Of a stretch of 64,000 nt of DNA, positions 1 to 64,000 are shown piece by piece. The notes under the pieces were generated by a model, which was given only the letters and a program-made list of their open reading frames with translations, ran no database searches and was not told where the DNA came from. Numbering within the stretch: the stretch's first letter is position 1; every line of letters begins with the position of its first letter. Made by a program: the position numbers and the translations under genes. The stretch covers positions 1,364,001-1,428,000 of the forward strand of contig NZ_CP095397.1 in the NCBI RefSeq assembly GCF_023008545.1. Direction: 5' to 3'. This DNA comes from Natribaculum luteum (GTDB taxonomy: Archaea; Halobacteriota; Halobacteria; Halobacteriales; Natrialbaceae).

Positions 1-156
1 GTCGACGAGACGGTCGGGACTCGAGGACGTGAACCGCCGGTAGAACGATCCCGTCTCGGACGATGGAACGAAACGAGCCACAGCCCAATCGCACGTGACC
101 GATCGAAAATGGGGCCGGCAGTCACTCGAGGTAAAACGGAGGGGCGCTCGGGCAGC

Positions 157-402
157 TCAGGGAATCAGCTGCTCGCCGTCGTCGTCGTAGATCGTGATCG
201 CGTCGACCGGGCAGGTCCGGGCGGCGAACTTCGCGTCTAGCTCGGCGTCCTCGGGTACGTTGCGGACGAAGACGCCGTCCTCGACCTCCTCGCTGTCCTC
301 GAGGACCGCCTTCCCTGCGGACTTGTCCTCCTCGAAGGCGTCCCACTCGGCGACACACTGGTACATCCCGATGCAGGTCTCCCGGTCGAACTCGACTTTC
401 AT
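157..402 (-). CDS. Small ferredoxin, probably [3Fe-4S] type
   Basis: An 81-residue acidic ferredoxin, presumably a soluble one-electron carrier. The cluster motif is CIGMYQC (Cys10, Cys16) with a distal CPVDAI (Cys64). The usual second ligand position (Cys or Asp in Cx2Cx2C) holds Met13, so only three Cys ligands are available and a [3Fe-4S] cluster is the simplest reading. Ferredoxins of this form often serve P450s or other oxygenases, but no such partner is adjacent. A TTTACG box about 27 nt upstream fits a leaderless transcript from the ATG at 402. The family call is firm; the redox partner is unknown. Confidence 0.88.
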   Translation of the reverse strand: MKVEFDRETCIGMYQCVAEWDAFEEDKSAGKAVLEDSEEVEDGVFVRNVPEDAELDAKFAARTCPVDAITIYDDDGEQLIP

Positions 403-515
403 ACTCGAGGGTTCGAACGATCGGCGTAAATCCTTGACGGACGGGGTCGTGTTATGTGTTATACGGAACCAAATGTCAGCGCCGTTTTACAATCAGGTGG
501 ACCGTCCAGTCGCGT

Positions 516-1289
516 ATGCGATCGACCGAGGACGGGCACGCCGATCCGCTCGGACGCGCGATGTACGACTACCAGCGCGGCGACCAGGGGACGTTGACCT
601 ACCGCGACGGTGCCGCAGTGCGCGACGGCCACGTCGAGGAGTACTACTTTCAGCCGCCATCGGAGTGGGCCGACGCGACGGTGTCGCTGCTCGAGCGACT
701 CGCGGCCGCCGACGGACCGGTGCTCGACGTGGGATGTGGCACGGGTCAGCACGCCCTGTGGTGGCAAGAACGCGGCGTCGACGTCGTCGGCGTCGACGTC
801 AGCCCCTGGGCAGTGGCGGCCGCCCGCGAACGTGGCGTCGAGGCCGTTTCGATCGCGAACATGTTCGCCCTGCCGTTCGAACGCGACGCGTTCGGATCGC
901 TTTACGCCGGCGGGACGCAACTCGGCCTCGCCGGGTCGCTCGCGGGGATCGGCGACCTCCTCGCGGAGTTCGCCCGCGTCACCGACGGCGAGGCCGTCGC
1001 CGTGGTCGACAACTACGATCCGACCGGCCTCGAGGAGTCGTTTTTCGGCTACCGACCAGATCCGCGCGAGGGCGTCGCCCACCGGTGTTTCCACTTCGAG
1101 TACGAGTTCGAGACCGACGACAGCGAGCGAGTTTGCGAGGTCGGGAAGTCGCTGCACTTTCTTTTGTGTTCGCCCGACCGCCTCCGCGAGGCTGCCATCG
1201 CCACGCCGTGGACGGTACGCGACGTCGTCGGTGGCGACGGCCACTACAGGGCGGTCCTGACGAAAGCGAACGAGAGAAACGGTCGATAG
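516..1289 (+). CDS. Class I SAM-dependent methyltransferase
   Basis: A 257-residue protein with the glycine-rich SAM motif I VLDVGCGTGQ near residue 70 and an acidic motif (VDVVGVDVS) at the end of the next strand, which together define a Rossmann-fold methyltransferase. The substrate cannot be read from the sequence. I chose the ATG at 516 because the first 20 codons of the longer frame (from 456) are basic and unlike haloarchaeal coding sequence. It stands alone between a ferredoxin on the other strand and a permease gene 158 nt downstream. Confidence 0.8.
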   Translation: MRSTEDGHADPLGRAMYDYQRGDQGTLTYRDGAAVRDGHVEEYYFQPPSEWADATVSLLERLAAADGPVLDVGCGTGQHALWWQERGVDVVGVDVSPWAVAAARERGVEAVSIANMFALPFERDAFGSLYAGGTQLGLAGSLAGIGDLLAEFARVTDGEAVAVVDNYDPTGLEESFFGYRPDPREGVAHRCFHFEYEFETDDSERVCEVGKSLHFLLCSPDRLREAAIATPWTVRDVVGGDGHYRAVLTKANERNGR

Positions 1290-1447
1290 CGAGACGGGGT
1301 GACGGTTCCAGCCGGCACCTCGAGCGAGGCAGTCGCGTATCGGCGGTCCACGTTCGTCGCTTCGTCCAGCCGTCTTTCTCGACTGCGAGAGTGGGCGTGA
1401 TCGACGGCCGAACGCTTTTGCCGCCGTTGAGCGAATCCAGTGGACGA

Positions 1448-2653
1448 ATGGTCGCCCTCTCGTTCGGCGTGCTGGTCGCCGTCGCCATCGTCACCTGCCT
1501 GTTCATGGCGTGGGTCCTCGGGGCCAACAGCAACTCGCCGCCGTTCGCGCCGGCGATCGGAGCGAACGCGATCTCGACGATGCGCGCGGCGTTCGTCATC
1601 GGCCTCCTGGCGGCGGCGGGTGCGCTCATGCAGGGCGGGAGCATCTCCGAGACGATCGGCGCGGACCTCATCGACGGGGTGGCGATCACTCCGCTTGCAG
1701 CCACCGCCGGGCTGTTGACCGCGGCCACGTTCATGGCGGTCGGGATCTACACGCGCTATCCCATTCCGGCGGCGTTCGCGACGACGGGGGCGATGGTGGG
1801 CGTCGGACTCGGCCTCGGCGGCGATCCCGCGTTCGACACCTACCGCAGGCTGGGGACGTTCTGGCTGCTGGTCCCGTTCATGTCCGGCGGCCTCGCCTAC
1901 GTCACCGCGGTCGTCCTCCGGCGCGACGACGTCCCCGAGTCGGTCAGCATTCCGGCGCTCGCCGGCCTCGTCGGGGCGATCCTCGCGAACGTCCGCCTCG
2001 GCGTCATTCCCGCCCCCGACGCGGCCCAGGGGACACTCGCCGGCTTCCTCTCGCGTCAGCTTGGAAACGGCCCTGCGCTCACCGACGGCGTCGACCTCGG
2101 GATAGTCCTCGTGACGCTCGGGGCAGGCCTGGTGAGCGCCTACCTGGTTCGCAAACAGGTCCTCGTCTCCGCCGAACGGGGAATCCGGTCGTTCCTGCTC
2201 GTACTCGGCGGGATCGTCGCGTTCTCCTCCGGCGGCTCGCAGGTCGGCCTCGCGACCGGGCCACTCGAGAACCTCTTTCGAACGCAACTCGGCCTGCCGA
2301 CGACGCTTCTGCTCGCGATCGGCGCGGCCGGCATCCTCGCCGGTGCGTGGATGGGTGCGCCGCGGCTGTTACAGGCCACGTCCAGGGAATACGCCCAGCT
2401 CGGTGCCCGGCGCTCGATCGCGGCGCTCGTTCCCGGGTTCGTCATCGCCCAGCTCGCGATCGCGCTCGGGATCCCCATCTCGCTCAACAACATCGTCCTC
2501 TCGGGCGTGATCGGTGGCGGGCTGGCAGCGGGGTCTGCCGGCGTCTCCCGCCGGAAAATCGGCTTTACGGTCGCCTTCTGGCTGCTCACGCTCGGCTCGT
2601 CGATCGCCGTCGGGTTCGCCCTCTATCGCGCGTTCGCGACGGTCGTCGGCTAA
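1448..2653 (+). CDS. Inorganic phosphate (PiT family) permease
   Basis: A 401-residue polytopic membrane protein of the PiT phosphate:cation symporter family. The N-terminal signature is LGANSNSPPFAPAIGANAIS, the haloarchaeal variant of the family GANDVAN motif, and a second inverted half carries GIPISLNNIVLSGVIGGG near residue 345. About ten hydrophobic segments are visible. It lies 158 nt after the methyltransferase and converges on the UspA-like gene. Phosphate is inferred from family membership; sulfate transport is possible for some members. Confidence 0.85.
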   Translation: MVALSFGVLVAVAIVTCLFMAWVLGANSNSPPFAPAIGANAISTMRAAFVIGLLAAAGALMQGGSISETIGADLIDGVAITPLAATAGLLTAATFMAVGIYTRYPIPAAFATTGAMVGVGLGLGGDPAFDTYRRLGTFWLLVPFMSGGLAYVTAVVLRRDDVPESVSIPALAGLVGAILANVRLGVIPAPDAAQGTLAGFLSRQLGNGPALTDGVDLGIVLVTLGAGLVSAYLVRKQVLVSAERGIRSFLLVLGGIVAFSSGGSQVGLATGPLENLFRTQLGLPTTLLLAIGAAGILAGAWMGAPRLLQATSREYAQLGARRSIAALVPGFVIAQLAIALGIPISLNNIVLSGVIGGGLAAGSAGVSRRKIGFTVAFWLLTLGSSIAVGFALYRAFATVVG

Positions 2654-2663
2654 GCGGCGAGCG

Positions 2664-3083
2664 TCACTCGAGTACCGTCACGGGAACCGGCGTCCGGTCG
2701 ACGAGGGTCGCCGCGATCCCGCGGCCGAGAACCCGACGGAGGAGCCACGACGACTCCCGCCCGCGCACGACGACGTGATCGAACCCGCCCTCGGTGGCGA
2801 ACCGCGGGACGACGGTCCCGGGCCGTCCCTCGGCCGTGACGATTCGCACGCGGTCGGCGGCGTCGACCGACTCGACGAGTGCCGCCGCACGCTCTCGCGT
2901 CTGTGCGGTCCGTTCGTCGTGTCGCTCGAGGACACCGCCCTCGCTCAGCGGCGCGTCGAGCGGCGTGACGACGGCCAGCACCGTCACGTCGGCGTCGGGA
3001 AAGTTCTCGAGTGCGTACTCGAGTGCCTCCTCCTCGCGGGGGCGGCCGAGCGTGGGAACGAGGACACGGTCCGGATCGACCAT
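2664..3083 (-). CDS. Universal stress protein (UspA) family
   Basis: A 139-residue cytosolic protein starting with the typical beta strand RVLVPTLG and ending with VDRTPVPVTVLE, the conserved terminal strand of the Usp fold. The GRESSWLLRRVLGRGIAATL stretch occupies the place of the Usp nucleotide loop (Gx2Gx9GS/T) but is degenerate, so ATP binding is doubtful. The ATG at 3083 is preferred over the longer frame, whose extra 56 residues are arginine/proline-rich. It is divergent from hel308. Confidence 0.82.
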   Translation of the reverse strand: MVDPDRVLVPTLGRPREEEALEYALENFPDADVTVLAVVTPLDAPLSEGGVLERHDERTAQTRERAAALVESVDAADRVRIVTAEGRPGTVVPRFATEGGFDHVVVRGRESSWLLRRVLGRGIAATLVDRTPVPVTVLE

Positions 3084-3135
3084 GACATCCACTTCGCGTG
3101 ACCGTCCCAAGGGCCTATCGCCGGTCGAGCGACAG

Positions 3136-3141
3136 TTTAAA
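3136..3141 (+). promoter_or_regulatory. TATA-like box of hel308
   Basis: TTTAAA centred about 28 nt before the ATG at 3167, the spacing expected for archaeal leaderless transcription. Confidence 0.5.
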
Positions 3142-3166
3142 CCGCAAGACGAGAAAAGAGGGAGTG

Positions 3167-5494
3167 ATGAACGTCGAGGAGCTGTCGGGGCTGCCGCCCG
3201 GGGCCGTCTCGCACTTCCAGGACGAGGGGATCGAGGAGCTCTACCCGCCACAGGCCGCGGCGGTCGAGTCGGGGATCCTCAAGGGCGAGAACCTCGTCGC
3301 CGCCGTGCCGACGGCGAGCGGCAAGACGATGATCGCCGCCCTCTCGATGCTCTCGGCGATCGAACGCGGCGGAAAGGCGCTGTACATCGTCCCGCTGCGA
3401 GCGCTCGCCAGCGAGAAAAAAGCCGAGTTCGAGGCCTACGAGGAGTTCGGCGTGACCGTCGGCGTCACGACGGGCAACTACGAGTCGACGAGCGAGTGGC
3501 TCGCCACCAAGGACGTGATCGTCGCCACGAGCGAGAAAGTCGACTCGCTCGTTCGAAACGGCGCGGACTGGCTCTCCGACCTCACCTGCGTCGTCAGCGA
3601 CGAGGTCCACCTCATCGACGACCGCAACCGGGGACCGACGCTCGAGGTCACGCTCGCGAAGCTCCGGAAGCTCAACCCCACCTTGCAGGTGGTCGCCCTC
3701 TCGGCGACCGTCGGTAACGCAGACGAGATCGCGACGTGGCTCGACGCGGAACTCGTCGACACCGACTGGCGACCGATCGACCTCCGAAGCGGCGTCCACT
3801 ACGGCAACGCGTTGCACTTCGACGACGGAGAGACGCGAGAAGTGCCCGTCGAGGGTGGGGAGAAGCAGGAAGCCGCACTCGTTCGCGACATCCTCGACGA
3901 GGGCGGCTCGTCGCTCGCTTTCGTCAACTCCCGGCGCAACGCGGAAGCGGCAGCGCGGCGACTCTCGAACGTCACCTCGCGGGTACTCACCGACGGCGAA
4001 CGGGCCGACCTCGCCGAGTTGGCCGAGGAGATCCGCGACGTGAGCGATACGGAAACCAGCGACGACCTCGCCGACTGCGTCGAACGTGGGGCCGCCTTCC
4101 ACCACGCCGGACTCGCCGGCGAACACCGCTCGCTCGTCGAGGACGCCTTCCGCGACCGCCTGCTCAAGGTGATCGCCGCCACGCCGACGCTCGCCGCCGG
4201 GGTGAACACGCCCGCCCGCCGCGTGATCGTCCGCGACTGGCGGCGGTTCGACCCCAGCGCGGGCGGCATGACGCCACTGAACGTCCTCGAGGTCCACCAG
4301 ATGATGGGACGGGCGGGCCGTCCCGGCCTCGATCCCTACGGCGAGGCCGTGTTGCTTTCCAACAGTCACGACGAGATGGACGAGCTGTTCGACCGCTACG
4401 TCTGGGCCGACCCCGAGCCCGTCCGCTCGAAACTCGCGGCCGAACCCGCACTCCGGACACACGTCCTCGCGACGATCGCCTCCGGCTTCGCCCGCACCCG
4501 CACGGGCCTGCTCGAGTTCATGGCGGAGACGCTCTACGCGAGCCAGTCGACCGAGTCCGGACGGTTAGAGACCGTGACCGACAGCGTCTTGCAATACCTC
4601 GAGGCCAACGACTTCGTCGAGCGCGAGACGACGGACGACGACGCGGGCGCGTTCACGTCCGCGGCCGACCTCGCCGGAGACGGCGACGACGTCGAACTCC
4701 GGGCGACGAGTCTCGGCCACACCGTCTCGCGGCTCTACCTCGATCCGATGAGCGCCGCCGAGATCGTCCACGGCCTCGAGTCGGCCGACGAGCGTCCGAC
4801 CGCACTCGGGCTCTACCAGCTGGTCTCGCGAACGCCGGACATGTACGAGCTCTACTTGCGCTCGGGCGAGGACGACGAGTACGCGGAACTGTTCTACCAG
4901 CGCGAGGACGAACTGCTCGGCGACGGGCCCAGCGAGTACGAAGACGCCCGCTTCGAGGACTGGCTCGCCGCGCTCAAGACGGGCAAACTGCTCGCAGACT
5001 GGGCGAACGAGACCGACGAGGACCGGCTCACCGACCGCTACGGAATCGGCCCCGGAGACCTCCGCGGGAAGGTCGACACCGCCGAGTGGCTGCTCGGGGC
5101 GGCGGAGTCGCTCGCCGCCGAGGTCGGGAGCGAGTGGACCGCTGCCGTCCGCGAGGCACGAGCGCGGGTCGAACACGGCGTCGGCGAGGAACTGCTCGAG
5201 CTCGTCTCGGTCCGCGGCGTCGGACGCAAGCGCGCCCGCCAGCTCTACGACGTCGGTATCGAGACGCCCGCCGATCTCCGGGAGGCCGACAAGCGCGTCG
5301 TCCTCGACGCCCTGAAAGGGAAGAAGACCGCGGAGACGATTCTCGAGAACGCCGGCCGCGAGAACCCGTCGATGGACGGCGTCGAGGAACTACCCGACGA
5401 AGACGACGGGTTCGAACGAGCGCGGGACGCCGAGTCGACGGACGGCCAGGAAGACGAACCGGCCGAGAGCCAGTCCAGCCTGGGTGATTTCTGA
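3167..5494 (+). CDS. hel308: Ski2-like DNA helicase Hel308
   Basis: A 775-residue superfamily 2 helicase that acts on stalled replication forks and in recombination in archaea. Visible motifs are Walker A PTASGKT (residues 48-54), DEVH box (145-148), motif III SATVGN, a motif IV-V region with [13 protein letters not shown], and motif [13 protein letters not shown] ratchet and helix-hairpin-helix region ([20 protein letters not shown]) precedes an acidic tail. Length matches the family. The stop codon overlaps the start of cgi121 by one base, so the two are translationally coupled. The start at 3167 fits a TTTAAA box and the conserved N-terminus MNVEEL. Confidence 0.95.
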
Positions 5495-5982
5495 TGGAGC
5501 TACTCGAGGGCCGACTCGAAATCGACGACCTCGACGGCTTCGTCGCCCAGCTGGGCGAGATCGGCGACGACCACGACGTGACGATCCAGGCGTTCGACGC
5601 CCGCTACGTCGCCGACGCCCGCCACCTCGAACGGGCCGTCGAACTGGCAGACCGGGCGATCGAGCGCGGGGAGAACGTCGCTCGCGATCGGGCCGTCGAG
5701 ATCCTGCTGTACGCCGCCGGCCGCAGGCAGATCGACGACGCACTCGAGATGGGCGTCTCGACGGGCGAGAACCGCGTCGTCGTCCTGGTCGACGGTGACG
5801 ACGAGGTGGGCGCGCTCGCAGACCTCGAGGCGCTCGTCGAACCCGAGCCGACGCTCGGCGAGTACGACGAGGAGCTGCTGTGTTCGTTCTTCGACGTCAC
5901 CGAGGCCGAGCGCGAGGCGACCTGGGCGAGTCTCGGAGACCTCGTCCGCGAGCGCGTGGCGTTGCTCGAGGTCGAGAAGTGA
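5494..5982 (+). CDS. cgi121: KEOPS complex subunit Cgi121
   Basis: A 162-residue subunit of the KEOPS complex, which makes N6-threonylcarbamoyladenosine in ANN-decoding tRNAs; Cgi121 recruits tRNA and contacts Bud32. The sequence has the family layout: an N-terminal Glu/Asp-rich strand, FDARYVADARHLERAVELA, the conserved EILLYAAGRRQIDDAL segment and GVSTGENRVVVLVDG. It shares an ATGA overlap with hel308, a pairing also known in Haloferax. Catalytic KEOPS subunits are not in the window. Confidence 0.9.
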   Translation: MELLEGRLEIDDLDGFVAQLGEIGDDHDVTIQAFDARYVADARHLERAVELADRAIERGENVARDRAVEILLYAAGRRQIDDALEMGVSTGENRVVVLVDGDDEVGALADLEALVEPEPTLGEYDEELLCSFFDVTEAEREATWASLGDLVRERVALLEVEK

Positions 5983-5995
5983 CGAACGGCGCGAC

Positions 5996-6523
5996 TCAGC
6001 CGGTCCACTCGTCGGCCAGCAGTCCGTACCGGTGGACGTCGACGCGTTCGCCCTCGACGAACGCCTCGTTTCGGAGCCGTCCCTCCTCGGTGAAACCCGC
6101 CTTCTCGAGGACGCGACGCGAGGCGGGGTTGGTCTCGTACACGCAGGCGTACACCTTGTCGAGCCGCCGCTGTGCGAACGCGTAGCGACACACCTGCGAA
6201 ACTGCGTCCGTCGCGTAGCCCTGCCCCCAGTGATCCGGATCGACCATGTAGCCGAGTTCGGTCGTCCCCCAGACGTCGTTCGGCGCGTCGAGTCCGATAG
6301 ACCCGACCGGTTCACCGTCGACGGCGATCAGGAGCCGAACCTTGTCCGACTCGCCGAGAGAGTCGATCCACTCGCGCTCTTGCACTCCGTTTAGCGGCGC
6401 TCCTGCGCCGATGTGACGGCGAACCCGAGGATCGTTGACGAGTTTCTGCAGGAACTCGGCGTCTTCGCACTCGATCGTCCGCAGTTCGACGACCTCCCCC
6501 TCGAGAAAGACTGCACCTGGCAT
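5996..6523 (-). CDS. GNAT N-acetyltransferase, RimJ/RimL type
   Basis: A 175-residue acetyltransferase of the ribosomal-protein-alanine type. The acetyl-CoA signature is WGQGYATDAVSQVCRYAF, followed by the family-typical NPASRRVLEKAGFTEEGRLRNEAF. The substrate could be an N-terminal amine or a small molecule. The ATG at 6523 gives MPGAVFLEGE, matching the usual beginning; the longer frame adds 16 poorly conserved residues. It is convergent with cgi121. Confidence 0.87.
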   Translation of the reverse strand: MPGAVFLEGEVVELRTIECEDAEFLQKLVNDPRVRRHIGAGAPLNGVQEREWIDSLGESDKVRLLIAVDGEPVGSIGLDAPNDVWGTTELGYMVDPDHWGQGYATDAVSQVCRYAFAQRRLDKVYACVYETNPASRRVLEKAGFTEEGRLRNEAFVEGERVDVHRYGLLADEWTG

Positions 6524-6639
6524 ACTCGCCGATAGTCGCCTGTCCACTTCAAGTTCGTTCTGGTATGACACACGATGCCAAAGAATTAGGGCTCGGCGCT
6601 ACGCTCTTGTTCGCGCCGGTCGAACGGAGACGCAACTCT

Positions 6640-7968
6640 ATGGCCACGCTCGAGGACCCGCTCGAGGTCGGCGGCGTCGAGATCCCGAACCGACTGTATC
6701 GCGCGCCGTTGCTCGAGTGTGCGGGCAACGGTCCGGACGCCGTCGAGACGCTGATCGACGACCTCGAGCCGGCGGCCGAATCGGGCGTCGGACTCGTCTG
6801 TCAGGGAGCGACGATCGTCCGCGGCGACGGCGGCTGTGCCGCGCCGGGGATGACGCGGGTCCACGACCCGGCGTTCGTCGCCCGCCTCGAGCGGCTGACC
6901 GACCGGATCCACGACCACGGGGGACGGATCTTCCTGCAACTCGAGCACGGGGGGCTGCGGAGCATGGAAACCTGGCACGCCGACTATCGTCGAGCGCATC
7001 CGGACCTCGAGCAACTGGCCGTCTCGCGGCCGCCGTGGCCGCTTCGACTGCTGGATCGCCTGGGGTTCTTGCACTACAACGTGCACGTCCTCTCGACCGA
7101 CGAGGTGTACGAACTGGCGGCCGACTTCGGGCGATCGGCGGCGTACGCGGTCGACGCGGGCTACGACGGGATTCACATCGCTGGGGCGAACATGGGCATC
7201 GTCCAGCAGTTCCTCTCACCCTTTTACAACCGTCGCGAGGACGAGTTCGGCGGCTCGCCCGAGGCCCGCCTGCGATTTCTCGCGGTCGTCCACGACGAGA
7301 TCCGCGAGCGGGCGGGCGACGTCCCGCTGATAACGAAAGTGCCCGCCGAAACGCCCGCGCCGCCCGTAATCCGGCGGAAACTGTCGCTCGAGGACGGCGT
7401 CGAGATCGCTCGCCGACTCGAGAAGATCGGTTACGACGCGGTCGTTCCCGTACAGACGTCCGTCACGTGGGACATGAGCATCGTCCGCGGGAAGTACCCG
7501 AAGCGGGCCTGGGCGAACGAGGGGCTGCGAGAGGGATACGACGCGGCCTTCGGCGGCCCGTGGCGAACCCGACTCGTGGCCGCGGCGAATCGACTCCAGT
7601 CGCTGCAGTACGGAACCGAACCGGCGTGGAACGAGGCGTTCTGCCGGCGCGTCCGCGAGGCGGTGTCGATCCCCGTGTTCGCCGAGGGCGGCATCCGCGA
7701 GCGAGCACAGATGGATCGACTGCTCGGCGCGGGCGCGAGGGACCCGGCCTGCGACGCCGTCGGCATGGCCCGGCCGTTCTACGCCGAACCGCGACTCGGC
7801 ACCCGACTGCTCGAGACGACGGCGTCGCGGGTCCTCTGTGAAAGCTGTAACAACTGCACCGTACCGCAGGTGACCGGCGCGCCGGGGATGTGCCGGACGC
7901 CGTCGGTGCTGCGAAAGCGCGGCGAACTCGAGCGCGCAGGCGCATACGACCAGGGATCGCAGTCGTGA
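6640..7968 (+). CDS. NADH:flavin oxidoreductase, old yellow enzyme family
   Basis: A 442-residue FMN TIM-barrel protein. It begins with VGGVEIPNRLYRAP, carries the barrel signature GYDGIHIAGANMGIVQQFLS (normally H-x-A-H-G-Y-L), FNRREDEFGGS-like NRREDEFGGSPEARLRF, and a late SCNNCTVPQVTG segment reminiscent of the iron-sulfur Cys motif of the 2,4-dienoyl-CoA reductase branch. That branch has an extra C-terminal FAD domain, absent here. The active-site His-His/Asn pair is altered (IAGAN), so the substrate is uncertain. The start at 6640 was chosen from the conserved MATLEDPLEVGG beginning. Confidence 0.82.
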   Translation: MATLEDPLEVGGVEIPNRLYRAPLLECAGNGPDAVETLIDDLEPAAESGVGLVCQGATIVRGDGGCAAPGMTRVHDPAFVARLERLTDRIHDHGGRIFLQLEHGGLRSMETWHADYRRAHPDLEQLAVSRPPWPLRLLDRLGFLHYNVHVLSTDEVYELAADFGRSAAYAVDAGYDGIHIAGANMGIVQQFLSPFYNRREDEFGGSPEARLRFLAVVHDEIRERAGDVPLITKVPAETPAPPVIRRKLSLEDGVEIARRLEKIGYDAVVPVQTSVTWDMSIVRGKYPKRAWANEGLREGYDAAFGGPWRTRLVAAANRLQSLQYGTEPAWNEAFCRRVREAVSIPVFAEGGIRERAQMDRLLGAGARDPACDAVGMARPFYAEPRLGTRLLETTASRVLCESCNNCTVPQVTGAPGMCRTPSVLRKRGELERAGAYDQGSQS

Positions 7969-8097
7969 ACGGTTCCGATACAGTGATACTGATCGATAAA
8001 GATACACGGTACCAAGACACATTCGATTCGATGACGTGGGGAACGCCCGTCGGCGTCGGGATCGATGTGGAGGCGGAATCGCCCGCCTGGTGAGAGA

Positions 8098-8250
8098 GTG
8101 CCCCAGTGCAACGCCTGTATGACGGAGATCGACGACACGACCGACACGCACGTCACGGTGGTCAAACCCGTCGACTACAAGGGTTCGACCAGGAAGATCA
8201 GACACTACTACTGTACGATCGAGTGTCTGCTCGAGAGCGCTAGCCAGTGA
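8098..8250 (+). CDS. Small zinc-finger protein (GTG start)
   Basis: A 50-residue protein with two Cys pairs, CNAC near the N-terminus and CTIEC near the C-terminus, which would form a treble-clef or zinc-ribbon-like knot. A GTG start at 8098 is supported by a Shine-Dalgarno-like GGTGA at 8089-8093 and by inclusion of the first Cys pair, which an ATG start at 8119 would lose. Its 3' end overlaps the convergent rhodanese pseudogene by 11 nt. Tiny zinc proteins of this kind are common and mostly uncharacterised in haloarchaea. Confidence 0.68.
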   Translation: MPQCNACMTEIDDTTDTHVTVVKPVDYKGSTRKIRHYYCTIECLLESASQ

Positions 8251-8932
8251 CGACGACGCTCGTGAGTTCGGCGAGCGGTGCCTCGAGCGTGTAGTCCGGA
8301 GCGTCGACTCTGAACCGAGACTCGGGCGATCCAGCGTAGTGCAGCGTCAGGGTGTACGACCCGTCGGCGGCGATCGGCGCTGCCTCGCGACGGTCGGCCT
8401 CGAGTTGCTCGAGCATGACCATCTCGCCGGCGTAGTCGGCACTGCTCGTTCCGCGGATCTCGTAGCTCCGACGCTCGGTCTGAACGTCCGATCCGGCCAG
8501 CGGGTAGCCACGCTGGATCCACCCACCGAGCCCCTCGTCGATCGCGTACGTGTGTTCGTACCCCGCGTCGATCAGCGCCGCAGCGCGCATGGTAGAGAGG
8601 TGGTGCGGACAGCCACAGTAGGTGACGATCTGCGTATCGGTCGATCACGCCTCGACCGGATCGTCTTCGGTTCCGTCCGGTGCGGGCGAGAAGACGGCGT
8701 CCGCGATCCGGACCGCCTCGTACTGGTCGCGGCCACGCGCGTCGGCGAACCGGGCCTCGCCGTTTTCGTACCACTGGTAGACGTCGTCGACCGGTGCGAG
8801 CGGAACGTCGGTTCTGTCAGTGGTCGTCGTCTCGTACCCGTACTCGTTCGCTGCCGTGTCGCCGCCGAGGCAGCCGACGACGACACCGAGTGCGGCCGTC
8901 GCTCCAGCAGCGAGGCAGGTCCGTCGATTCAT
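8240..8932 (-). pseudogene. Rhodanese-like lipoprotein gene with an internal TGA
   Basis: One frame of 230 codons encodes an exported rhodanese-domain protein: N-terminal MNRRTCLAAGATAALGVVVG then CLGG as lipobox, a Tat/lipoprotein-like leader, then VPLAPVDDVYQWYENGEARF, the start of a rhodanese fold. At 8645-8647 a TGA interrupts it after DDPVEA. Reading continues in the same frame with STDTQIVTYCGCPHHLS, which contains the expected catalytic Cys loop (YCGCPHH), and then ALIDAGYEHTYAIDEGLGGW, the closing rhodanese motif. A Trp codon (TGG) is the likely ancestor. No frameshift is needed. Either the gene is dead, the base is a sequencing error, or the stop is read through. Confidence 0.8.
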
Positions 8933-8989
8933 ATCGGCTAGGCACCGACGGCGATGGAATAGTATTTCTGGTGACTCGAGGGATACCGG

Positions 8990-9013
8990 AGACCCCTTCG
9001 TTTCGACTGGAAA
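8990..9013 (-). repeat. ORB-like sequence outside the main origin
   Basis: The minus strand carries CCAGTCGAAACGAAGGGG, close to the core of the origin recognition boxes at 22.1-22.5 kb. It lies between the rhodanese pseudogene and tRNA-Gln, 12 kb from orc1. It may be a remote Orc1 binding site or a chance or dispersed copy. Confidence 0.5.
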
Positions 9014-9060
9014 CCGAACGCAGGAGTCGGGGGGATACTCGAGTCGAAATGGCAGAGAAG

Positions 9061-9133
9061 TAGTCCATCCTGGATTCGAACCAGGGTCGAAGCCCCCAGA
9101 AGGCTTCAGGATTGGCCACTACCCTAATGGACT
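9061..9133 (-). tRNA. tRNA-Gln (anticodon CTG)
   Basis: A 73-nt cloverleaf can be folded by eye on the minus strand: acceptor AGTCCAT pairs perfectly with ATGGACT, discriminator A, CCA not encoded. The anticodon arm is AAGCC / GGCTT around the loop TTCTGGG, giving anticodon CTG. The T arm is CCTGG-TTCGAAT-CCAGG. The D arm contains the usual AGTGGCCAA. No intron is present. Flanking genes are both pseudogenes. Confidence 0.95.
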
Positions 9134-9279
9134 GACATGTATCCGTCGGGTCCAACTACCGACGGTCTAATCTCTGGTATGGAGTGTTCGTATTAGAGTG
9201 TTACGAATCGATCGGTGATTGGAATACCGACTCACACTGGGAAGAAACCCCCTCATGTCGGTTATTCGGTCGATGGGTC

Positions 9280-9318
9280 TTGACATCCTCCACACGGCTA
9301 AAGCCGTGGGCTTTCTCC
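9280..9318 (-). mobile_element. Lone IS200/IS605-type end hairpin (remnant)
   Basis: On the minus strand a 7-bp hairpin, CACGGCT-AA-AGCCGTG (9293-9308), is followed by GGAGGATGTCAA, the pattern found at the right end of haloarchaeal IS200/IS605 (TnpB/IS1341-type) elements, where the 3' end of the guide RNA also lies. No transposase, TnpB frame or second end is recognisable nearby, so this is at most a fragment. It abuts the 3' end of the HNH pseudogene, whose last codons run into it. Confidence 0.55.
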
Positions 9319-9861
9319 TGCATTTCTGTAATGTTTCATCCGGTGGCAGTTCGCACACAGAACGGAACACCGTTCGATCTCGGAGCGAATTCGATCCTTC
9401 GATCTGTCATCCGAAATTAATTCCGCGACAGTCGTCGCCTTGCTCTCGTCGTCGTGATGGAAATCGAGACATGCTACAGTATCGACGCTACACCGGGAAC
9501 ACCCGCTGTCTCGCTTTTGTTCGTTGAGCCACGCACGGAGTCGAGAGCGACGGCGTAACGTTCGTTCCGTATTCCACTCGGCGTTCCGATAATGCCATCG
9601 CTGATCGACCGAAAGGTCGTCCCAGTCGAGATCCGAGGGGAGATCGACGTCGTCAGGTTTCGGCGTAACGCGAGAACCGGTAGAGGATGCTGTCGCCAGA
9701 CCTGCACGCTCTTTCGCCCTGTTCTATCCACCACACGTTCGAATGATGGTCGCGGACGCGGGTGTCAGTCCCAACTCTTCGTACTGTGCTTTCGTCGGCG
9801 ATTCGCCGAGTCGGTCGGCGGCCTCGAGTAGCGCCTCGAGACACTCGTCTTCCGTCGTCAC
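9298..9861 (-). pseudogene. HNH endonuclease gene with internal TAG
   Basis: One frame of 188 codons encodes a haloarchaeal HNH nuclease: an N-terminal helical region with [19 protein letters not shown], then after a TAG at 9724-9726 the domain continues in frame with [28 protein letters not shown], a Cys pair CSRC, ACLDFHHDD and the closing CANCHRMKHY. His-His and the Cys pairs of the HNH/zinc site are intact. The stop replaces a residue that in this family is Trp (GGWN). A GTG start at 9861 is supported by a TTTATAAC box (9883-9891) 26 nt upstream. The C-terminus ends inside the transposon-like hairpin. Confidence 0.78.
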
Positions 9862-9973
9862 ACCGCCGTTCGCCGCGTTTTCGGTTATAAACTCTCGAGT
9901 CCGGATCAGGACAGTTGCGGCCACTCGAGTGCGAACCGACACCCCTTTTCCCCTCTCTCGCCCATCCTCGAGT

Positions 9974-10567
9974 ATGTACGTCGGACGATTCCTGGTCGTG
10001 GGACCCGAGGCTGGCGCGTACCGCGTCTCCTCGCGGTCGTTCCCGAACCGCCAGATCACCGCTCGAGACGACGCGCTCACCGTCTCGCCGACCGAAGACG
10101 CGCCGCCGACCGACAACCCGTACGTCTCGTACAACTGCCTTCGAGTCGTCGAGACGCCGACGGGCGAGACGGCGGCGTTCGGAAACGGCTCGCACGTCGA
10201 TCCGATCGCCGAGAAACTCGAGCTGGGGTATCCCGCCCGGGACGCCCTCGCGACGAGCCTGCTCGCGCTCGACTACGAGAAAGACGACTACGACACCCCG
10301 CGGATCGCGGCGACGATCGACGCCGACGGCGAGGCGTTGATCGGCACCGTTCGCAAAGACGCCCTGCTCGTCGAGACCGTCACGGAGCCGACGCTGGTCG
10401 CGACCTACGAGACGGATTCGCCCGAGGCGTTCGACTTCGAGGCGACGACGGCCGAAGCAGCCGCCCAGGACGCGTACGACCTCGAGTTCGAGCACGCGGT
10501 CTGTGCGGCTGGCGTCGCCCGCACCGAGGACGGGTTCGAGACGGCGATCGAGAACGGCGACGAGTAA
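9974..10567 (+). CDS. purO: IMP cyclohydrolase, archaeal type PurO
   Basis: A 197-residue enzyme that closes FAICAR to IMP in the last step of archaeal purine synthesis. It begins [12 protein letters not shown] and contains FPNRQI, the [10 protein letters not shown] segment and [13 protein letters not shown], all typical of the PurO Ntn-like fold, with the full family length. The ATG at 9974 is chosen because the upstream extension (77 codons) is antisense to the HNH pseudogene. It is followed 50 nt later by a phosphoesterase gene. Confidence 0.92.
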
Positions 10568-10617
10568 GCGCGTCGTCCCGGACAAACTACATATTTCTGG
10601 CGGGCTTCGATCCGGCT

Positions 10618-11277
10618 ATGCGAGTCGGACTCATCTCCGACGTCCACGCGAACCGGGTCGCTCTCGAGGCGGTCCTCGAGGACATGCCGTCGGTCGACGC
10701 GCTTGCCTGTGCGGGCGACGTCGTCGGCTACAACCCGTGGCCCGCGGCGTGCGTCGACGCGCTCCGGTCCCGTGACGTGCCGACGGTGATGGGCAACCAC
10801 GACCTGGCCGTCGTCGAGCGCAGTTCGTTTCGGTTCAACGAACTGGCCAGCGCCGGCGTCGAATACGCACAGCAGCAACTGGACGCCGAGCAGCGCCGCT
10901 GGCTCGAGTCGCTGCCGACCGAGCGTCGGGAGTTCGACGGGCGAGTGAAACTCGTCCACGGCCACCCGGACGATCCGAACCGCTACACCTACCCCGAGGA
11001 GTTCTCGCCGCGTCTGCTCGGCGACGAGGACGTGCTCGTGCTCGGACACACGCACGTCCAGCACGTCGAACGCTACGCCGAGGGGATCGTCGTCAATCCC
11101 GGCAGCGTCGGCCAGCCGCGCGACGGCGATCCCCGGGCCGCCTACGCCGTCGTCGACCTCGAGGCGATGACCGTCGACACCTGCCGCGTCGAGTACGACG
11201 TCGACGCCGTCCGAAAGACGGTCGAGGAGGCGAGACTCCCCGAGCGCATCGGGACGCGTCTGACCCGCGGGCAGTGA
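10618..11277 (+). CDS. Metallophosphoesterase (YfcE/MJ0936-like)
   Basis: A 219-residue calcineurin-like phosphoesterase. Metal-binding motifs are SDVHAN (residues 7-12), CAGDVVGYN, MGNHDLAV, LVHGHP and GHTHVQ, in correct order for a dinuclear metal site; NPGSVGQPRDGD is the usual C-terminal signature. Relatives hydrolyse phosphodiesters in vitro; the natural substrate is unknown. A TATA-like ACATATTT about 27 nt upstream suits the ATG at 10618. Confidence 0.9.
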   Translation: MRVGLISDVHANRVALEAVLEDMPSVDALACAGDVVGYNPWPAACVDALRSRDVPTVMGNHDLAVVERSSFRFNELASAGVEYAQQQLDAEQRRWLESLPTERREFDGRVKLVHGHPDDPNRYTYPEEFSPRLLGDEDVLVLGHTHVQHVERYAEGIVVNPGSVGQPRDGDPRAAYAVVDLEAMTVDTCRVEYDVDAVRKTVEEARLPERIGTRLTRGQ

Positions 11278-11366
11278 GCACACGCAGGAGGTAAGTGACC
11301 GTGACGTTCTCGAAATCATAGGTGCGTGCTAACAGCTATCAATGGGGGCGTGGTACGTCGGTTCGC

Positions 11367-11726
11367 ATGGCGCTACAACGGATGCTCAGCGGCGATCCCG
11401 CGAAGAGTTCGATGCTCTACATCGGCATCGGCGTCCTCTCGCTGGTGAAAGCGATCGCGGTGCGAAAGGACAGAGAGCGGTTCCGCCGGGAACTGCTCGA
11501 CGCCGGACTGTTCCTCGGCGTGGGACTCGTCTTGCGGCAGTACAGTCAGCTCAAAGAAGAAAAGCGCGAGGAGATGCTCGAGAGCGTCCCCGAGTGGCTT
11601 CGTGGCGAATCGACGACGGGAACGGCCGGGCTACGAGCGAAGGCGAAACAGCGGCTAGGGAGCGAGTCCGAACCCGAGCCGACGTTCACAGAGCGCGCTC
11701 GCCAGGTCGTGACACAGATTCGATAG
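11367..11726 (+). CDS. Conserved hypothetical membrane-associated protein
   Basis: A 119-residue basic/amphipathic protein with one or two hydrophobic stretches (SSMLYIGIGVLSLVKAIAV and ELLDAGLFLGVGLVLRQY) followed by a charged, Glu/Lys-rich tail. No domain is recognised. The start at 11367 is preferred to 11322 because the extension is not haloarchaeal-like. It is convergent with the tryptophanase gene. Confidence 0.6.
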   Translation: MALQRMLSGDPAKSSMLYIGIGVLSLVKAIAVRKDRERFRRELLDAGLFLGVGLVLRQYSQLKEEKREEMLESVPEWLRGESTTGTAGLRAKAKQRLGSESEPEPTFTERARQVVTQIR

Positions 11727-11774
11727 GAGAAGACGCCATCACCCGGGACGGAACGCCGTTCGCGTACACGACGA

Positions 11775-13121
11775 TCAGGAGGGAACGGGCTCGAGTTCGG
11801 CGGTGAAGTGGCGAAGTTCGGGGATCTCGGGTTCGCTCTCGATGCGAAGCCCCGTCACCTCGGTGCGGTTCTCGAGGACGGCGGCCGCCGTGTCGACGAC
11901 GTGTTCGATGTGCTCGCGGTGGTAGGTCCGACGCGGGAGTGCGAGCCGGACGAGTTCGGGACGGTCGGTGTTGGGGAACGCGAAACTCCCGAGTTCGACG
12001 CCGCGGACGCCGCCTTCGCGGTAGAGTTCGCAGACGAGCACCTGGCCAGGGAACTGACCGGCCGGGACCGTCGGGAAGATCGCTTCTGCGTCGAGGTAGA
12101 CCGCGTGACCGCCCGTGGGCGTGTAGATCGGGACGCCCGCCGCCTCCAGAGCGGCACCGAGTTCGCGAACCTGATCGATTCGATCCGCGACGTAGGCCTC
12201 CTCGACGGCTTCCCGGAGGCCGACCGCCATCGCCGCCATATCCCTGCCGGCCATCCCGCCGTAGGTGGGAAAGCCCTCGTAGAGGATGGCCCGCTGTTTG
12301 CAGGCCTCGTAGAGGTCACGGTCGGTCGTCGCGACGAACCCGCCGGCGTTGGCGAGCCCGTCTTTCTTCCCGCTCATCACCAGGGCGTCGGCGTAGCCAA
12401 GTTGCTCGCGGGCGACGTCGGCGACCGACGCGTTCGTGAACGTCGCCTCTCGCTCCGTGACGAAGGAGGCGTTCTCCGCGAACCGGCAGGCGTCGATCAC
12501 GAACGTCGCGTCGATCTCGTCGGCGAACTCGCGGGCGGCGCGGGTGTTCTCGACGCTCACCGGCTGTCCCGCCGCCGAGTTGTTCGTGATCGTCGATACG
12601 ACGACGGGAACGTTCTCGGCGCCGACCTCGTCGACGACCTCGCGGGCGCGCTCGACCGAGAAGTTCCCCTTGAACGGTTCGTCGCTGTCGGGATCGTGGG
12701 CGGCGTCGACCGGACAGTCGACCGGCTCTGCGCCCTGGTTCGCCACGTGAGCGCGAGTGGTGTCGAAGTGGGTGTTGTTCAGCGCGACGTCGCCCTCCGA
12801 GAGCAGGGTTCCGTAGAGGACGTTCTCCGCTCCTCGACCCTGGTGGGCCGGGACGACGTACGGAAAGCCCATCACGTCCTGGACGGCCGACTCGAGGCGG
12901 TCGAAACTCGACGACCCGGCGTAAGCCTCGTCGCCACGGATCAGCGCGGCCCACTGGGCGTCGCTCATCGTCCCCGTTCCGCTGTCCGTGAGCAGGTCGA
13001 CGAACACGTCGGCGGCGTCGAGGTTGAAGACGTTGTAGCCGGCGGCCTCGAGGTTTCGTTCCCGCTGCTCCCGACTGGGCAGCGAGATCCGTTCGACCAT
13101 CTTGGACTTGTAGGCGACCAT
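11775..13121 (-). CDS. tnaA: Tryptophanase / beta-eliminating lyase
   Basis: A 448-residue PLP enzyme of the tryptophanase/tyrosine phenol-lyase family, splitting L-tryptophan to indole, pyruvate and ammonia. Seen here are PAHQGRGAEN (cofactor phosphate loop), STITNNSAAGQPVS, DACRFAENA, and the PLP-lysine motif MSGKKDGLANAGG, followed by FPTYGGMAGRDMAA and the C-terminal TGGHAVYLDA. Tyrosine phenol-lyase cannot be excluded by eye. A homologue lies near lysC and oriC1 in Haloferax, consistent with the synteny here. Confidence 0.9.
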   Translation of the reverse strand: MVAYKSKMVERISLPSREQRERNLEAAGYNVFNLDAADVFVDLLTDSGTGTMSDAQWAALIRGDEAYAGSSSFDRLESAVQDVMGFPYVVPAHQGRGAENVLYGTLLSEGDVALNNTHFDTTRAHVANQGAEPVDCPVDAAHDPDSDEPFKGNFSVERAREVVDEVGAENVPVVVSTITNNSAAGQPVSVENTRAAREFADEIDATFVIDACRFAENASFVTEREATFTNASVADVAREQLGYADALVMSGKKDGLANAGGFVATTDRDLYEACKQRAILYEGFPTYGGMAGRDMAAMAVGLREAVEEAYVADRIDQVRELGAALEAAGVPIYTPTGGHAVYLDAEAIFPTVPAGQFPGQVLVCELYREGGVRGVELGSFAFPNTDRPELVRLALPRRTYHREHIEHVVDTAAAVLENRTEVTGLRIESEPEIPELRHFTAELEPVPS

Positions 13122-13285
13122 ACCCTAGAACGGACCGGAGGCCTGTTCAATCCATCTGGTGGTTTTCGGGTTCTAACGGCTCGAGGCGGCGGTTTATCGC
13201 CGAAGTCGACGAGCGATGTACGAATCAGTCCGCTCTCGACGGGGTCGTCGGCGACACGTTACGTTCCCGTCAAAAAAACACGGAG

Positions 13286-13291
13286 TTATAA
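13286..13291 (+). promoter_or_regulatory. TATA-like box of acyl-CoA ligase gene
   Basis: TTATAA lies 28 nt before the ATG at 13314 and supports that start over the out-of-frame ATGs just upstream. Confidence 0.45.
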
Positions 13292-13313
13292 TGCAAGAGA
13301 GTCATGACATGAC

Positions 13314-14996
13314 ATGGCAGGATACGACCAGACCCTGCGACCATTCCTCTGGCGCGCCGAACGACTGTACCCGGACAGGGAACTCGTCTCGCGGACGCAC
13401 GAGGGAATCGAACGATACACCTACGGCGACTACGCCGAACGGATCCGACAGCTGGCCAACGCGCTCGAGGCCGCGGGCGTCGGGGAAGGTGATCGGGTCG
13501 GTACCTTCTGCTGGAACCACCACCGGCACGCGGAGGTGTACTTCGCAGCGCCGAACGTCGGCGGACAACTCCACACGATCAACCCACTGCTCCCACCCAA
13601 ACACATCCAGTACATCGTCGAGAACGCCGCCGACCGGCTGATATTCGTCGACCCGTCCCTGCTCGAGGTGCTCGAGGACGCCTACGACGCCGAGGCCTTC
13701 GAGAACGTCGAACAGTTCGTCGTGATGGGCGCTGCGGTCCCGGAGACCGACCTCGAATCCGTCGTCGACTACGAGTCGTTCATCGGCGAGCACGACGGCG
13801 ATTACGAGTGGCCGGAACTCGACGAAGAACTCCCGGCGGGAATGTGCTACACGTCGGGGACGACGGGCGAGCCGAAAGGCGTCGAGTACACCCAGAAGAT
13901 GCTCTGGAGTCACACGATGGCGACGCTGACGCCGATGGGCCTCGGAATCGACGATTCCGACGTCGTCATGCCCGTCGTGCCGATGTTCCACGTCAACGCC
14001 TGGGGGCTGCCGTTCTCCTCGACGGCCGCCGGCGCGAAACACGTCTACCCCGGCCCCGCACCCGATCCGGCGGATCTCGCGGCGCTCATCGAGGAGGAAG
14101 GCGTCACCCTCACCGCGGGCGTTCCGACGGTCTGGCTCGGCCTGCTCGAGTACATAGAGAACAACGAGGTCGACCTCTCCTCGCTCGAGCGGATCGTCAT
14201 CGGCGGCAGCGCCGCGCCGCGGAGCGTCATCCGGCGATTCGACGAGCTGGGCGTCGAGGTCGTCCACGCCTGGGGAATGACCGAGACCGCCCCCATCGGC
14301 ACTGTCTCGCACCTCAAGCCGGATCTCGAGGACCTCCCGAAAGACCAGCAGTACGAAAAGCGGACGAAACAGGGGCTGATCGTCCCCGGCCTCGAGTTCA
14401 AGGTCGTCGACGACGACGGTGAAGAAGTGCCATGGAATAGCGCGGAACGAAGTTCCGCGGACCGTTCGAGCGGGCAAAGCCCGCGAGAAGACGGTGAGGA
14501 CTTCGGCGAACTCCTGATCCGCGGCCCGTGGGTCACCGACTCGTACTTCAAGCGCCCGGAGGCAGACGAGACCGACTTCGAGGGGTCGTGGCTCAAGACC
14601 GGCGACATCGTCAGCGTCGACCGCGACGGCTACGTCAAGATCGTCGACCGGGCGAAAGACGTCATCAAAAGCGGCGGCGAGTGGATCTCCTCGGTCGAAC
14701 TCGAGAACACGATCATGGCCCACGACGCCGTCGCCGAGGCGACCGTCGTCGGCGTCCCCCACGAGAAGTGGCAGGAACGCCCCGCGGCGTTCGTCGTGCC
14801 GGTCGACGACGCCGACGTCGATCGCGACGCCCTCGAGGCAGACCTCCATGAGACGATCGCCGGCGAGTTCGTCGACTGGTGGACGCCGGACGCGATCGTC
14901 TTCATCGACGAGGTGCCGAAGACGGCGACCGGCAAGTTCGACAAGAAGGTGCTCCGCGAGGAGTACGCAGACGAGGAGTTACTCGCAGACGAGTGA
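13314..14996 (+). CDS. AMP-forming acyl-CoA synthetase
   Basis: A 560-residue adenylate-forming ligase that activates a carboxylic acid with ATP and CoA. Motifs: YTSGTTGEPKGVEYT (P-loop), GWGMTET-like AWGMTETAP, LKTGDIVSVDRDGYVKIVDRAKD (A7-A8) and TGKFDKKVLRE with the catalytic lysine (A10). Medium- or long-chain fatty acids are likely substrates. An 18-residue Ser/Arg-rich insert (about residues 377-394) lies just before GELLIRGPW and is encoded by two DNA hairpins; the frame is kept. It is followed convergently by lysC. Confidence 0.9.
   Translation: MAGYDQTLRPFLWRAERLYPDRELVSRTHEGIERYTYGDYAERIRQLANALEAAGVGEGDRVGTFCWNHHRHAEVYFAAPNVGGQLHTINPLLPPKHIQYIVENAADRLIFVDPSLLEVLEDAYDAEAFENVEQFVVMGAAVPETDLESVVDYESFIGEHDGDYEWPELDEELPAGMCYTSGTTGEPKGVEYTQKMLWSHTMATLTPMGLGIDDSDVVMPVVPMFHVNAWGLPFSSTAAGAKHVYPGPAPDPADLAALIEEEGVTLTAGVPTVWLGLLEYIENNEVDLSSLERIVIGGSAAPRSVIRRFDELGVEVVHAWGMTETAPIGTVSHLKPDLEDLPKDQQYEKRTKQGLIVPGLEFKVVDDDGEEVPWNSAERSSADRSSGQSPREDGEDFGELLIRGPWVTDSYFKRPEADETDFEGSWLKTGDIVSVDRDGYVKIVDRAKDVIKSGGEWISSVELENTIMAHDAVAEATVVGVPHEKWQERPAAFVVPVDDADVDRDALEADLHETIAGEFVDWWTPDAIVFIDEVPKTATGKFDKKVLREEYADEELLADE
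14436..14490. repeat. Double-hairpin insertion inside a coding sequence
   Basis: Two perfect inverted repeats sit side by side within the ligase gene: CGCGGAAC-GAA-GTTCCGCG (14441-14459) and GCGGGC-AAA-GCCCGC (14470-14484). They encode a Ser/Arg-rich stretch absent from the family consensus as I know it. The palindromic build and reading-frame preservation suggest insertion of a small repetitive DNA element of the kind seen in other haloarchaeal genes. Confidence 0.7.
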
Positions 14997-15032
14997 GCCG
15001 ACGAAAACCGAACGCGAACGCGTCGTCGAACG

Positions 15033-16211
15033 CTAGAACAGGTCCTGGGTGATCTCGAGGGTCTGCTCGCGATCGTCCCAGTCGACGAAGATAGCGACGC
15101 TGGTCGCGCTCGTGATGAGGTCGTGGATGTTGATCCGGGCGTTCTCGATCGGGTTGACGATCTCGCTGATGATACCGGGTCGGTTGGGGAGTTCACCGCC
15201 GGTGACGCGAACGACGGCCAGCGGCGAGTCGACGGTGACACTCGAGAGCGCGTCCTGTTCGATGACCTGTCGGTGGAGGATGTTCTCGGCGAACTCGGCT
15301 TCCTCGTCGTCGACGTAGAAGGTGACAGTGTCCATGCCGCTGGCGACGGCGTCGATGTTGACGTCGTGGTCGCCGAGGGCGGCCGACAGCGACTGGAAGA
15401 CGCCGGGCTGGTTGCGGATGGCGCGGCCGGCGACGGTGAGACAGGCGAGTGGCTCCTCGCGCATGTCCACCAGGTTCTCGAACTGGCCTTCGATGCTGGT
15501 GCCGCCGGTCAGGAGGTCGCCGTGCTGGTAGTGGACGACGCGAACGTCGAGGTCGCCGTCCTTGTACGACAGCGCCGAGGGCGCGACCACTTCCGCGCCC
15601 CGAAACGAGAGGTTCCGGAGTTCGTCGACGGAGATCTCACCGACGTTACGGGCACCTTCGACGACGTTGGGATCGCCGGTCATGACGCCCTCGACGTCGG
15701 TGACGATCACGACCTCGTCGGCCTCCATGTACTTGCCGAGCATCACGGCCGTCGTGTCGGAGCCGCCACGCCCGAGCGTCGTGATCGACCCGTCGGGGCC
15801 TTCCGCGAGGAAGCCGGTGATGACGGGAACCACGCCCTCGAGATCTGCTGCGACCTCGAGTGCGCGTTTGCGGGTCTCCTCGACGTCGACCTCGCCGTAC
15901 TCGTCGGTGACGACTGGCCAGTCGTCGCTGCCGGGTTCCAGGAAGCACGCGTCGACGCCACGAGCCGAGAGCGCAGCCTTGAGCATGCGAACGGACGTGC
16001 GCTCGCCCATACTGACGATCTGGGCCTGATCCGCCTCGTCGGCCTCGAACGTGATCTCGTCTAGAAGATCGTCGGTCGTCGATCCCATCGCGCTGGCGAC
16101 GACGGCGATCTCGTGGCCGTCTTCGACTGCGGCGGCGATCGAGTCGGCGGCGCGGTTGATCCGATCACCGCTTCCGAGACTGGTGCCGCCGAACTTCGCT
16201 ACGACGCGCAT
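15033..16211 (-). CDS. lysC: Aspartate kinase
   Basis: A 392-residue enzyme making aspartyl-4-phosphate, the first step to lysine, threonine and methionine. The N-terminal kinase domain starts MRVVAKFGGTSLGSGDRI and has TTLGRGGSDTTAVMLG and VTDVEGVMTGDPN; two ACT domains follow (LTVAGRAIRNQPGVFQSL, VVRVTGGELPNRPGIISEI), so feedback control by amino acids is expected. An in-frame GTG six bases upstream (16217) is an alternative start; the ATG matches the family N-terminus. Confidence 0.94.
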   Translation of the reverse strand: MRVVAKFGGTSLGSGDRINRAADSIAAAVEDGHEIAVVASAMGSTTDDLLDEITFEADEADQAQIVSMGERTSVRMLKAALSARGVDACFLEPGSDDWPVVTDEYGEVDVEETRKRALEVAADLEGVVPVITGFLAEGPDGSITTLGRGGSDTTAVMLGKYMEADEVVIVTDVEGVMTGDPNVVEGARNVGEISVDELRNLSFRGAEVVAPSALSYKDGDLDVRVVHYQHGDLLTGGTSIEGQFENLVDMREEPLACLTVAGRAIRNQPGVFQSLSAALGDHDVNIDAVASGMDTVTFYVDDEEAEFAENILHRQVIEQDALSSVTVDSPLAVVRVTGGELPNRPGIISEIVNPIENARINIHDLITSATSVAIFVDWDDREQTLEITQDLF

Positions 16212-16339
16212 GGCCACACCCCACTGGCTTGTGGCGAACCGATGGATACACTCATGTACAGGTTCGTTGCCGGAGAGGGCAGATAACTGTGTTCATCTCT
16301 CCCGATGTTACCGGACACGGGCGGGTCAGCCGAGGTGAT

Positions 16340-16419
16340 ATACTGCCGGACAACACGGTACAGACATCGTTCGCACTCGAGACGCGATCGAGTATTCACT
16401 GACTGTTGTCCGGTAGTAT
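16340..16419. repeat. Dispersed inverted-repeat element, copy A
   Basis: Arms ATACTGCCGGACAAC (16340-16354) and GTTGTCCGGTAGTAT (16405-16419) match in 14 of 15 positions as inverted repeats. The interior holds CGCGATCGAGT and CACTGACTG, both shared with other copies. It sits between lysC and the next plus-strand gene. No frame inside looks coding. Confidence 0.8.
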
Positions 16420-16516
16420 AGACCGAGCAGACGATGGGAAAAACCTGTACGTTCGTATCGGAACTGAAGCCTGTTCGGGCGGGATTTATACCAGTGTGTG
16501 TCATTACCGGTCATTG

Positions 16517-16966
16517 ATGAACGTACGGGATGCACTCGAGGCCGACGCGGACGCGCTCGCGGCGATCGCCGACTCGCCAACCGACGTAATGCGGAATCTC
16601 GTGCACGATCGCACGGTGCGCGTGGCCGAAGACGGCGCCCGGGCCACGGATCCGAACGCCGACGTCGAAGGCTCACAGTACGACGGTTCGGATCCCGAAG
16701 ATCTGCTCGGATTCATCAGCTTCGACGCCCAGGAAGAGACGGTCCACATCACGCAGATCGACGGAACCGAAGACGCCTGCGAACGCCTCCTCGCGGAACC
16801 GGTTCGGTTCGCCGAGCGCGAGGCGATGGCCGTCGAGGTGCTCGTTCCGATCGGCGACGAGGACGTCAAGGCGGCTGCCGAGGCGCTGGGCTTCGAGGAG
16901 AACGGATTCGGCCCGCAGTTCGACGGCTCGCGGACGATACGGTTTCGACTCGAGCCGAGCTCCTGA
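16517..16966 (+). CDS. GNAT-fold acetyltransferase-like protein
   Basis: A 149-residue acidic protein with a GNAT-like order of elements: N-terminal VRDALEADADALAAIAD, central strands LLGFISFDAQEETVHITQID and a C-terminal VKAAAEALGFEENGFG with the usual helix-Gly-Phe turn. The acetyl-CoA pyrophosphate loop (Q/RxxGxG/A) is not evident, so catalytic activity is doubtful. It lies between lysC and the PolD gene, a conserved position near oriC1. Confidence 0.65.
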   Translation: MNVRDALEADADALAAIADSPTDVMRNLVHDRTVRVAEDGARATDPNADVEGSQYDGSDPEDLLGFISFDAQEETVHITQIDGTEDACERLLAEPVRFAEREAMAVEVLVPIGDEDVKAAAEALGFEENGFGPQFDGSRTIRFRLEPSS

Positions 16967-17001
16967 GCGTCAGGCCGACAGAGACGGAACGAGCGCAGAC
17001 G

Positions 17002-18546
17002 CTAGCTGAACTTCTGGACCGTAACGTCGAGGGTATCTAGGTCGACGATCGGGGCGTATCCCGCGTCGGGATCGATGTTGACGCTCTTCTGGAAGTCGGT
17101 CTGGGCCTGCCAGCAGCCGGAGTTGATCGCCAACACGTTGTGGTACTTGCCGAAGCCGAGTTTGTGGACGTGGCCGGTGTGAAAGATGTCGGGTACCTCG
17201 TCGATAGCGAGGTAATCTTTCTTCTCGGGCGCGAGGCGGGTGTGGCCACCGAACTGCGGGGCGACGTGGCGCTTTTTGAGCAGCTGGTACATCGCCCTGT
17301 GAGGCTCGTCGTAACTCGCCTTCTCCTCGGGGAGTTCCGCGATCACCTCGTCCAGCGAGACGCCGTGGTACATCAACACCGAGACGCCCTCGACGGTGAC
17401 GGTCGAGGGGTTGCTCACGATCCGGGCGTCGTGGGCCGACATGATCTCGCGCAGGTCCTCGTCGAACCCGGGCTGGGGCTCGGCGAGCCGGACCGCGTCG
17501 TGGTTGCCCGGGATCATGACGATCTCGAGGTCGCCGGGAACTCGCTTCAGGTGTTCGCTGAACGCCTCGTACTGCTCGTAGATATCGACGATATCGAGTT
17601 CCTCGTCCTGGTTGGGGTAGACGCCGACGCCCTCGACCATGTCGCCGGCGATCAGCAGGTACTCGACGTGTGCGGCCGCCTCGGTGTGGAGCCAGTCGGC
17701 AAAGCGGTTCCACGCGTCCGCCATGAACTCCTGGCTGCCGACGTGGACGTCGCTGATCAGCGCCGCCTGCACGTGGCGATCCGCAGTCGAGGGGTCGTGC
17801 GTTCGCGGAACGTCGGGGAAGTACAGTGAGTCGACGAAGGCGATTCCCGAATCGTCGGAGAGCGTCCCCTCCATCGCCAGCACCTCGTCGTACAGCAGCT
17901 GGTCGACGAGGTCGACGTACTCGCGATCTTTCATCACCAGCCACGGGAACGTCCCCGTGGCGTCCTCGAGTTCGATCAGCCAGTGGCCGCTCGCGGTCGA
18001 CCGGACGTCGTTGACGAGTCCGACCATCGCGACCTCGCTGCCGCCGGGCATGTCCTCGATGGCGGTCGCCGGCCGGTGGTTGACTCGCCCACGGAGCTTC
18101 GAGCCGAGCCGATCGAGTCGGTCGCGAAAGACGGAGACGAAGTCGCGATACTCGCCGGTTCCCGTACTCTGGCCCGTCATGTCGCCAACGATCTCGAGGT
18201 CTCGCTGCGACGGATCGACCGATCGCTCGAAGCCACCGTCAGACCCCATCGTTTCGACTGCAGATCTCGCTTCCGTATCTCGATGATTCCTCGAATCGTC
18301 TCCAGTTGAAGTAGAGGTGTCGGGTCGATCGGCGTCACCGCCAGCGGAGCCACGGGACGAGTCGAGAACCGATCGCACGTGGTCGCATTCGACGACGAGG
18401 GCGTCCTCGGGGACAGCGTCGACGACGCGCTCGAGCGTCGCACCCGGATCGTCGGCCGACGCGATCAGCGTCACTGCCTCGCGTTCGGCGTTGTATCCGC
18501 GGTTCGTGAGTTCGCTCACGATCCGAGCGGGACCCTCGAGTGGCAC
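17002..18546 (-). CDS. polD1: DNA polymerase D small subunit (DP1)
   Basis: A 514-residue exonuclease subunit of the archaeal replicative polymerase PolD. After an N-terminal helical region and a disordered Ser/Asp linker come an OB-fold (VAMVGLVNDVRSTASGHWL) and the Mre11-like phosphoesterase domain: LISDVHVGS, AGDMVEGVG, PGNHDAVR, YHGVSLDEV, GGHTRL and HTGHVHKLG, giving the 3'-5' proofreading site. A GTG start at 18546 gives VPLEGPARIVSEL, the usual N-terminus, and a CTTATTTC box about 28 nt upstream supports it. The large subunit is not in the window. Confidence 0.92.
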   Translation of the reverse strand: MPLEGPARIVSELTNRGYNAEREAVTLIASADDPGATLERVVDAVPEDALVVECDHVRSVLDSSRGSAGGDADRPDTSTSTGDDSRNHRDTEARSAVETMGSDGGFERSVDPSQRDLEIVGDMTGQSTGTGEYRDFVSVFRDRLDRLGSKLRGRVNHRPATAIEDMPGGSEVAMVGLVNDVRSTASGHWLIELEDATGTFPWLVMKDREYVDLVDQLLYDEVLAMEGTLSDDSGIAFVDSLYFPDVPRTHDPSTADRHVQAALISDVHVGSQEFMADAWNRFADWLHTEAAAHVEYLLIAGDMVEGVGVYPNQDEELDIVDIYEQYEAFSEHLKRVPGDLEIVMIPGNHDAVRLAEPQPGFDEDLREIMSAHDARIVSNPSTVTVEGVSVLMYHGVSLDEVIAELPEEKASYDEPHRAMYQLLKKRHVAPQFGGHTRLAPEKKDYLAIDEVPDIFHTGHVHKLGFGKYHNVLAINSGCWQAQTDFQKSVNIDPDAGYAPIVDLDTLDVTVQKFS

Positions 18547-18708
18547 ACCACTCGAATTCGTGAGCGCGGAAATAAGGGTGGCGAATGCGTCGACGGCGGT
18601 GATGGTTCGCCGAGACGAATCGACGACAGAGCCAGGTCGATGAGAGCCAGGTCGGTGACGTGAGAGGGAACAGAAGGTTGATTGCCGGCCCCGGCAAAAC
18701 AGGTGACG

Positions 18709-19776
18709 ATGAGCGGTCCCGGCTCCGACGACTCCTCGGACGATTTCGGCGACAGTGACGACTGGGATCGACGGGAGTCGTCGTCCACGAGCGACCACGA
18801 CGATCAACGCCGGCCGTCGTCTCGGAGGGACGGTCGAGAGACGACGGGCGAAGCGGACAGCGGAGGACTCGACGACAGATCAGGTCAGTCGGACGCCGAC
18901 GTGGAGCGTCGTGCCAGCGACGAGCACAGGGAAGAGTATCGCAGCGACGCCGATCGACCGCGGGACGCACGGTCGACGTCGAGTTCCAGGCCGGTGACGG
19001 TCGAAGACGACGGCGTCTTCCGCTGGTTTCTGCGGAGCAACGACGGGACGGTCGTCGCGATGCGCGACGTCTTAAGTAGCGTCGCGATCGTCCTCCTCGT
19101 CGGCCTCGTGCTGTTCGGCGTCAGCGGCGTCTGGCCACCGCTGGTCGCCGTCGAGAGCGGCAGCATGGAACCGCACATGGAACGCGGCGATCTGGTCTTC
19201 GTCGTCAACGAGACGCGGTTCGTCGGCAACGAGCCGATCGACGGGACGGGCGTGGTTACCTACGACGCCGGCGCGACCGCCGGGTACGAGCAGTTCGGCA
19301 ATCCCGGCGACGTCATCATCTTCAAACCCGACGGAAGCGAATCGCAGACGCCGATTATCCATCGGGCACACTTCTGGGTCGACGAAGACGAAAACTGGGT
19401 CGAGACGAAAGCGAACCCGGAGTACACTGGTGGTGCCACCTGTGCGGAAGTGCGAACCTGTCCCGCCCCGTACGCCGGCTTCGTCACGAAAGGCGACGCG
19501 AACAGCGGCTACGATCAGGCACACGGCGGCGCGAGAAAGGGGATCGTCAAGCCCGAGTGGATCACCGGCAAGGCCATGTTCCGAATTCCGTGGCTCGGCC
19601 ACATCCGCCTCGCGTTCGACCAGACGCTGACGGCGCAGACGCTGACGACGTCACCAGACGCGGGCGCGGCGTCCACGTCCGGACTGTCACCCGCTCCGGA
19701 CGGGATCGAGATCGGCCTCGTCGGGGTCGCGAGCGCACTCGCCGTCGCCGGCAGTCGACGACCGGGAAGCTGGTGA
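18709..19776 (+). CDS. sec11: Signal peptidase I (archaeal Sec11 type)
   Basis: A 355-residue membrane protease that removes Sec signal peptides. An acidic, Ser/Asp/Arg-rich cytoplasmic tail of about 115 residues precedes a membrane segment (VLSSVAIVLLVGLVLFGVSG). The catalytic Ser lies in VESGSMEPHMERGDLVFV; the second catalytic block is FVTKGDANSGYDQ with IIHRAHFW, where His replaces Lys as in the ER/archaeal branch. A C-terminal hydrophobic segment may anchor it again. It is divergent from polD1, as near oriC1 in Haloferax. Confidence 0.92.
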   Translation: MSGPGSDDSSDDFGDSDDWDRRESSSTSDHDDQRRPSSRRDGRETTGEADSGGLDDRSGQSDADVERRASDEHREEYRSDADRPRDARSTSSSRPVTVEDDGVFRWFLRSNDGTVVAMRDVLSSVAIVLLVGLVLFGVSGVWPPLVAVESGSMEPHMERGDLVFVVNETRFVGNEPIDGTGVVTYDAGATAGYEQFGNPGDVIIFKPDGSESQTPIIHRAHFWVDEDENWVETKANPEYTGGATCAEVRTCPAPYAGFVTKGDANSGYDQAHGGARKGIVKPEWITGKAMFRIPWLGHIRLAFDQTLTAQTLTTSPDAGAASTSGLSPAPDGIEIGLVGVASALAVAGSRRPGSW

Positions 19777-19834
19777 CTGCGTAAGTTCGGGAGCACGTGA
19801 GCCCGGAGCGACGTTTCGACTCGAGGCCGTACGA

Positions 19835-21526
19835 TCAGTTGTCGAATCGAGCCTGGACGAACGGCTGGACGTCGTCGATGTCGGAGAGCCGGGAGTCAGA
19901 CTGCAAGACGACCTCCGTCTCTTCCAGTGGAACCGAGAGGCTGATCTCTTTCGTTCGGCCGTACCGACCCTTCGAGACCACGACGGCGTTGACGATGCCG
20001 AGCATGTCGAGTTCGCTGATCAGGTCCGTGACTCGACGCTGGGTGAGGACGTCCGCGTCGATCTCCTCGCAGAGACGCTTGTAGATGTTGAACACCTCGC
20101 CCGTGTTGATGCTGTGGACGCCGTTTTTCTCGAGGAGAATGATCGCAAAGAGGACGAGTTTGCTCTGCGTGGGGAGAGTCCGAACGACCTCGACGACGCG
20201 GTCGAGTTCGATCTTGTCCTGTGCCTGCCGGACGTGTTCTTCGACGATCGTCTCGGCCTGGGACCGTTCGGCGAGTTCGCCCGCCGTGCGAAGTAAATCG
20301 AGCGCGCGTCGGGCGTCGCCGTGTTCCTGTGCGGCGAAGGCAGCACACAGCGGGATGACGTCCGGTGAGAGCGCACCGTCTTTGAACGCCACCTCGGATC
20401 GGTGCTGGAGGATGTCCCGGAGCTGATTTGCGTCGTACGGCGGAAAGACGATCTCCTCTTCGCCCAGGCTCGACTTGACGCGAGGGTCGAGAAAGTCCGT
20501 GAACTTCAGGTCGTTGCTGATTCCGATGATCGACACCCGCGAGTTCTCGAGTTCGGAGTTCATCCGCGAGAGGTTATAGAGAGTGTCGTCGCCGCTTTTC
20601 TCGACGAGTTTGTCGATCTCGTCGAGCATGATGACGACCACGCGCTCGGAGTAATCGACTGCGTCGAAGAAGACGCTGTAGACGCGGTCGGTCGGCCAGC
20701 CGGTCATCGGCACCTCCTCGAAGTTCTCTCTGTCCGCCTCGAGCGACTCGATCTGCGCTTCGACGTCGGCGACCGACGAGAACGGCGTCCCGGCGAGTGG
20801 ATGTCCGGCGGCGTCGCGACCGTCGACCGACGAGTCCGAAACCGACATCCCGGGTGACTCGGATCTGTTCCCCGATGACTCGGACCCGTTCTCCGGCGAC
20901 CCATACCCCTTCGTTTCGACTGGAGAATCGCCCGACTGCGAGACGATTCCGTCGTCGTCTCGAGTCGTTTCGAGGGGGTCGTCGCGACTATCTGCGTTTG
21001 CGTCGTGCTCGTCGACGGCCGCGACGAGGTCCTCGAGTGAGGCGATCCGGTCGTCGATGAGCCGTTCGTTCTCCTCGATGAACTTGTTCGCGAGCTGGGC
21101 GAGGACGCGATACTGCGTGTCCGTCACCTCGCAGTTGATGTACTCGACGTCACACGGGACGCTGTACTTCTGGGAGGTGCTCTCGAGTTCCTTGCTGACG
21201 AACTTCGCGCTCGCCGTCTTGCCCGTCCCGGTCTTGCCGTAGATGAGGATGTTCGATGGCGTCTCGCCGCGGAGCGCTGCGACGAGGATCGTCGCCATCT
21301 TGTTGATCTGGTCGCTCCGGTGTGGAAGTTCGTGTGGCGTGTACGACGGCCGGAGAACCTCCTTGTTCTCGAAGATCGGTTCGCCGCTGAGCAGATCGTC
21401 GAACAGGCCCTGATTCGACTCGTCGTCGGTCAGCTCGGTTTCCGGTAGATTCGTCGCGAACCCGCTAGGGGAGTCGAGATTGACCTCCTGGCTCGAGCCC
21501 GGTCGTTCTGAGTTATCGTCAGACAT
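19835..21526 (-). CDS. orc1: Orc1/Cdc6 replication initiator
   Basis: A 563-residue AAA+ initiator that binds origin recognition boxes and loads MCM. Walker A is GKTGTGKT (97-104), Walker B VVVIMLDEIDKL, sensor 1 IIGISNDLKF, sensor 2 GDARRALDLLR, and a C-terminal winged helix (VLTQRRVTDLISELDMLGIV). An acidic Ser/Asp-rich linker of about 95 residues separates Walker A and B; part of it is encoded by an ORB-like DNA sequence. It is the initiator gene directly next to a full ORB array, so it probably serves that origin. ATG at 21526 opens MSDDNSERPG. Confidence 0.95.
   Translation of the reverse strand: MSDDNSERPGSSQEVNLDSPSGFATNLPETELTDDESNQGLFDDLLSGEPIFENKEVLRPSYTPHELPHRSDQINKMATILVAALRGETPSNILIYGKTGTGKTASAKFVSKELESTSQKYSVPCDVEYINCEVTDTQYRVLAQLANKFIEENERLIDDRIASLEDLVAAVDEHDANADSRDDPLETTRDDDGIVSQSGDSPVETKGYGSPENGSESSGNRSESPGMSVSDSSVDGRDAAGHPLAGTPFSSVADVEAQIESLEADRENFEEVPMTGWPTDRVYSVFFDAVDYSERVVVIMLDEIDKLVEKSGDDTLYNLSRMNSELENSRVSIIGISNDLKFTDFLDPRVKSSLGEEEIVFPPYDANQLRDILQHRSEVAFKDGALSPDVIPLCAAFAAQEHGDARRALDLLRTAGELAERSQAETIVEEHVRQAQDKIELDRVVEVVRTLPTQSKLVLFAIILLEKNGVHSINTGEVFNIYKRLCEEIDADVLTQRRVTDLISELDMLGIVNAVVVSKGRYGRTKEISLSVPLEETEVVLQSDSRLSDIDDVQPFVQARFDN
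20903..20924 (-). repeat. ORB-like sequence inside orc1
   Basis: The minus (coding) strand reads CTCCAGTCGAAACGAAGGGG, near-identical to the ORB core in the intergenic origin. It encodes SPVETKG within the acidic linker of Orc1. A site here could let Orc1 bind its own gene. Confidence 0.6.
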
Positions 21527-21540
21527 TCGTCGTACGCGTA

Positions 21541-21563
21541 CCCCCTTGTTTCGTGTGGAACAC
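21541..21563 (-). repeat. ORB 1
   Basis: Minus strand GTTCCACACGAAACAAGGGG with a G-run, 15 nt upstream of the orc1 start codon; likely bound by Orc1 and able to couple its expression to initiator level. Confidence 0.72.
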
Positions 21564-21952
21564 CGACCCGAGGACGGGAATTTGGGCTCGTACACGGCTC
21601 GAGAAAGCCATCGTGTGCGAACAGATCCGTTCGTCGGGTCCAGTTGATGCAAACGAACCAGAGGGGTACCTAGGTATTAAATTATTCCCTTCAGAACGGA
21701 AGATGGTCAGGTAGCTCAAGAGATCGATCCGTCCGATTGGACTGCAGTCGGTGGGTTTCGTCTCGAAGTGATGGAGAACCGACGGACCGAGCGAGGTTGT
21801 GTGAGTGTACTAACAGTTTGGCGAGAATCGAGACGGTAGCGAGCCAGAAGAGAGACCAGAGATGCAGTGGAGGTTGCGCGATCGATGACACGTAATCTCG
21901 TTATCGATGATACGTGATAGCACACAGTAGAGAGACAGCGCCGAAAGTTGTC

Positions 21953-22039
21953 GACCAGTGTCACTGACAGTGAGTGTCACCGACCAGTGTCATTGACAGT
22001 GAGTGTCACCGACCAGTGTCATTGACAGTGAGTGTCACC
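21953..22039. repeat. Three 29-bp tandem repeats
   Basis: Units of 29 bp beginning GACCAGTGTC repeated three times, differing at one position in the first unit (CACTGAC versus CATTGAC). The first unit contains TCACTG-A-CAGTGA, a perfect palindrome. It lies between ORB 1 and ORB 2. Confidence 0.9.
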
Positions 22040-22137
22040 CAATTTGTTGAGACTGTTTCGCAGGATTTTTGCAGGATCTGGATCGTGTCTCTCGGAATCG
22101 TTTTCTGTTAGAGAGTGTCTATCGAATTGCTGGGTAT

Positions 22138-22189
22138 CCCCCCCACCCCTTCGTTTCAGGTGGAACTCTCCGAGGGAGGGGGTGGGGGG
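22138..22189. repeat. ORB 2 flanked by C-run and G-run inverted repeat
   Basis: The minus strand ORB is GTTCCACCTGAAACGAAGGGG followed by a long G tract. On the plus strand CCCCCCCACCCC (22138-22149) is mirrored 28 nt later by GGGGGTGGGGGG (22178-22189), an 11-bp perfect inverted repeat enclosing the box. Confidence 0.85.
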
Positions 22190-22386
22190 ATGACGGTCTC
22201 TAGAACGGGAAGATTCAAGTAGATAGGAAGAAAACAATATCCGCACTCCTAGCAAATCGAGTATTTTACTAGAAATAGCCGTTCTAGTTGCTAGGAACCA
22301 CTAGAATTCTCTCAGATAGAGCCTCGAGTTACTAGAACGAACTCTTCTGTCGAATTCGTCGGTTTCTGGGCTTCAGCTCCTCGGTC

Positions 22387-22404
22387 GAGGTGAAACGAGG
22401 GGTC
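22387..22404 (+). repeat. ORB 3 (degenerate)
   Basis: GAGGTGAAACGAGGGGTC on the plus strand keeps the GAAACGA core and shorter G-run. Confidence 0.6.
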
Positions 22405-22460
22405 TATTTCCTCCACATCCCTGCCGTTCGGTCGATTACAGGGACACTGCCTCGAGTGTC

Positions 22461-22486
22461 TCCAGTTGAAACGAAGGGGTGGGGGG
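22461..22486 (+). repeat. ORB 4
   Basis: TCCAGTTGAAACGAAGGGG followed by TGGGGGG on the plus strand, inverted relative to ORB 2 so that the two enclose the AT-rich unwinding candidate. Confidence 0.8.
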
Positions 22487-22780
22487 CATCTCGCCGGGCC
22501 TATATCAGTCAAAGGTGATATTGTCTCTTATAGTGATAGGCATCGATATTATCTATCATGTGCTATCGTACCGTATCTTATCGGTACTCTGCCCGTAATA
22601 CCGTATCATCGTCTCGCACACCCCGAAGCCGCACACAGCATCACGACTCGTCTTGGAGAACTGTCACAGATAACTGTCATTACATAATATTGGTTATTAA
22701 TCACGTCTGACGTAGGCTTAAGTGAGTCGAGTCCAGTATTACGCGCAGACGCACCCCCGTAGGTGCCGGAGGACCCAAGG

Positions 22781-23419
22781 ATGGGACTGTTCACAGAACT
22801 CAAAGATAGTATCTCTCGCGTTACGGAACGCCTGTTTTCGGAACAGGAGCCCAAGCGGATCGGTATCTACGGTCCGCCGAATGCCGGGAAAACGACGCTG
22901 GCGAATCGAATTGCGCGCGACTGGACCGGCGACGCGGTCGGTGCCGAAAGTCACGTTCCACACGAGACGCGACGTGCGCGCAGGAAGGAAAACGTCGATA
23001 TCGAACGCGACGGCAAGAAGGTCACGATCGACATCGTCGACACGCCGGGGGTGACGACGAAAGTCGACTACGAGGAGTTTACCGACGAGATGAGCAAGGA
23101 CGACGCCATCCGCAGGTCCCGCGAGGCGACGGAGGGCGTCGCCGAGGCGATGCACTGGCTGCGCGAGGACGTCGACGGCGTTATCTACGTGTTAGACAGT
23201 GCCGAAGACCCGATCACGCAGGTCAACACGATGCTGATCGGGATCATCGAGTCCCGCGACCTTCCGGTCCTCATCTTCGCGAACAAGATCGACCTGGAGG
23301 AGTCGAGCGTCAAACGCATCGAAGACGCCTTCCCCCAACACGAGACGATCCCGCTTTCGGCGAAGGAGGGTGACAACATGGACGAAGTGTACGACAGCAT
23401 CGCGGAGTACTTCGGGTGA
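22781..23419 (+). CDS. oapA: Era-like GTPase, oriC-associated (OapA type)
   Basis: A 212-residue small GTPase: G1 GPPNAGKTT, G3 DTPGV, G4 NKID, G5 LSAKEG. It is the first of three tightly packed genes that flank oriC1 in many haloarchaea and are called origin-associated proteins there. A role in replication or ribosome/tRNA processing has not been fixed. The Shine-Dalgarno-like GGAGGA about 8 nt upstream supports the ATG at 22781. The next gene starts 4 nt after its stop. Confidence 0.9.
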   Translation: MGLFTELKDSISRVTERLFSEQEPKRIGIYGPPNAGKTTLANRIARDWTGDAVGAESHVPHETRRARRKENVDIERDGKKVTIDIVDTPGVTTKVDYEEFTDEMSKDDAIRRSREATEGVAEAMHWLREDVDGVIYVLDSAEDPITQVNTMLIGIIESRDLPVLIFANKIDLEESSVKRIEDAFPQHETIPLSAKEGDNMDEVYDSIAEYFG

Positions 23420-23423
23420 TATC

Positions 23424-23816
23424 ATGCCAGAAGCACGAGGGAAAGACGACGCCGACGGCGTTCAGATCGACCTCATCAGTGGCCAGCGGATGGACGAGAT
23501 GGCCACCATGGAGAAGATCCGGATGATCCTGGATGGCGTCCACGACGGAAAGATCGTCATCCTCGAGGAGGGACTTACCCCTGACGAGGAGAGCAGGCTC
23601 ATCGAGGTGACGATGACCGAGATCAGCCCGGACGAGTTCAACGGCATCGAGATCGAGACTTACCCGAAGTCGAGTGCGAACAACTCGTCGCTGCTCGGGC
23701 GGTTGATGGGCAATAGCGAATCGAACGCCAAACTGACCGTGATCGGGCCGGCCGATCAGATCGAAACACTCCACAAAGACGAAACGCTCATCAGCGCACT
23801 CGTGTCCCGAAACTAA
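23424..23816 (+). CDS. oapB: DUF2073 protein, oriC-associated (OapB type)
   Basis: A 130-residue soluble protein with the DUF2073 features VQIDLISGQRMDEM, KIRMILDGVHDGKIVILEEG and LTVIGPADQIETLHKDE. It is always found next to the GTPase and zinc protein in this neighbourhood, suggesting a complex. The stop codon TAA shares its last base with the following ATG, indicating translational coupling. Confidence 0.88.
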   Translation: MPEARGKDDADGVQIDLISGQRMDEMATMEKIRMILDGVHDGKIVILEEGLTPDEESRLIEVTMTEISPDEFNGIEIETYPKSSANNSSLLGRLMGNSESNAKLTVIGPADQIETLHKDETLISALVSRN

Positions 23817-24619
23817 TGCCTCACCAGTGTACGAACTGCGGCCGCACGTTCGCCGATGGGTCCAAAGAGATGCTCTCTGGATGTCCCGACTGTGGTGGCA
23901 ACAAGTTCCAGTTCGTCCCGTCCACCAGCGCGAAATCGAGCGCGGCCGCCCAGTCGCGCGAACGCGCCGAACAGCGTCCGTCCGACGACTCCGACGGCGC
24001 GATCTCTCGAGGCGTCGAGACGGTTCGCGAGTTCGTCTCCGACGGAACGAGCGACGATCGCTCGTGGCCGTCACACGACGACGCTGAAACCGCCGCGTCG
24101 GACTCCTCGACCGGCGAGTTCGCGGCGTGGCCCGACTCCGCCCGCCCGCCAGAAGACCGATCGTCGGTCGGCAACGAGTCGTCGGCCTCCGGGATGCCGT
24201 CGAGCGGTGACGAACCCTCGAGCGTCGACACGTCCCGTGCTGGACCGAGACCCGACGCCGACGCCACGACGGACGTCGGCGATGGCACACGTCGAGACGA
24301 GACCGAAGACACGGCACAGGCCGACGCCCGAAGCGAGGTCGTCTCGTCCGAGGAGTTGCCCGCACACTCGGCGCGTCCTGACGAGGACGAGCGGCCGGAC
24401 CACGGCCGCGTCGTCAGCGAGCCGTCCGACGACCGGCCATCGCTCGAGGAACTTCGCGAGGAGCTCAACGATCAGTTCGAGAGTATCAAGATCCTCCGTC
24501 CGGGCCAGTACGAACTCAACCTGATGGAACTGTACGATCGCGAAGAGTACATCGTCTCGTTGCAAGAGGACGGTCGGTACGTTATCAACGTACCAGACTC
24601 CTGGCGCGACGCAGAGTAA
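23816..24619 (+). CDS. oapC: Zinc-ribbon protein, oriC-associated (OapC type)
   Basis: A 267-residue protein with an N-terminal zinc ribbon (CTNCGR ... CPDCGG, residues 5-27), a long disordered, acidic Ser/Asp/Arg-rich middle (about 40-205) and a conserved C-terminal domain RPSLEELREELNDQFESIKI ending in IVSLQEDGRYVINVPDSW. The domain ends are conserved while the middle is low complexity. Third gene of the oap operon; function unknown. Confidence 0.87.
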   Translation: MPHQCTNCGRTFADGSKEMLSGCPDCGGNKFQFVPSTSAKSSAAAQSRERAEQRPSDDSDGAISRGVETVREFVSDGTSDDRSWPSHDDAETAASDSSTGEFAAWPDSARPPEDRSSVGNESSASGMPSSGDEPSSVDTSRAGPRPDADATTDVGDGTRRDETEDTAQADARSEVVSSEELPAHSARPDEDERPDHGRVVSEPSDDRPSLEELREELNDQFESIKILRPGQYELNLMELYDREEYIVSLQEDGRYVINVPDSWRDAE

Positions 24620-24875
24620 CGATCCCCGAGGGACCTGCTCGCGTCACAGCGTGTCCCATCCGAGTGAGTCGACGTTTGCAACGCCTCTGTTTCTTCTGCG
24701 AATCAGCTCGATTTTTGATGATGAATCTCTGTCCGTGGTGGTTCGGCTCCAGTCGAAAAGACGCGATCGCCCCGGTCGGTGATCGTCGACTCCGGAGGTA
24801 TCGTCTGGTGCAGGCGAGACGTACCACGGGCGGAAGAAAGATGGATTTAAGCGACGTGGACGACAGCCACGAAAC

Positions 24876-24965
24876 ATGAGCACTGCAACCAAGATCGTCC
24901 TCACCACGATCGTCGCGGCGGCACTACTGTCGATCCTGCTCGTCTTCCAGACGACGTTCGCCTGA
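24876..24965 (+). CDS. 29-residue membrane peptide
   Basis: Reads MSTATKIVLTTIVAAALLSI plus LLVFQTTFA: a single hydrophobic helix with a short N-terminal tail. Its TGA overlaps the ATG of the next gene (ATGA), so translation is coupled, and a TTTAAG box at 24846-24851 sits about 27 nt upstream of its ATG, making it the first gene of the transcript. It may be a real membrane peptide or a leader that sets translation of the next gene. Confidence 0.65.
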   Translation: MSTATKIVLTTIVAAALLSILLVFQTTFA

Positions 24966-25744
24966 TGTTCGAGGCCCGCGAACTCTCGAATGCCGTCGAG
25001 TCGGTTCGCGACGAGCACGCACCCGACACGCTCGTGGTCGACTGCGCGCGCGACTTCGAGACGCTCCCGCCGGCCGTCGCCGAGGATCTCGGCTTACTCG
25101 TCGACGCTCTCGAGCCGGCGAGCTATCCCGCGGAGTGGCTCCCAGCAGACGCGCCGACGCTCCTGTGCCGATACGCGAGCAGCGACTTCACCGTCGGAAT
25201 GCCCGGCGATGGCAGCGTCGCCTGGACGTGCCAGACCCACCCGCCCGTCGTGCTCGTGAAACCGCGCGTACAGGGGTCTCCCGAATCGTTCATCGACTTC
25301 CTGCTCGCCGAAGCACTCGTCGAGGTCGGCCTCGACGTTCCGGAGCACTTCCTCGGGTTCTTCGAGGACGGCTACCGCGATCTCGACGCCGCGCTCCCGC
25401 TCGAGGCGAACGGGACGTACCAGGTCGCGGCCGCGCTCTACGACGGCTGGAAGGGCCTCCAGACGCGAGACGTGTTCGCAACCTGGTACGACGAGAATCC
25501 CACCCTCGCCGACGCGTGGCAAGATGCCGGGACGAGACTCGAGGGTCGCGTCTCCGAACTACCGGCGGCGGTCGCTCGCGGCGAGACGGACTTCGCGGAC
25601 GCCACGGAACTGGCCTGTAGCGCGATCAAGCACGCGATCGAACTCCCGGCACCCTTCGCGGCGCTCGATACGACGGCGTATCGCGACCACGGCCCGGCCT
25701 ACGCGATCCGGTGGGCCGAGAAGACGTTCGAGGCGCTTTCCTAG
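24965..25744 (+). CDS. Conserved haloarchaeal protein of unknown function
   Basis: A 259-residue acidic soluble protein; no domain or catalytic motif is recognised. Distinct segments are LVVDCARDFETLPPAVAEDL, FGMPGDGSVAWTCQ-like VGMPGDGSVAWTC and VPEHFLGFFEDGYRDLDAAL. It is coupled to the small membrane peptide upstream, and its stop codon overlaps that of the convergent MazG-like gene (shared CTAG). Confidence 0.7.
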   Translation: MFEARELSNAVESVRDEHAPDTLVVDCARDFETLPPAVAEDLGLLVDALEPASYPAEWLPADAPTLLCRYASSDFTVGMPGDGSVAWTCQTHPPVVLVKPRVQGSPESFIDFLLAEALVEVGLDVPEHFLGFFEDGYRDLDAALPLEANGTYQVAAALYDGWKGLQTRDVFATWYDENPTLADAWQDAGTRLEGRVSELPAAVARGETDFADATELACSAIKHAIELPAPFAALDTTAYRDHGPAYAIRWAEKTFEALS

Positions 25745-26067
25745 GAATCGGCGTCGTCGCTCTCGACCCGCTCGAGAACGATCCGTTTCGAAAACCCACC
25801 GCGTCGGTCGCGTTTCTCCCGTCTGAGCCGTTCGAGGCGCGCTCTCGACGCTCCCCGGTTTTCGAGGACGGCGTCGATCACCTCGAGAACGTCCGCGAGT
25901 TCCTCGAGGTCGCCGCTCTCGGCGAACTCGTCTGCTTCCTCGCGCAGTTTCTCTCGGAGTCGCCGTTCGTATTCGTCGTCGTCGGAGACGTGGACGACCG
26001 GCTGCTTTCCGTCGGCCACGATGATCTCCGGAATCCGGTCGCGAACGAGCTTGTCGTACCGGGTCAC
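25741..26067 (-). CDS. MazG-like nucleotide pyrophosphohydrolase
   Basis: A 108-residue protein of the all-alpha NTP pyrophosphatase superfamily: KLVRDRIPEII at the N-terminus and the metal motif LREEADEFAESGDLEELADV (E-x-x-E ... E-x-x-D). Such proteins hydrolyse non-canonical NTPs or phosphoribosyl-ATP-like compounds. A GTG start at 26067 lies 5 nt after the upstream gene, so they form an operon. The tail KRDRRGGFSKRIVLER resembles the lid of phosphoribosyl-ATP pyrophosphatase-like proteins. Confidence 0.83.
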   Translation of the reverse strand: MTRYDKLVRDRIPEIIVADGKQPVVHVSDDDEYERRLREKLREEADEFAESGDLEELADVLEVIDAVLENRGASRARLERLRREKRDRRGGFSKRIVLERVESDDADS

Positions 26068-26072
26068 GGCGG

Positions 26073-26651
26073 TCAGAACTTGGCCGTGACCGTCCCGTCC
26101 TCGTCGAGGTCGATCACGCCGTCGAACAGCGCACGGAAGTCGGCGACGACGTCGTCGTCGTGGACCTCCTCGGAGAGGTGAAAGAGACCGACAGCGTCGT
26201 GTTCCTCGAGCAGGTCCAGGATTCGCTCGGTCGCCTCGAGGGTCGGTTCGTCGCCGGCGTAGTATGCGAGTTCGGTGACTGAGTCGAAGCTGATCCGGAG
26301 TTTCCCGTCGTTGGCGTCGAGAAACCGTCGGACCTGTTCGACGATTCCGTCGAGGTCGTCGGGTGCAGCGACGTAGTGAACGTTGTCGCTCGAGCGCCGC
26401 GAGTAGCCGCGTTCGATGCTCAGGGTGTCGAGAATGTCGGCGCAGCTCTCGTCGACGTCGTAGTACTCGAGTTTCTGTCTGACTTCGCGGGCGGTCGTTC
26501 GCGTCGAGACGACGAGGAAGTGGTCGGTGTCGGTCTTGAGAAAGTCGGTGTCGATGCGGTCTGTTTCACCCGTACTCGGGTGGAGCAAGAGAACGCCTGT
26601 CCCCCCTGGTACCGTCTCCGGTGTCTCGTCGATCTCGAGCGAGTACTCCAT
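26073..26651 (-). CDS. Haloarchaeal signalling-like protein of unknown function
   Basis: A 192-residue acidic protein resembling the RecA/KaiC-derived domains without nucleotide motifs: MEYSLEIDETPETV, VPGGTGVLLLHPST, TDHFLVVSTRTTAREVRQKL and LRISFDSVTELAYYAGDEPT. The ATG at 26651 fits a CTTAAG box about 33 nt upstream; a GTG at 26675 would lie only 10 nt from it. Downstream MazG-like gene is co-transcribed. Confidence 0.68.
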   Translation of the reverse strand: MEYSLEIDETPETVPGGTGVLLLHPSTGETDRIDTDFLKTDTDHFLVVSTRTTAREVRQKLEYYDVDESCADILDTLSIERGYSRRSSDNVHYVAAPDDLDGIVEQVRRFLDANDGKLRISFDSVTELAYYAGDEPTLEATERILDLLEEHDAVGLFHLSEEVHDDDVVADFRALFDGVIDLDEDGTVTAKF

Positions 26652-26849
26652 ATTGGAGTGAACAAGTTTCGGCACTGACTTAAGATTGCGGGTATCACAA
26701 CTTTTCTTCGTTTTTCGCCGGTGTCGGCCGTCGACGGTACACCTTCCCGCAAAAAGGCTGAAGGGGGCGGTGAGTCTGGGACTCTGCGGACGACGAAAAC
26801 CCGATGCCCATGGATTTTCGGCTGGCCTAAACCCTTCGAGTCGATATTA

Positions 26850-26865
26850 TTTAGGCAGGCCTAAA
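26850..26865. promoter_or_regulatory. DtxR/IdeR-like palindrome
   Basis: TTTAGGC-AG-GCCTAAA is a perfect inverted repeat of the form TTAGGN(n)CCTAA used by iron-dependent DtxR-family repressors (SirR/Idr in haloarchaea). A half copy GGCCTAAA lies at 26825-26832. It is about 80-90 nt upstream of the methyltransferase start. Confidence 0.55.
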
Positions 26866-26942
26866 AAGCTTGTCGGTGATTGTCCGCCAAAGGGGCGCGG
26901 TGATACGAACCCGTTTAGTCACGTGCGGTCGATGACGTCGGT

Positions 26943-27623
26943 ATGAGCGTTCGCGAGGAGTTCGACGCCTGGGCCGAAGCGGGCCGCGACAGAGGAATGG
27001 AAGAACGCCACTGGCACACTGCCAAACACGCACTCGCGAGGATGCCGGTCGAGTCCGGCGACGTCGTCCTCGATCTGGGCTGTGGGAGCGGCTACGCGGG
27101 CAGGGCCATCCGCGAGACCTACGACGCGGATCGCGTCTACGGACTCGACGGCGCACCCGAGATGGCTCGCAACGCCCGAGGCTATACCGACGACCAGAAG
27201 GTCGGCTACGTCGTCGGCGACTTCGGGTCGCTGCCCTTCGCCGACGACTCGATCGACCACGTCTGGTCGATGGAGGCGTTCTACTACGCCGCCGACCCCC
27301 ACCGAGCACTCGAGGAGATCGTTCGCGTCCTCCGGCCCGGCGGCACCTTCTACTGTGCCGTCAACTACTACGAGGAGAACGTCCACTCCCACGAGTGGCA
27401 GGCGTCGATCTCGGTCGAGATGACCCGCTGGTCTCGCCGGCAGTACCGCGAGGCCTTCCGCGAGGCTGGTCTCCACGTTGCCGAACAGGACAACGTCCCC
27501 GATCGCGAGATTACGATTCCGGCGGAAGCCGAGTTCCCCCTCGAGGAGTGGAACACCCGCGAGGAGATGGTCGAACGCTACCGCGAGCTCGGGACGCTCC
27601 TCACTGTCGGCGTCGCGCCCTGA
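26943..27623 (+). CDS. Class I SAM-dependent methyltransferase
   Basis: A 226-residue Methyltransf_11-type enzyme with VLDLGCGSGYAGRAI (motif I, residues 42-56), GLDGAPEM, FADDSIDHVWSMEAFYY and LRPGGTFYCAVNYYEENVHS. A methyl acceptor cannot be assigned. The GTTTAG box about 29 nt upstream supports the ATG at 26943. An iron-box-like palindrome lies further upstream, an odd regulator for such a gene. Confidence 0.85.
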   Translation: MSVREEFDAWAEAGRDRGMEERHWHTAKHALARMPVESGDVVLDLGCGSGYAGRAIRETYDADRVYGLDGAPEMARNARGYTDDQKVGYVVGDFGSLPFADDSIDHVWSMEAFYYAADPHRALEEIVRVLRPGGTFYCAVNYYEENVHSHEWQASISVEMTRWSRRQYREAFREAGLHVAEQDNVPDREITIPAEAEFPLEEWNTREEMVERYRELGTLLTVGVAP

Positions 27624-27629
27624 ATCCGA

Positions 27630-27652
27630 CGACCCCTCCGTTTCCACTCGAA
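27630..27652 (-). repeat. ORB-like sequence between genes
   Basis: Minus strand TTCGAGTGGAAACGGAGGGG in the 30-nt space between the methyltransferase and the DUF1684 gene; weaker match to the ORB core (GGAAACGGA instead of GAAACGA). Confidence 0.35.
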
Positions 27653-27653
27653 C

Positions 27654-28232
27654 CTACCGTTCGAACCGTTCGCCCGCCGGAATCGCCACCTCGAGCCAGT
27701 TCTCCTCGGGCGGGAGCGGGCAGTCGAACGTCTCGCTGTAGGCACAGAACGGCGAGTACGCGAGGTTGAAGTCGACGACGATCTCGTCGCCCGTCTCCAG
27801 ACCCCGCTCGGTCTCGAGTTCCATGTACCGCCCGCCCCGGTACGTTTGCTGGCCGGTCGTCTTGTCCCGGAAGGGGACGAACAGCGCCTCTTCGCGTGCA
27901 CCCTCCTGCTGGTAGGCAGCCAGTTCGAACGTGCCGTCCTCGAGATCCGCGTCGTCGCGCTCGAGGTCGAACGCGAGGGTCGCCACCCGGAGGTAGCGAA
28001 CCTCGCGACCCGCCGTCGTCTCCATCGTCACCGGGTTGGGATCGTCGTGGACGGTGACGGTCGCGCTCACGCGGTAGTCCGGGTCCGGCGGGAAGTACTC
28101 GAGCCCGTCGAACCCGTCGCGTTCTCCCGGCGGGATCGGCGACTGCGGGTGTTCGGCGAAAAAGCGGTCTTTCTCGTCGCGTTTCTCCTCGAGTTCGCTC
28201 GTCCAGCGGTCGACGTCGACGGAATCTGTCAT
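27654..28232 (-). CDS. DUF1684 domain protein
   Basis: A 192-residue cytosolic protein of the DUF1684 family: WTSELEEKRDEKDRFFAEHP, RDGFDGLEYFPPDPDYRV, FVPFRDKTTGQQTYRGGRYM and the end motif VDFNLAYSPFCAYSETFDCP with conserved Asn, Cys. No reaction has been established for this family as far as I know. ATG at 28232 was selected from the conserved MTDSVDVDRW. Confidence 0.85.
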   Translation of the reverse strand: MTDSVDVDRWTSELEEKRDEKDRFFAEHPQSPIPPGERDGFDGLEYFPPDPDYRVSATVTVHDDPNPVTMETTAGREVRYLRVATLAFDLERDDADLEDGTFELAAYQQEGAREEALFVPFRDKTTGQQTYRGGRYMELETERGLETGDEIVVDFNLAYSPFCAYSETFDCPLPPEENWLEVAIPAGERFER

Positions 28233-28371
28233 ACTCGAGGTTGTCGGTCGCGAGGTGAAGGCGTTGTGTTTCCGGTGTGCTTCAGTACGCCTCAAGAACT
28301 CGTCAGAATGTTCTCAATCGCTGAGAACGTAGGGTCTCCTTTTAAAGTTCATGGTCTGTAACGTACAGACG

Positions 28372-28842
28372 ATGCCCAACGAGTTATCGAAAGAGCGGCG
28401 ACGCTTCCTCCAGTTGACCGGTGCGACTGCTGTCGTCGGACTCGCCGGCTGTGGCGGTAATGGGAACGGTGATGGCGGCGACGGTGGTGACGGCGGCGAC
28501 GGCGGCGACGGCGGCGACGACGAGGTCCCGTCGGAGTACGAGGGCGCGACCGCACTGGACGGGACGGAGTACGATCCCAACGCCGACCTCCTGGCGAAAG
28601 ACGACGTCCAGTATCAGGAGGAACCCAGCGACGGCGAAGCCTGCGAGAACTGTCGCTTCTACGTCCCAGACCAGAACGACGACGGCATGGGTGCCTGCGT
28701 CGAAGTCGAGGGACTGATCGACCCGCAGGGATGGTGTACGCTCTTCCAGGAGTTCGAAGGCGACGGCGGTAACGAAACCGACGGTAACGAAACTGACGGT
28801 AACGAAACTGACGGTAACGAGACCGGGAACGAGAGCGCATAA
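28372..28842 (+). CDS. High-potential iron-sulfur-like Tat lipoprotein
   Basis: A 156-residue exported protein. The leader RRRFLQLTGATAVVGLAGC has a twin-arginine-like motif and a lipobox Cys. After a (GDG) tract, a HiPIP-like domain shows four Cys: CENC, ACVEVEG and GWC, compatible with a [4Fe-4S] cluster. The tail has four NET and one NES sequon in DGN-ET repeats. It could donate electrons to a terminal oxidase on the outer membrane face. A TTTTAAA box about 29 nt upstream fixes the ATG at 28372 over 28351. Confidence 0.82.
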   Translation: MPNELSKERRRFLQLTGATAVVGLAGCGGNGNGDGGDGGDGGDGGDGGDDEVPSEYEGATALDGTEYDPNADLLAKDDVQYQEEPSDGEACENCRFYVPDQNDDGMGACVEVEGLIDPQGWCTLFQEFEGDGGNETDGNETDGNETDGNETGNESA

Positions 28843-29007
28843 TCCGCCGTAGGCAGCGATCGGTGGTCGCTCGAGGTGTCGCCGATCGCACTCTCGCCGA
28901 ATCTTCCGATCGGCTTCCGATCGGTAGCGTATTTTTCCACCGACGACCGCAGGTTTATATCCGAAAGCGGGGCCAGTGTCGTCCGTCAACCCTATGACCG
29001 ACCGACG

Positions 29008-31407
29008 ATGAGTACGGCAGGAATGACGGACTGGCGCGCTGTCTTCGGACACGACGAGCCCTACGACGAGCAGGTCGACGGCATCGAGACGGCCATCGAC
29101 ACTGCCCGCGAGGGCGGCTACACCGTGATCGAGGGTGCCTGCGGGACGGGCAAGACCATGATCGCCCTGACCGCGGGCATCGACCTCGTGCGCGACCCCG
29201 AGACCGACTTCGAGCGCGTGTTCGTGCTCACGAGCGTCAAACAGCAACTGCGTCAGTTCGAGGCCGACCTCGAGACGATCAACGCGAACCTGCCGACCGG
29301 CTGGAACCCGGTTTCTGGACTCACGCTGGTCGGGAAAGCCGACGTCTGTCCGTACAACCGCGAGAGAGCGGCGAACTTCGACGACGGGAACGTCTACGAC
29401 CGCTGTGAGACGCTGCGAGACCGGACCCGTGACCTGGTCGGCGAGGGCGGCGAGACGACGGCGGGGAGTCTCGCGGCGAACGCGCGGAGCCAGCAGATCG
29501 GACTCGCCGACAGCGGCCGCCAGGGCGGCGGCGGGCGCTTTCTCGAGACGGCCGGCGAACCGACGCCGTACCCGCCCGACCTGCCGGCGTACGGTGACGG
29601 CGGCGCGGTCGGAAGCGAGATCGAGTACTGTCCGTTCTACGCGCAGTACCTCGAGGACCTGCCAGACGAGGGAAGCGACGGCGACGCCGCCGAGGCGGTC
29701 CCCTTCGACTTCACCGAAACCGGACTCGTCACGCCCGAGGACCTCGTGGCGCTGTCGGCACGCCACGGCACCTGTCCCCACTCGGTGATGGGCGCGCTGC
29801 TGGGCCACGCCGAGGTCGTGATCGGCAACTACTACCACGCGTTCGACCCGCAGACGACCGCGGCGTTCACCGCTGCGTTGCTCGACGATTCGACGTTTCT
29901 CGTCTGTGACGAGGCACACATGCTCGAGCCGCGCGTCCGCGACCTCGTCAGCGACGGCGTCGCCGACACCACGTTGCGCGACGCCGAGACCGAACTCTCG
30001 CGGGTGATCCAGCCGATCAAATTCGAACGCGAGGGACGACGGGCCGAGGGCGGTTCGATGACCGCCGACGCCGAACTCGTGCGGGCGGAACTGGCCGATT
30101 CGGACGTCTCCTTCGAGGAACTCGAGCGGACCCGCCAGTTCGTCCGCGACCTCCGCGAGGAACTCGACCGTCGCGTGCGGGCCTACCTCGATCGGACCCA
30201 CCGCGGCTGGCAGTCGACCCTCACGGACCTCGAGGACGACGAGATTCCGCTGCGAGACCCCGCGACGCCCGCGCAGGACGAACTCTCCGAGTGGGCCGAC
30301 GGGGCGGGCTACGGCGACGTCGCCTGGGTCCGGGCCGAACACGTCGGCGCGGTGGTCGAGCGGATCCTGGACGAGGCAGAAGACGAAGAACGGGCGAGAG
30401 CCACGCCCGCCGTCGGGCGCGTCCTGGGAGAGTGGTACCGGTGTGGACACACCGACTACTTCCGCGAGATCGAACTCGAGCGCACCTGGGACGACACCGA
30501 ACCCGCCGACTCGTGGCGACGCGCCTACACCGCCCGCCTCGCCTTGCACAACTGCGTGCCAAGCGACGCGATCGGCTCGCGCCTTTCGGCTTTCGGCGGC
30601 GGCATCCTGATGAGCGCGACCCTGGAGCCGATGGAGGCGTTCGCCGAGGTGACGGGCCTCGAGTACGTCGAGCGGGAGGAAGACCGTCCGGTCGTCGAGC
30701 GCCGCTACGGCCTGCACTTCCCCGCGGAGAACCGCGAGAGCTTCGCCGTCGCCGCGCCGAAGTTCACCTACGACAACCGGGGCCGGCCCGGCGAGGAGAA
30801 TCCGACCCGGACCCACTACGCCGACGCGATCTCGAAGGTCGCCCGCGTGCCCGGCAACGTCCTCGTCGGGATGCCCAGTTACGGCGAGGCGGAGTGGGCC
30901 GCAGGCGTCCTCGAGGATCGCGTCGACAAACCCGTCTTGCTCGACGAGTCGAGCGCCGACGAGGTCACGGAGTCGCTGAAAGACGACTTCTTCACAGGCG
31001 AGGGGAAGGTGCTGGTGACGAGCCTTCGCGGCACGCTCACAGAGGGCGTCGACTACAGCGGCGATCGCCTCAACGCGGCCGTCGTCTGTGGCGTTCCGAT
31101 CGTCAACACCTCGAGTCCGCGGACCGAGGCCGTTCGGCGAGCCTACGACGAGACGTTCGGCGAGGGGTTCGCCTATGCCCTGCTCGTTCCCGCGGTGCGA
31201 AAGGCCAGGCAGGCGACCGGACGAGTCATCCGTGGCCCCGAGGACGTCGGTGTCCGTGTCCTGCTCGACGAACGCTACGCTCGCGACAGCTGGGATTCCG
31301 TTCGCGGCTACCTGCCCGCCGACGAACGCGAGGCGTTCCAGCCGGTCAGCCCCGACATGCTCGAGTTCGGTCTCGATCGAATCCGGGATCGACTCGAGGA
31401 GCCGTGA
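29008..31407 (+). CDS. XPD/Rad3-type DNA helicase
   Basis: A 799-residue superfamily 2 helicase of the iron-sulfur XPD/Rad3/DinG group, probably for nucleotide excision repair. Walker A EGACGTGKTMIA, DEAH box VCDEAHMLEP, motif SATL(EP), and motif VI RKARQATGRVIRGPEDVGV. Four candidate cluster Cys: ADVCPYN, YDRCETL, EYCPFY and GTCPHSV. The start at 29008 (MSTAGMTDWRAVFGHDEPY) is the family's usual beginning; the ATG at 29023 is possible. Isolated gene. Confidence 0.92.
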   Translation: MSTAGMTDWRAVFGHDEPYDEQVDGIETAIDTAREGGYTVIEGACGTGKTMIALTAGIDLVRDPETDFERVFVLTSVKQQLRQFEADLETINANLPTGWNPVSGLTLVGKADVCPYNRERAANFDDGNVYDRCETLRDRTRDLVGEGGETTAGSLAANARSQQIGLADSGRQGGGGRFLETAGEPTPYPPDLPAYGDGGAVGSEIEYCPFYAQYLEDLPDEGSDGDAAEAVPFDFTETGLVTPEDLVALSARHGTCPHSVMGALLGHAEVVIGNYYHAFDPQTTAAFTAALLDDSTFLVCDEAHMLEPRVRDLVSDGVADTTLRDAETELSRVIQPIKFEREGRRAEGGSMTADAELVRAELADSDVSFEELERTRQFVRDLREELDRRVRAYLDRTHRGWQSTLTDLEDDEIPLRDPATPAQDELSEWADGAGYGDVAWVRAEHVGAVVERILDEAEDEERARATPAVGRVLGEWYRCGHTDYFREIELERTWDDTEPADSWRRAYTARLALHNCVPSDAIGSRLSAFGGGILMSATLEPMEAFAEVTGLEYVEREEDRPVVERRYGLHFPAENRESFAVAAPKFTYDNRGRPGEENPTRTHYADAISKVARVPGNVLVGMPSYGEAEWAAGVLEDRVDKPVLLDESSADEVTESLKDDFFTGEGKVLVTSLRGTLTEGVDYSGDRLNAAVVCGVPIVNTSSPRTEAVRRAYDETFGEGFAYALLVPAVRKARQATGRVIRGPEDVGVRVLLDERYARDSWDSVRGYLPADEREAFQPVSPDMLEFGLDRIRDRLEEP

Positions 31408-31428
31408 GCCGTCCGTCGCGGCCCCGCC

Positions 31429-31737
31429 TCACCCGGTCGATCGTCTGATCGTGGTCGCCGTCGATCCGCTCGTGTACAGCGAGTACCACAGCACGACGAA
31501 TCCCCCGGCGGTGAACGAGCTCTGGACGGCGATGCCGAGGGCGACGTTCTCGCCGATGAGGTGCACGAGACCGCCCAAAAGCGAGCCGGTGACGATGAAC
31601 CCGAACCCGACGGCGACCGCGCGAAGCGGTGACGAACCGGTTCGACGGAACGCCCGGTAAGCGAGCAGCACGATTAGCCCGCCGACGACGAGCGTGGTGG
31701 TGTTCGCGAGCGCGATGATAGCGGTATATCGGTCCAT
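31429..31737 (-). CDS. Small haloarchaeal membrane protein
   Basis: A 102-residue protein with three hydrophobic segments (residues 6-27, 40-62 and 68-90) and the conserved GSLLGGLVHLIGENV. Proteins of this shape are widespread in haloarchaea and their role is unknown. It is convergent with the XPD gene. Confidence 0.68.
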   Translation of the reverse strand: MDRYTAIIALANTTTLVVGGLIVLLAYRAFRRTGSSPLRAVAVGFGFIVTGSLLGGLVHLIGENVALGIAVQSSFTAGGFVVLWYSLYTSGSTATTIRRSTG

Positions 31738-31875
31738 GGTGATCTGCGACGGAACGTGGTTCGGTGACGCGATTCTACCTCGAGGTTCGTCGCCGTTCCT
31801 TTTCAGTCGAGACGCCCGTTCTCAGTTCGCTGGAATCGCCGCCGTGAACGCACAGACGTCGGCCGTCGACGCTTC

Positions 31876-31985
31876 ATACTGCCGGACAACAGTCACTGAA
31901 CACTCGATCGCGTCTCACGGTCCGTCGCCACCGGCGACGGCCGTTCGAGTGCGATCGATGTGTGAATCGTTTCGTCCAGTAGTAT
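31876..31985. repeat. Dispersed inverted-repeat element, copy B
   Basis: Left arm ATACTGCCGGACAAC (31876-31890), right arm CGTCCAGTAGTAT ending at 31985, where it shares a base with the stop codon of the ABC ATPase gene. The interior has CCGTCGCC-ACC-GGCGACGG, a perfect hairpin also seen in copy E, and AGTCACTGAACACTCGATCGCG shared in part with A and C. Confidence 0.8.
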
Positions 31986-33019
31986 CAGCCGTCGACGACG
32001 TGGACCGCTTCGGGATCGAACCCGACCGTGACCGTCTCGTCTGAAGGGGGGTCGCTCACCCGAAGGACGACCGGCGTGCCGTTCCGGCGGCCGTGCACCC
32101 GGACGCTCTCGCCGAGGAACTCGCTCGTCTCGACGTCGACCTCGAGTCGGTTCGCCTCGACCGCCCGCGAGAGCGCCTCGGGACGGACGCAGAAGGTGAG
32201 TCTGTCGGCGTCGGTCTCGAGTGGCGGGAGCCGGAAGACGTCGCCGTCGACGTCGACGCTCGTCCCCTCGCCGTCGCGCTCGAGCACCCGGCCCTCGAAG
32301 ACGTTGTTGTCGCCGACGAACTCGGCGACGAAGCGCGTGGCGGGCTCGCGGTAGATCTCCTCTGGCGTGCCGACCTGCTCGATCCGGCCGTCGGACATCA
32401 CGGCGACGCGGTCGGAGATCGCCAGCGCCTCCGCCTGGTCGTGGGTGACGTAGACGGTCGTGATCTCGAGGTCCGACTGGATGCGTTTGAGCTGTCGGCG
32501 CAGCGACTCCCGGAGGCGTGCGTCGAGCGCGCTCATGGGTTCGTCGAGCAACAGCAGGCTGGGTTCGGGGGCGAGTGCTCGAGCCAGGGCGACCCGCTGT
32601 TGCTGGCCGCCCGACAGCTCCGTCGGCGCTCGCTCTTCGGTCCCCGGCAGGTCGACCAGGTCGAGCAACTCGGCGATCCGTTCGTCCTCGCTCGTCCCCT
32701 TGGGCGGGTCGCGAAAGCGCAGCCCGTAGCCGACGTTTTCGGCGACGGTCATGTGCGGAAACAGGGCGTAACTCTGGAAGACGACGCCGACGTCGCGTTC
32801 TTCGGGCGGCACGCCGGTCGTCTCCCGGCCGTCGAAGCGGATCGTCCCCTCGGTGGGCTCCTCGAAGCCGGCGATCACCCGCAGCGTCGTCGTCTTCCCA
32901 CAGCCGGACGGGCCGACGAGGGTGAAAAACTCCCCGTCGCGGACCGTGAGGTCGATCGACTCGAGTGCGGTCGTCCCGTCGTAGCGTCTGGTGACGGACT
33001 CGAGAGCCAGGTCAGTCAC
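31985..33019 (-). CDS. ABC transporter ATPase (thiamine/iron type)
   Basis: A 344-residue PotA/FbpC-like ATPase: Walker A GPSGCGKTTT, signature LSGGQQQRVALARAL, Walker B LLLLDEPMSALD, switch His in VYVTHDQAEA, and a C-terminal TOBE domain. It powers the permease in the same operon. The GTG at 33019 overlaps the permease's 3' end by 8 nt. Confidence 0.92.
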   Translation of the reverse strand: MTDLALESVTRRYDGTTALESIDLTVRDGEFFTLVGPSGCGKTTTLRVIAGFEEPTEGTIRFDGRETTGVPPEERDVGVVFQSYALFPHMTVAENVGYGLRFRDPPKGTSEDERIAELLDLVDLPGTEERAPTELSGGQQQRVALARALAPEPSLLLLDEPMSALDARLRESLRRQLKRIQSDLEITTVYVTHDQAEALAISDRVAVMSDGRIEQVGTPEEIYREPATRFVAEFVGDNNVFEGRVLERDGEGTSVDVDGDVFRLPPLETDADRLTFCVRPEALSRAVEANRLEVDVETSEFLGESVRVHGRRNGTPVVLRVSDPPSDETVTVGFDPEAVHVVDG

Positions 33020-34871
33020 GTTCGAACCTCCCGCCGACGCGGTCGACGACGACGAAACTCGCGGCCGTGACGACGAGCAAGAGCGTTCCCATGGCGATTG
33101 CGGGACCGGGCCTGCGACCGAGGTAGCGCTCGACGGCGACGGGCATCGTGTACGTCTCGCTGCCGGCCGCCAAAATCACCGTCGAAGAGAACTCGCCGAT
33201 CGAGATGGCGAACGCGAAGGCTGCGCCGGCGACGACCCCGCTCGCGACTAGCGGCAGTTCGACGTCGAGTAACGCGCGAGCGCGGGTGGCCCCGAGCGCA
33301 CGGGCGGACTCGACCATCGCGGGGTCGAGGTCGGCGAGCAGCGGTGAGACGTTCCGGGTGACGAAGGGGTAGGCGGCGACGGCGTGGGCGGCGACGATAG
33401 CGACCGCGCCCGTCACCTGTAGCCGCCAGCCACCGGGCAGCGCGATGCCGAAGACGAGTCCCTGGAGCAGGCCGATGCCGAAGACGATCCCGCTGACCGC
33501 AAGTGGGAGCATCGCGAGGGCGTCGACGACGGTCCCCAGCCGACCCGCTCGAGCCGTCAGCACCGAGATCACGACGCCCATCGGGAGCGCGACGGCGAGC
33601 GTCGCGACGCCGAAGAGAAGCGAGTTGCGGATCGCCGGCCACGGCCGGGTCTGGAACGACGCTCCCTCGACCTGTCGCTCGAGCAAGAACGCGTAGTACC
33701 GGAGCGTGAAGCCGCTGCCGTCGGTGACGCTGCCGACGATCAGGCTCGCGAGCGGGCCGACGAAGACGACCGCGGCGACGACGCCGTACCCCAGGATGGC
33801 GAGTCGACTGGGGGTAAACGCGGTTCGGACGTCGGGAAACAGTTGCTCGCGCGGCGGTGGCGAGGCGGCCCGGCTCATCCCCGCCTGTGCGGACTCGTAC
33901 CGGAGGTAGGCGTAGGTGACCGACAGCGTGACGATCGTCTCGAGGACGGCGAGCGTTGCGGCTTCGGCGAACGCGAGCCGCCGGATGCGGTCGTAGACCC
34001 AGACCTCGACCGTCGCCAGTTGCAGTCCGCCGAGCGCGAGGACGATGGGGAACGTCATGAACGTAAAGACGAACGTGAGCAACGCGCCGGTGAGGACGGC
34101 GGGAAGGAGCTGTGGGACGACCACGTCCCGGAACGCTCGCCGGGGGCTCGCGCCGAGCGAGCGGGCGGTCTCGACGGTCCGGACGTCGACGCTCTCCCAG
34201 GCGGCGACGGTGATTCGGGCGACCAGCGGAGCGTTGTAGAAGGCGTGGGCGACGATCACCACGGCCAGCGGGTACCGGCCGAGAAACGGATAGGGACCGA
34301 GTCCAGCGAGTCCGAGCAGCGAGTTGAGCGTGCCCGTCTGTCCGAACGTGGCGTAGAAGCCGACGGCGACCATGATCCCCGGGAGGACGAACGGGAGGAT
34401 GGTGAGCGAACGCAGTGTCTGCCGGCCGCGAAACTCGTAATTCGCGAGGACGTACGCCGCCGGCAGGCCGAGAACGACGCTCGCGACGGTCGAGAGGGTC
34501 GCCTGGTAGGCGGTGAAGCCGAACAGTCCCAGCCGGACGTCCGGCACCTCGAGTGTGAACCAGGGGAACGCGGGCGAGACCGACACCGAGATCGACGCGA
34601 GCCAGCCGACGAGCGCGCCGAGGTGCGTTCCGACCGCGAGCGGATCGGCGAACACCGGTGCCAGGACGCCGAGGTAGAACGGATCGGCGAGCACCGCCCG
34701 GAAGTTCCCGACGGAGAATCGGCCGTCGACGAACAGGGCCTCGGAGAAGACGACACCGACGGGGACGTAGAGCATCACGACGAGTACCGCGGCCGTCGCG
34801 AGCGCCATCACGACGAGCGCGCGCCCGGCGAACCACGCACGAACGTCGGCGATTCGACCGCTCGCCGACAC
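33012..34871 (-). CDS. ABC permease, fused two-domain (ThiP/FbpB type)
   Basis: A 619-residue protein with about 12 membrane segments and two binding-protein-dependent permease EAA loops: VETARSLGASPRRAFRDVVV near residue 220 and VESARALGATRARALLDVEL near residue 540. Such fused permeases serve thiamine or Fe(III) importers. A GTG start at 34871 lies 2 nt after the binding-protein stop and avoids a 39-nt overlap required by a start at 34913. Confidence 0.9.
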   Translation of the reverse strand: MSASGRIADVRAWFAGRALVVMALATAAVLVVMLYVPVGVVFSEALFVDGRFSVGNFRAVLADPFYLGVLAPVFADPLAVGTHLGALVGWLASISVSVSPAFPWFTLEVPDVRLGLFGFTAYQATLSTVASVVLGLPAAYVLANYEFRGRQTLRSLTILPFVLPGIMVAVGFYATFGQTGTLNSLLGLAGLGPYPFLGRYPLAVVIVAHAFYNAPLVARITVAAWESVDVRTVETARSLGASPRRAFRDVVVPQLLPAVLTGALLTFVFTFMTFPIVLALGGLQLATVEVWVYDRIRRLAFAEAATLAVLETIVTLSVTYAYLRYESAQAGMSRAASPPPREQLFPDVRTAFTPSRLAILGYGVVAAVVFVGPLASLIVGSVTDGSGFTLRYYAFLLERQVEGASFQTRPWPAIRNSLLFGVATLAVALPMGVVISVLTARAGRLGTVVDALAMLPLAVSGIVFGIGLLQGLVFGIALPGGWRLQVTGAVAIVAAHAVAAYPFVTRNVSPLLADLDPAMVESARALGATRARALLDVELPLVASGVVAGAAFAFAISIGEFSSTVILAAGSETYTMPVAVERYLGRRPGPAIAMGTLLLVVTAASFVVVDRVGGRFERD

Positions 34872-34873
34872 GC

Positions 34874-35962
34874 TTACCGACCGACGATCTCGCGCGACCA
34901 CTCGTCGGTCCACCCGTCGAGGTTCCCCCGGAGGTCGTCGTAGCTGAACGTCACCGCCTCCGACGGTTCGAAGGCGTAGTCGGTGAAACTGTCCTCGAGG
35001 TCGACGTACTCGGCCTCGATCGCCGGGAACTGGACGTTGCGCGTCGCGATCTCCGCCTGTGCCTCACTCGAGAGGACGAAGTCGACGAACTCGTACGCGA
35101 GGTCGGTCTGTGCGCCCTCGAAGATCGCCATCCCCTCGGGATTCGCGTAGCCCTGCTCGTTCGGGAACGCGACCTGGTGGCGCGAGAGGTCCAGGTCGTC
35201 GGCGACGGCGAACACCTGGTCAGTCGAGTAGGAGACGACGATCGGCCGCTCACCCTCGAGGTAGGCGTTGTACGCCGAGTCCCAGTCGCCGCGGATGTCC
35301 ACGTCGTTGTCCACGAGTTCGCGCCAGTACTCCAGGTAGCCGTCGGTGCCGTAGGCGTCGATCGTCCAGAGCATGAACGCCTGTCCCGGGTCGGACTGCT
35401 GGGCGTTCTGGGCAAGCAGCGTCCCCTCGTAGGCTGGATCGACCAGGTCCTCGAACGTCGTCGGCTCGTCGACCTCGTTCTCGTCGTAGACGAGGCTGAT
35501 GTAGCCCGTGTCGTAGGGGAGGACCCGGCCGCTCGGGTCGTCGAACTCGAGGTCGGACCGGACGCGACCCGCGTTCTCGAGGCGATCGCGATCGAGCGGC
35601 TGGAACAGCGCCCCCTCGCCGAGTTCCTCGTCGACGCGCACGAGGTCGTCGACGTTGAGGCCGAAGTAGAGGTCGGCGTCGACCTCGACGTCCTGCTGGG
35701 CCTGCTGGACGTAGAGGTTCACGCCGTCTTCGGGGACGGTCCACTCGAGTTCGGCGTCCGGATGCTCCTCCTCGAAGGCTTCTTTGAGCCACGGGCCGGC
35801 GGGATCGTAGCCGTCGACCATGGACGTGTACGTCGCGATCCGGAGGGGACCGTCGTCTTCCGCCGGCGTCCCGTTTTCGTCACCGTTGCGAGTCAGACAA
35901 CCGGCGAGCGTGACGCCCGCGACGCCAGCACCGGCGGCTCGCAGCACCGTTCGTCGATTCAT
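34874..35962 (-). CDS. Thiamine-type substrate-binding lipoprotein
   Basis: A 362-residue extracellular binding protein with a Tat-like signal (NRRTVLRAAGAGVAGVTLAG) and lipobox Cys. It resembles TbpA/ThiB: YTSMVDGYDPAGPWLKEAFE, VLPYDTGYISLVYDENEV, and VSYSTDQVFAVADDLDL. First gene of a complete importer operon (binding protein, permease, ATPase). A CTTAAG box 26 nt upstream supports leaderless transcription. No THI-box riboswitch is visible. Iron or other solutes are the alternative. Confidence 0.88.
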   Translation of the reverse strand: MNRRTVLRAAGAGVAGVTLAGCLTRNGDENGTPAEDDGPLRIATYTSMVDGYDPAGPWLKEAFEEEHPDAELEWTVPEDGVNLYVQQAQQDVEVDADLYFGLNVDDLVRVDEELGEGALFQPLDRDRLENAGRVRSDLEFDDPSGRVLPYDTGYISLVYDENEVDEPTTFEDLVDPAYEGTLLAQNAQQSDPGQAFMLWTIDAYGTDGYLEYWRELVDNDVDIRGDWDSAYNAYLEGERPIVVSYSTDQVFAVADDLDLSRHQVAFPNEQGYANPEGMAIFEGAQTDLAYEFVDFVLSSEAQAEIATRNVQFPAIEAEYVDLEDSFTDYAFEPSEAVTFSYDDLRGNLDGWTDEWSREIVGR

Positions 35963-36053
35963 TACGCGGTTGTTACACCGAGTAGTCTTAAGTTCGGTGG
36001 ATCGTCTTTCAGTCGAAGCGAACAGTTTTCATCCTCGAGCGTGACTCTCTTCT

Positions 36054-37163
36054 GTGACTGCCAATCGCCGGTACGTCCTCGCGGGCGTCGTCGCCGCGCT
36101 CGGCGTGGTGACGGGTGTGATCCTGCTCGAGGTGCTGGGGACGATCCTCTTCGCGCTCACCGTCGCGTACGTCCTCTTGCCGGTCCACGGCTGGCTCGTC
36201 AGGCGCGGCCTCACGGAGTGGACGGCGGGCGTCGTCGCCACGCTCGTCGGCTTTTCCGGGGTAGTCGCGGTCGTCTCGCCGATCGTCGTCACGCTCTACC
36301 TGCGAATGGACGAACTGCTCGCGGTCGTCCGCGACCTGCCGACGGAACTGACGATCACGATCGCCGACGCGACGGTGACGCTCGAGGCGACGGAGGTCAG
36401 AGCGTGGCTGATCGACCAGCTACGGAGCCTCTCGGTGGCCCTTGCGACGGCGGCACCCGAGTTAGCAGTGAAGTTCGCGCTGTTCGTCCTCCTGCTGTTC
36501 GGACTCCTCCTCAAGGGCGACGCGGCTGGCCGGGCGGCGATCGCCCCGGTTCCACACGAGTACCGCGACGTCGTCCACGCGCTGGCCTGGCGCGCCCGAT
36601 CGACGCTGTACGCCATCTACGTCCTCCAGCTGGCGACGGCGGTGGGGACGTCCATCGCTGCGTACCCGTTCTTTCGGTTGCTGGGTTACGACGCGGCGCT
36701 CATGCTCGCGATGGTCGCCGGCATCTTACAGTTCGTGCCGATCGTCGGCCCGACGATGCTCGTCGCCCCGATCGCGCTCTATCACGTCGCACTCGGCGAA
36801 CCCGTCGCTGCGGTGGTCGTCGGCGGCCTCGGCGTCGTCCTCATCGGCTGGCTCCCCGACGTCGTCGTCAGACCGCGGCTGGCCCGCCGTTCGGCTGGTC
36901 TCCCCGGCAGTCTCTACTTCGTCGGCTTCACCGGTGGCCTCTTCACGCTCGGTGCGATCGGCATCGTCGTCGGGCCGCTCGTCGTCGCCATCTTCGTCGA
37001 AGCCGTCTCGCTGCTGGCCGACGAGGTCAACGGCGAGGACCTCCCCGACCTCGACGACTCGTCCGGCCCGCGCGTCGGCGTTCCCGACGTCTCCGTCGAC
37101 GCTGCCGACGCCTCGAGCGAGGCACGCGCCGACGAACCGTCGCGAGCGAGTGACTCTCCCTGA
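36054..37163 (+). CDS. AI-2E/PerM family membrane protein
   Basis: A 369-residue permease-like protein with seven or eight membrane segments, including PVHGWLVRRGLTEWTAG, FVPIVGPTMLVAPIALYH and GSLYFVGFTGGLFTLGAIGI, typical of the AI-2E transporter family, whose archaeal substrates are unknown (some act as antiporters). The GTG at 36054 begins MTANRRYVLAG. Acidic C-terminal tail is cytoplasmic. Confidence 0.87.
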   Translation: MTANRRYVLAGVVAALGVVTGVILLEVLGTILFALTVAYVLLPVHGWLVRRGLTEWTAGVVATLVGFSGVVAVVSPIVVTLYLRMDELLAVVRDLPTELTITIADATVTLEATEVRAWLIDQLRSLSVALATAAPELAVKFALFVLLLFGLLLKGDAAGRAAIAPVPHEYRDVVHALAWRARSTLYAIYVLQLATAVGTSIAAYPFFRLLGYDAALMLAMVAGILQFVPIVGPTMLVAPIALYHVALGEPVAAVVVGGLGVVLIGWLPDVVVRPRLARRSAGLPGSLYFVGFTGGLFTLGAIGIVVGPLVVAIFVEAVSLLADEVNGEDLPDLDDSSGPRVGVPDVSVDAADASSEARADEPSRASDSP

Positions 37164-37223
37164 TACCGTCTGCTGTGTATGATGACCCTCGGGCTTTTGG
37201 GCCCTCGACGTGTGACAACTCCT

Positions 37224-37769
37224 ATGAGTAGACGCCACACGTTCGTCAACGCCGTTCTCGGTGCCGTCGCCGGGATCGTGCTCTCGTTTCTCCCCTTCTC
37301 GCCGCTGCTCGGCGGTGCACTCTCGGGCTTTCTCGAGGGATCGGACGGACGAGCGGGTGCCGTCGCCGGCACGCTCGCCGGCCTGCTCATGTACCTCCCG
37401 TTCGGCCTGCTCGGCGGCTTCGTCCTCGGCGTGCTGGGTTTCGGTTTCGGCCTCGGCGGCCTCCCGATCGAGGGGTTCGCCGTCTTCGTGCTCTTCTTCG
37501 CGTTCGCCGCGACGGTCCTGTTCGTCTACACCGTCGGCCTGGCCGCAGTCGGGGGGCTCCTGGGCGCGTACTTCGCCCAGGAGTATCCCGACACGCAGGC
37601 GAACGCCCGCGAGACCATCGGAATGGGTGACTCGCGTGCGAGCCGTCGGGACGACCACGAACTCGACGAGTTCGGACGCGGTCCCGGCGAGGACGGCCGC
37701 CGTGGCGAGTTCGGGAACGACGAGTCGGCGACCGACGATCTGGGCCGGGACGACCTCGAGTCGAACTAA
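37224..37769 (+). CDS. DUF5518-like membrane protein
   Basis: A 181-residue protein with four membrane segments in the first 125 residues (FVNAVLGAVAGIVLSFLPFS to GLLGAYFAQEY), rich in Gly-Leu motifs, and a polar acidic tail. The family is common in haloarchaea; its function is unknown. Start 37224 is supported by the MSRRHTFVNAVLGA beginning. Confidence 0.72.
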   Translation: MSRRHTFVNAVLGAVAGIVLSFLPFSPLLGGALSGFLEGSDGRAGAVAGTLAGLLMYLPFGLLGGFVLGVLGFGFGLGGLPIEGFAVFVLFFAFAATVLFVYTVGLAAVGGLLGAYFAQEYPDTQANARETIGMGDSRASRRDDHELDEFGRGPGEDGRRGEFGNDESATDDLGRDDLESN

Positions 37770-37784
37770 CACTCCGGCCGCCGG

Positions 37785-39047
37785 TCACTCGTAACGCAAC
37801 GCGTCGATCGGGTCCGTCCGTGCGGCCCGCCACGCGGGGTAGAGTCCGGAGAGGATGCCGACGACGACCCCGACGACGATCGCGAGGGCGACGTACTCGT
37901 AGGGATACACGAGTGGCAGGTCGATGTACCACGCTCCGAGATAGCCTGCGAGCAGTCCGACCGCGGTTCCGAAGATCGCGCCGACGGTGCCGAGGATCAC
38001 CGCTTCCGAGAGGAACAGACCGAGGACGTCGCGATTCTGCGCACCGACGGCTTTCATGATGCCGATCTCGCGGGTGCGCTCGGTCACGGAGACGAGCATG
38101 ATGTTCGCGATGCCGATCGAGCCCACCAGCAACGAGATGGCCGCGATGCCGACGATGAAGTTCTGCAACAGATCGAGGACGTCCTGGAGTTGCTGGAGCA
38201 GTTCCGTGCTGGTCTGGAGTCTCACCTCGAGGTCGTCGCCCAGCAGGTCGCTCGCGTCCGACTGCTCGCTCTCGAGGTAGGACGTCGCGCTCTCGCGGGC
38301 CCGGTCGACCGCCCTGTCGTCTGCGGACTCGGCTTCGACGACGATCGCGAGGTACCGCGCCTGGTCGCCGCCACCGTCGCCGAACCCCAGCCCGGCAGCC
38401 TGTTCCGCGTAGAACGGATCCGTCGGGACGTACACGCGCGGCGCGGTCTCGAATCCCTCGAACGGACTCAACCCTTCGGAGGTGTCGGTGATGCCGACGA
38501 CGGTCACGGTCGTCTGCTGGCCGCCGAGGATCGTGAGCGTGAGTTCGTCGCCGACGGTGACGTTCTCCTCGAACTGCTCGGCTGCGGCGGGGTTGATCAC
38601 CGCCTCGCTTTCGTTCATCTCGAACTGCCGTCCCTCCCGGAGGTCGTCCTCGCGGATGTACGACGGTCCCGCGGCGATCAACCCGTCTCCCTGTGGCACC
38701 TGTTCGTCCCCGTTCGAGATCGCCTGCGTCTGGATCGTCGCGTAGCCGTAGGCCGCCTCGACGTCCTCGCGATCGGACAGTTCCTCGAGGTCGTGCTGGC
38801 TGAACACCGGCTGTGCACCCGCCAGCGGGCCGCCCTCGGCGTCTGGCTCTGCAGCCCAGCCGTAGAGGTTGCGCTGGTCGTCGGGACTGATGTCGCCGAT
38901 GATCCCCGCCTGCAGGCTCGCCCCGAGCGTGACGAACGCGATCACCGCGGCGATACCGATGATCACCCCCAGCGTCGTCAGCGACGACCGGAGCTTGTGG
39001 CCGCGTATCGACCGCCACGAGAGCCGGAGAAACTCGAGCGGTCGCAT
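37785..39047 (-). CDS. MacB/FtsX-type ABC permease
   Basis: A 420-residue permease with an N-terminal membrane segment (SSLTTLGVIIGIAAVIAFVT), a large extracytoplasmic MacB-like domain (residues 50-280) and three C-terminal segments starting SLLVGSIGIANIMLVSVTERT. It works with the ATPase encoded directly upstream (39048-39782), which abuts with no gap. Such pairs export peptides or lipoproteins or release envelope components; substrate unknown. Confidence 0.9.
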   Translation of the reverse strand: MRPLEFLRLSWRSIRGHKLRSSLTTLGVIIGIAAVIAFVTLGASLQAGIIGDISPDDQRNLYGWAAEPDAEGGPLAGAQPVFSQHDLEELSDREDVEAAYGYATIQTQAISNGDEQVPQGDGLIAAGPSYIREDDLREGRQFEMNESEAVINPAAAEQFEENVTVGDELTLTILGGQQTTVTVVGITDTSEGLSPFEGFETAPRVYVPTDPFYAEQAAGLGFGDGGGDQARYLAIVVEAESADDRAVDRARESATSYLESEQSDASDLLGDDLEVRLQTSTELLQQLQDVLDLLQNFIVGIAAISLLVGSIGIANIMLVSVTERTREIGIMKAVGAQNRDVLGLFLSEAVILGTVGAIFGTAVGLLAGYLGAWYIDLPLVYPYEYVALAIVVGVVVGILSGLYPAWRAARTDPIDALRYE

Positions 39048-39782
39048 TCAGGCACTCGCCTCCGTCCCCGATTCGTCCGTCGTCGATCCGTCGTCGAGTT
39101 CCTCGATCCGCTCGATTTTCCCGTCGAGGAGGTGGACGATTCGGTCGGCCCGCTCGGCGACGTGGCGCTCGTGGGTGACGACGAGCATCGTCGTCCCGCC
39201 CTCGTGGAACTCGTCGAAGAGGTCCAGGATTTCGGCTTCGGTGTCGGTGTCGAGATTCCCCGAGGGCTCGTCGGCCAGCACGATCGCCGGATCGTTGACC
39301 AGCGCGCGGGCGAGCGCGACCCGCTGGCGCTGGCCGCCCGACAGTTCGTTCGGCAGGTGCTCTTCCCGGTCGGCCAGACCGACGCGCTCGAGCAGCTTGC
39401 GCGCTCGCTCGCGGCGCTCGGCGCGGTCGACGCCCTGGAACAGCTGCGGCAGCGCGACGTTCTCGACGGCGTTCAGCCGCGGCATGAGGTTGAACGTCTG
39501 GAAGACGAAGCCAACCTCCGTCCCCCGGAGACGCGTCCGTTCGCGGTCGCCGAGTGAACCGACCTCGTGGCCTCCCACGACGACCGTCCCTTCCGTCGGC
39601 GTATCCAGACAGCCCACGAGGTTCATCAGCGTCGACTTGCCCGAGCCACTCGGCCCCATGATCGCGGTGTAGGAGCCACGGGGCACCTCGAGTGAGACGC
39701 CGTCGAGCGCGTGAACTGGCTCGCCGATGCGGTAGGTCTTGCGGACGTCGATCAGCTCGACTGCCGTCTCGCCCGTCTCCAT
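39048..39782 (-). CDS. ABC ATPase, LolD/MacB type
   Basis: A 244-residue ATPase: Walker A GPSGSGKSTLM, signature LSGGQRQRVALARAL, Walker B IVLADEPSGNLD, His switch LVVTHERHVAE. The SGKSTLMNLVGCLDTPTEG stretch marks the LolD/MacB subgroup. Partner permease follows immediately. The ATG at 39782 removes a 52-residue unsupported extension. Confidence 0.92.
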   Translation of the reverse strand: METGETAVELIDVRKTYRIGEPVHALDGVSLEVPRGSYTAIMGPSGSGKSTLMNLVGCLDTPTEGTVVVGGHEVGSLGDRERTRLRGTEVGFVFQTFNLMPRLNAVENVALPQLFQGVDRAERRERARKLLERVGLADREEHLPNELSGGQRQRVALARALVNDPAIVLADEPSGNLDTDTEAEILDLFDEFHEGGTTMLVVTHERHVAERADRIVHLLDGKIERIEELDDGSTTDESGTEASA

Positions 39783-39886
39783 GGACGTTCCGTTGACCTG
39801 CCGACCGAAAAATCTTCGCTGAAACGTCACTTCGAGAGATACGGCCGAGGTGGTCGTTTCTGGAGTCGTCCGTCCGATCGTGGAGT

Positions 39887-39958
39887 ATACTGCCGGACGA
39901 GACGGGTCATCCATCGATCGCACGCGATCGAGTGTCACTGACTGTCGTCCGGTAGTAT
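39887..39958. repeat. Dispersed inverted-repeat element, copy C
   Basis: Arms ATACTGCCGGACGA (39887-39900) and GTCGTCCGGTAGTAT (39944-39958), with CGCGATCGAGTGTCACTGAC between. It lies between the divergent ABC ATPase and rpiA starts, so it is upstream of both genes here rather than downstream. Confidence 0.8.
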
Positions 39959-39995
39959 ATACACGCTTTTGGGCTCCCCACGCACTCGTGAGAGC

Positions 39996-40682
39996 ATGAA
40001 GACGGACGGTGGCTCAGACGCGGCGAAACGACGCGCCGGCGAACGCGCGGCCGAGGCGGTCGAGGACGGGATGGTCGTCGGGCTCGGCACCGGCTCGACG
40101 ACCGCCTACGCGATCGAGGCGATCGGCCGGGCCGTCGACGACGGCCTCGAGGTCCGCGGCATCCCGACGTCCTACCAGTCCAGGCGGCTGGCGATCGACG
40201 TCGGTATCCCGCTGACGGCGCTCGACGAAGTCGACGCGGTCGACCTCGCGATCGACGGCGCGGACCAGGTGGCCGGCGGCGACCTGATAAAGGGTGGCGG
40301 CGCGGCCCACGCCAGAGAGAAACTCGTCGACTCGGCGGCCGACCGCTTTCTGGTCGTCGCCGACCCGTCGAAGCTCGTCGATCGGCTCGAGCGCCCCGTT
40401 CCCGTCGAAGTCCTGCCGGACGCTCGCCCGGTCGTCGAACGGCGAGTCCGCGACGCGGGCGGCGAACCCCACCTTCGAGCCGCGGAGCGAAAGGACGGCC
40501 CCGTCGTCACCGACAACGGCAACCTCGTGCTCGACTGTGCGTTCGGCGAAATCGACGATCCCGGCGACCTGTCGGCGCGCCTGTCGGCGATCCCCGGCGT
40601 CGTCGAACACGGCCTGTTCGTCGACCTCGCGGACGCCACCTACGTCGGCACCACGGACGGCGTCGACGTCCACCGGTACTGA
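39996..40682 (+). CDS. rpiA: Ribose-5-phosphate isomerase A
   Basis: A 228-residue enzyme interconverting ribose 5-phosphate and ribulose 5-phosphate. Motifs: GLGTGSTTAY (phosphate loop), AIDGADQV, KGGGAAHAREKLV, VVADPSKLV and TDNGNLVLDCAFGEI, all standard for RpiA. The ATG at 39996 is chosen over 39969. Confidence 0.94.
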   Translation: MKTDGGSDAAKRRAGERAAEAVEDGMVVGLGTGSTTAYAIEAIGRAVDDGLEVRGIPTSYQSRRLAIDVGIPLTALDEVDAVDLAIDGADQVAGGDLIKGGGAAHAREKLVDSAADRFLVVADPSKLVDRLERPVPVEVLPDARPVVERRVRDAGGEPHLRAAERKDGPVVTDNGNLVLDCAFGEIDDPGDLSARLSAIPGVVEHGLFVDLADATYVGTTDGVDVHRY

Positions 40683-40767
40683 TCCGCTTCGATCGCTCGA
40701 GCACGCCACCTTCGACGATCAGGTACCTTTTCACTCTCCCCCCGTCACACTCCGGGTGGAGACGTAG

Positions 40768-41832
40768 ATGCCCGAAACATCCGACCGGAAGGACGACCAC
40801 ATTCGCATCATTCAGGAAGAAGACGTCGAGACCTCGGGGACCGGATTCGCGGACGTCGAACTGGTTCACGAGGCGCTGCCGGAGATCCACAGAGACGAGA
40901 TCGACACCTCGATTTCGCTCGTCGGCCACGAACTGGCCGCGCCGATCGTCATCGAGAGCATGACCGGCGGGCATCCCAACACGACGAAAATAAACCGGAA
41001 CCTCGCGGCCGCCGCCCAGCAGACGGGGATCGCGATGGGCGTCGGGAGCCAGCGCGCCGGTCTCGAACTCGACGACGAGGACCTCCTCGAGTCGTACACC
41101 GTCGTTCGCGAGGCCGCCCCCGACGCGTTCCTCTACGGGAACGTCGGCGCGGCCCAGTTGCTCGAGTACGACGTCGACGACGTCGAACGCGCCGTCGAGA
41201 TGATCGAGGCCGACGCGATGGCGATCCACCTCAACTTCCTCCAGGAGGCGGTCCAGCCCGAAGGCGACGTCGATGCCCGGGGCTGTCTCGACGAGATCGA
41301 ACGGGTCGCAAGCGACCTCTCGGTCCCGGTGATCGTCAAGGAGACGGGCAACGGCATCTCGCGAGAGACTGCCGAACGCCTCACCGACGCTGGCGTCGAC
41401 GCGATCGACGTCGCGGGCAAAGGCGGGACGACGTGGTCCGGTATCGAGTCCTACCGGGCGGCCGCGGTGGGCGCGACCCGCCAAGAGAAAGTCGGAAAGC
41501 GCTTCCGGGCCTGGGGCGTCCCGACCGCCGTGAGCACGCTCGAGGCCGCGTCCGTCCACGACTGCGTGATCGCCAGCGGCGGCGTCCGCTCCGGGCTCGA
41601 CGTCGCGAAGGCGATCGCCCTCGGCGCGCGAGCGGGCGGTCTCGCCAAACCCTTCCTCGCGCCTGCGGGCCAGGGAACCGAGGCCGTCGTCGAGCTGATC
41701 GAGGACCTCGTCCTCGAGCTCACGACGGCGATGTTCGTCACCGGCTCCGAGTCGATCGCCGACCTGCGCGAGTGTGAGTACGTCGTCCTCGGCCGGACGA
41801 ACGAGTACCTCGAGAGTCGCCGCGATCGCTGA
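40768..41832 (+). CDS. fni: Type 2 isopentenyl-diphosphate isomerase
   Basis: A 354-residue FMN enzyme converting IPP to DMAPP for archaeal isoprenoid lipids. Seen: RKDDHIRI at the N-terminus, [57 protein letters not shown] and [19 protein letters not shown]. Length and motifs fit the family. It lies 33 nt upstream of the MBL hydrolase gene. Confidence 0.94.
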
Positions 41833-41864
41833 AGACAAATATCTCGTTTTCGTACTCCCGTCAG

Positions 41865-42845
41865 ATGCACCGGATCACGCTGGCGAACACCGTCTTCGAG
41901 GGGGAGAACAATGCGTACCTGCACGCCGGCGAGTCGACCGTCCTGGTCGACACCGGCGTCGCGGTCGCGGAGACGCGCGCCGAACTCGAGGCCGGTCTCG
42001 CCGCCCACGACGTCGAATTCGCCGACATCGACGCGATCGTCCTGACGCACTACCACGCCGACCACACGGGGCTGACCGGGGAGATTCAGGCCGCGAGCGG
42101 GGCGACCGTCCACGCCCACGTCGCTGACGCGCCGCTGATCGCGGGCGACGCCGACGCGTGGGACGACGTCCGAGAGACGCACGAACGGCTGTTCGACGAG
42201 TGGGGGATGCCGGCGGCCGACCGCGAGGAACTGCTCTCCTATCTCCACGACGGCCGCGATCTGTCCGGCACGCCCGCCGACGTCACGCCGTTCGAAGACG
42301 GCGACCGCCTCTCGTTCGACGGATTCGAACTCGATGTCCTCCACGCGCCGGGCCACACCGCCGGCCTCTCCACGTTCGTCCTCGAGAGCGGCGACGAGGT
42401 GCTCACCGGCGACGCCCTGTTGCCCAAGTACACGCCCAACGTCGGCGGTGCCGACGTCCGCGTCGACCGACCGCTCGAGCGGTACCTCGAGACGCTCGAG
42501 ACGATCGCCGACCGCGGGTTCGACCGCGCGTGGCCTGGCCATCGCGATCCGATCGACGACCCGTCGGCGAGGGCGCGACAGATCGTCGCACACCACGAAG
42601 AACGATCGTATCGCGTCCTCTCCGTGCTCGACGAGTACGGACCGGCCGACGCCTGGACCGTCAGCGCACAGCTGTTTGGCGACCTTTCGGACATCCACGT
42701 TCTCCACGGCCCCGGCGAGGCGTACGCCCACCTCGAGCACCTGGCTCGCGCTGGCGATCTCGAGCGGGTCGACGAGGGGTATCGACTGACCGACGACGCG
42801 GTGCGACGGCTGGCCGACCGTTCGGACGGCCGCTGGCCGCTGTAG
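41865..42845 (+). CDS. Metallo-beta-lactamase fold hydrolase
   Basis: A 326-residue zinc hydrolase with LTHYHADHTG (the HxHxDH motif), LHAPGHTAGLSTF, GDALLPKY and a C-terminal helical/winged region (LSVLDEYGPADAWTVSAQLF, HLEHLARAGDLERV) as in LACTB2/glyoxalase II-like proteins. Probable thioester or lactone substrates; exact reaction unknown. Confidence 0.87.
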   Translation: MHRITLANTVFEGENNAYLHAGESTVLVDTGVAVAETRAELEAGLAAHDVEFADIDAIVLTHYHADHTGLTGEIQAASGATVHAHVADAPLIAGDADAWDDVRETHERLFDEWGMPAADREELLSYLHDGRDLSGTPADVTPFEDGDRLSFDGFELDVLHAPGHTAGLSTFVLESGDEVLTGDALLPKYTPNVGGADVRVDRPLERYLETLETIADRGFDRAWPGHRDPIDDPSARARQIVAHHEERSYRVLSVLDEYGPADAWTVSAQLFGDLSDIHVLHGPGEAYAHLEHLARAGDLERVDEGYRLTDDAVRRLADRSDGRWPL

Positions 42846-42926
42846 CTCGCGACGGCCCGCTACCGCACAGCCGGGAGCAGTCGCTGTCCGACGTCGACTC
42901 GCGAAAAAATATCGCTCGAGTAGCCC

Positions 42927-43094
42927 TTACAGGTCGCGGGGCTGGACCGTCTTTCGGTCGTTCGCTTCCGCACGGCGGGCAGCGTCGTCGAGCAGCTCGG
43001 AGACTTCCTCGTCGAGAGCGTCGTAGAAGTCCGAGGCGACGTTCTTGTCATCGAGCGCTTCTTTCACGGCGGCTTTGACGATAAGGTCTGCCAT
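42927..43094 (-). CDS. DUF1931-like single histone-fold protein
   Basis: A 55-residue protein starting MADLIVKAAVKEALDDKNVA and ending ANDRKTVQPRDL, the histone-fold C-terminal motif R-K-T-V-Q-x-x-D. It resembles the DUF1931/small archaeal histone-fold group, so DNA binding or protein assembly is possible, although the acidic middle (ALDEEVSELLDDAARRAE) would repel DNA. A TTATAAA box about 29 nt upstream supports the ATG at 43094. Confidence 0.75.
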   Translation of the reverse strand: MADLIVKAAVKEALDDKNVASDFYDALDEEVSELLDDAARRAEANDRKTVQPRDL

Positions 43095-43340
43095 ACGATT
43101 CACCACTTCCCGTTACCCCTTTATAAGCGTTCTGTTTAATATCGCCGATACCGGGTCTCTGCCGGCTGAAACGGGGGTTTCTCCCCTGCTCGCCACCGGA
43201 AAGTATATGTCCGATGAATTGCCTGCCGCTATGTCGATGGGCTCGACGGGCGGAAAACCGCTCGCGCGCGCTTCTCGACCCAGTCTGTGGACACGATCCC
43301 TGACGACGCATTCGAGTGTGTCCGCGTGATAGCGAACGGT

Positions 43341-44102
43341 ATGCGTGAGCTACTCGAGGCTGTCGCCGCTGGCGAGCGGTCGCCGGCCGAGGCGGAAGCC
43401 GAGCTTCGCGGGTACGTCACCGGCGACGCGGGTCGGTTCGATGCGGTGAGAGACAAGCGACGCGGCATCCCCGAGGCGATTTTCGCCGCCGGAAAGACGC
43501 CCGAACAGGTCGCGAGACTCGCGACGACTGCAGTCGAAACGACCGGGCGAGCGCTCGTCACCCGGGTATCCGACGAACAGATCGCGGCGACGACGTCCCG
43601 ACTCGAGGCACTCGACGCGGACGCCGACGTCGAGCACCGAAGTTCGACGCTGGTCGTCCGGACTGCCGACTACGAACCGCCGTCACTCGAGGCGACGGTC
43701 GGGATCGTCACCGCCGGTACGGTCGACGGGCCGATCGCCGACGAGGCGCAGGTCGTCTGCGAGGACGCCGGCGCGACGGTCGACCGGATCGACGACGTCG
43801 GTGTCGCCGCACTCGACCGGGTACTCGATCAGGTCGACCGGCTCCGCGAGGCGGACGTGCTGATCGTCGTCGCCGGACGGGAAGGCGCGCTACCGACTGT
43901 TGTCGCCGGCCTCGTCGATACGCCCGTGATCGGGGTTCCCGTCTCGAGTGGGTACGGCTACGGCGGCGACGGCGAGGCTGCACTCACCGGTATGCTCCAG
44001 TCGTGTACGGTCCTCTCCGTGGTCAACGTCGACGCCGGATTCGTCGCCGGCGGCCAGGCTGCGTTGATCGCCCGTGCGATCGATAATAATGTCGACTGTT
44101 GA
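43341..44102 (+). CDS. larB: Nickel-pincer cofactor synthase LarB
   Basis: A 253-residue protein of the NCAIR-mutase-like LarB family, which carboxylates and hydrolyses NaAD in making the nickel-pincer nucleotide. Features: RELLEAVAAGERSPAEAEAE, RRGIPEAIFAAGKTPEQVAR, and the mutase core VGIVTAGTVDGPIADEA, VIGVPVSSGYGYGGDGEAAL. LarC and LarE are not nearby. The ATG at 43341 gives the usual N-terminus. Confidence 0.9.
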   Translation: MRELLEAVAAGERSPAEAEAELRGYVTGDAGRFDAVRDKRRGIPEAIFAAGKTPEQVARLATTAVETTGRALVTRVSDEQIAATTSRLEALDADADVEHRSSTLVVRTADYEPPSLEATVGIVTAGTVDGPIADEAQVVCEDAGATVDRIDDVGVAALDRVLDQVDRLREADVLIVVAGREGALPTVVAGLVDTPVIGVPVSSGYGYGGDGEAALTGMLQSCTVLSVVNVDAGFVAGGQAALIARAIDNNVDC

Positions 44103-44223
44103 CGTGGAGCTACCCGAATACCAGAAATAATTCTACCAAAATCACAACTCCATACGTCGTTTGGGAAAGCTTATTTAACGTCTCTCTGGATATATCCCGG
44201 TACCGGCCGACGCCGGTGTGACT

Positions 44224-44373
44224 ATGCCAAAGTGTAACCACTGCGGTGCGCACGTGTCCGAGCGCTTCGCGCGCGTCTTCGCAGACGAGCACGGCGAGAT
44301 CCACGCGTGTATTAGCTGCTCGGCAAACGCCGGAATCGCGGAAGTCGCGAGAGAACGCGCCCGAAGCACCTGA
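44224..44373 (+). CDS. 49-residue zinc-finger protein
   Basis: [20 protein letters not shown] with a second Cys pair CISC makes a four-Cys zinc site. TATA-like GATATATCC ends about 27 nt before the ATG. The short basic tail (VARERARST) could touch nucleic acid. Common haloarchaeal family of unknown role. Confidence 0.7.
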
Positions 44374-44461
44374 CCCTCCCGAGGACTGTACCGTACAGAA
44401 CCACCGGACGGACCCCCTGGCCAGGCGAGTCTTTTTGTGCCGACGGTCGTACCCCGAACCG

Positions 44462-44710
44462 ATGAGCGAGCACTTCGTCTACGTCCTCGAGTGTGCCGAC
44501 GGCTCCCTGTACACTGGCTACACGACCGACCTCGAGCGCCGCGTCGCCGAACACGACGCCGGGGAGGGTGCGAAGTACACCCGCGGGCGGACGCCGGTCG
44601 ACCTCGTCTATCACGAACGCTACGAGACGCGGTCGGCGGCGATGTCACGCGAGTACGAGATCAAGGAGTTGACGCGAGTGCAGAAAGAGCGACTCGTCGG
44701 ACTCGGATGA
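44462..44710 (+). CDS. GIY-YIG nuclease domain protein (UPF0213-like)
   Basis: An 82-residue single-domain protein: [20 protein letters not shown] (GIY-YIG variant) and [15 protein letters not shown]-like [20 protein letters not shown] with the catalytic Arg and Glu candidates. Homologues include UPF0213 proteins such as YhbQ with DNA nuclease activity. Confidence 0.87.
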
Positions 44711-44741
44711 GCTGTGGCGTCTCCTCTCGGCTGTCGTGATT

Positions 44742-44767
44742 ATTAGATCGTCGAGACGGTCTTTTTT
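44742..44767 (+). terminator. T-rich terminator candidate
   Basis: A run of six T residues (44762-44767) following GATCGTCGAGACGGTC about 50 nt after the GIY-YIG stop; T-rich termini are typical for archaeal termination. Weak evidence. Confidence 0.3.
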
Positions 44768-44832
44768 CGACTGCTATCGGGACTGAGCCTCCCTATCCGT
44801 TCTTTACCGCTCGAGGTCGTAGGTGTCTCGAG

Positions 44833-45513
44833 ATGGTCGATCCAGGTCACGACGGCAGCGTAGAGTCCGACCGGCGTCGGTTCGGTCGCCGCGAGACGCT
44901 CTTGCTCGCCGGTGCAGGGCTCGCGTCGGCGACGGCGATGCCGGCGGTCGCACAGGAGGAAAACGAGACCGACGGTGGCGGGAACGAAACCGCCGGCGGC
45001 GGGAACGAAACTGCCGGCGGTAACGAGACCGCCGGTGGCAACGAAACCGAGGGCGGGGGCGGCGGTGGCGGCGGTGGCACCCAGACGGTCGAACTCGTCG
45101 ACTACGCGTACGAACCCGGCACCGAGAGTCCGCTACAGATCCAGCCGGGGACGACGGTGAACTTCGTCTGGGTGACGGACAACCACAACATCGTCGTCGA
45201 CAGCCAGCCCGATGGTGCCGGCTGGGAGGGCCACGAACCGATCGAGAACTCGCCGTTCGAGTACGAACACACCTTCGAGACCGAGGGGACCTACGAGTTC
45301 CACTGCACGCCCCACGTCAGCCTGGGGATGGAGGGGACGATCGAGGTCACCCAGGACGCCGGCGGCGGTGGCGGTGGTGGTGGTGAGGCAGGGCCAGCCA
45401 AACTCGTCCCGGACGAGGCGCTGACCCTGCTGATCGCGACGATCGTGGGCCTGGTCGCAGTGTTGAGCCTGTCGTACGTCTTCATGAAGTACGGCGGGAC
45501 GGCAGGTGAGTGA
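44833..45513 (+). CDS. Halocyanin-like blue copper protein
   Basis: A 226-residue exported copper protein. Tat signal RRRFGRRETLLLAGAG, then a Gly/Asn-rich stretch with five NET sequons (about residues 44-75), then a cupredoxin domain with ligands in TDNHNIVV, FHCTPHVSLGMEG (Cys, His, Met) and a C-terminal membrane helix (LTLLIATIVGLVAVLSLSYV). It would carry electrons outside the membrane. The next gene is on the other strand. Confidence 0.92.
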   Translation: MVDPGHDGSVESDRRRFGRRETLLLAGAGLASATAMPAVAQEENETDGGGNETAGGGNETAGGNETAGGNETEGGGGGGGGGTQTVELVDYAYEPGTESPLQIQPGTTVNFVWVTDNHNIVVDSQPDGAGWEGHEPIENSPFEYEHTFETEGTYEFHCTPHVSLGMEGTIEVTQDAGGGGGGGGEAGPAKLVPDEALTLLIATIVGLVAVLSLSYVFMKYGGTAGE

Positions 45514-45551
45514 CCCGTCGCCCTCGAGCGACCGCCCAACTCGGTCGGCGG

Positions 45552-46145
45552 TCAGTCGTCCGCAGCAGCCGTCCGCGAGGTCGTGACCTCCGGTTCGATG
45601 GCGGCGTACTCGACGAGTGATCGACCGAGCGTCTCGACGCGCTCCTCGAGGTCGGCGTCGACGAACTGGCGGCCGTCGATCGCCTCGGGGTCGTCCACGA
45701 AGGCGTCGTAGGCTTTTCGGATGCCGATCTGGTGTGGGAGAACCCAGCCGTGGACGCCACGGACCGTGATCCGGAGATGATCGAGCGTCGAGCCGTAGGT
45801 GCCGCCACCGGCGGTCGCGAGCAGGCCGACGGTGGTGTCCTCGTACTCCTCGAAACTGCAGTAGTCGTGGAAGTTCTTCAGCGCGCCCGAGTACGAGCCG
45901 TGGTAGACTGGCGTCCCGAGTGCGACGGCGTCGGCCTCGCGGACGATGCGCGTGACTTCCTCGGCGTCGCCCTGCTCGTCGACGTCGGGATCGTAGACGG
46001 GGAGGTCGTACTCGCGGAGATCGAGCAGCGTCGTCTCCGCACCGGCTTCCTCGGCGGCACGGAGGACGTACCGCAGTGCCGTCCGGGTGTAACTCTCCTC
46101 TCGGAGGCTGCCACAGACGGCGACCACGTTTGGGGCGGAACTCAT
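45552..46145 (-). CDS. NADPH-dependent FMN reductase family
   Basis: A 197-residue flavodoxin-like reductase: VVAVCGSLREESYTRTAL at the N-terminus (phosphate-binding loop), GTPVYHGSYSGALKNFHDYC and LLATAGGGTYGSTLDHLR. It uses NAD(P)H to reduce FMN or acts on quinones or azo compounds. It is divergent from the phosphohexomutase. Confidence 0.9.
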   Translation of the reverse strand: MSSAPNVVAVCGSLREESYTRTALRYVLRAAEEAGAETTLLDLREYDLPVYDPDVDEQGDAEEVTRIVREADAVALGTPVYHGSYSGALKNFHDYCSFEEYEDTTVGLLATAGGGTYGSTLDHLRITVRGVHGWVLPHQIGIRKAYDAFVDDPEAIDGRQFVDADLEERVETLGRSLVEYAAIEPEVTTSRTAAADD

Positions 46146-46247
46146 ACTCGAGCGTCGGGTTTCGCTTCGTAAATCGTTCTCGCATTCGGCGGACGCCGCG
46201 GCACGTCTGCCGTCGGCTTTTTCGGACCGCACCGCGATGGGGGGCGT

Positions 46248-47621
46248 ATGGAGACGATCAGTTTCGGGACCGACGGCTGGCGGGCGACGCTCGAGGAGTT
46301 CACCACGCCGCGGGTCCGTGCGGTTGGACAGGCGGTCGCGTCGTACCTGCGAGACGAGGAGTTCGAGCGGCCGGTCGCGATCGGCTACGACGCTCGCGAG
46401 AGTTCGCGCGGGTTCGCCGAGGAACTGGCGCGGGTGCTCGCCGCCAACGGGTTCGACGTGTTGCTGTCCGACCGAGACCGGCCGACGCCGCTCGTCGCCT
46501 ACGGGATCGTCGACCGCGACCTCGCCGGCGCGCTCGTCGTCACCGCCTCGCACAACCCGCCGGAGTACAACGGCGTGAAGTTCGTGCCGGCCGACGGCGC
46601 GCCCGCGCTGCCCGACGTGACCGAGGCGATCGCCGACCGACTCGCGGAACCCGACCCGCTCCCCGAGTCGGACCACGGCACGATCCGCGAGGTCGACTTC
46701 GCTCCCTCCCACGCCGAGGCCGTCCTCGAGCTCGTCGACGCCGACCTCGAGGGACTGTCGGTCGCCTACGACGCTATGCACGGCAGCGGCCGCGAGACGA
46801 CCGACGCCGTCCTCGAGCGCGCCGGCGCCTCCCTCTCTCGGCTGCGCTGTGCGCGTGATCCCGAGTTCGGCGGCTCGCCGCCCGAACCCGCGCCGGAGCA
46901 CCTCGAGGAACTGATCGACCGCGTCCGGTCGGGCGAGGCCGACCTCGGGATCGCAAACGACGGCGACGCCGATCGACTCGCCGTCGTCACGCCCGAGCGG
47001 GGCTACCTCGACGAGAACCTCTTTTTCGCCGCGCTGTACGACTACCTGCTCGAGGACGACGCGGGGCCTGCGGTCCGGACCGTCTCGACGACGTACCTGA
47101 TCGACCGGATTGCCGAGGCCCACGGCGAGCGCGTCGAGGCGGTGCCCGTCGGCTTCAAGTGGGTCGCCGAGGCGATGGCCGAGACCGACGCGCTCGTCGG
47201 CGGCGAGGAGTCCGGCGGCTTCACGATCCGCGGTCACGTCCGCGAGAAAGACGGCGTGTTGATGGCGCTCGTCGCTGCGGCGATGCACGCCGCGGAACCG
47301 ATCGACGAGCGCGTCGACCGGCTGCTCGACGAACACGGCACCGTCGTCCAGGACAAGACGAGCGTCGCCTGTCCCGACGCGGAGAAAGAGCGGGTGCTGG
47401 CCGACCTCGAGGGTGCGATCCCGGACGCCGTCGCCGGGACGACGGTCGAGAACGTCAACACCGCCGACGGCTTCAAACTCCTGCTCGCAGACGGCTCCTG
47501 GCTGCTCGTCCGTCCCAGCGGGACCGAACCGGTCCTCCGGATCTACGCCGAGGCCGAAGACGACGCCCGCGTCGGCGACCTCCTCGAGGCCGGCGAGGAC
47601 CTGCTCGAGGAGGTTCTGTAA
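46248..47621 (+). CDS. Phosphoglucomutase/phosphomannomutase
   Basis: A 457-residue alpha-D-phosphohexomutase. The phosphoserine loop is TASHNPPEYNGVKF, metal loop ANDGDADRLAV, sugar loop GGEESGGF and phosphate loop RPSGTEPVLRIY, in standard domain order. It interconverts 1- and 6-phosphates of glucose or mannose, or is a phosphoglucosamine mutase; the sugar cannot be told by eye. Confidence 0.92.
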   Translation: METISFGTDGWRATLEEFTTPRVRAVGQAVASYLRDEEFERPVAIGYDARESSRGFAEELARVLAANGFDVLLSDRDRPTPLVAYGIVDRDLAGALVVTASHNPPEYNGVKFVPADGAPALPDVTEAIADRLAEPDPLPESDHGTIREVDFAPSHAEAVLELVDADLEGLSVAYDAMHGSGRETTDAVLERAGASLSRLRCARDPEFGGSPPEPAPEHLEELIDRVRSGEADLGIANDGDADRLAVVTPERGYLDENLFFAALYDYLLEDDAGPAVRTVSTTYLIDRIAEAHGERVEAVPVGFKWVAEAMAETDALVGGEESGGFTIRGHVREKDGVLMALVAAAMHAAEPIDERVDRLLDEHGTVVQDKTSVACPDAEKERVLADLEGAIPDAVAGTTVENVNTADGFKLLLADGSWLLVRPSGTEPVLRIYAEAEDDARVGDLLEAGEDLLEEVL

Positions 47622-47679
47622 CCCTGGGTTTGCCATCGCCGGGCCGACGTTTACCGGGCTCGCACCCCTCGACGTTCGT

Positions 47680-47976
47680 ATGAGCGGACGCGAGCGGCAC
47701 AACGACGACGCGGCGTACATGGAACTGACGCCGGATACCTGGCACCAGAACGACGAGGGGAACTACTACATCGACTGCCCCGAGTGCGGGTCGGCCGCGA
47801 CCCTGATGAACGTGGTCAAACACGGCCGGTGTAACGGCTACCTCGACCAGCGCGAGAGCGAGACGGAACTCGACGAGCAGGCGATGGACTGTACGGCGAA
47901 ACTCTGGTTCGAACTCGGCTACGTCTCCGATCCCGAGGAAGTGGCGACCGACGAGGCCGTCGGCGACGGGAACTGA
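47680..47976 (+). CDS. Small zinc-ribbon protein
   Basis: A 98-residue acidic protein with CPECGS (residues 34-37) and two more Cys (GRCNGYL and MDCTAKL) that could complete a zinc site. Found in many haloarchaea; no function known. The ATG at 47680 gives MSGRERHNDDAAYME. Confidence 0.72.
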   Translation: MSGRERHNDDAAYMELTPDTWHQNDEGNYYIDCPECGSAATLMNVVKHGRCNGYLDQRESETELDEQAMDCTAKLWFELGYVSDPEEVATDEAVGDGN

Positions 47977-48028
47977 CATCCTCGGACGACAGTCAGTGAA
48001 CGATGTACTGACCATTGTCCAGTAGTAT
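47976..48028. repeat. Dispersed inverted-repeat element, copy D (short)
   Basis: Left arm TCGGACGACAGTCAGTGAA, right arm ATTGTCCAGTAGTAT ending at 48028, overlapping the stop of the convergent GNAT gene. It is the shortest copy and the left arm is diverged (CATCCTCGGACGAC). Confidence 0.65.
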
Positions 48029-48429
48029 CAGTCGGTACCCCGTCCGGCCGGAGGGGCGCTCTTGTACCCCTGATACCGTCTCCCGTCGATCGCCTCGAGC
48101 GAGAAGTCGAGCGACTCGTAGAACGGCCGGACGCCCTCGTCGAACCGCGCGGTCAGCCGTCCCTCGCGCTCGAGTGCCCGGTCGACGAGGGCGGTTCCGA
48201 CGCCGCGATCGCGGCGTCGTCGACGGACGGCGATCGCCGAGACGTACGCGCCGTGCTCGCGCGGTTCGAGGACGAGCGTTCCGAGCAGCCGATCGTCGCC
48301 GTCTGTGACGGCCACCAGCACGTCGCCGGCCGCGATCCGGCCCTCGACGTCTCCCGTCTCGAGCATCGCGGCGTCGAGGATACGCCGGACGTCGAGTGCC
48401 TCCTCCGCTCGCGCTTCGCGGACGATCAT
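48028..48429 (-). CDS. GNAT family N-acetyltransferase
   Basis: A 133-residue acetyltransferase with IVREARAEEALDVRRILD, the acetyl-CoA loop RRRRRDRGVGTALVDRALE and a C-terminal FDEGVRPFYESLDF. Substrate unknown. Its stop codon touches repeat copy D. Confidence 0.85.
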   Translation of the reverse strand: MIVREARAEEALDVRRILDAAMLETGDVEGRIAAGDVLVAVTDGDDRLLGTLVLEPREHGAYVSAIAVRRRRRDRGVGTALVDRALEREGRLTARFDEGVRPFYESLDFSLEAIDGRRYQGYKSAPPAGRGTD

Positions 48430-48537
48430 CGCTCGCCGGTACGACTCGAGTGCTCAAAACGCTCGTCCTTCGTTCCTTTACTACGATTTTAGAATCGTTT
48501 TACTATAACTTTCGAAGCAATTGTACGGCAGACCGTC

Positions 48538-49095
48538 TCACTCCTTCCAGAGCCGCCAGAGAGCCCGGTAGAGCGTCCACAGGTCACACTCGAGGCGGTC
48601 GGCCACCGACCGACAGCGCTCGAGGTACCGCTCGTAGTCCGCGATCGACGGCGAGTCGGGGTACGGTTCGTCCAGTTCGCCCGCCTCCCGGAGGACCGTC
48701 CACTCCCGTTCCCCGAGGACCACGTACTCGTCCGGATCGATGAAGAACAGAAACGCGGCGGCCACCGGGACGTCGACGCCCTCGAGGGCGGTCAGCCGGT
48801 CGACCTGCTCGTCGAGGTCGGGTGTCGACGCGACGGTCACGATCGTCTCCCGGACCGTCTCGAAGTCGTTTCGGCCGAACTGTTCCTCGAGTTCGCGACG
48901 CTCGGCGTTCGGAAACTCGCCGAGGAACCGCCGGTAGTACCACCTGACGACCCACTCGGCGTCCCGCCAGCCGAACTCGCCGTCCGCAAACGCCTTCGGG
49001 AGCAGATCGATCTGCTCCTGTTCGACGGTGTACAGGGGCTCTTCCTGCTGGTACTCCTCGGCTCTCGCTTGCACGACCGAGTGAGTCAGCTCCAT
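48538..49095 (-). CDS. Conserved haloarchaeal protein of unknown function
   Basis: A 185-residue acidic, Trp/Tyr/Phe-rich helical protein: GEFGWRDAEWVVRWYYRRFLGE, AAFLFFIDPDEYVVLGEREW and LWTLYRALWRLWKE. No catalytic motif is recognised. The start at 49095 (MELTHSVVQARAEEYQQEEP) is preferred over the arginine-rich extension. It is divergent from the formate-dehydrogenase-like gene. Confidence 0.7.
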   Translation of the reverse strand: MELTHSVVQARAEEYQQEEPLYTVEQEQIDLLPKAFADGEFGWRDAEWVVRWYYRRFLGEFPNAERRELEEQFGRNDFETVRETIVTVASTPDLDEQVDRLTALEGVDVPVAAAFLFFIDPDEYVVLGEREWTVLREAGELDEPYPDSPSIADYERYLERCRSVADRLECDLWTLYRALWRLWKE

Positions 49096-49240
49096 CGTGT
49101 CGATTCCTTCGACGGCCACGCTGGTCAACGTTTCCGTCGGCTTCGCCGTTCGCGTCCGCCTCGCCCGTCGGGGACATCTTATTGTGGCGTGAGCACATCT
49201 AGCAGTACGAGATGGGGTTCCCATCGAGAGGGTGTACACA

Positions 49241-51376
49241 ATGTCCAGTGACAAACGCGATCCGGTCAAGACGATCTGTCCCTACTGTGGCGTCGGCTGT
49301 GGTATCCAGGTCCAGCCGGGCGAGGAGCCCGGGGAGATGCGCTTTATGCCCTGGGGTGACGCACCGGTCAACGAGGGGCGGGTCTGTATCAAAGGCGGCG
49401 CGGCGACGGAGGTCGTCGATCACGAGGATCGACTCACGGAGCCGCTGATCAAAGAAGACGGCGAGTTCCGCGAGGCCACCTGGGAGGAGGCCTACGAGCG
49501 CGTCGTCTCCGAACTCGAGCGAATCCGCGATGAGTACGGCCCGGACGCGCTGGGCTTTTACGGCTCCTCGAAGGTGATGAACGAGGAGAACTACCTCCTC
49601 CAAAAACTCGCGCGCCGGTACGGCACGAACAACGTCGACAACTGCACCCGGATGTGCCACGCCTCGACGGTCTGGGCGCTTCGCACGAGTCTGGGGGCGG
49701 GTGCGATGACAAACAGCATGCGCGACCTCCGCGAGGAGGCCGACGTGTTCTGGATCCAGGGGGCGAACCCGGGCGAGCAACACCCGATCGCCAACAGCCA
49801 GTACTTCCGGCAGGCGGTGCTCGACGGCGCGACCGTCATCCAGGTCGACCCGCACGCGAACAAGACGACGCGGTCGTTTCAGATCGACGACACCGATCGC
49901 CACCAGCACCTCCAGTTGAACCCGGGGACCGACATCCCGCTCCTGAACATCGTCCTCAAGACGATCCTCGAGCACCACGAGGCTCATCCCGAGGACGGCT
50001 GGATCGACGAGGCGTTCGTCGAGGAACGTACGGAGGGCTTCGACCACCTGAAAGAGACCCTCGAGGAGTTCGACAAGGAGGCCGCGGCGGCGGAGTGTGG
50101 CCTCGAACTCGAGGAGATCGAACTCGCCGCCGAGAAGTACGCCGCGGCCGACAACGCCGCCATCTTCACGGGGATGGGGATGAGTCAGCACGCCTGCGGT
50201 GTCGACAACGTCCAGAACGAGATCAACCTGGCGCTGATCACGGGCAACGTCGGTCGCCCTGGAACGGGCGTCAACCCGCTGCGCGGCCAGAACAACGTCC
50301 AGGGGACCTGTGACGTCGGCGCGATGCCGAACGTCTTGCCTGGCTACCAGCTGGTCGACGACGACGAGGCCCGCGAGAGCGTCGAGGAGGTGTGGGGCTT
50401 CGAGGTGCCGCCCGAACCGGGGCTGACGAACGTCGAACTCTCACACGAGTTCGGCGAGACCGTCCACGGACTCTACGTGATGGGCGAAAACCCCGTGATG
50501 AGCGAACCCGACGCCAACCGCGTCGCCGAACGGATCGCGGACCTCGAGTTCGTCGTCGCCCAGGACATCTTCCTGACCGAGACCGCCGAGTACGCCGACG
50601 TGATCTTGCCCGCGACGACCTGGGCCGAACGCGGCGGCACCGTCACCAACACGGACCGACGCGTCCAGCGGATGCGCGGCGTCGAGAAAGTCCACGAGAA
50701 CACCAAACACGACCTCGAGATCGTCTCCGAGATCGGCATGCGGCTGTTCGGCCCGGACGAGTTCGACTTCGACGATCCCGAGGAGGTCTTCGAGGAACTG
50801 CGGCAGGTCTGTCCGATCTACCACGGGATGACCTACGACTTACTCGGCGAGGAGGGGCTCCACTGGCCCTGCTACGAACCCGGCGACGAGGGCGACCCGT
50901 TCCTCTACGAAGAGGAGTTCGACACCGAGAGCGGTCTCGGCCACATCGAGGGCGTCCGGCACACGCCGCCCGCGGAGACGCCCGACGAGGAGTACCCGCT
51001 GATCCTCACGACCGCCCGACTCGAGGAACACTACAACACGGGCACGATGAGCAGGCGCTCGCCGACGCTCAACCGCCAGACGCCGGAGAACTTCGTCGAC
51101 GTGCACCCGACCGACGCCGAACGGTACGGCATCGAGGACGGCGACCAGGTGCAACTCCGGTCGCGACGCGGCGAGATCACCGTCGAGGCGCACGTCACCG
51201 AGGACACCAAGGAGGGCGTCGTCTGGACGACGCCACACTTCGCGGCCGCCTCCGCCAACAAACTCACGAACGACGTGCTCGACGAGCGGGCGAAGATCCC
51301 CGAGTACAAGGCTGCGGCTGCCGAGATCGCGGTCGGACTCGACCCCGCCGACGCCGACTCGGCGGCCGACGACTGA
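49241..51376 (+). CDS. fdhA: Formate dehydrogenase alpha-like molybdopterin oxidoreductase
   Basis: A 711-residue molybdo/tungsto-bis-PGD enzyme. N-terminal [4Fe-4S] ligands are in CPYCGVGCG and the later RVCIKGG; the metal-binding Cys is expected in CTRMCHASTVWAL (Cys in place of Sec). MPT-binding regions include GANPGEQHP, GRPGTGVNPLRGQNN and ETAEYADVILPATTWAER. It matches FdhF/FdhA and assimilatory nitrate reductase-like groups; formate is the likely substrate. No electron-transfer subunit or accessory gene is beside it. ATG 49241 versus GTG 49232 is uncertain. Confidence 0.88.
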   Translation: MSSDKRDPVKTICPYCGVGCGIQVQPGEEPGEMRFMPWGDAPVNEGRVCIKGGAATEVVDHEDRLTEPLIKEDGEFREATWEEAYERVVSELERIRDEYGPDALGFYGSSKVMNEENYLLQKLARRYGTNNVDNCTRMCHASTVWALRTSLGAGAMTNSMRDLREEADVFWIQGANPGEQHPIANSQYFRQAVLDGATVIQVDPHANKTTRSFQIDDTDRHQHLQLNPGTDIPLLNIVLKTILEHHEAHPEDGWIDEAFVEERTEGFDHLKETLEEFDKEAAAAECGLELEEIELAAEKYAAADNAAIFTGMGMSQHACGVDNVQNEINLALITGNVGRPGTGVNPLRGQNNVQGTCDVGAMPNVLPGYQLVDDDEARESVEEVWGFEVPPEPGLTNVELSHEFGETVHGLYVMGENPVMSEPDANRVAERIADLEFVVAQDIFLTETAEYADVILPATTWAERGGTVTNTDRRVQRMRGVEKVHENTKHDLEIVSEIGMRLFGPDEFDFDDPEEVFEELRQVCPIYHGMTYDLLGEEGLHWPCYEPGDEGDPFLYEEEFDTESGLGHIEGVRHTPPAETPDEEYPLILTTARLEEHYNTGTMSRRSPTLNRQTPENFVDVHPTDAERYGIEDGDQVQLRSRRGEITVEAHVTEDTKEGVVWTTPHFAAASANKLTNDVLDERAKIPEYKAAAAEIAVGLDPADADSAADD

Positions 51377-51408
51377 GTCGTCTGCCCGACGTCCTCTCGT
51401 AGCCACCC

Positions 51409-52173
51409 GTGACGCCGTTTCGATACAACTTCGGAATCTATCACTGGCGACGACGGTTCGCGTCGATCGGGGCTGCCGTCGTCGCGATTGCCCTCGCTGC
51501 TGCGTACCGGCGACGGACGGATCGGCGCTGGCGTCGCCTCGCCGCGACGGTCGCGAGCGTCGGGGCCGCGGTGTACGCGACTCGAGTGGTGACTCGGCTG
51601 CTGTCGCCGCCGCCGTGGGCGATCGAGCGGAAGAAGTACGACGCGCTCGCGGCGCTGCTCCCGCTCGAGCGCGCACAGCGGGTCCTCGACGTCGGCTGTG
51701 GCACCGGTCGGTCGCTCGTCGGTCTCGCACCGCACGTCCCGCCCGGCCGGGAGGTGTTCGGTCTCGACGTCTTCGACGATCGCGTCATCCTCGGCAACGG
51801 CGCGGTGCTCGCACGGCGCAACGCCGAGCGGGCCGGACTGGCGGTGACGCCGGTCGCCGGCGACGCGGCGAGACTCCCGTTTGCAGACGACTCGATCGAC
51901 GTCGTCACCGCCAGTCGCGTCCTGCACGACCTCGATTCGACGGCCGCCGATCGAACGCTGGCCGAGATGCACCGCGTCTGCGCGCCAGACGGCTCGATCG
52001 GCGTCCTCGAGCTCCCGCTCGTCCCCGAGGACGTCTCGAGTGACCCCGAGACGTACTGGCTGGACCGCGTGTCGACGGCCGGCTTCCGGATCGATACCGT
52101 CGAGCGAATCGACCGCGACCGATCCGACGAGCCGTACCTCGTGATCGTCGGAACACCGGTCGCCGAGTCGTGA
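51409..52173 (+). CDS. Membrane-anchored SAM methyltransferase
   Basis: A 254-residue protein with one or two N-terminal hydrophobic segments (IGAAVVAIALAAAY, AATVASVGAAVYATRVV) and then a class I methyltransferase: VLDVGCGTGRSLVGLA, GLDVFDDRVIL, FADDSIDVVTASRVLHDLD. A GTG start at 51409 is used. Lipid or quinone methylation is plausible from the anchor, not shown. Confidence 0.82.
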   Translation: MTPFRYNFGIYHWRRRFASIGAAVVAIALAAAYRRRTDRRWRRLAATVASVGAAVYATRVVTRLLSPPPWAIERKKYDALAALLPLERAQRVLDVGCGTGRSLVGLAPHVPPGREVFGLDVFDDRVILGNGAVLARRNAERAGLAVTPVAGDAARLPFADDSIDVVTASRVLHDLDSTAADRTLAEMHRVCAPDGSIGVLELPLVPEDVSSDPETYWLDRVSTAGFRIDTVERIDRDRSDEPYLVIVGTPVAES

Positions 52174-52237
52174 CCGGAACCGTCGTCGGTAGCGACGCGG
52201 CGAGTGGCTGATCTCGAGGAGTCGCACGCGTCCGGTT

Positions 52238-53323
52238 CTACAGCGCGTAGTTTGCGATCCAGTAGGCGGCGTAGAGGCCGAGCAGCGCGACGCCGCCCAG
52301 GCGGGTCACGCGACCGCGTGCCAGCATGACCGCCACGACGAGCAGACACGCGGCGAAGATCGGCCAGTGGACCGCCATCACGGCTCCGTCGGTGCTCACC
52401 GGATGGAGTACCGCGACGATGCCGACGTTCGCCGTCACGTAGAACGCCGTACTGCCCACGACGTTCCCCACTGCGAGGTGAGGTCGTCCCTTCCGGACCG
52501 GTTCGACGGTGAGCGCCAGTTCCTCGATCGAGGCGACGAAACTCAACACCGTCGCGCCGAACGCGAGTTCCGAGATGCCAAGCGCGACGAAGATCCCTTC
52601 GGCGCTGAGGACGGTGAGCAGCGAGCCGACCGTCAACCCGACGGTCGCGAGCACGGCCACGCCGAGGGTGAACGGCCCGCTGCGGTGTGCGAGTTCGGGG
52701 ACGAACTCGTCTCCGTCCAGGTCCAGGTCGACGCCCCATCCCCACCCATTCCCCTCTGGCGCGTCGTCTCGGTCGGCGATCGGCCCCCCGTTCGTCGTTC
52801 TTTCCGCCGCCGCCTCCTCGAGGTCGACGACCTCTTCGACCTCCTCTGCGAGCAGGTACGTCGTCTCCGAGCGGCGCTCGTGCCAGTAGACGTACGCCAG
52901 CAGCGGGACGAACAGCCCGCCGAGAACCACACCCTCCACCAGGCCGATCGTCCCGCCGATAGAGGCCGCGAACGCCGGCAGCGGGACGAACACGAGCACG
53001 AGCAGGTAGGCTCGAGGGACGTCCATTTGGAACGGGACGAGAACGCCCGCGACGCCGACGGCGACGGCGAGCACGAACAGCGCCTCGCCGAACACCGTTC
53101 CGAGCGCCAGTTCCGGCAGTTCGACGACGGCCGCCGTCACGCCGAGTACTCCATTCTCGAGGTCGACGCCCGCGAGGACGACCGCGAGGAAGAACCCGGA
53201 GATACCGAGCGAGACGGCACTCTGGGCGACCGCCTCGATGAAGACCTCGACGCACCAGATGACCAGCGCCACTCCGAGGAGAAACAGGGCGGCCATGGCG
53301 ACGACGGACCCCGAAACGACCAT
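52238..53323 (-). CDS. Sodium/calcium exchanger (CaCA) family protein
   Basis: A 361-residue polytopic membrane protein with two homologous halves. Alpha-repeat features are FGATVLSFVASIEELALTVE with GNVVGSTAFYVTANVG in the second half and LAVVLAGVDLENGVLGVTAA with LGTVFGEALFVLAVA in the first. An acidic central cytoplasmic loop (residues 155-205) separates them. Some expected acidic residues of the first repeat differ, so ion specificity is uncertain. Confidence 0.78.
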   Translation of the reverse strand: MVVSGSVVAMAALFLLGVALVIWCVEVFIEAVAQSAVSLGISGFFLAVVLAGVDLENGVLGVTAAVVELPELALGTVFGEALFVLAVAVGVAGVLVPFQMDVPRAYLLVLVFVPLPAFAASIGGTIGLVEGVVLGGLFVPLLAYVYWHERRSETTYLLAEEVEEVVDLEEAAAERTTNGGPIADRDDAPEGNGWGWGVDLDLDGDEFVPELAHRSGPFTLGVAVLATVGLTVGSLLTVLSAEGIFVALGISELAFGATVLSFVASIEELALTVEPVRKGRPHLAVGNVVGSTAFYVTANVGIVAVLHPVSTDGAVMAVHWPIFAACLLVVAVMLARGRVTRLGGVALLGLYAAYWIANYAL

Positions 53324-53456
53324 ACGTGTGACTAGATGACACGGACCGACTTAAGTCCGGACACGCTGCCAGCGCTCCCGGTACCGGGACGCTGCCGCCG
53401 CCCTCCCGTCCGCGTTCGAAAACGCAGGCGCGTCCGGAAAGCGGCCGCGGATCGGT

Positions 53457-54236
53457 TCACCTATCGTTCGAGAGAACCATCTCGATGATCTGTAACTCCT
53501 CGTCGTCGCTGATCTGATCGGAGCGAAAGCAGGCGTGGACGATTTTCTGTACGAGCTCCGGGTCCTCGATGCTCTCCCGGGACGGATCGCTCACGTCCTC
53601 GAGTTGGGACTCGAGGGTTCGTACGGTCTCAGTGAGTTCGGTTACGCGTTCCTGAAGCTCGTCGATGGAGTGCTGTTCTGCTGTAAATTCGGTGGATTGT
53701 TCTTGTTGCATGGATTCTCCGTTTTCGGTCTCGAATAGCGACGTGACGAACTCCTCTCGAGTTTCCCAGTCGAATCCGTCGATGGAATTTACGCGCTTGT
53801 TAATCGTCGCGCCGGTGACGTCGAACCGTTCTCCGAGATCGCGCTGTGTCGCCTCTGGAGTTTCGTAAATTGCACGCAACGTCTGGCGTTGCTTGTCGTT
53901 CAACTGGATGTCCTCGTCGATTCCTCTCTGACTGTGGTCCGCGTCCGCTGGTGATGGCTCGTCCGTCATCGGACCGGCGTCGGTTTCCTCGCCGTCGCTT
54001 TCCTCCTCATCGGGAGTCGGTGCGTCGGGCGGCACGTCGTCTGCCGCCGGATCGCCGTACTCTTCGAACACCTGCTGTACGAGATCCGGTGATGCACCAC
54101 TAACCGCTACCGCGATCTCCTCTACTGACGCGTCCGGCCGCTTCTCTGCGGCATCGAGGATCTGTTTGTGAACGATCGCTCGCGGGATCGATGATCGGTC
54201 GCGTTTTATTGTTGTCTTCTGTGACGTTTTACTCAT
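53457..54236 (-). CDS. HTH and coiled-coil protein of unknown function
   Basis: A 259-residue protein: an N-terminal helical segment, an acidic low-complexity region (about 60-105), a winged-HTH-like stretch LNDKQRQTLRAIYETPEATQ ... FDVTGATINKRVNSIDG, a coiled coil rich in Glu (QERVTELTETVRTLESQLED) and a C-terminal acidic helix. It could be a DNA-binding regulator. Its A+T content is higher than the surroundings. Start 54236 or 54245 (both ATG) is unresolved. Confidence 0.68.
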   Translation of the reverse strand: MSKTSQKTTIKRDRSSIPRAIVHKQILDAAEKRPDASVEEIAVAVSGASPDLVQQVFEEYGDPAADDVPPDAPTPDEEESDGEETDAGPMTDEPSPADADHSQRGIDEDIQLNDKQRQTLRAIYETPEATQRDLGERFDVTGATINKRVNSIDGFDWETREEFVTSLFETENGESMQQEQSTEFTAEQHSIDELQERVTELTETVRTLESQLEDVSDPSRESIEDPELVQKIVHACFRSDQISDDEELQIIEMVLSNDR

Positions 54237-54602
54237 AACTCCCATCAATGCCCCATGTTGGCGTGACTCTATGTCTCTAACAACACATAAAATAGTTATC
54301 GGGGAGGTACAGATCTTGAATACCTAATTTCAAGTGATGAACTTCCTGTTGGTTTACTCGAGTTCAAGGGGAGAACAAACGATTAAGGGCCGATACATGC
54401 TATCGTCTACCAATATGTTGTCCGATTCTGCTTCCGGCGTCTCGACCGGCCGAGACCGCCGGAAGTCTGCAGCCGGCCGCCGACCCGTCGATCCGTCGGC
54501 CAGGATCTCGTCGGCCGGTCGTCATCGAGCCTGCACGCACTCACCCGATGCACTGCTCGTCCGTCGCGAACCGTCACGTCGAGACCGGCGAGGTGGCCGA
54601 GC
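54237..54602. other. A+T-richer intergenic region without a supported gene
   Basis: This 366-nt space between divergent genes holds a CTATTTTATG stretch (minus-strand TATA candidate, 54285-54294) and an AACGATTAAGGG motif at 54378-54389; the right part is GC-rich with short inverted repeats around GCCGGCC. No open frame here has haloarchaeal character. Confidence 0.5.
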
Positions 54603-55247
54603 GTGAGTCTGATCGCGATCGTCGACATCGCACACCCCGACCTCGCGTTGACGCCGACGATCCGCGCGTGCCCGGACGTGTCTATCGAAGCCGTCTCACA
54701 CAGCACGACGGATCCCGAGACGGGAATGTTCTTCTTCCTCGTCGAGGGTGCAGACGAGACGTTCGACGAGGCCCTCGAGCGAGACCACACGGTCGCAGCG
54801 TGGTCGCTCGTCGACGACCTCGGTTCGACGCGCCTCTACCGCCTCCAGCACACGGAGGGGACGAAACTCGTCTCGCCGAAGACCACAGAACTCGGTGGCC
54901 TGCTGCTGCGAGCCGAGAGCAACGACCGCGGCTGGACCGTCCGACTCCACCTCCCCGATCGAGAGGAACTCGCGACGCTGTGGGAGTACTGCGAGCACGA
55001 AGGCATCTCCTTCGAACTCTACCGGATGTTCCGTCGCGAGGAGTGGTCTGAGGGCATCTCGCCGGAACTGACCGACGAACAGCGCGTCGCACTGGTGACC
55101 GCTTACGAGGAGGGCTACTTCGAGGAGCCGCGTGAAACCTCTCTCGAGGAACTCGCCGACGTGCTCGACATCTCGCCGACGGCCGTCGGCGGCCGAATCC
55201 GTCGTGGTACCGGGCAGCTCGTCTCGACGACGTTGTTAGAGGAGTGA
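54603..55247 (+). CDS. Bacterio-opsin activator-type HTH regulator
   Basis: A 214-residue regulator with an N-terminal sensor-like region (VDIAHPDLALTPTIRACPDV) and a C-terminal HTH_10 domain: LTDEQRVALVTAYEEGYFEE then TSLEELADVLDISPTAVGGR. Such proteins control nearby metabolic genes in haloarchaea. The GTG at 54603 gives MSLIAIVDIAH. Its position next to the betaine-type genes makes it the best candidate regulator. Confidence 0.85.
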   Translation: MSLIAIVDIAHPDLALTPTIRACPDVSIEAVSHSTTDPETGMFFFLVEGADETFDEALERDHTVAAWSLVDDLGSTRLYRLQHTEGTKLVSPKTTELGGLLLRAESNDRGWTVRLHLPDREELATLWEYCEHEGISFELYRMFRREEWSEGISPELTDEQRVALVTAYEEGYFEEPRETSLEELADVLDISPTAVGGRIRRGTGQLVSTTLLEE

Positions 55248-55260
55248 TTTCCTGGAGCGG

Positions 55261-55617
55261 TCAAAACGCGGCGAGGTGGTCGTGGCGCGGCTCGTATAGC
55301 GCCCCGGTCATTCGCACCTCGTGGATCTCCTCGAGCGTCTCGCCGACGGAGCGGCCTCGCCTGGCCATCGCCGCGGCGACGACGCCGATCGGGACGCCCT
55401 CCTCGTACTCCGCCTCGAGTTCGGCGACGACCATCTCGAGGTCGTCCGTGTCCGGGACGTCGCCGTCGACGTCGGCTCGAGTCACCTCGACGTCGTGTCC
55501 GGTGTGGCGGTGGTGTCGCCGGTAGAACGCGACGATCTCGTTCGCACTTGCCGTCTCCCGGTCGACGCCACATGCCGTGCACGTGGCGGCGAACGGCGTC
55601 TGTCGTTGCTGGCTCAT
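55261..55617 (-). CDS. Zinc-motif and winged-helix protein in Rieske operon
   Basis: A 118-residue protein starting 9 nt after the Rieske gene's stop, so very likely its co-transcribed partner. Residues 13-17 are CTACG, with a His-rich patch (YRRHHRHTGHD) that could complete a metal site. Residues about 72-118 (EGVPIGVVAAAMARRGRSVG ... LYEPRHDHLAAF) resemble the C-terminal winged helix of archaeal MCM proteins. It could be a metal- or redox-sensing DNA-binding protein. Unknown otherwise. Confidence 0.72.
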   Translation of the reverse strand: MSQQRQTPFAATCTACGVDRETASANEIVAFYRRHHRHTGHDVEVTRADVDGDVPDTDDLEMVVAELEAEYEEGVPIGVVAAAMARRGRSVGETLEEIHEVRMTGALYEPRHDHLAAF

Positions 55618-55626
55618 GCGTTCGAC

Positions 55627-56778
55627 TCAGGCCTCGTAGGCCTCCTGTGCGAGGAGGTGGAACTTGTGGACGGTGTGCTCGTTGGGGCCAAGTTGCGCCT
55701 GTGCGAGCGCGCCGGATTTGAGCCCGCGGTACTGGCGCTCGACCAGCTCGAAGTCCTCCTCCTGGAGCTGGCGGCTCGTTCGGACGAACTCCGCTTCTTC
55801 CTCGCTCAGCTCGGAATCTTTGAAGTAGTAGTCTGCGACGAGCTGGAACCGTTCCTCGTCGATCGGGTCGATGAGGTAGGTCCCGTAGCCGTCGGCTGTC
55901 CCGTACATGTTGACCGTGAAGTTCGGCCACAGATAGTAGAACTTCGCCTCGTGTTCGTCGTGGATGCGCATCTCGTCGTCGACGTCCTCGGCGTGCGTGT
56001 AGTGTAACACCCAGTGGTAGTCGTTGACCTCGAGTTCGGATTCGTCGAGGGCGATGCCCGTGATCCAGTCCTGGTGGTTCGCCTGACAGTGGTCACACTC
56101 GGAGTAGTTCCCACCGAAGGTCTTCCAGTTGCACTCGACTTCCGAGACGATTCGACGAGCGAGCTGGTACTCCTCGAGTGGCAACGCCTCGAGTTCGGCT
56201 TTCATCTTCCCGGCCTGCTCGTCGAGGCTCATCGGCTCCTCGGCGAAGTTGACGAAGACGAACGGCCCGATTCGGTCGCTGCGGACTTCCATGAGCGCGT
56301 TCTCCCCGGCGTCGAGTTCGGCGACGTCCTCGTCCTCGAGGTCCGGGTTCAGCCGTGCGTCCTCGAAGCTCGCGGGCGTACTCGTGAGCGAGCCGTCGAG
56401 GTCGTACGTCCAGAGGTGGTACGGACACCGGATGCGCCGTGCGTTGTCGGGGTCGGTCATCGGCGTCTCGTCGACCATCGCCGAACCGCGGTGGGCACAG
56501 ACGTTGTAGAACGCCCGCACTTCGTCGTCGTGGTTGCGGACGACGATGATCTCGCGGTCGCCGATCGTCCGGGTGTAGTAATCGCCCACCTCGGGGATGC
56601 AGTTTGCGTGGCCAGCGTAGATCCAGTACTGGCCGAACACCTTCTCTTTCTCCATCTCGTAGACGTCAGGATCGGTGAAGTATCTCGCCGGCAGCGCGTT
56701 CGTCTCGTCGGTGATGTCCGGGCTGACGCGTTCTACCTCGTCGAGACCGTCGTTCCACCTGGTCATGCTGTATGCCAT
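55627..56778 (-). CDS. Rieske oxygenase, glycine betaine demethylase-like
   Basis: A 383-residue ring-hydroxylating-type oxygenase alpha subunit. Rieske motif CAHRGSAMV ... CPYHLWTYDLDGS (residues 91-118), mononuclear iron site NYSECDHCQANH. The E-C-x-H-C form of the iron site is typical of GbcA/stachydrine demethylase-type N-demethylases rather than aromatic dioxygenases. It would convert glycine betaine to dimethylglycine with a reductase partner that is not in the window. TATA CACTTATAGG lies upstream. It is divergent from the sarcosine-oxidase-like gene. Confidence 0.85.
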   Translation of the reverse strand: MAYSMTRWNDGLDEVERVSPDITDETNALPARYFTDPDVYEMEKEKVFGQYWIYAGHANCIPEVGDYYTRTIGDREIIVVRNHDDEVRAFYNVCAHRGSAMVDETPMTDPDNARRIRCPYHLWTYDLDGSLTSTPASFEDARLNPDLEDEDVAELDAGENALMEVRSDRIGPFVFVNFAEEPMSLDEQAGKMKAELEALPLEEYQLARRIVSEVECNWKTFGGNYSECDHCQANHQDWITGIALDESELEVNDYHWVLHYTHAEDVDDEMRIHDEHEAKFYYLWPNFTVNMYGTADGYGTYLIDPIDEERFQLVADYYFKDSELSEEEAEFVRTSRQLQEEDFELVERQYRGLKSGALAQAQLGPNEHTVHKFHLLAQEAYEA

Positions 56779-56818
56779 GGCATGGCGTAACGTCCAATAA
56801 GGGTTGATCGCAGGTAGT

Positions 56819-56833
56819 TCGCACCTATAAGTG
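56819..56833 (-). promoter_or_regulatory. Promoter core of the Rieske gene
   Basis: Minus strand CACTTATAGGTGCGA, about 43-55 nt before the ATG at 56778. The part TTATAGGTGCGA matches the promoter of the divergent gene except at one position. Confidence 0.5.
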
Positions 56834-56927
56834 ACGGCGGGCGCTCACGATCCAGCCGAAATGCTCGAACGCCTCGTTTCGCCACCGGCGCTCCGGTGTG
56901 TAGCGAACGGAGCGTCGTTCATCATTA

Positions 56928-56940
56928 TTTATAGGTCCGA
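56928..56940 (+). promoter_or_regulatory. Promoter core of the sarcosine-oxidase-like gene
   Basis: TTTATAGGTCCGA on the plus strand, about 50-62 nt before the ATG at 56990. Confidence 0.5.
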
Positions 56941-56989
56941 CGTGAGACATACTAACTATCAAGATCCCCGTCGTCGAATCGGCCAGCAC

Positions 56990-58144
56990 ATGACCGAGAC
57001 TGGAGATCGATACGACGTCGTCGTGATCGGCGTCGGCGGGATGGGCAGCGCGACGACCTACCACCTCGCACGGCGGGGCCTCGACGTGCTGGGACTCGAG
57101 CGATACGATATTCCCCACACCATGGGCTCGTCCCACGGGATCACGCGAATCATCCGCCGGGCGTACTACGAACACCCCTCCTACATCCCGCTCGTCGAGC
57201 GCGCGTACGACCTCTGGGACGACCTCGCCGCCGAGACCGGTCGTGACGTCATCCACCGCACGGGGTCGATCGACGCCGGCCCCGAAGGGAACGTCGTCTT
57301 CGAAGGGTCGCGCCGCTCCTGTGAGCAACACGACATCCCCCACGAGGTGCTCACGAGCGAGGAAGTGACCGAGCGCTTCCCGGGCTACCAGCTTCCAGAA
57401 GAGCACATGGCGGTCTACCAGCCCGACGGCGGCTTCGTCGTCCCGGAGCAGGCGATCGTCGGCCACGTCGAGGCGGCCCAGGCCGCAGGCGCAGACGTTC
57501 ACGGACGCGAGCAGGTCCACGACTGGACGGAGACGCCCGACGGCGGCGTCCGCGTCGAGACCGACCGGGGCACGTACGAGGCCGACCGGCTGGTGCTCGC
57601 GGCCGGCGCGTGGAACTACAAACTCGCCGACGCACTCGAGGGGCTGGCCGTCCCGGAGCGACAGGTGCTCGGCTGGTTCCAGCCGGAGACGCCCTCGACG
57701 TTCGAACCCGAGAACTTCCCCGTCTGGAACCTGCGCGTCCCCGAGGGCCGCTTCTACGGACTGCCGATCTACGACGTCCCGGGGATGAAACTCGGCAAGT
57801 ACCACCACCGCGACGAGCAGGTGGACCCGGACGACTACGAGACCGACCCCCAGCCCGAGGACGAACAGTTGCTGCGGGAGGTTACGGAAAACTACTTCCC
57901 CGAGGCCGCCGGCCCGACGATGCGACTGGCGACCTGTATGTTCACCAACTCCCCGGACGAACACTTCATCCTCGATACCCTCCCCGACCACCCACAGGTC
58001 GCCGTCGGTGCCGGTTTCTCCGGCCACGGCTTCAAGTTCGCCAGCGTGATCGGCGAGATCCTGGCCGACCTCGCCGCCGACGGCGACACCGATCACCCGA
58101 TCGAGATGTTCCGACTCGAGCGGTTCGACGACGGTCCAGAGTAG
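56990..58144 (+). CDS. Sarcosine oxidase / N-methylamino acid oxidase-like
   Basis: A 384-residue flavoprotein of the monomeric sarcosine oxidase/SolA family. FAD-binding motif VVVIGVGGMGSATTYHLARR (about residues 9-28), GSSHGITRIIRRAYYEHPSY (family signature), and CMFTNSPDEHFILD, in which Cys316 is in the place of the covalent-flavin Cys of monomeric sarcosine oxidase. It would oxidise sarcosine to glycine and formaldehyde; N-methyltryptophan or other N-methyl amino acids are alternatives. Context favours sarcosine. Confidence 0.88.
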   Translation: MTETGDRYDVVVIGVGGMGSATTYHLARRGLDVLGLERYDIPHTMGSSHGITRIIRRAYYEHPSYIPLVERAYDLWDDLAAETGRDVIHRTGSIDAGPEGNVVFEGSRRSCEQHDIPHEVLTSEEVTERFPGYQLPEEHMAVYQPDGGFVVPEQAIVGHVEAAQAAGADVHGREQVHDWTETPDGGVRVETDRGTYEADRLVLAAGAWNYKLADALEGLAVPERQVLGWFQPETPSTFEPENFPVWNLRVPEGRFYGLPIYDVPGMKLGKYHHRDEQVDPDDYETDPQPEDEQLLREVTENYFPEAAGPTMRLATCMFTNSPDEHFILDTLPDHPQVAVGAGFSGHGFKFASVIGEILADLAADGDTDHPIEMFRLERFDDGPE

Positions 58145-58191
58145 TCGCGAAACGCGGGTACTCTCGCGGACTTCTCCGACGCTCTCGCTCG

Positions 58192-58641
58192 CTACTCGCT
58201 TCCCCGGTCGCCCAGGACGCGCTCCTCGGGCGTCGGCCGCCCCGGGTGGATGCCGTAGCTCGCGAACAAGTAGAGCACCGTGACAGTGACTGCACACAGG
58301 GCCGCCGCCCCGGCGACCGCCTCGAGCGCGGCGACGGCAGGCCCGGAGAACGCGTCGCCGACCGCCGCGGCACTCTCGTTCGAGGGTGCCGTCGCGAGGC
58401 CGTACGGGAGGAAGGCGGCGAACGCGAGTATCCACCACCGCCTCGTGGCGCGGCGGAGGGTATCGACGGGCCAGTCGCTGACGGAACTGGCGATGCCGAA
58501 GAGGCCAGCGACGACCAGCAAGAGCGCAGGAATCGTTCGGAGGGTGGGAGCAAAGCCGTCGTTAACTGTGACGCCGAGTGCGACGACCCCAGCAGAAACC
58601 GCCAGGAGGAGCGTCGACAATGCGGGGAATCTGTGACGCAC
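58192..58641 (-). CDS. Small membrane protein, unknown function
   Basis: A 149-residue protein with four hydrophobic segments (residues 9-27, 37-53, 68-86 and 103-127). No signature is recognised. A GTG start at 58641 begins MRHRFPALSTLLLAV. It is convergent with the oxidase. Confidence 0.62.
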   Translation of the reverse strand: MRHRFPALSTLLLAVSAGVVALGVTVNDGFAPTLRTIPALLLVVAGLFGIASSVSDWPVDTLRRATRRWWILAFAAFLPYGLATAPSNESAAAVGDAFSGPAVAALEAVAGAAALCAVTVTVLYLFASYGIHPGRPTPEERVLGDRGSE

Positions 58642-58854
58642 GGTAATCCTGGTTACGCTGGATCGTACAAAACTCTCGCGAACCGCCGAACCGTCACTTT
58701 CGGTGAAGAAACGGTTCGCTGACCTCCCTCGCCGAACAACAAAGAACGTATTACCGGCGCGGACGAGACGAACGTGAGAACGAATGCGACTGGTCTCCGA
58801 ACGAACCGGCCGTGCGTACCGACGGACGCGCCGGTCACACCCTCTGCTGGACAG

Positions 58855-59274
58855 ATGAAACTGCTACGCCACCTCTGGAAACGTCACGTCTCGGGCCGTC
58901 CCGATCAGTACCAGGCGTACGTCTCCTTCCCGGCACAGGCTGACCGACCACCGGTCGGCGAGGTCCACGATCGGATCGAAGAACTGGAGTTCGCCTTCGA
59001 GGGTCGACTCGACGTCTACGCTCGAGTGGGGGCCCTCGCGGTCGTCACCGACCGCGTCCCGGCCGAGCACTTCGACCCGGAAGCGTTCGAGGCGATCCTC
59101 GAGCGAATCGAGGACGCATACGCCGAGACGCATCGACTCGCGCGGCTGGAAAAGTGGCGACGGATCGACGGTCGGCTCGTCAAGTCGTACGTCGTCGTTC
59201 CGGTCAAACCGCTATTTCCGCGCGACCGGACCGATCAGTCGGAGCAACTCGCGTCTCCGGCCGAGGCCGAGTGA
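58855..59274 (+). CDS. Conserved hypothetical protein
   Basis: A 139-residue soluble protein: KLLRHLWKRHVSGRPDQYQA, a beta-rich middle and an amphipathic helix FEAILERIEDAYAETHRLAR. No domain recognised. The ATG at 58855 is preferred over the arginine-rich extension from 58774. It is convergent with the channel-like gene. Confidence 0.6.
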   Translation: MKLLRHLWKRHVSGRPDQYQAYVSFPAQADRPPVGEVHDRIEELEFAFEGRLDVYARVGALAVVTDRVPAEHFDPEAFEAILERIEDAYAETHRLARLEKWRRIDGRLVKSYVVVPVKPLFPRDRTDQSEQLASPAEAE

Positions 59275-59289
59275 CCGGTCGAAGCGGCT

Positions 59290-60096
59290 TCAGTCGTCTT
59301 CTGCGCCCGGTCCGGGGCCGGGTTCGGAGCCGGGCTCCCGGTCGCGACCGGGCGATTCGCTGCCGGTGGGGCTCTCGCTTCGCGGACTGCTCTCGGTCGG
59401 CGTGATCGAACTCGTGCGACCCATCCACCGGTCGATGTTGTCGGCGACGTAGTCTTTGCCGCCCCAGCCGAAGGCGACGCCAGCGCCGATGGCTACGGCG
59501 GCCGCCAGTCCCCACGCGAGCGCTCGAGCGAAGACGTACAGGATGCCGACGTCGATGCCCATCGTGTCGAGACCGATGACGATCGCCGTGAAGTAGAGGA
59601 ATATCCTCGCGCCGTTGGCGAACCAGTTCGTGTACGCCATCTCCGTCGCAGCCCGGGTTCGCTCGATGACGTCACCGATGAAGTCGGCGACGACGAACCC
59701 GAGGACGATGACGAGCAGGCCAGCGACGAACGCCGGCAGGTACGAGACTGCCGTCGAGATCCACTCCGAGAGGGTCGGGATCGCCAGGGCGTTCGCGGCC
59801 GCCAGGATGGCGAGCGCGTAGACGAACCACTTCGCCAGCTTTCCGAACGCGCCGGAGACGGCCCGTTCGGTTCCGCCGAGCATTCGTCCGAGCGGCGTCT
59901 CGAGGACCATCCGGTCGAGTTCGACGCCGTCGGCGATCCGTCGGACGACCCCTGCGGCGAGGCGACCGATGATCCAGCCGATGAGGAGGATGACTACTGC
60001 CCCGATCAGCCGTGGCAGGAACGTGACCAACTCGGCCACAGGATCCTGCAACCACTCGGGAACCTGCACCTGTTGAGCGGGTTGAAGTCGTACCAT
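59290..60096 (-). CDS. Mechanosensitive channel-like membrane protein
   Basis: A 268-residue protein with four or five membrane segments in repeated TM-helix units (LPRLIGAVVILLIGWIIGRL, LPAFVAGLLVIVLGFVVADFIG), the pattern of the TM_helix group related to MscS. The MscS cytoplasmic domain is missing, replaced by a Ser/Pro/Glu-rich tail. It could sense or relieve osmotic pressure, fitting its place among osmolyte-catabolic genes. Confidence 0.75.
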   Translation of the reverse strand: MVRLQPAQQVQVPEWLQDPVAELVTFLPRLIGAVVILLIGWIIGRLAAGVVRRIADGVELDRMVLETPLGRMLGGTERAVSGAFGKLAKWFVYALAILAAANALAIPTLSEWISTAVSYLPAFVAGLLVIVLGFVVADFIGDVIERTRAATEMAYTNWFANGARIFLYFTAIVIGLDTMGIDVGILYVFARALAWGLAAAVAIGAGVAFGWGGKDYVADNIDRWMGRTSSITPTESSPRSESPTGSESPGRDREPGSEPGPGPGAEDD

Positions 60097-60950
60097 GCAC
60101 GTCGTGGTCGCCGTTTTCCGCTCTTCGGGTTTGTGCAGGCACTCTCAGGGTTGGAAAAAACAGTCAGACAACATAGCCGACACGACGAGTAAAGACTCTA
60201 TTACGACGAACTGTACGACGTACGGACAGTGACGATCTGGCACCGAACCGAAACGCTGTCGGCGCGCGAACGAACGTGAGTATCGTCGAGACTACAGGGC
60301 TGGACGCCGATAACAGTTTATTGGCGGTGGGTCGCGAACGCGGCGACGGAGCCCCGCTCGAGTTCGACGACTCGGATCGCCTCCGATCGACCGAACGTCT
60401 CAGTTTTCGCTCACTGTCCACGTGGGAATACGATACGAGATCGTTCGACGACCCTCGTTGGCCGTTTGCGACCTCTCTCGATCGTCGATCGACGGTTCGA
60501 ACCCGGACGAGGCCACCTCCGCCGAGAGCCCCCGCCGATTGTGGTACGACGGTTCGCATGCCGCCCAAGCGTCGCACGACGGCATCGAAGTGCGAACGTC
60601 GTGCGAGACCGTCGTCGATTCCGACGGTTCCAGTAACAAGCTATTACCGGCACTCCACGCCCATCTCTCGAGCCCGAGATAGACGTCCTGACCGACGTCG
60701 CCTGATACTACTGGACGACGGTGAGTACACACCCGATCGCGACTCGAGTGTGTCGCCGCCGGCGACGGCGGCTCGTGTACGGGCGGTGTGTGATCCGTGT
60801 CGTCTGGCGGTATGAATCCGAGCTCCGGCGTCGAGAAGACATGACCTCGTTCTCGAGTGCAGACCGTTCCTGTCGCGTCGCCGGCTGTTATACGGCACAG
60901 ATTATACACCCTGATAGCTATGCGGGAACGGGTGGCAGTGTCCATGTCAC
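60097..60950. other. Long intergenic region with repeat copy E
   Basis: About 850 nt between divergent genes. It contains copy E of the dispersed inverted repeat (60705-60813), a TATA-like GATTATACACC at 60899-60909 upstream of the dehydrogenase gene, and an ATAAC AGTTTATTGG stretch near 60310. Open frames through it are arginine/serine-rich and lack haloarchaeal character. Confidence 0.6.
60705..60813. repeat. Dispersed inverted-repeat element, copy E
   Basis: Left arm ATACTACTGGACGAC (60705-60719), right arm GTCGTCTGGCGGTAT (60799-60813); interior hairpin GTCGCC-GCC-GGCGAC matches the internal hairpin of copy B. The edge TGATACTACTGGAC is identical to the ends of copies B and D. Confidence 0.78.
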
Positions 60951-63461
60951 ATGAGTACAGGGAACACGATACCAGAGAGCGCAGGAACCGTCATCGTCGG
61001 TGCGGGCTGTGTCGGCTGTAGCGCCGCCTACCACCTCACCGAACTCGGTCGCGAGGACGTCGTCGTCGTCGATCAGGGGCCGCTGTTCGAGACCGGCGGC
61101 TCCACCTCGCACGCACCCGGGCTGGTGTTTCAGACCACCGGCGGCAAGCTGATGACGCGGATGGCGTCGTACACCCGCGACCTCTACTCGGACCTCGACG
61201 GCTTTCGAACCTGTGGCGGGATCGAGGTCGCCGCGACCGACGACCGCTGGGAGTACCTGAAACGAAAGCGCGAGTGGGGCCGATCCTACGGTCTCGAGGG
61301 GGGTCGGCTACTCTCGCCTGCGGAGGTCACAGAGTACGTTCCGCAGGTGAACGAGGACGCCATCCACGGCGGTTACTACGTTCCCACCGACGGGAAGGCC
61401 CACGCCGTCGACGCCTCGGCGACGATGGCGGAACGCGCCCGAGAGCGGGGAGCGCGCTTCTTCGGGGAGACGACGGTGACGGACCTCGAGACCAGCGGCG
61501 GCGAGCTCGAGGCCGTCGTCACCGACCGCGGCCGGATCGAGGCCGACGAGGTGCTCGTCGCGACCAACATCTGGGGCCCGCTGTTCGGTGAGATGGTCGA
61601 CGTCGATATCCCGCTCGTGCCCTGTGCCCACCAGTATCTCGTCTCGGACGAACTCGAGGCGCTCGACGGCGCGAGCCAGGAGATCGAACAGCCGATCTTG
61701 CGCCACCAGGACCAGTCGCTTTACTTCCGCCAGCACGGCGAGTCCTACGGCATCGGCTCGTACAACCACGAACCGCTTTTGGTCGATCCCGAGGACATCT
61801 ACGGCCCCGAGAAACTCGAGGATCTCGGCCTCGAGTACCCCTCGCTGCGGGAGTTCACCGAGGAGCACTTCTACGAGAACACCCACCCCGACCACGACCG
61901 GGCGGCCTACGACGCGGCCTGCGAACTCGTTCCCGAACTCCGGGACGCCGAGTTCGAGTCCGCGATCAACGGCATGTTCTGTTTCACGCCCGACGGTATG
62001 CCGATCCTGGGACCCACGGAAGAGATCGACGGCCTCTGGTGGGCGCTTGCGATCTGGGTCACCCAGTCCGGCGGCGCGGGGAACCTCGTCGCCCACTGGA
62101 TGGAAGACGGCGTCCCCCGCCTCGACGGCGAGCGCGTCGACGCGACGCCCGCGCACGTCTCGCGGTTCCAGCCCCACGCGGGGTCGCAGGCGTACACCCG
62201 AGGCCGGGGCGCACAGCAGTACCAGGAGGTCTACCAGCTGATTCACCCGCGCGAACAGCCCCAGGGACAGCGCTCGCTCCGCCGGAGTCCCTTCTACGAC
62301 CGCCAGAAAGAACTCGGTGCGGAGTTCTACGACGCGGGCGGCTGGGAAGTGCCGCAGTGGTACGAGACCAACGAGGCGCTGCTCGAGGAGTACGACGTGC
62401 CCGACAGGCCGGACTGGCTCGACCGCAACTGGTCGAAAGCACAGGGCGTCGAACACCAGGCCGTCCGTGACCGCGTCGCGATGGTCGACATGACCACCTA
62501 CACCGGGATCGAGGTGACCGGCGACGGCGCGACCGACCTCCTCCAGGGACTCCTGACGAACGACGTCGACGTCTCGCCGGGCCGGATTCGCTACGCGGCG
62601 ATGTGCAATGAGGACGGGGGGATCCTCGCCGACGTGACGGTCGCACGGCTCGCGGCCGACCGCTATATGGTGTTTACGGGCGGGGGCAACTCCGCGACGC
62701 TGCACTCGCGGTGGATCCGCGAGCACGCCCCCGACGACGGCTCCGTCTCGGTGACGACCCACGACTCGAGTATGTGCGGGATCGGCGTCTTCGGTCCCGA
62801 GGCGCGAAACGTCCTGTCGTCGCTCGTCGAGGCCGACCTCTCGAACGACGCCTTCCCCTTCTACACCGCCCAGGAGACGTACCTCGAGAGCATCCCAGTG
62901 ACGATGCTCAGGCTCTCCTACGCGGGCGAACTGGGCTGGGAACTGTACGCGCCGATGGAGTACGGCGCACAGCTCTGGGAGGCGATCGAAGACGCCGGCG
63001 AGGAGCACGGAATCGTCCCGATGGGCTGGGCGGCCCTCGACTCGACGAGCATGGAGAAAGGGTTCCGGCTGTGGGGAACCGACGTCACACCCGAGTACGA
63101 TCCCTACGAGGCCGGGATCGGCTTCGCCGTCGACCTCGAGACCGACTTCGTGGGCAAGGAGGCGCTGCTCGAGACTCGCGAGGCGGGGATCGACCGGCAG
63201 ATCACGCCGATCACGCTCGACGAACCCGGGGCCGTCGTCGACGCGGGCCACCCCGTGATGGACGGCGACGACGTGCTCGGCTACGTCGCTCGCGCGGACT
63301 ACGGCTACGCGATCGACGCCGGGATCGCCTACGCCTACCTGCCGGCCGAGTACGCCGAAGCCGGTCGAGCCCTCGAGATCAGCTACGAGAACGAACGTCT
63401 CCCGGCGACGGTGCGGGACGAACCGCTGTTCGATCCCGACCGCGAGAAGATGCTCCGCTGA
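60951..63461 (+). CDS. Dimethylglycine/sarcosine dehydrogenase-like flavoprotein
   Basis: An 836-residue two-domain enzyme. N-terminal FAD oxidoreductase: VIVGAGCVGCSAAYHLTELG and GGSTSHAPGLVFQTTGG, where His54 is in the position flavinylated in dimethylglycine dehydrogenases. The C-terminal half (from about residue 440) is a GcvT/T-protein domain (VRDRVAMVDMTTYTGIEVTG, SYAGELGWELYAP, GWAALDSTSMEKGFRLWG) that binds tetrahydrofolate-type one-carbon carriers. It would demethylate dimethylglycine or sarcosine, passing formaldehyde to folate. Four nt before the next gene. Confidence 0.9.
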   Translation: MSTGNTIPESAGTVIVGAGCVGCSAAYHLTELGREDVVVVDQGPLFETGGSTSHAPGLVFQTTGGKLMTRMASYTRDLYSDLDGFRTCGGIEVAATDDRWEYLKRKREWGRSYGLEGGRLLSPAEVTEYVPQVNEDAIHGGYYVPTDGKAHAVDASATMAERARERGARFFGETTVTDLETSGGELEAVVTDRGRIEADEVLVATNIWGPLFGEMVDVDIPLVPCAHQYLVSDELEALDGASQEIEQPILRHQDQSLYFRQHGESYGIGSYNHEPLLVDPEDIYGPEKLEDLGLEYPSLREFTEEHFYENTHPDHDRAAYDAACELVPELRDAEFESAINGMFCFTPDGMPILGPTEEIDGLWWALAIWVTQSGGAGNLVAHWMEDGVPRLDGERVDATPAHVSRFQPHAGSQAYTRGRGAQQYQEVYQLIHPREQPQGQRSLRRSPFYDRQKELGAEFYDAGGWEVPQWYETNEALLEEYDVPDRPDWLDRNWSKAQGVEHQAVRDRVAMVDMTTYTGIEVTGDGATDLLQGLLTNDVDVSPGRIRYAAMCNEDGGILADVTVARLAADRYMVFTGGGNSATLHSRWIREHAPDDGSVSVTTHDSSMCGIGVFGPEARNVLSSLVEADLSNDAFPFYTAQETYLESIPVTMLRLSYAGELGWELYAPMEYGAQLWEAIEDAGEEHGIVPMGWAALDSTSMEKGFRLWGTDVTPEYDPYEAGIGFAVDLETDFVGKEALLETREAGIDRQITPITLDEPGAVVDAGHPVMDGDDVLGYVARADYGYAIDAGIAYAYLPAEYAEAGRALEISYENERLPATVRDEPLFDPDREKMLR

Positions 63462-63465
63462 CGCC

Positions 63466-64000
63466 ATGAGCCAGGACTACCGGACCGTCGCGTACGAGGA
63501 CGTCGAGGCCGCCCGCGAGCGACTCGACGACGAGTCGGTCGTCAAGCACACGCCGGTCGAGCGGAGCACCTCGCTCGACGAACTAACCGGCGGCGAGGTG
63601 CACCTGAAGATGGAACACCTCCAGTGGACGGGCTCGTTCAAGACCCGCGGCGCGTACAACAAGATTGCCCAGTGTGCCGACGACGTCGATCGCGTCGTCG
63701 CGGCGAGCGCCGGAAATCACGCCCAGGGCGTCGCGCTCGCGGCGACCAAACTCGGAGTGGAGTCGACCATCGTCATGCCCCGGAGTGCGCCACAGGCCAA
63801 AGTCGACGCGACCCGAGACTACGGTGCAGACGTCGAACTCGTCGGGAGCGACTTCCGAGAGGCGATGGTCCACGCTCAGGGACTCGTCGACGACGACGCC
63901 GAGTTCGTCCACGCCTACGACGACCCGGCCATCGTCGCCGGCCAGGGAACCCTCGGGATCGAGATGTACGAGGACCTCCCCGACGTCGACACCGTCGTCG
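63466..64000 (+). CDS. ilvA: Threonine/serine dehydratase, 5' part
   Basis: The first 178 codons of a PLP enzyme cut by the window edge. VVKHTPVERSTSLDELTGG, the PLP-lysine motif SFKTRGAYNK, SAGNHAQGVALAATKLGV and AYDDPAIVAGQGTLGIEM mark the serine/threonine dehydratase family (fold type II). It starts 4 nt after the dehydrogenase, so they form an operon; serine deamination to pyruvate would drain glycine-derived carbon. Threonine dehydratase for isoleucine synthesis is the alternative. Confidence 0.9.
   Translation, partial: MSQDYRTVAYEDVEAARERLDDESVVKHTPVERSTSLDELTGGEVHLKMEHLQWTGSFKTRGAYNKIAQCADDVDRVVAASAGNHAQGVALAATKLGVESTIVMPRSAPQAKVDATRDYGADVELVGSDFREAMVHAQGLVDDDAEFVHAYDDPAIVAGQGTLGIEMYEDLPDVDTVV

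Follow-up and report, generated by a model that had tools for sequence, protein, structure and literature searches.

Among the organic osmolytes of brines, glycine betaine is a major one, and the diet of haloarchaea is usually described in terms of amino acids, sugars and glycerol. Does a gene cluster of Natribaculum luteum, a member of the Natrialbaceae, serve to use betaine as food? The cluster occupies the end of a 64,000-nucleotide stretch (1364001-1428000) of the 4.6 Mb genome; this stretch is referred to here as the window, and the original prediction read it as a route from betaine to pyruvate. We consider it probable, judging from gene content and genomic context, that the cluster encodes a pathway dedicated to breaking down glycine betaine together with the lower N-methylglycines. 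Its role in N-methylglycine catabolism is well supported, while the first step, from betaine to dimethylglycine, is the weakest part of this reading.

In the proposed scheme, betaine would be taken up by a BCCT transporter, and a Rieske oxygenase receiving electrons from a general ferredoxin or reductase would hydroxylate one of its methyl groups, giving dimethylglycine and formaldehyde. A fusion enzyme related to dimethylglycine oxidase (DMGO) would then produce sarcosine, with its GcvT domain trapping the one-carbon unit as methylene-tetrahydrofolate, and sarcosine would be converted to glycine by an enzyme of the monomeric sarcosine oxidase (MSOX) type or, in other genomes, by a second DMGO. 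A dedicated SHMT would combine glycine and methylene-tetrahydrofolate into serine, from which a dehydratase and RidA would release pyruvate and ammonia. We observed directly which genes are present, that their active sites are intact, that their linkage is conserved, and how they co-occur and replace one another; from this we infer the oxygenase substrate, the electron donor, the direction of flux and the joint action of the genes.

Gene content of the locus

All genes named in the original prediction were located where it had placed them, intact and with their catalytic residues kept, in the window and contig sequence. A Bat/HTH_10 transcription regulator (54603-55247, plus strand; PF04967 1.4e-14, PF15915 7e-13), probably a local one, adjoins the cluster here, as it does at roughly half of all Rieske loci. 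The Rieske non-haem iron oxygenase gene (55627-56778, minus strand; PF00355, PF00848) is followed directly, after a 9-bp gap, by a gene for a small HVO_B0008-family protein (55261-55617, minus strand; PF25214/PF25215) that had previously gone unmentioned. Beyond the MSOX-type flavoenzyme (56990-58144, plus strand; PF01266) and an MscS-like channel (59290-60096, minus strand), the DMGO gene (60951-63461, plus strand; PF01266, PF16350, PF01571, PF08669) fuses an FAD domain to a GcvT folate domain, and a serine/threonine dehydratase gene (63466-64692, plus strand) begins 4 bp after it and runs past the window end at 64000. The lack of a betaine transporter reported earlier is true within the window, but a BCCT gene (65090-66733) lies 397 bp past the dehydratase end, just outside it, and genes for SHMT (67871-69115, minus strand) and a RidA deaminase (69298-69678) are found farther out on the contig.

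The channel is present as predicted but stands outside the conserved set. Together with its two small neighbours, orf149 and orf166, it was rejected as a pathway component, being missing from most loci and from that of Natribaculum breve, the nearest named relative, which is congeneric and has a 97% identical oxygenase. The gene for a formate dehydrogenase-like alpha subunit (window positions 49232-51376) precedes the cluster by some 3 kb. Its product could dispose of formate from demethylation; it was not retained as a cluster member, since its linkage is unconserved outside the genus, bar one distant DMGO locus.

The DMGO aligns over its full length with the Arthrobacter dimethylglycine oxidase (1pj5, 2e-185) and, less closely, matches the mammalian dimethylglycine dehydrogenase (3e-108). 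Its FAD oxidase, FAO_M, GcvT and GcvT_C domains are all present, and it retains the GSTSH catalytic histidine as well as the folate-domain Asp that is altered in the 3gsi variant. The MSOX-type enzyme is nearer to MSOX (1el5, 7e-91) than to the N-methyltryptophan oxidase MTOX (6e-63), and residues equivalent to MSOX Cys315, Lys265, His269, Arg49, Arg52 and Lys348 are all aligned. The first of these is the covalent flavin attachment site, as had been predicted for this protein, and the others bind substrate or activate oxygen. Curated models leave an ambiguous assignment between sarcosine oxidase (TIGR01377, 328 bits, below the cut-off of 480) and N-methyltryptophan oxidase (NF008425, 514 bits, above the cut-off of 257). 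The dehydratase matches TIGR01127 over its full length (452 bits, cut-off 379), and both SHMT and RidA score above the cut-offs of their models (a subfamily model and TIGR00004, respectively). For the transporter, the betaine-uptake model NF047988 scores best at 453 bits (cut-off 650), compared with 303 for BetT and 269 for CaiT, and the subfamily model TIGR00842 reaches 412 bits against a cut-off of 408. The SHMT of the locus is the second of two copies in the genome (75% between them), and for the dehydratase there are three close paralogues, of which this is the third. Such extra copies are consistent with a dedicated catabolic role.

The oxygenase belongs to group V by sequence but, by model score and key residue, lies outside the GbcA family

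The oxygenase has the Rieske ligands C94/H96/C118/H121, an iron site formed by H230/H235/D342, a bridging E227 and the cysteine pair C228/C231. A bridging glutamate and a cysteine pair near the iron are marks of the group V, or quaternary-ammonium, Rieske enzymes (PMC10952381, PMC7948474). The aromatic reference enzymes have Asp in place of this glutamate and no cysteine pair, and they are separated from group V in the tree with support of 100/99. By these sequence features the oxygenase is a group V enzyme.

The earlier description of the protein as GbcA-like needs correction as to family. With the GbcA model NF058607 it scores 139 bits against a cut-off of 670, a threshold that is also missed by CntA (154), Stc2 (497) and GbcA-type proteins (411-529). 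Every haloarchaeal member that has a catalytic site carries Tyr at the position of CntA residue 203, where Stc2, GbcA and their relatives have Asn. According to the published residue rule, Tyr203 marks group Va (carnitine, choline and benzalkonium) and Asn marks group Vb (betaine and stachydrine) (PMC7948474), which makes the oxygenase group Va-like. On model score and key residue, membership in GbcA was rejected. The closest PDB match is the carnitine monooxygenase CntA (6y8j, 1.3e-42), of whose pocket only Tyr203 and Asn270 are kept, with Tyr225, Phe258, Tyr295, Tyr315 and Phe319 not conserved. In a tree of 41 proteins, the haloarchaeal oxygenases form their own clade (100/99), while Stc2 and GbcA share another (100/100) and CntA falls in a third. 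The reference set is thin, as it includes neither plant choline monooxygenase nor OxyBAC nor a GbcA of tested activity, so that the deep branching order is tentative. An approximately unbiased (AU) test rejected a clade with CntA (p=0.014) and did not reject one with GbcA/Stc2 (p=0.23); the former result, along with the pocket residues, rules out membership in CntA. An AF2 model of the oxygenase had a mean pLDDT of 59 and was left out of interpretation.

Because the oxygenase falls outside the GbcA family, its assignment to betaine comes from genomic context, which makes betaine its likely substrate. A likely mis-annotation is corrected here: the protein would be a betaine demethylase by context and not a GbcA. 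If the substrate is indeed betaine, the enzyme breaks the published Tyr/Asn rule.

As the original prediction had remarked, the locus has no dedicated reductase for the Rieske enzyme, nor is one conserved across the haloarchaeal loci, and a search of the genome returned just two FNR-type (PF00970) proteins, in which no fused 2Fe-2S domain was visible. A reductase gene adjoins the oxygenase in the bacterial group V loci examined. With no conserved reductase and no FNR-type protein showing a 2Fe-2S domain, a general ferredoxin is the proposed electron donor.

Two further groups of related oxygenases were observed. A sister clade with about 44% identity is found without the HVO_B0008-family protein (loci L111:8004-9101 and L059:9782-10885). 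Its Haladaptatus member sits among genes for acyl-CoA ligase, enoyl-CoA hydratase, BCCT and an FAD oxidoreductase, a setting that suggests another quaternary amine for that branch. On Ruegeria and Mesorhizobium plasmids, Tyr203-type group V oxygenases occur beside racemase genes and FAD-dependent oxidoreductases of about 824 aa, a DMGO-like length (L120:2297-6077 and L122:1555-6095), and these loci are a candidate bacterial parallel.

Conservation across Halobacteria

We searched a class sample of 242 Halobacteria genomes at E<1e-30 and found the oxygenase in 36, of which 34 have the type described here. The same genes recur around it in varied orders in at least four families, so that the gene neighbourhood proposed for checking is kept, though rearranged. 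DMGO occurs in 78 of the 242 genomes, and every one of the 34 that have the oxygenase is among them (Fisher 4e-20, phylogeny uncorrected), and in the remaining 44 of these 78 a core of DMGO, dehydratase and BCCT is present without the oxygenase. The betaine-to-pyruvate reading gains a conserved locus, a transporter and an SHMT, although betaine is assigned to its oxygenase by context rather than by family.

Folate one-carbon genes often accompany the set. In Haloprofundus salinisoli, a single run contains FolP, PurU, RidA, SHMT, BCCT, dehydratase, DMGO, FolD, a second DMGO, the Rieske oxygenase, the HVO_B0008-family protein and a second Rieske gene. Near the loci on pNG700 and pHTUR02 are genes for dihydropteroate synthase, formate-tetrahydrofolate ligase or deformylase, FolE, MTHFR, DHFR, FolD or PabAB. 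Such genes match the needs of a pathway in which methyl groups are transferred to tetrahydrofolate. The loci of some Natrialbaceae also encode a GbsB-like choline dehydrogenase along with a betaine-aldehyde dehydrogenase, for example next to the oxygenase pair in the Haloterrigena turkmenica-type genome G181 (L046:4579-7557), which indicates that choline oxidation has other enzymes there. A protein family that is about 400 aa long and matches nothing in Pfam is also seen near the Rieske/DMGO cluster in roughly one third of loci (L110:18173-19402 and relatives).

Of the 242 genomes, the 34 that have the oxygenase all encode the HVO_B0008-family protein next to it, and no others do; the protein was not found in 16 DMGO loci lacking the oxygenase. 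Two Haloarcula loci have flanks that are 90-93% identical, with the Rieske and HVO_B0008 genes alone missing in one of them. The same two genes are absent from an otherwise matching locus in another genome (G197), where the MSOX gene abuts the regulator gene. These clean absences imply that the pair behaves as one cassette, added on to the rest. The protein has an N-terminal part resembling a metal site (CxxC...RRH..TGH) and a C-terminal winged-helix-like part. Its AF2 model (pLDDT 92) gives weak PDB matches, mostly to winged-helix regulators, which favours a role in local regulation over one as a structural partner of the oxygenase. A function as the reductase was discarded given this resemblance and the lack of a redox motif.

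Replacement patterns agree with two later demethylations and suggest another possible entry step

An MSOX gene is present in 34 of 43 single-DMGO loci and in none of 18 double-DMGO loci (the two locus sets overlap). Such exclusivity is expected if two later N-demethylations are needed and the second DMGO can take sarcosine.

A DmdA-like protein of the GcvT family was identified in 52 genomes, all inside the 78 with DMGO: Haloarcula marismortui (pNG700, L109:6941-8317) and 51 others. It scores 245 bits with the DMSP demethylase model, under the cut-off of 410, and its gene frequently adjoins an MTHFR homologue. Among the 78 DMGO genomes, 24 have only the oxygenase, 42 only the DmdA-like protein, 10 both and 2 neither (Fisher p=4e-10, phylogeny uncorrected). 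Thus 42 of the 44 DMGO genomes without the oxygenase have the DmdA-like protein, and either this or the oxygenase pair is found in 76 of 78. We infer that the DmdA-like protein may provide an alternative, folate-dependent entry step, with DMSP as a possible substrate. With a complete gene set for the proposed use of betaine in about one seventh of the sampled Halobacteria (34/242) and a second entry module in others, this use is testable in culturable species.

Complementary oxygenase paralogues in Natronococcus

Eight of the 34 genomes encode another, shorter oxygenase copy nearby, with Cys-to-Ser and His-to-Arg changes at the Rieske ligands and the second Rieske ligand loop deleted, while the iron site is intact. 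Natronococcus and its close relatives show the converse in the other copy, which lacks the whole NYSECDHCQANH segment and keeps its Rieske site, and a full-length copy is absent from both Natronococcus-type genomes of the class sample. These complementary paralogues are in tandem, for example in Natronococcus jeotgali (L100:8307-9398 and 9962-11011) and also in L101-L103, L105 and L058. By the NG86 method, a simple one for dS on GC-rich genes such as these, dN/dS in the Rieske-only copy is 0.05-0.26 for the Rieske region and 0.26-0.70 for the catalytic region, as compared with 0.18-0.60 and 0.02-0.17, respectively, in the iron-only copy. Given this mirror-image, region-specific purifying selection, we rejected the reading of the degenerate paralogues as pseudogenes.

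Electron transfer in CntA passes between neighbouring subunits (PMC7948474), so a hetero-oligomer of both paralogues would have complete sites at its mixed interfaces, and we suggest that the Natronococcus proteins may form one. Since one subunit would carry only the Rieske cluster and the other only the mononuclear iron, electrons would flow only between subunits, and the pair would be a natural test of intersubunit-only transfer in Rieske oxygenases. A tentative joint proposal, on whose full correctness we lean slightly to the doubtful side, would combine a separate haloarchaeal subfamily of Rieske betaine demethylases with an obligate HVO_B0008-family partner and no dedicated reductase, an obligate heteromer of two half-dead alpha subunits in Natronococcus, and a DmdA-like methyltransferase replacing the oxygenase as the entry step elsewhere.

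Alternative explanations

The oxygenase might instead act on another quaternary amine, such as choline, carnitine/gamma-butyrobetaine or a methylated amino acid, leaving DMGO, MSOX, SHMT and the dehydratase alone as the N-methylglycine pathway. This we consider unlikely, though several observations speak for it: Tyr occupies the CntA-203 position as in CntA and choline monooxygenase (Phe in OxyBAC) (PMC7948474), CntA is the best solved relative, and the 44% sister in Haladaptatus lies among acyl-CoA genes. However, five CntA pocket residues (Tyr225, Phe258, Tyr295, Tyr315 and Phe319) are not conserved, and the tree test rejected a clade with CntA at p=0.014. If choline were the substrate, the product would be betaine aldehyde hydrate, but most loci show no betaine-aldehyde dehydrogenase, and where this enzyme is seen a GbsB-type choline dehydrogenase is present too. 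The strict association of the oxygenase with DMGO also argues against a different amine. A further alternative is a cleavage of betaine in the fashion of CntA, in which the bond between the nitrogen and the acetate carbon would be split to give trimethylamine and glyoxylate with no demethylation. The Tyr203-type site is compatible with this chemistry, as CntA anchors the ammonium and not the carboxylate (PMC7948474), and the pHTUR02 locus has a gene for malate synthase nearby. We give it very little credence nonetheless: the DMGO and sarcosine oxidase of the locus would be left with nothing to supply dimethylglycine, a malate synthase gene is not a generally conserved neighbour, and the CntA pocket is not kept.

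That the oxygenase is linked by chance, with the cluster consuming external dimethylglycine, sarcosine or creatine-derived sarcosine, would agree with the 44 of 78 DMGO genomes in which the DMGO-dehydratase-BCCT core does without it. Yet the oxygenase accompanies DMGO throughout the sample (34/34) and stays adjacent through rearrangements, and the DmdA-like protein is present in 42 of the 44 genomes that lack it, which renders an unrelated oxygenase quite improbable.

Comparison with known systems

The bacterial route begins with GbcA/GbcB and continues with DgcAB and sarcosine oxidase. As in Pseudomonas and Chromohalobacter, the haloarchaeal locus is proposed to carry out the same reaction series, with a bridging glutamate and cysteine pair in the oxygenase and transporter and one-carbon folate genes nearby. 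It differs in that the oxygenase falls outside the GbcA model and, in the tree obtained, outside the GbcA/Stc2 clade, that its residue at the CntA-203 position is Tyr instead of Asn, and in the lack of a GbcB-type hybrid-cluster reductase, which the GbcA-type genes examined do adjoin. Instead of bacterial Dgc and a heterotetrameric SoxBDAG, haloarchaea have the DMGO fusion and a monomeric MSOX. CntA/CntB (YeaWX) offers the nearest solved structure, with equivalents of Glu205, Cys206/209, Tyr203 and Asn270, but pocket residues otherwise differ and the haloarchaeal loci have neither a CntB reductase nor a semialdehyde dehydrogenase.

For the split oxygenase pair, the nearest precedent is the caffeine N7-demethylase NdmCDE (PMC4408171), in which an alpha subunit without a Rieske cluster likewise depends on another protein to supply it. 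There the Rieske domain has shifted into the reductase, whereas Natronococcus keeps it in a full-length paralogue that has lost its iron site.

The Arthrobacter cluster for DMGO and sarcosine oxidase (Meskys et al. 2001, as cited in PMC3102087) similarly brings together a GcvT-domain DMGO, sarcosine oxidation and folate one-carbon handling; the haloarchaeal clusters differ in using a monomeric sarcosine oxidase or second DMGO, a Rieske first step and an archaeal host. From haloarchaeal DMGO genes near BCCT genes, Anderson et al. (2011) proposed a possible use of betaine, dimethylglycine or sarcosine, and the same source gives H. walsbyi as unstimulated by betaine and H. utahensis as showing no growth on it (PMC3102087), which cautions against inferring function from DMGO and BCCT alone. 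The part of that report drawn on here does not describe the oxygenase, sarcosine oxidase, SHMT, RidA, the folate link or the HVO_B0008-family partner. The present analysis adds the oxygenase with this partner and the remaining steps of the route, as well as an alternative entry module and the split pair.
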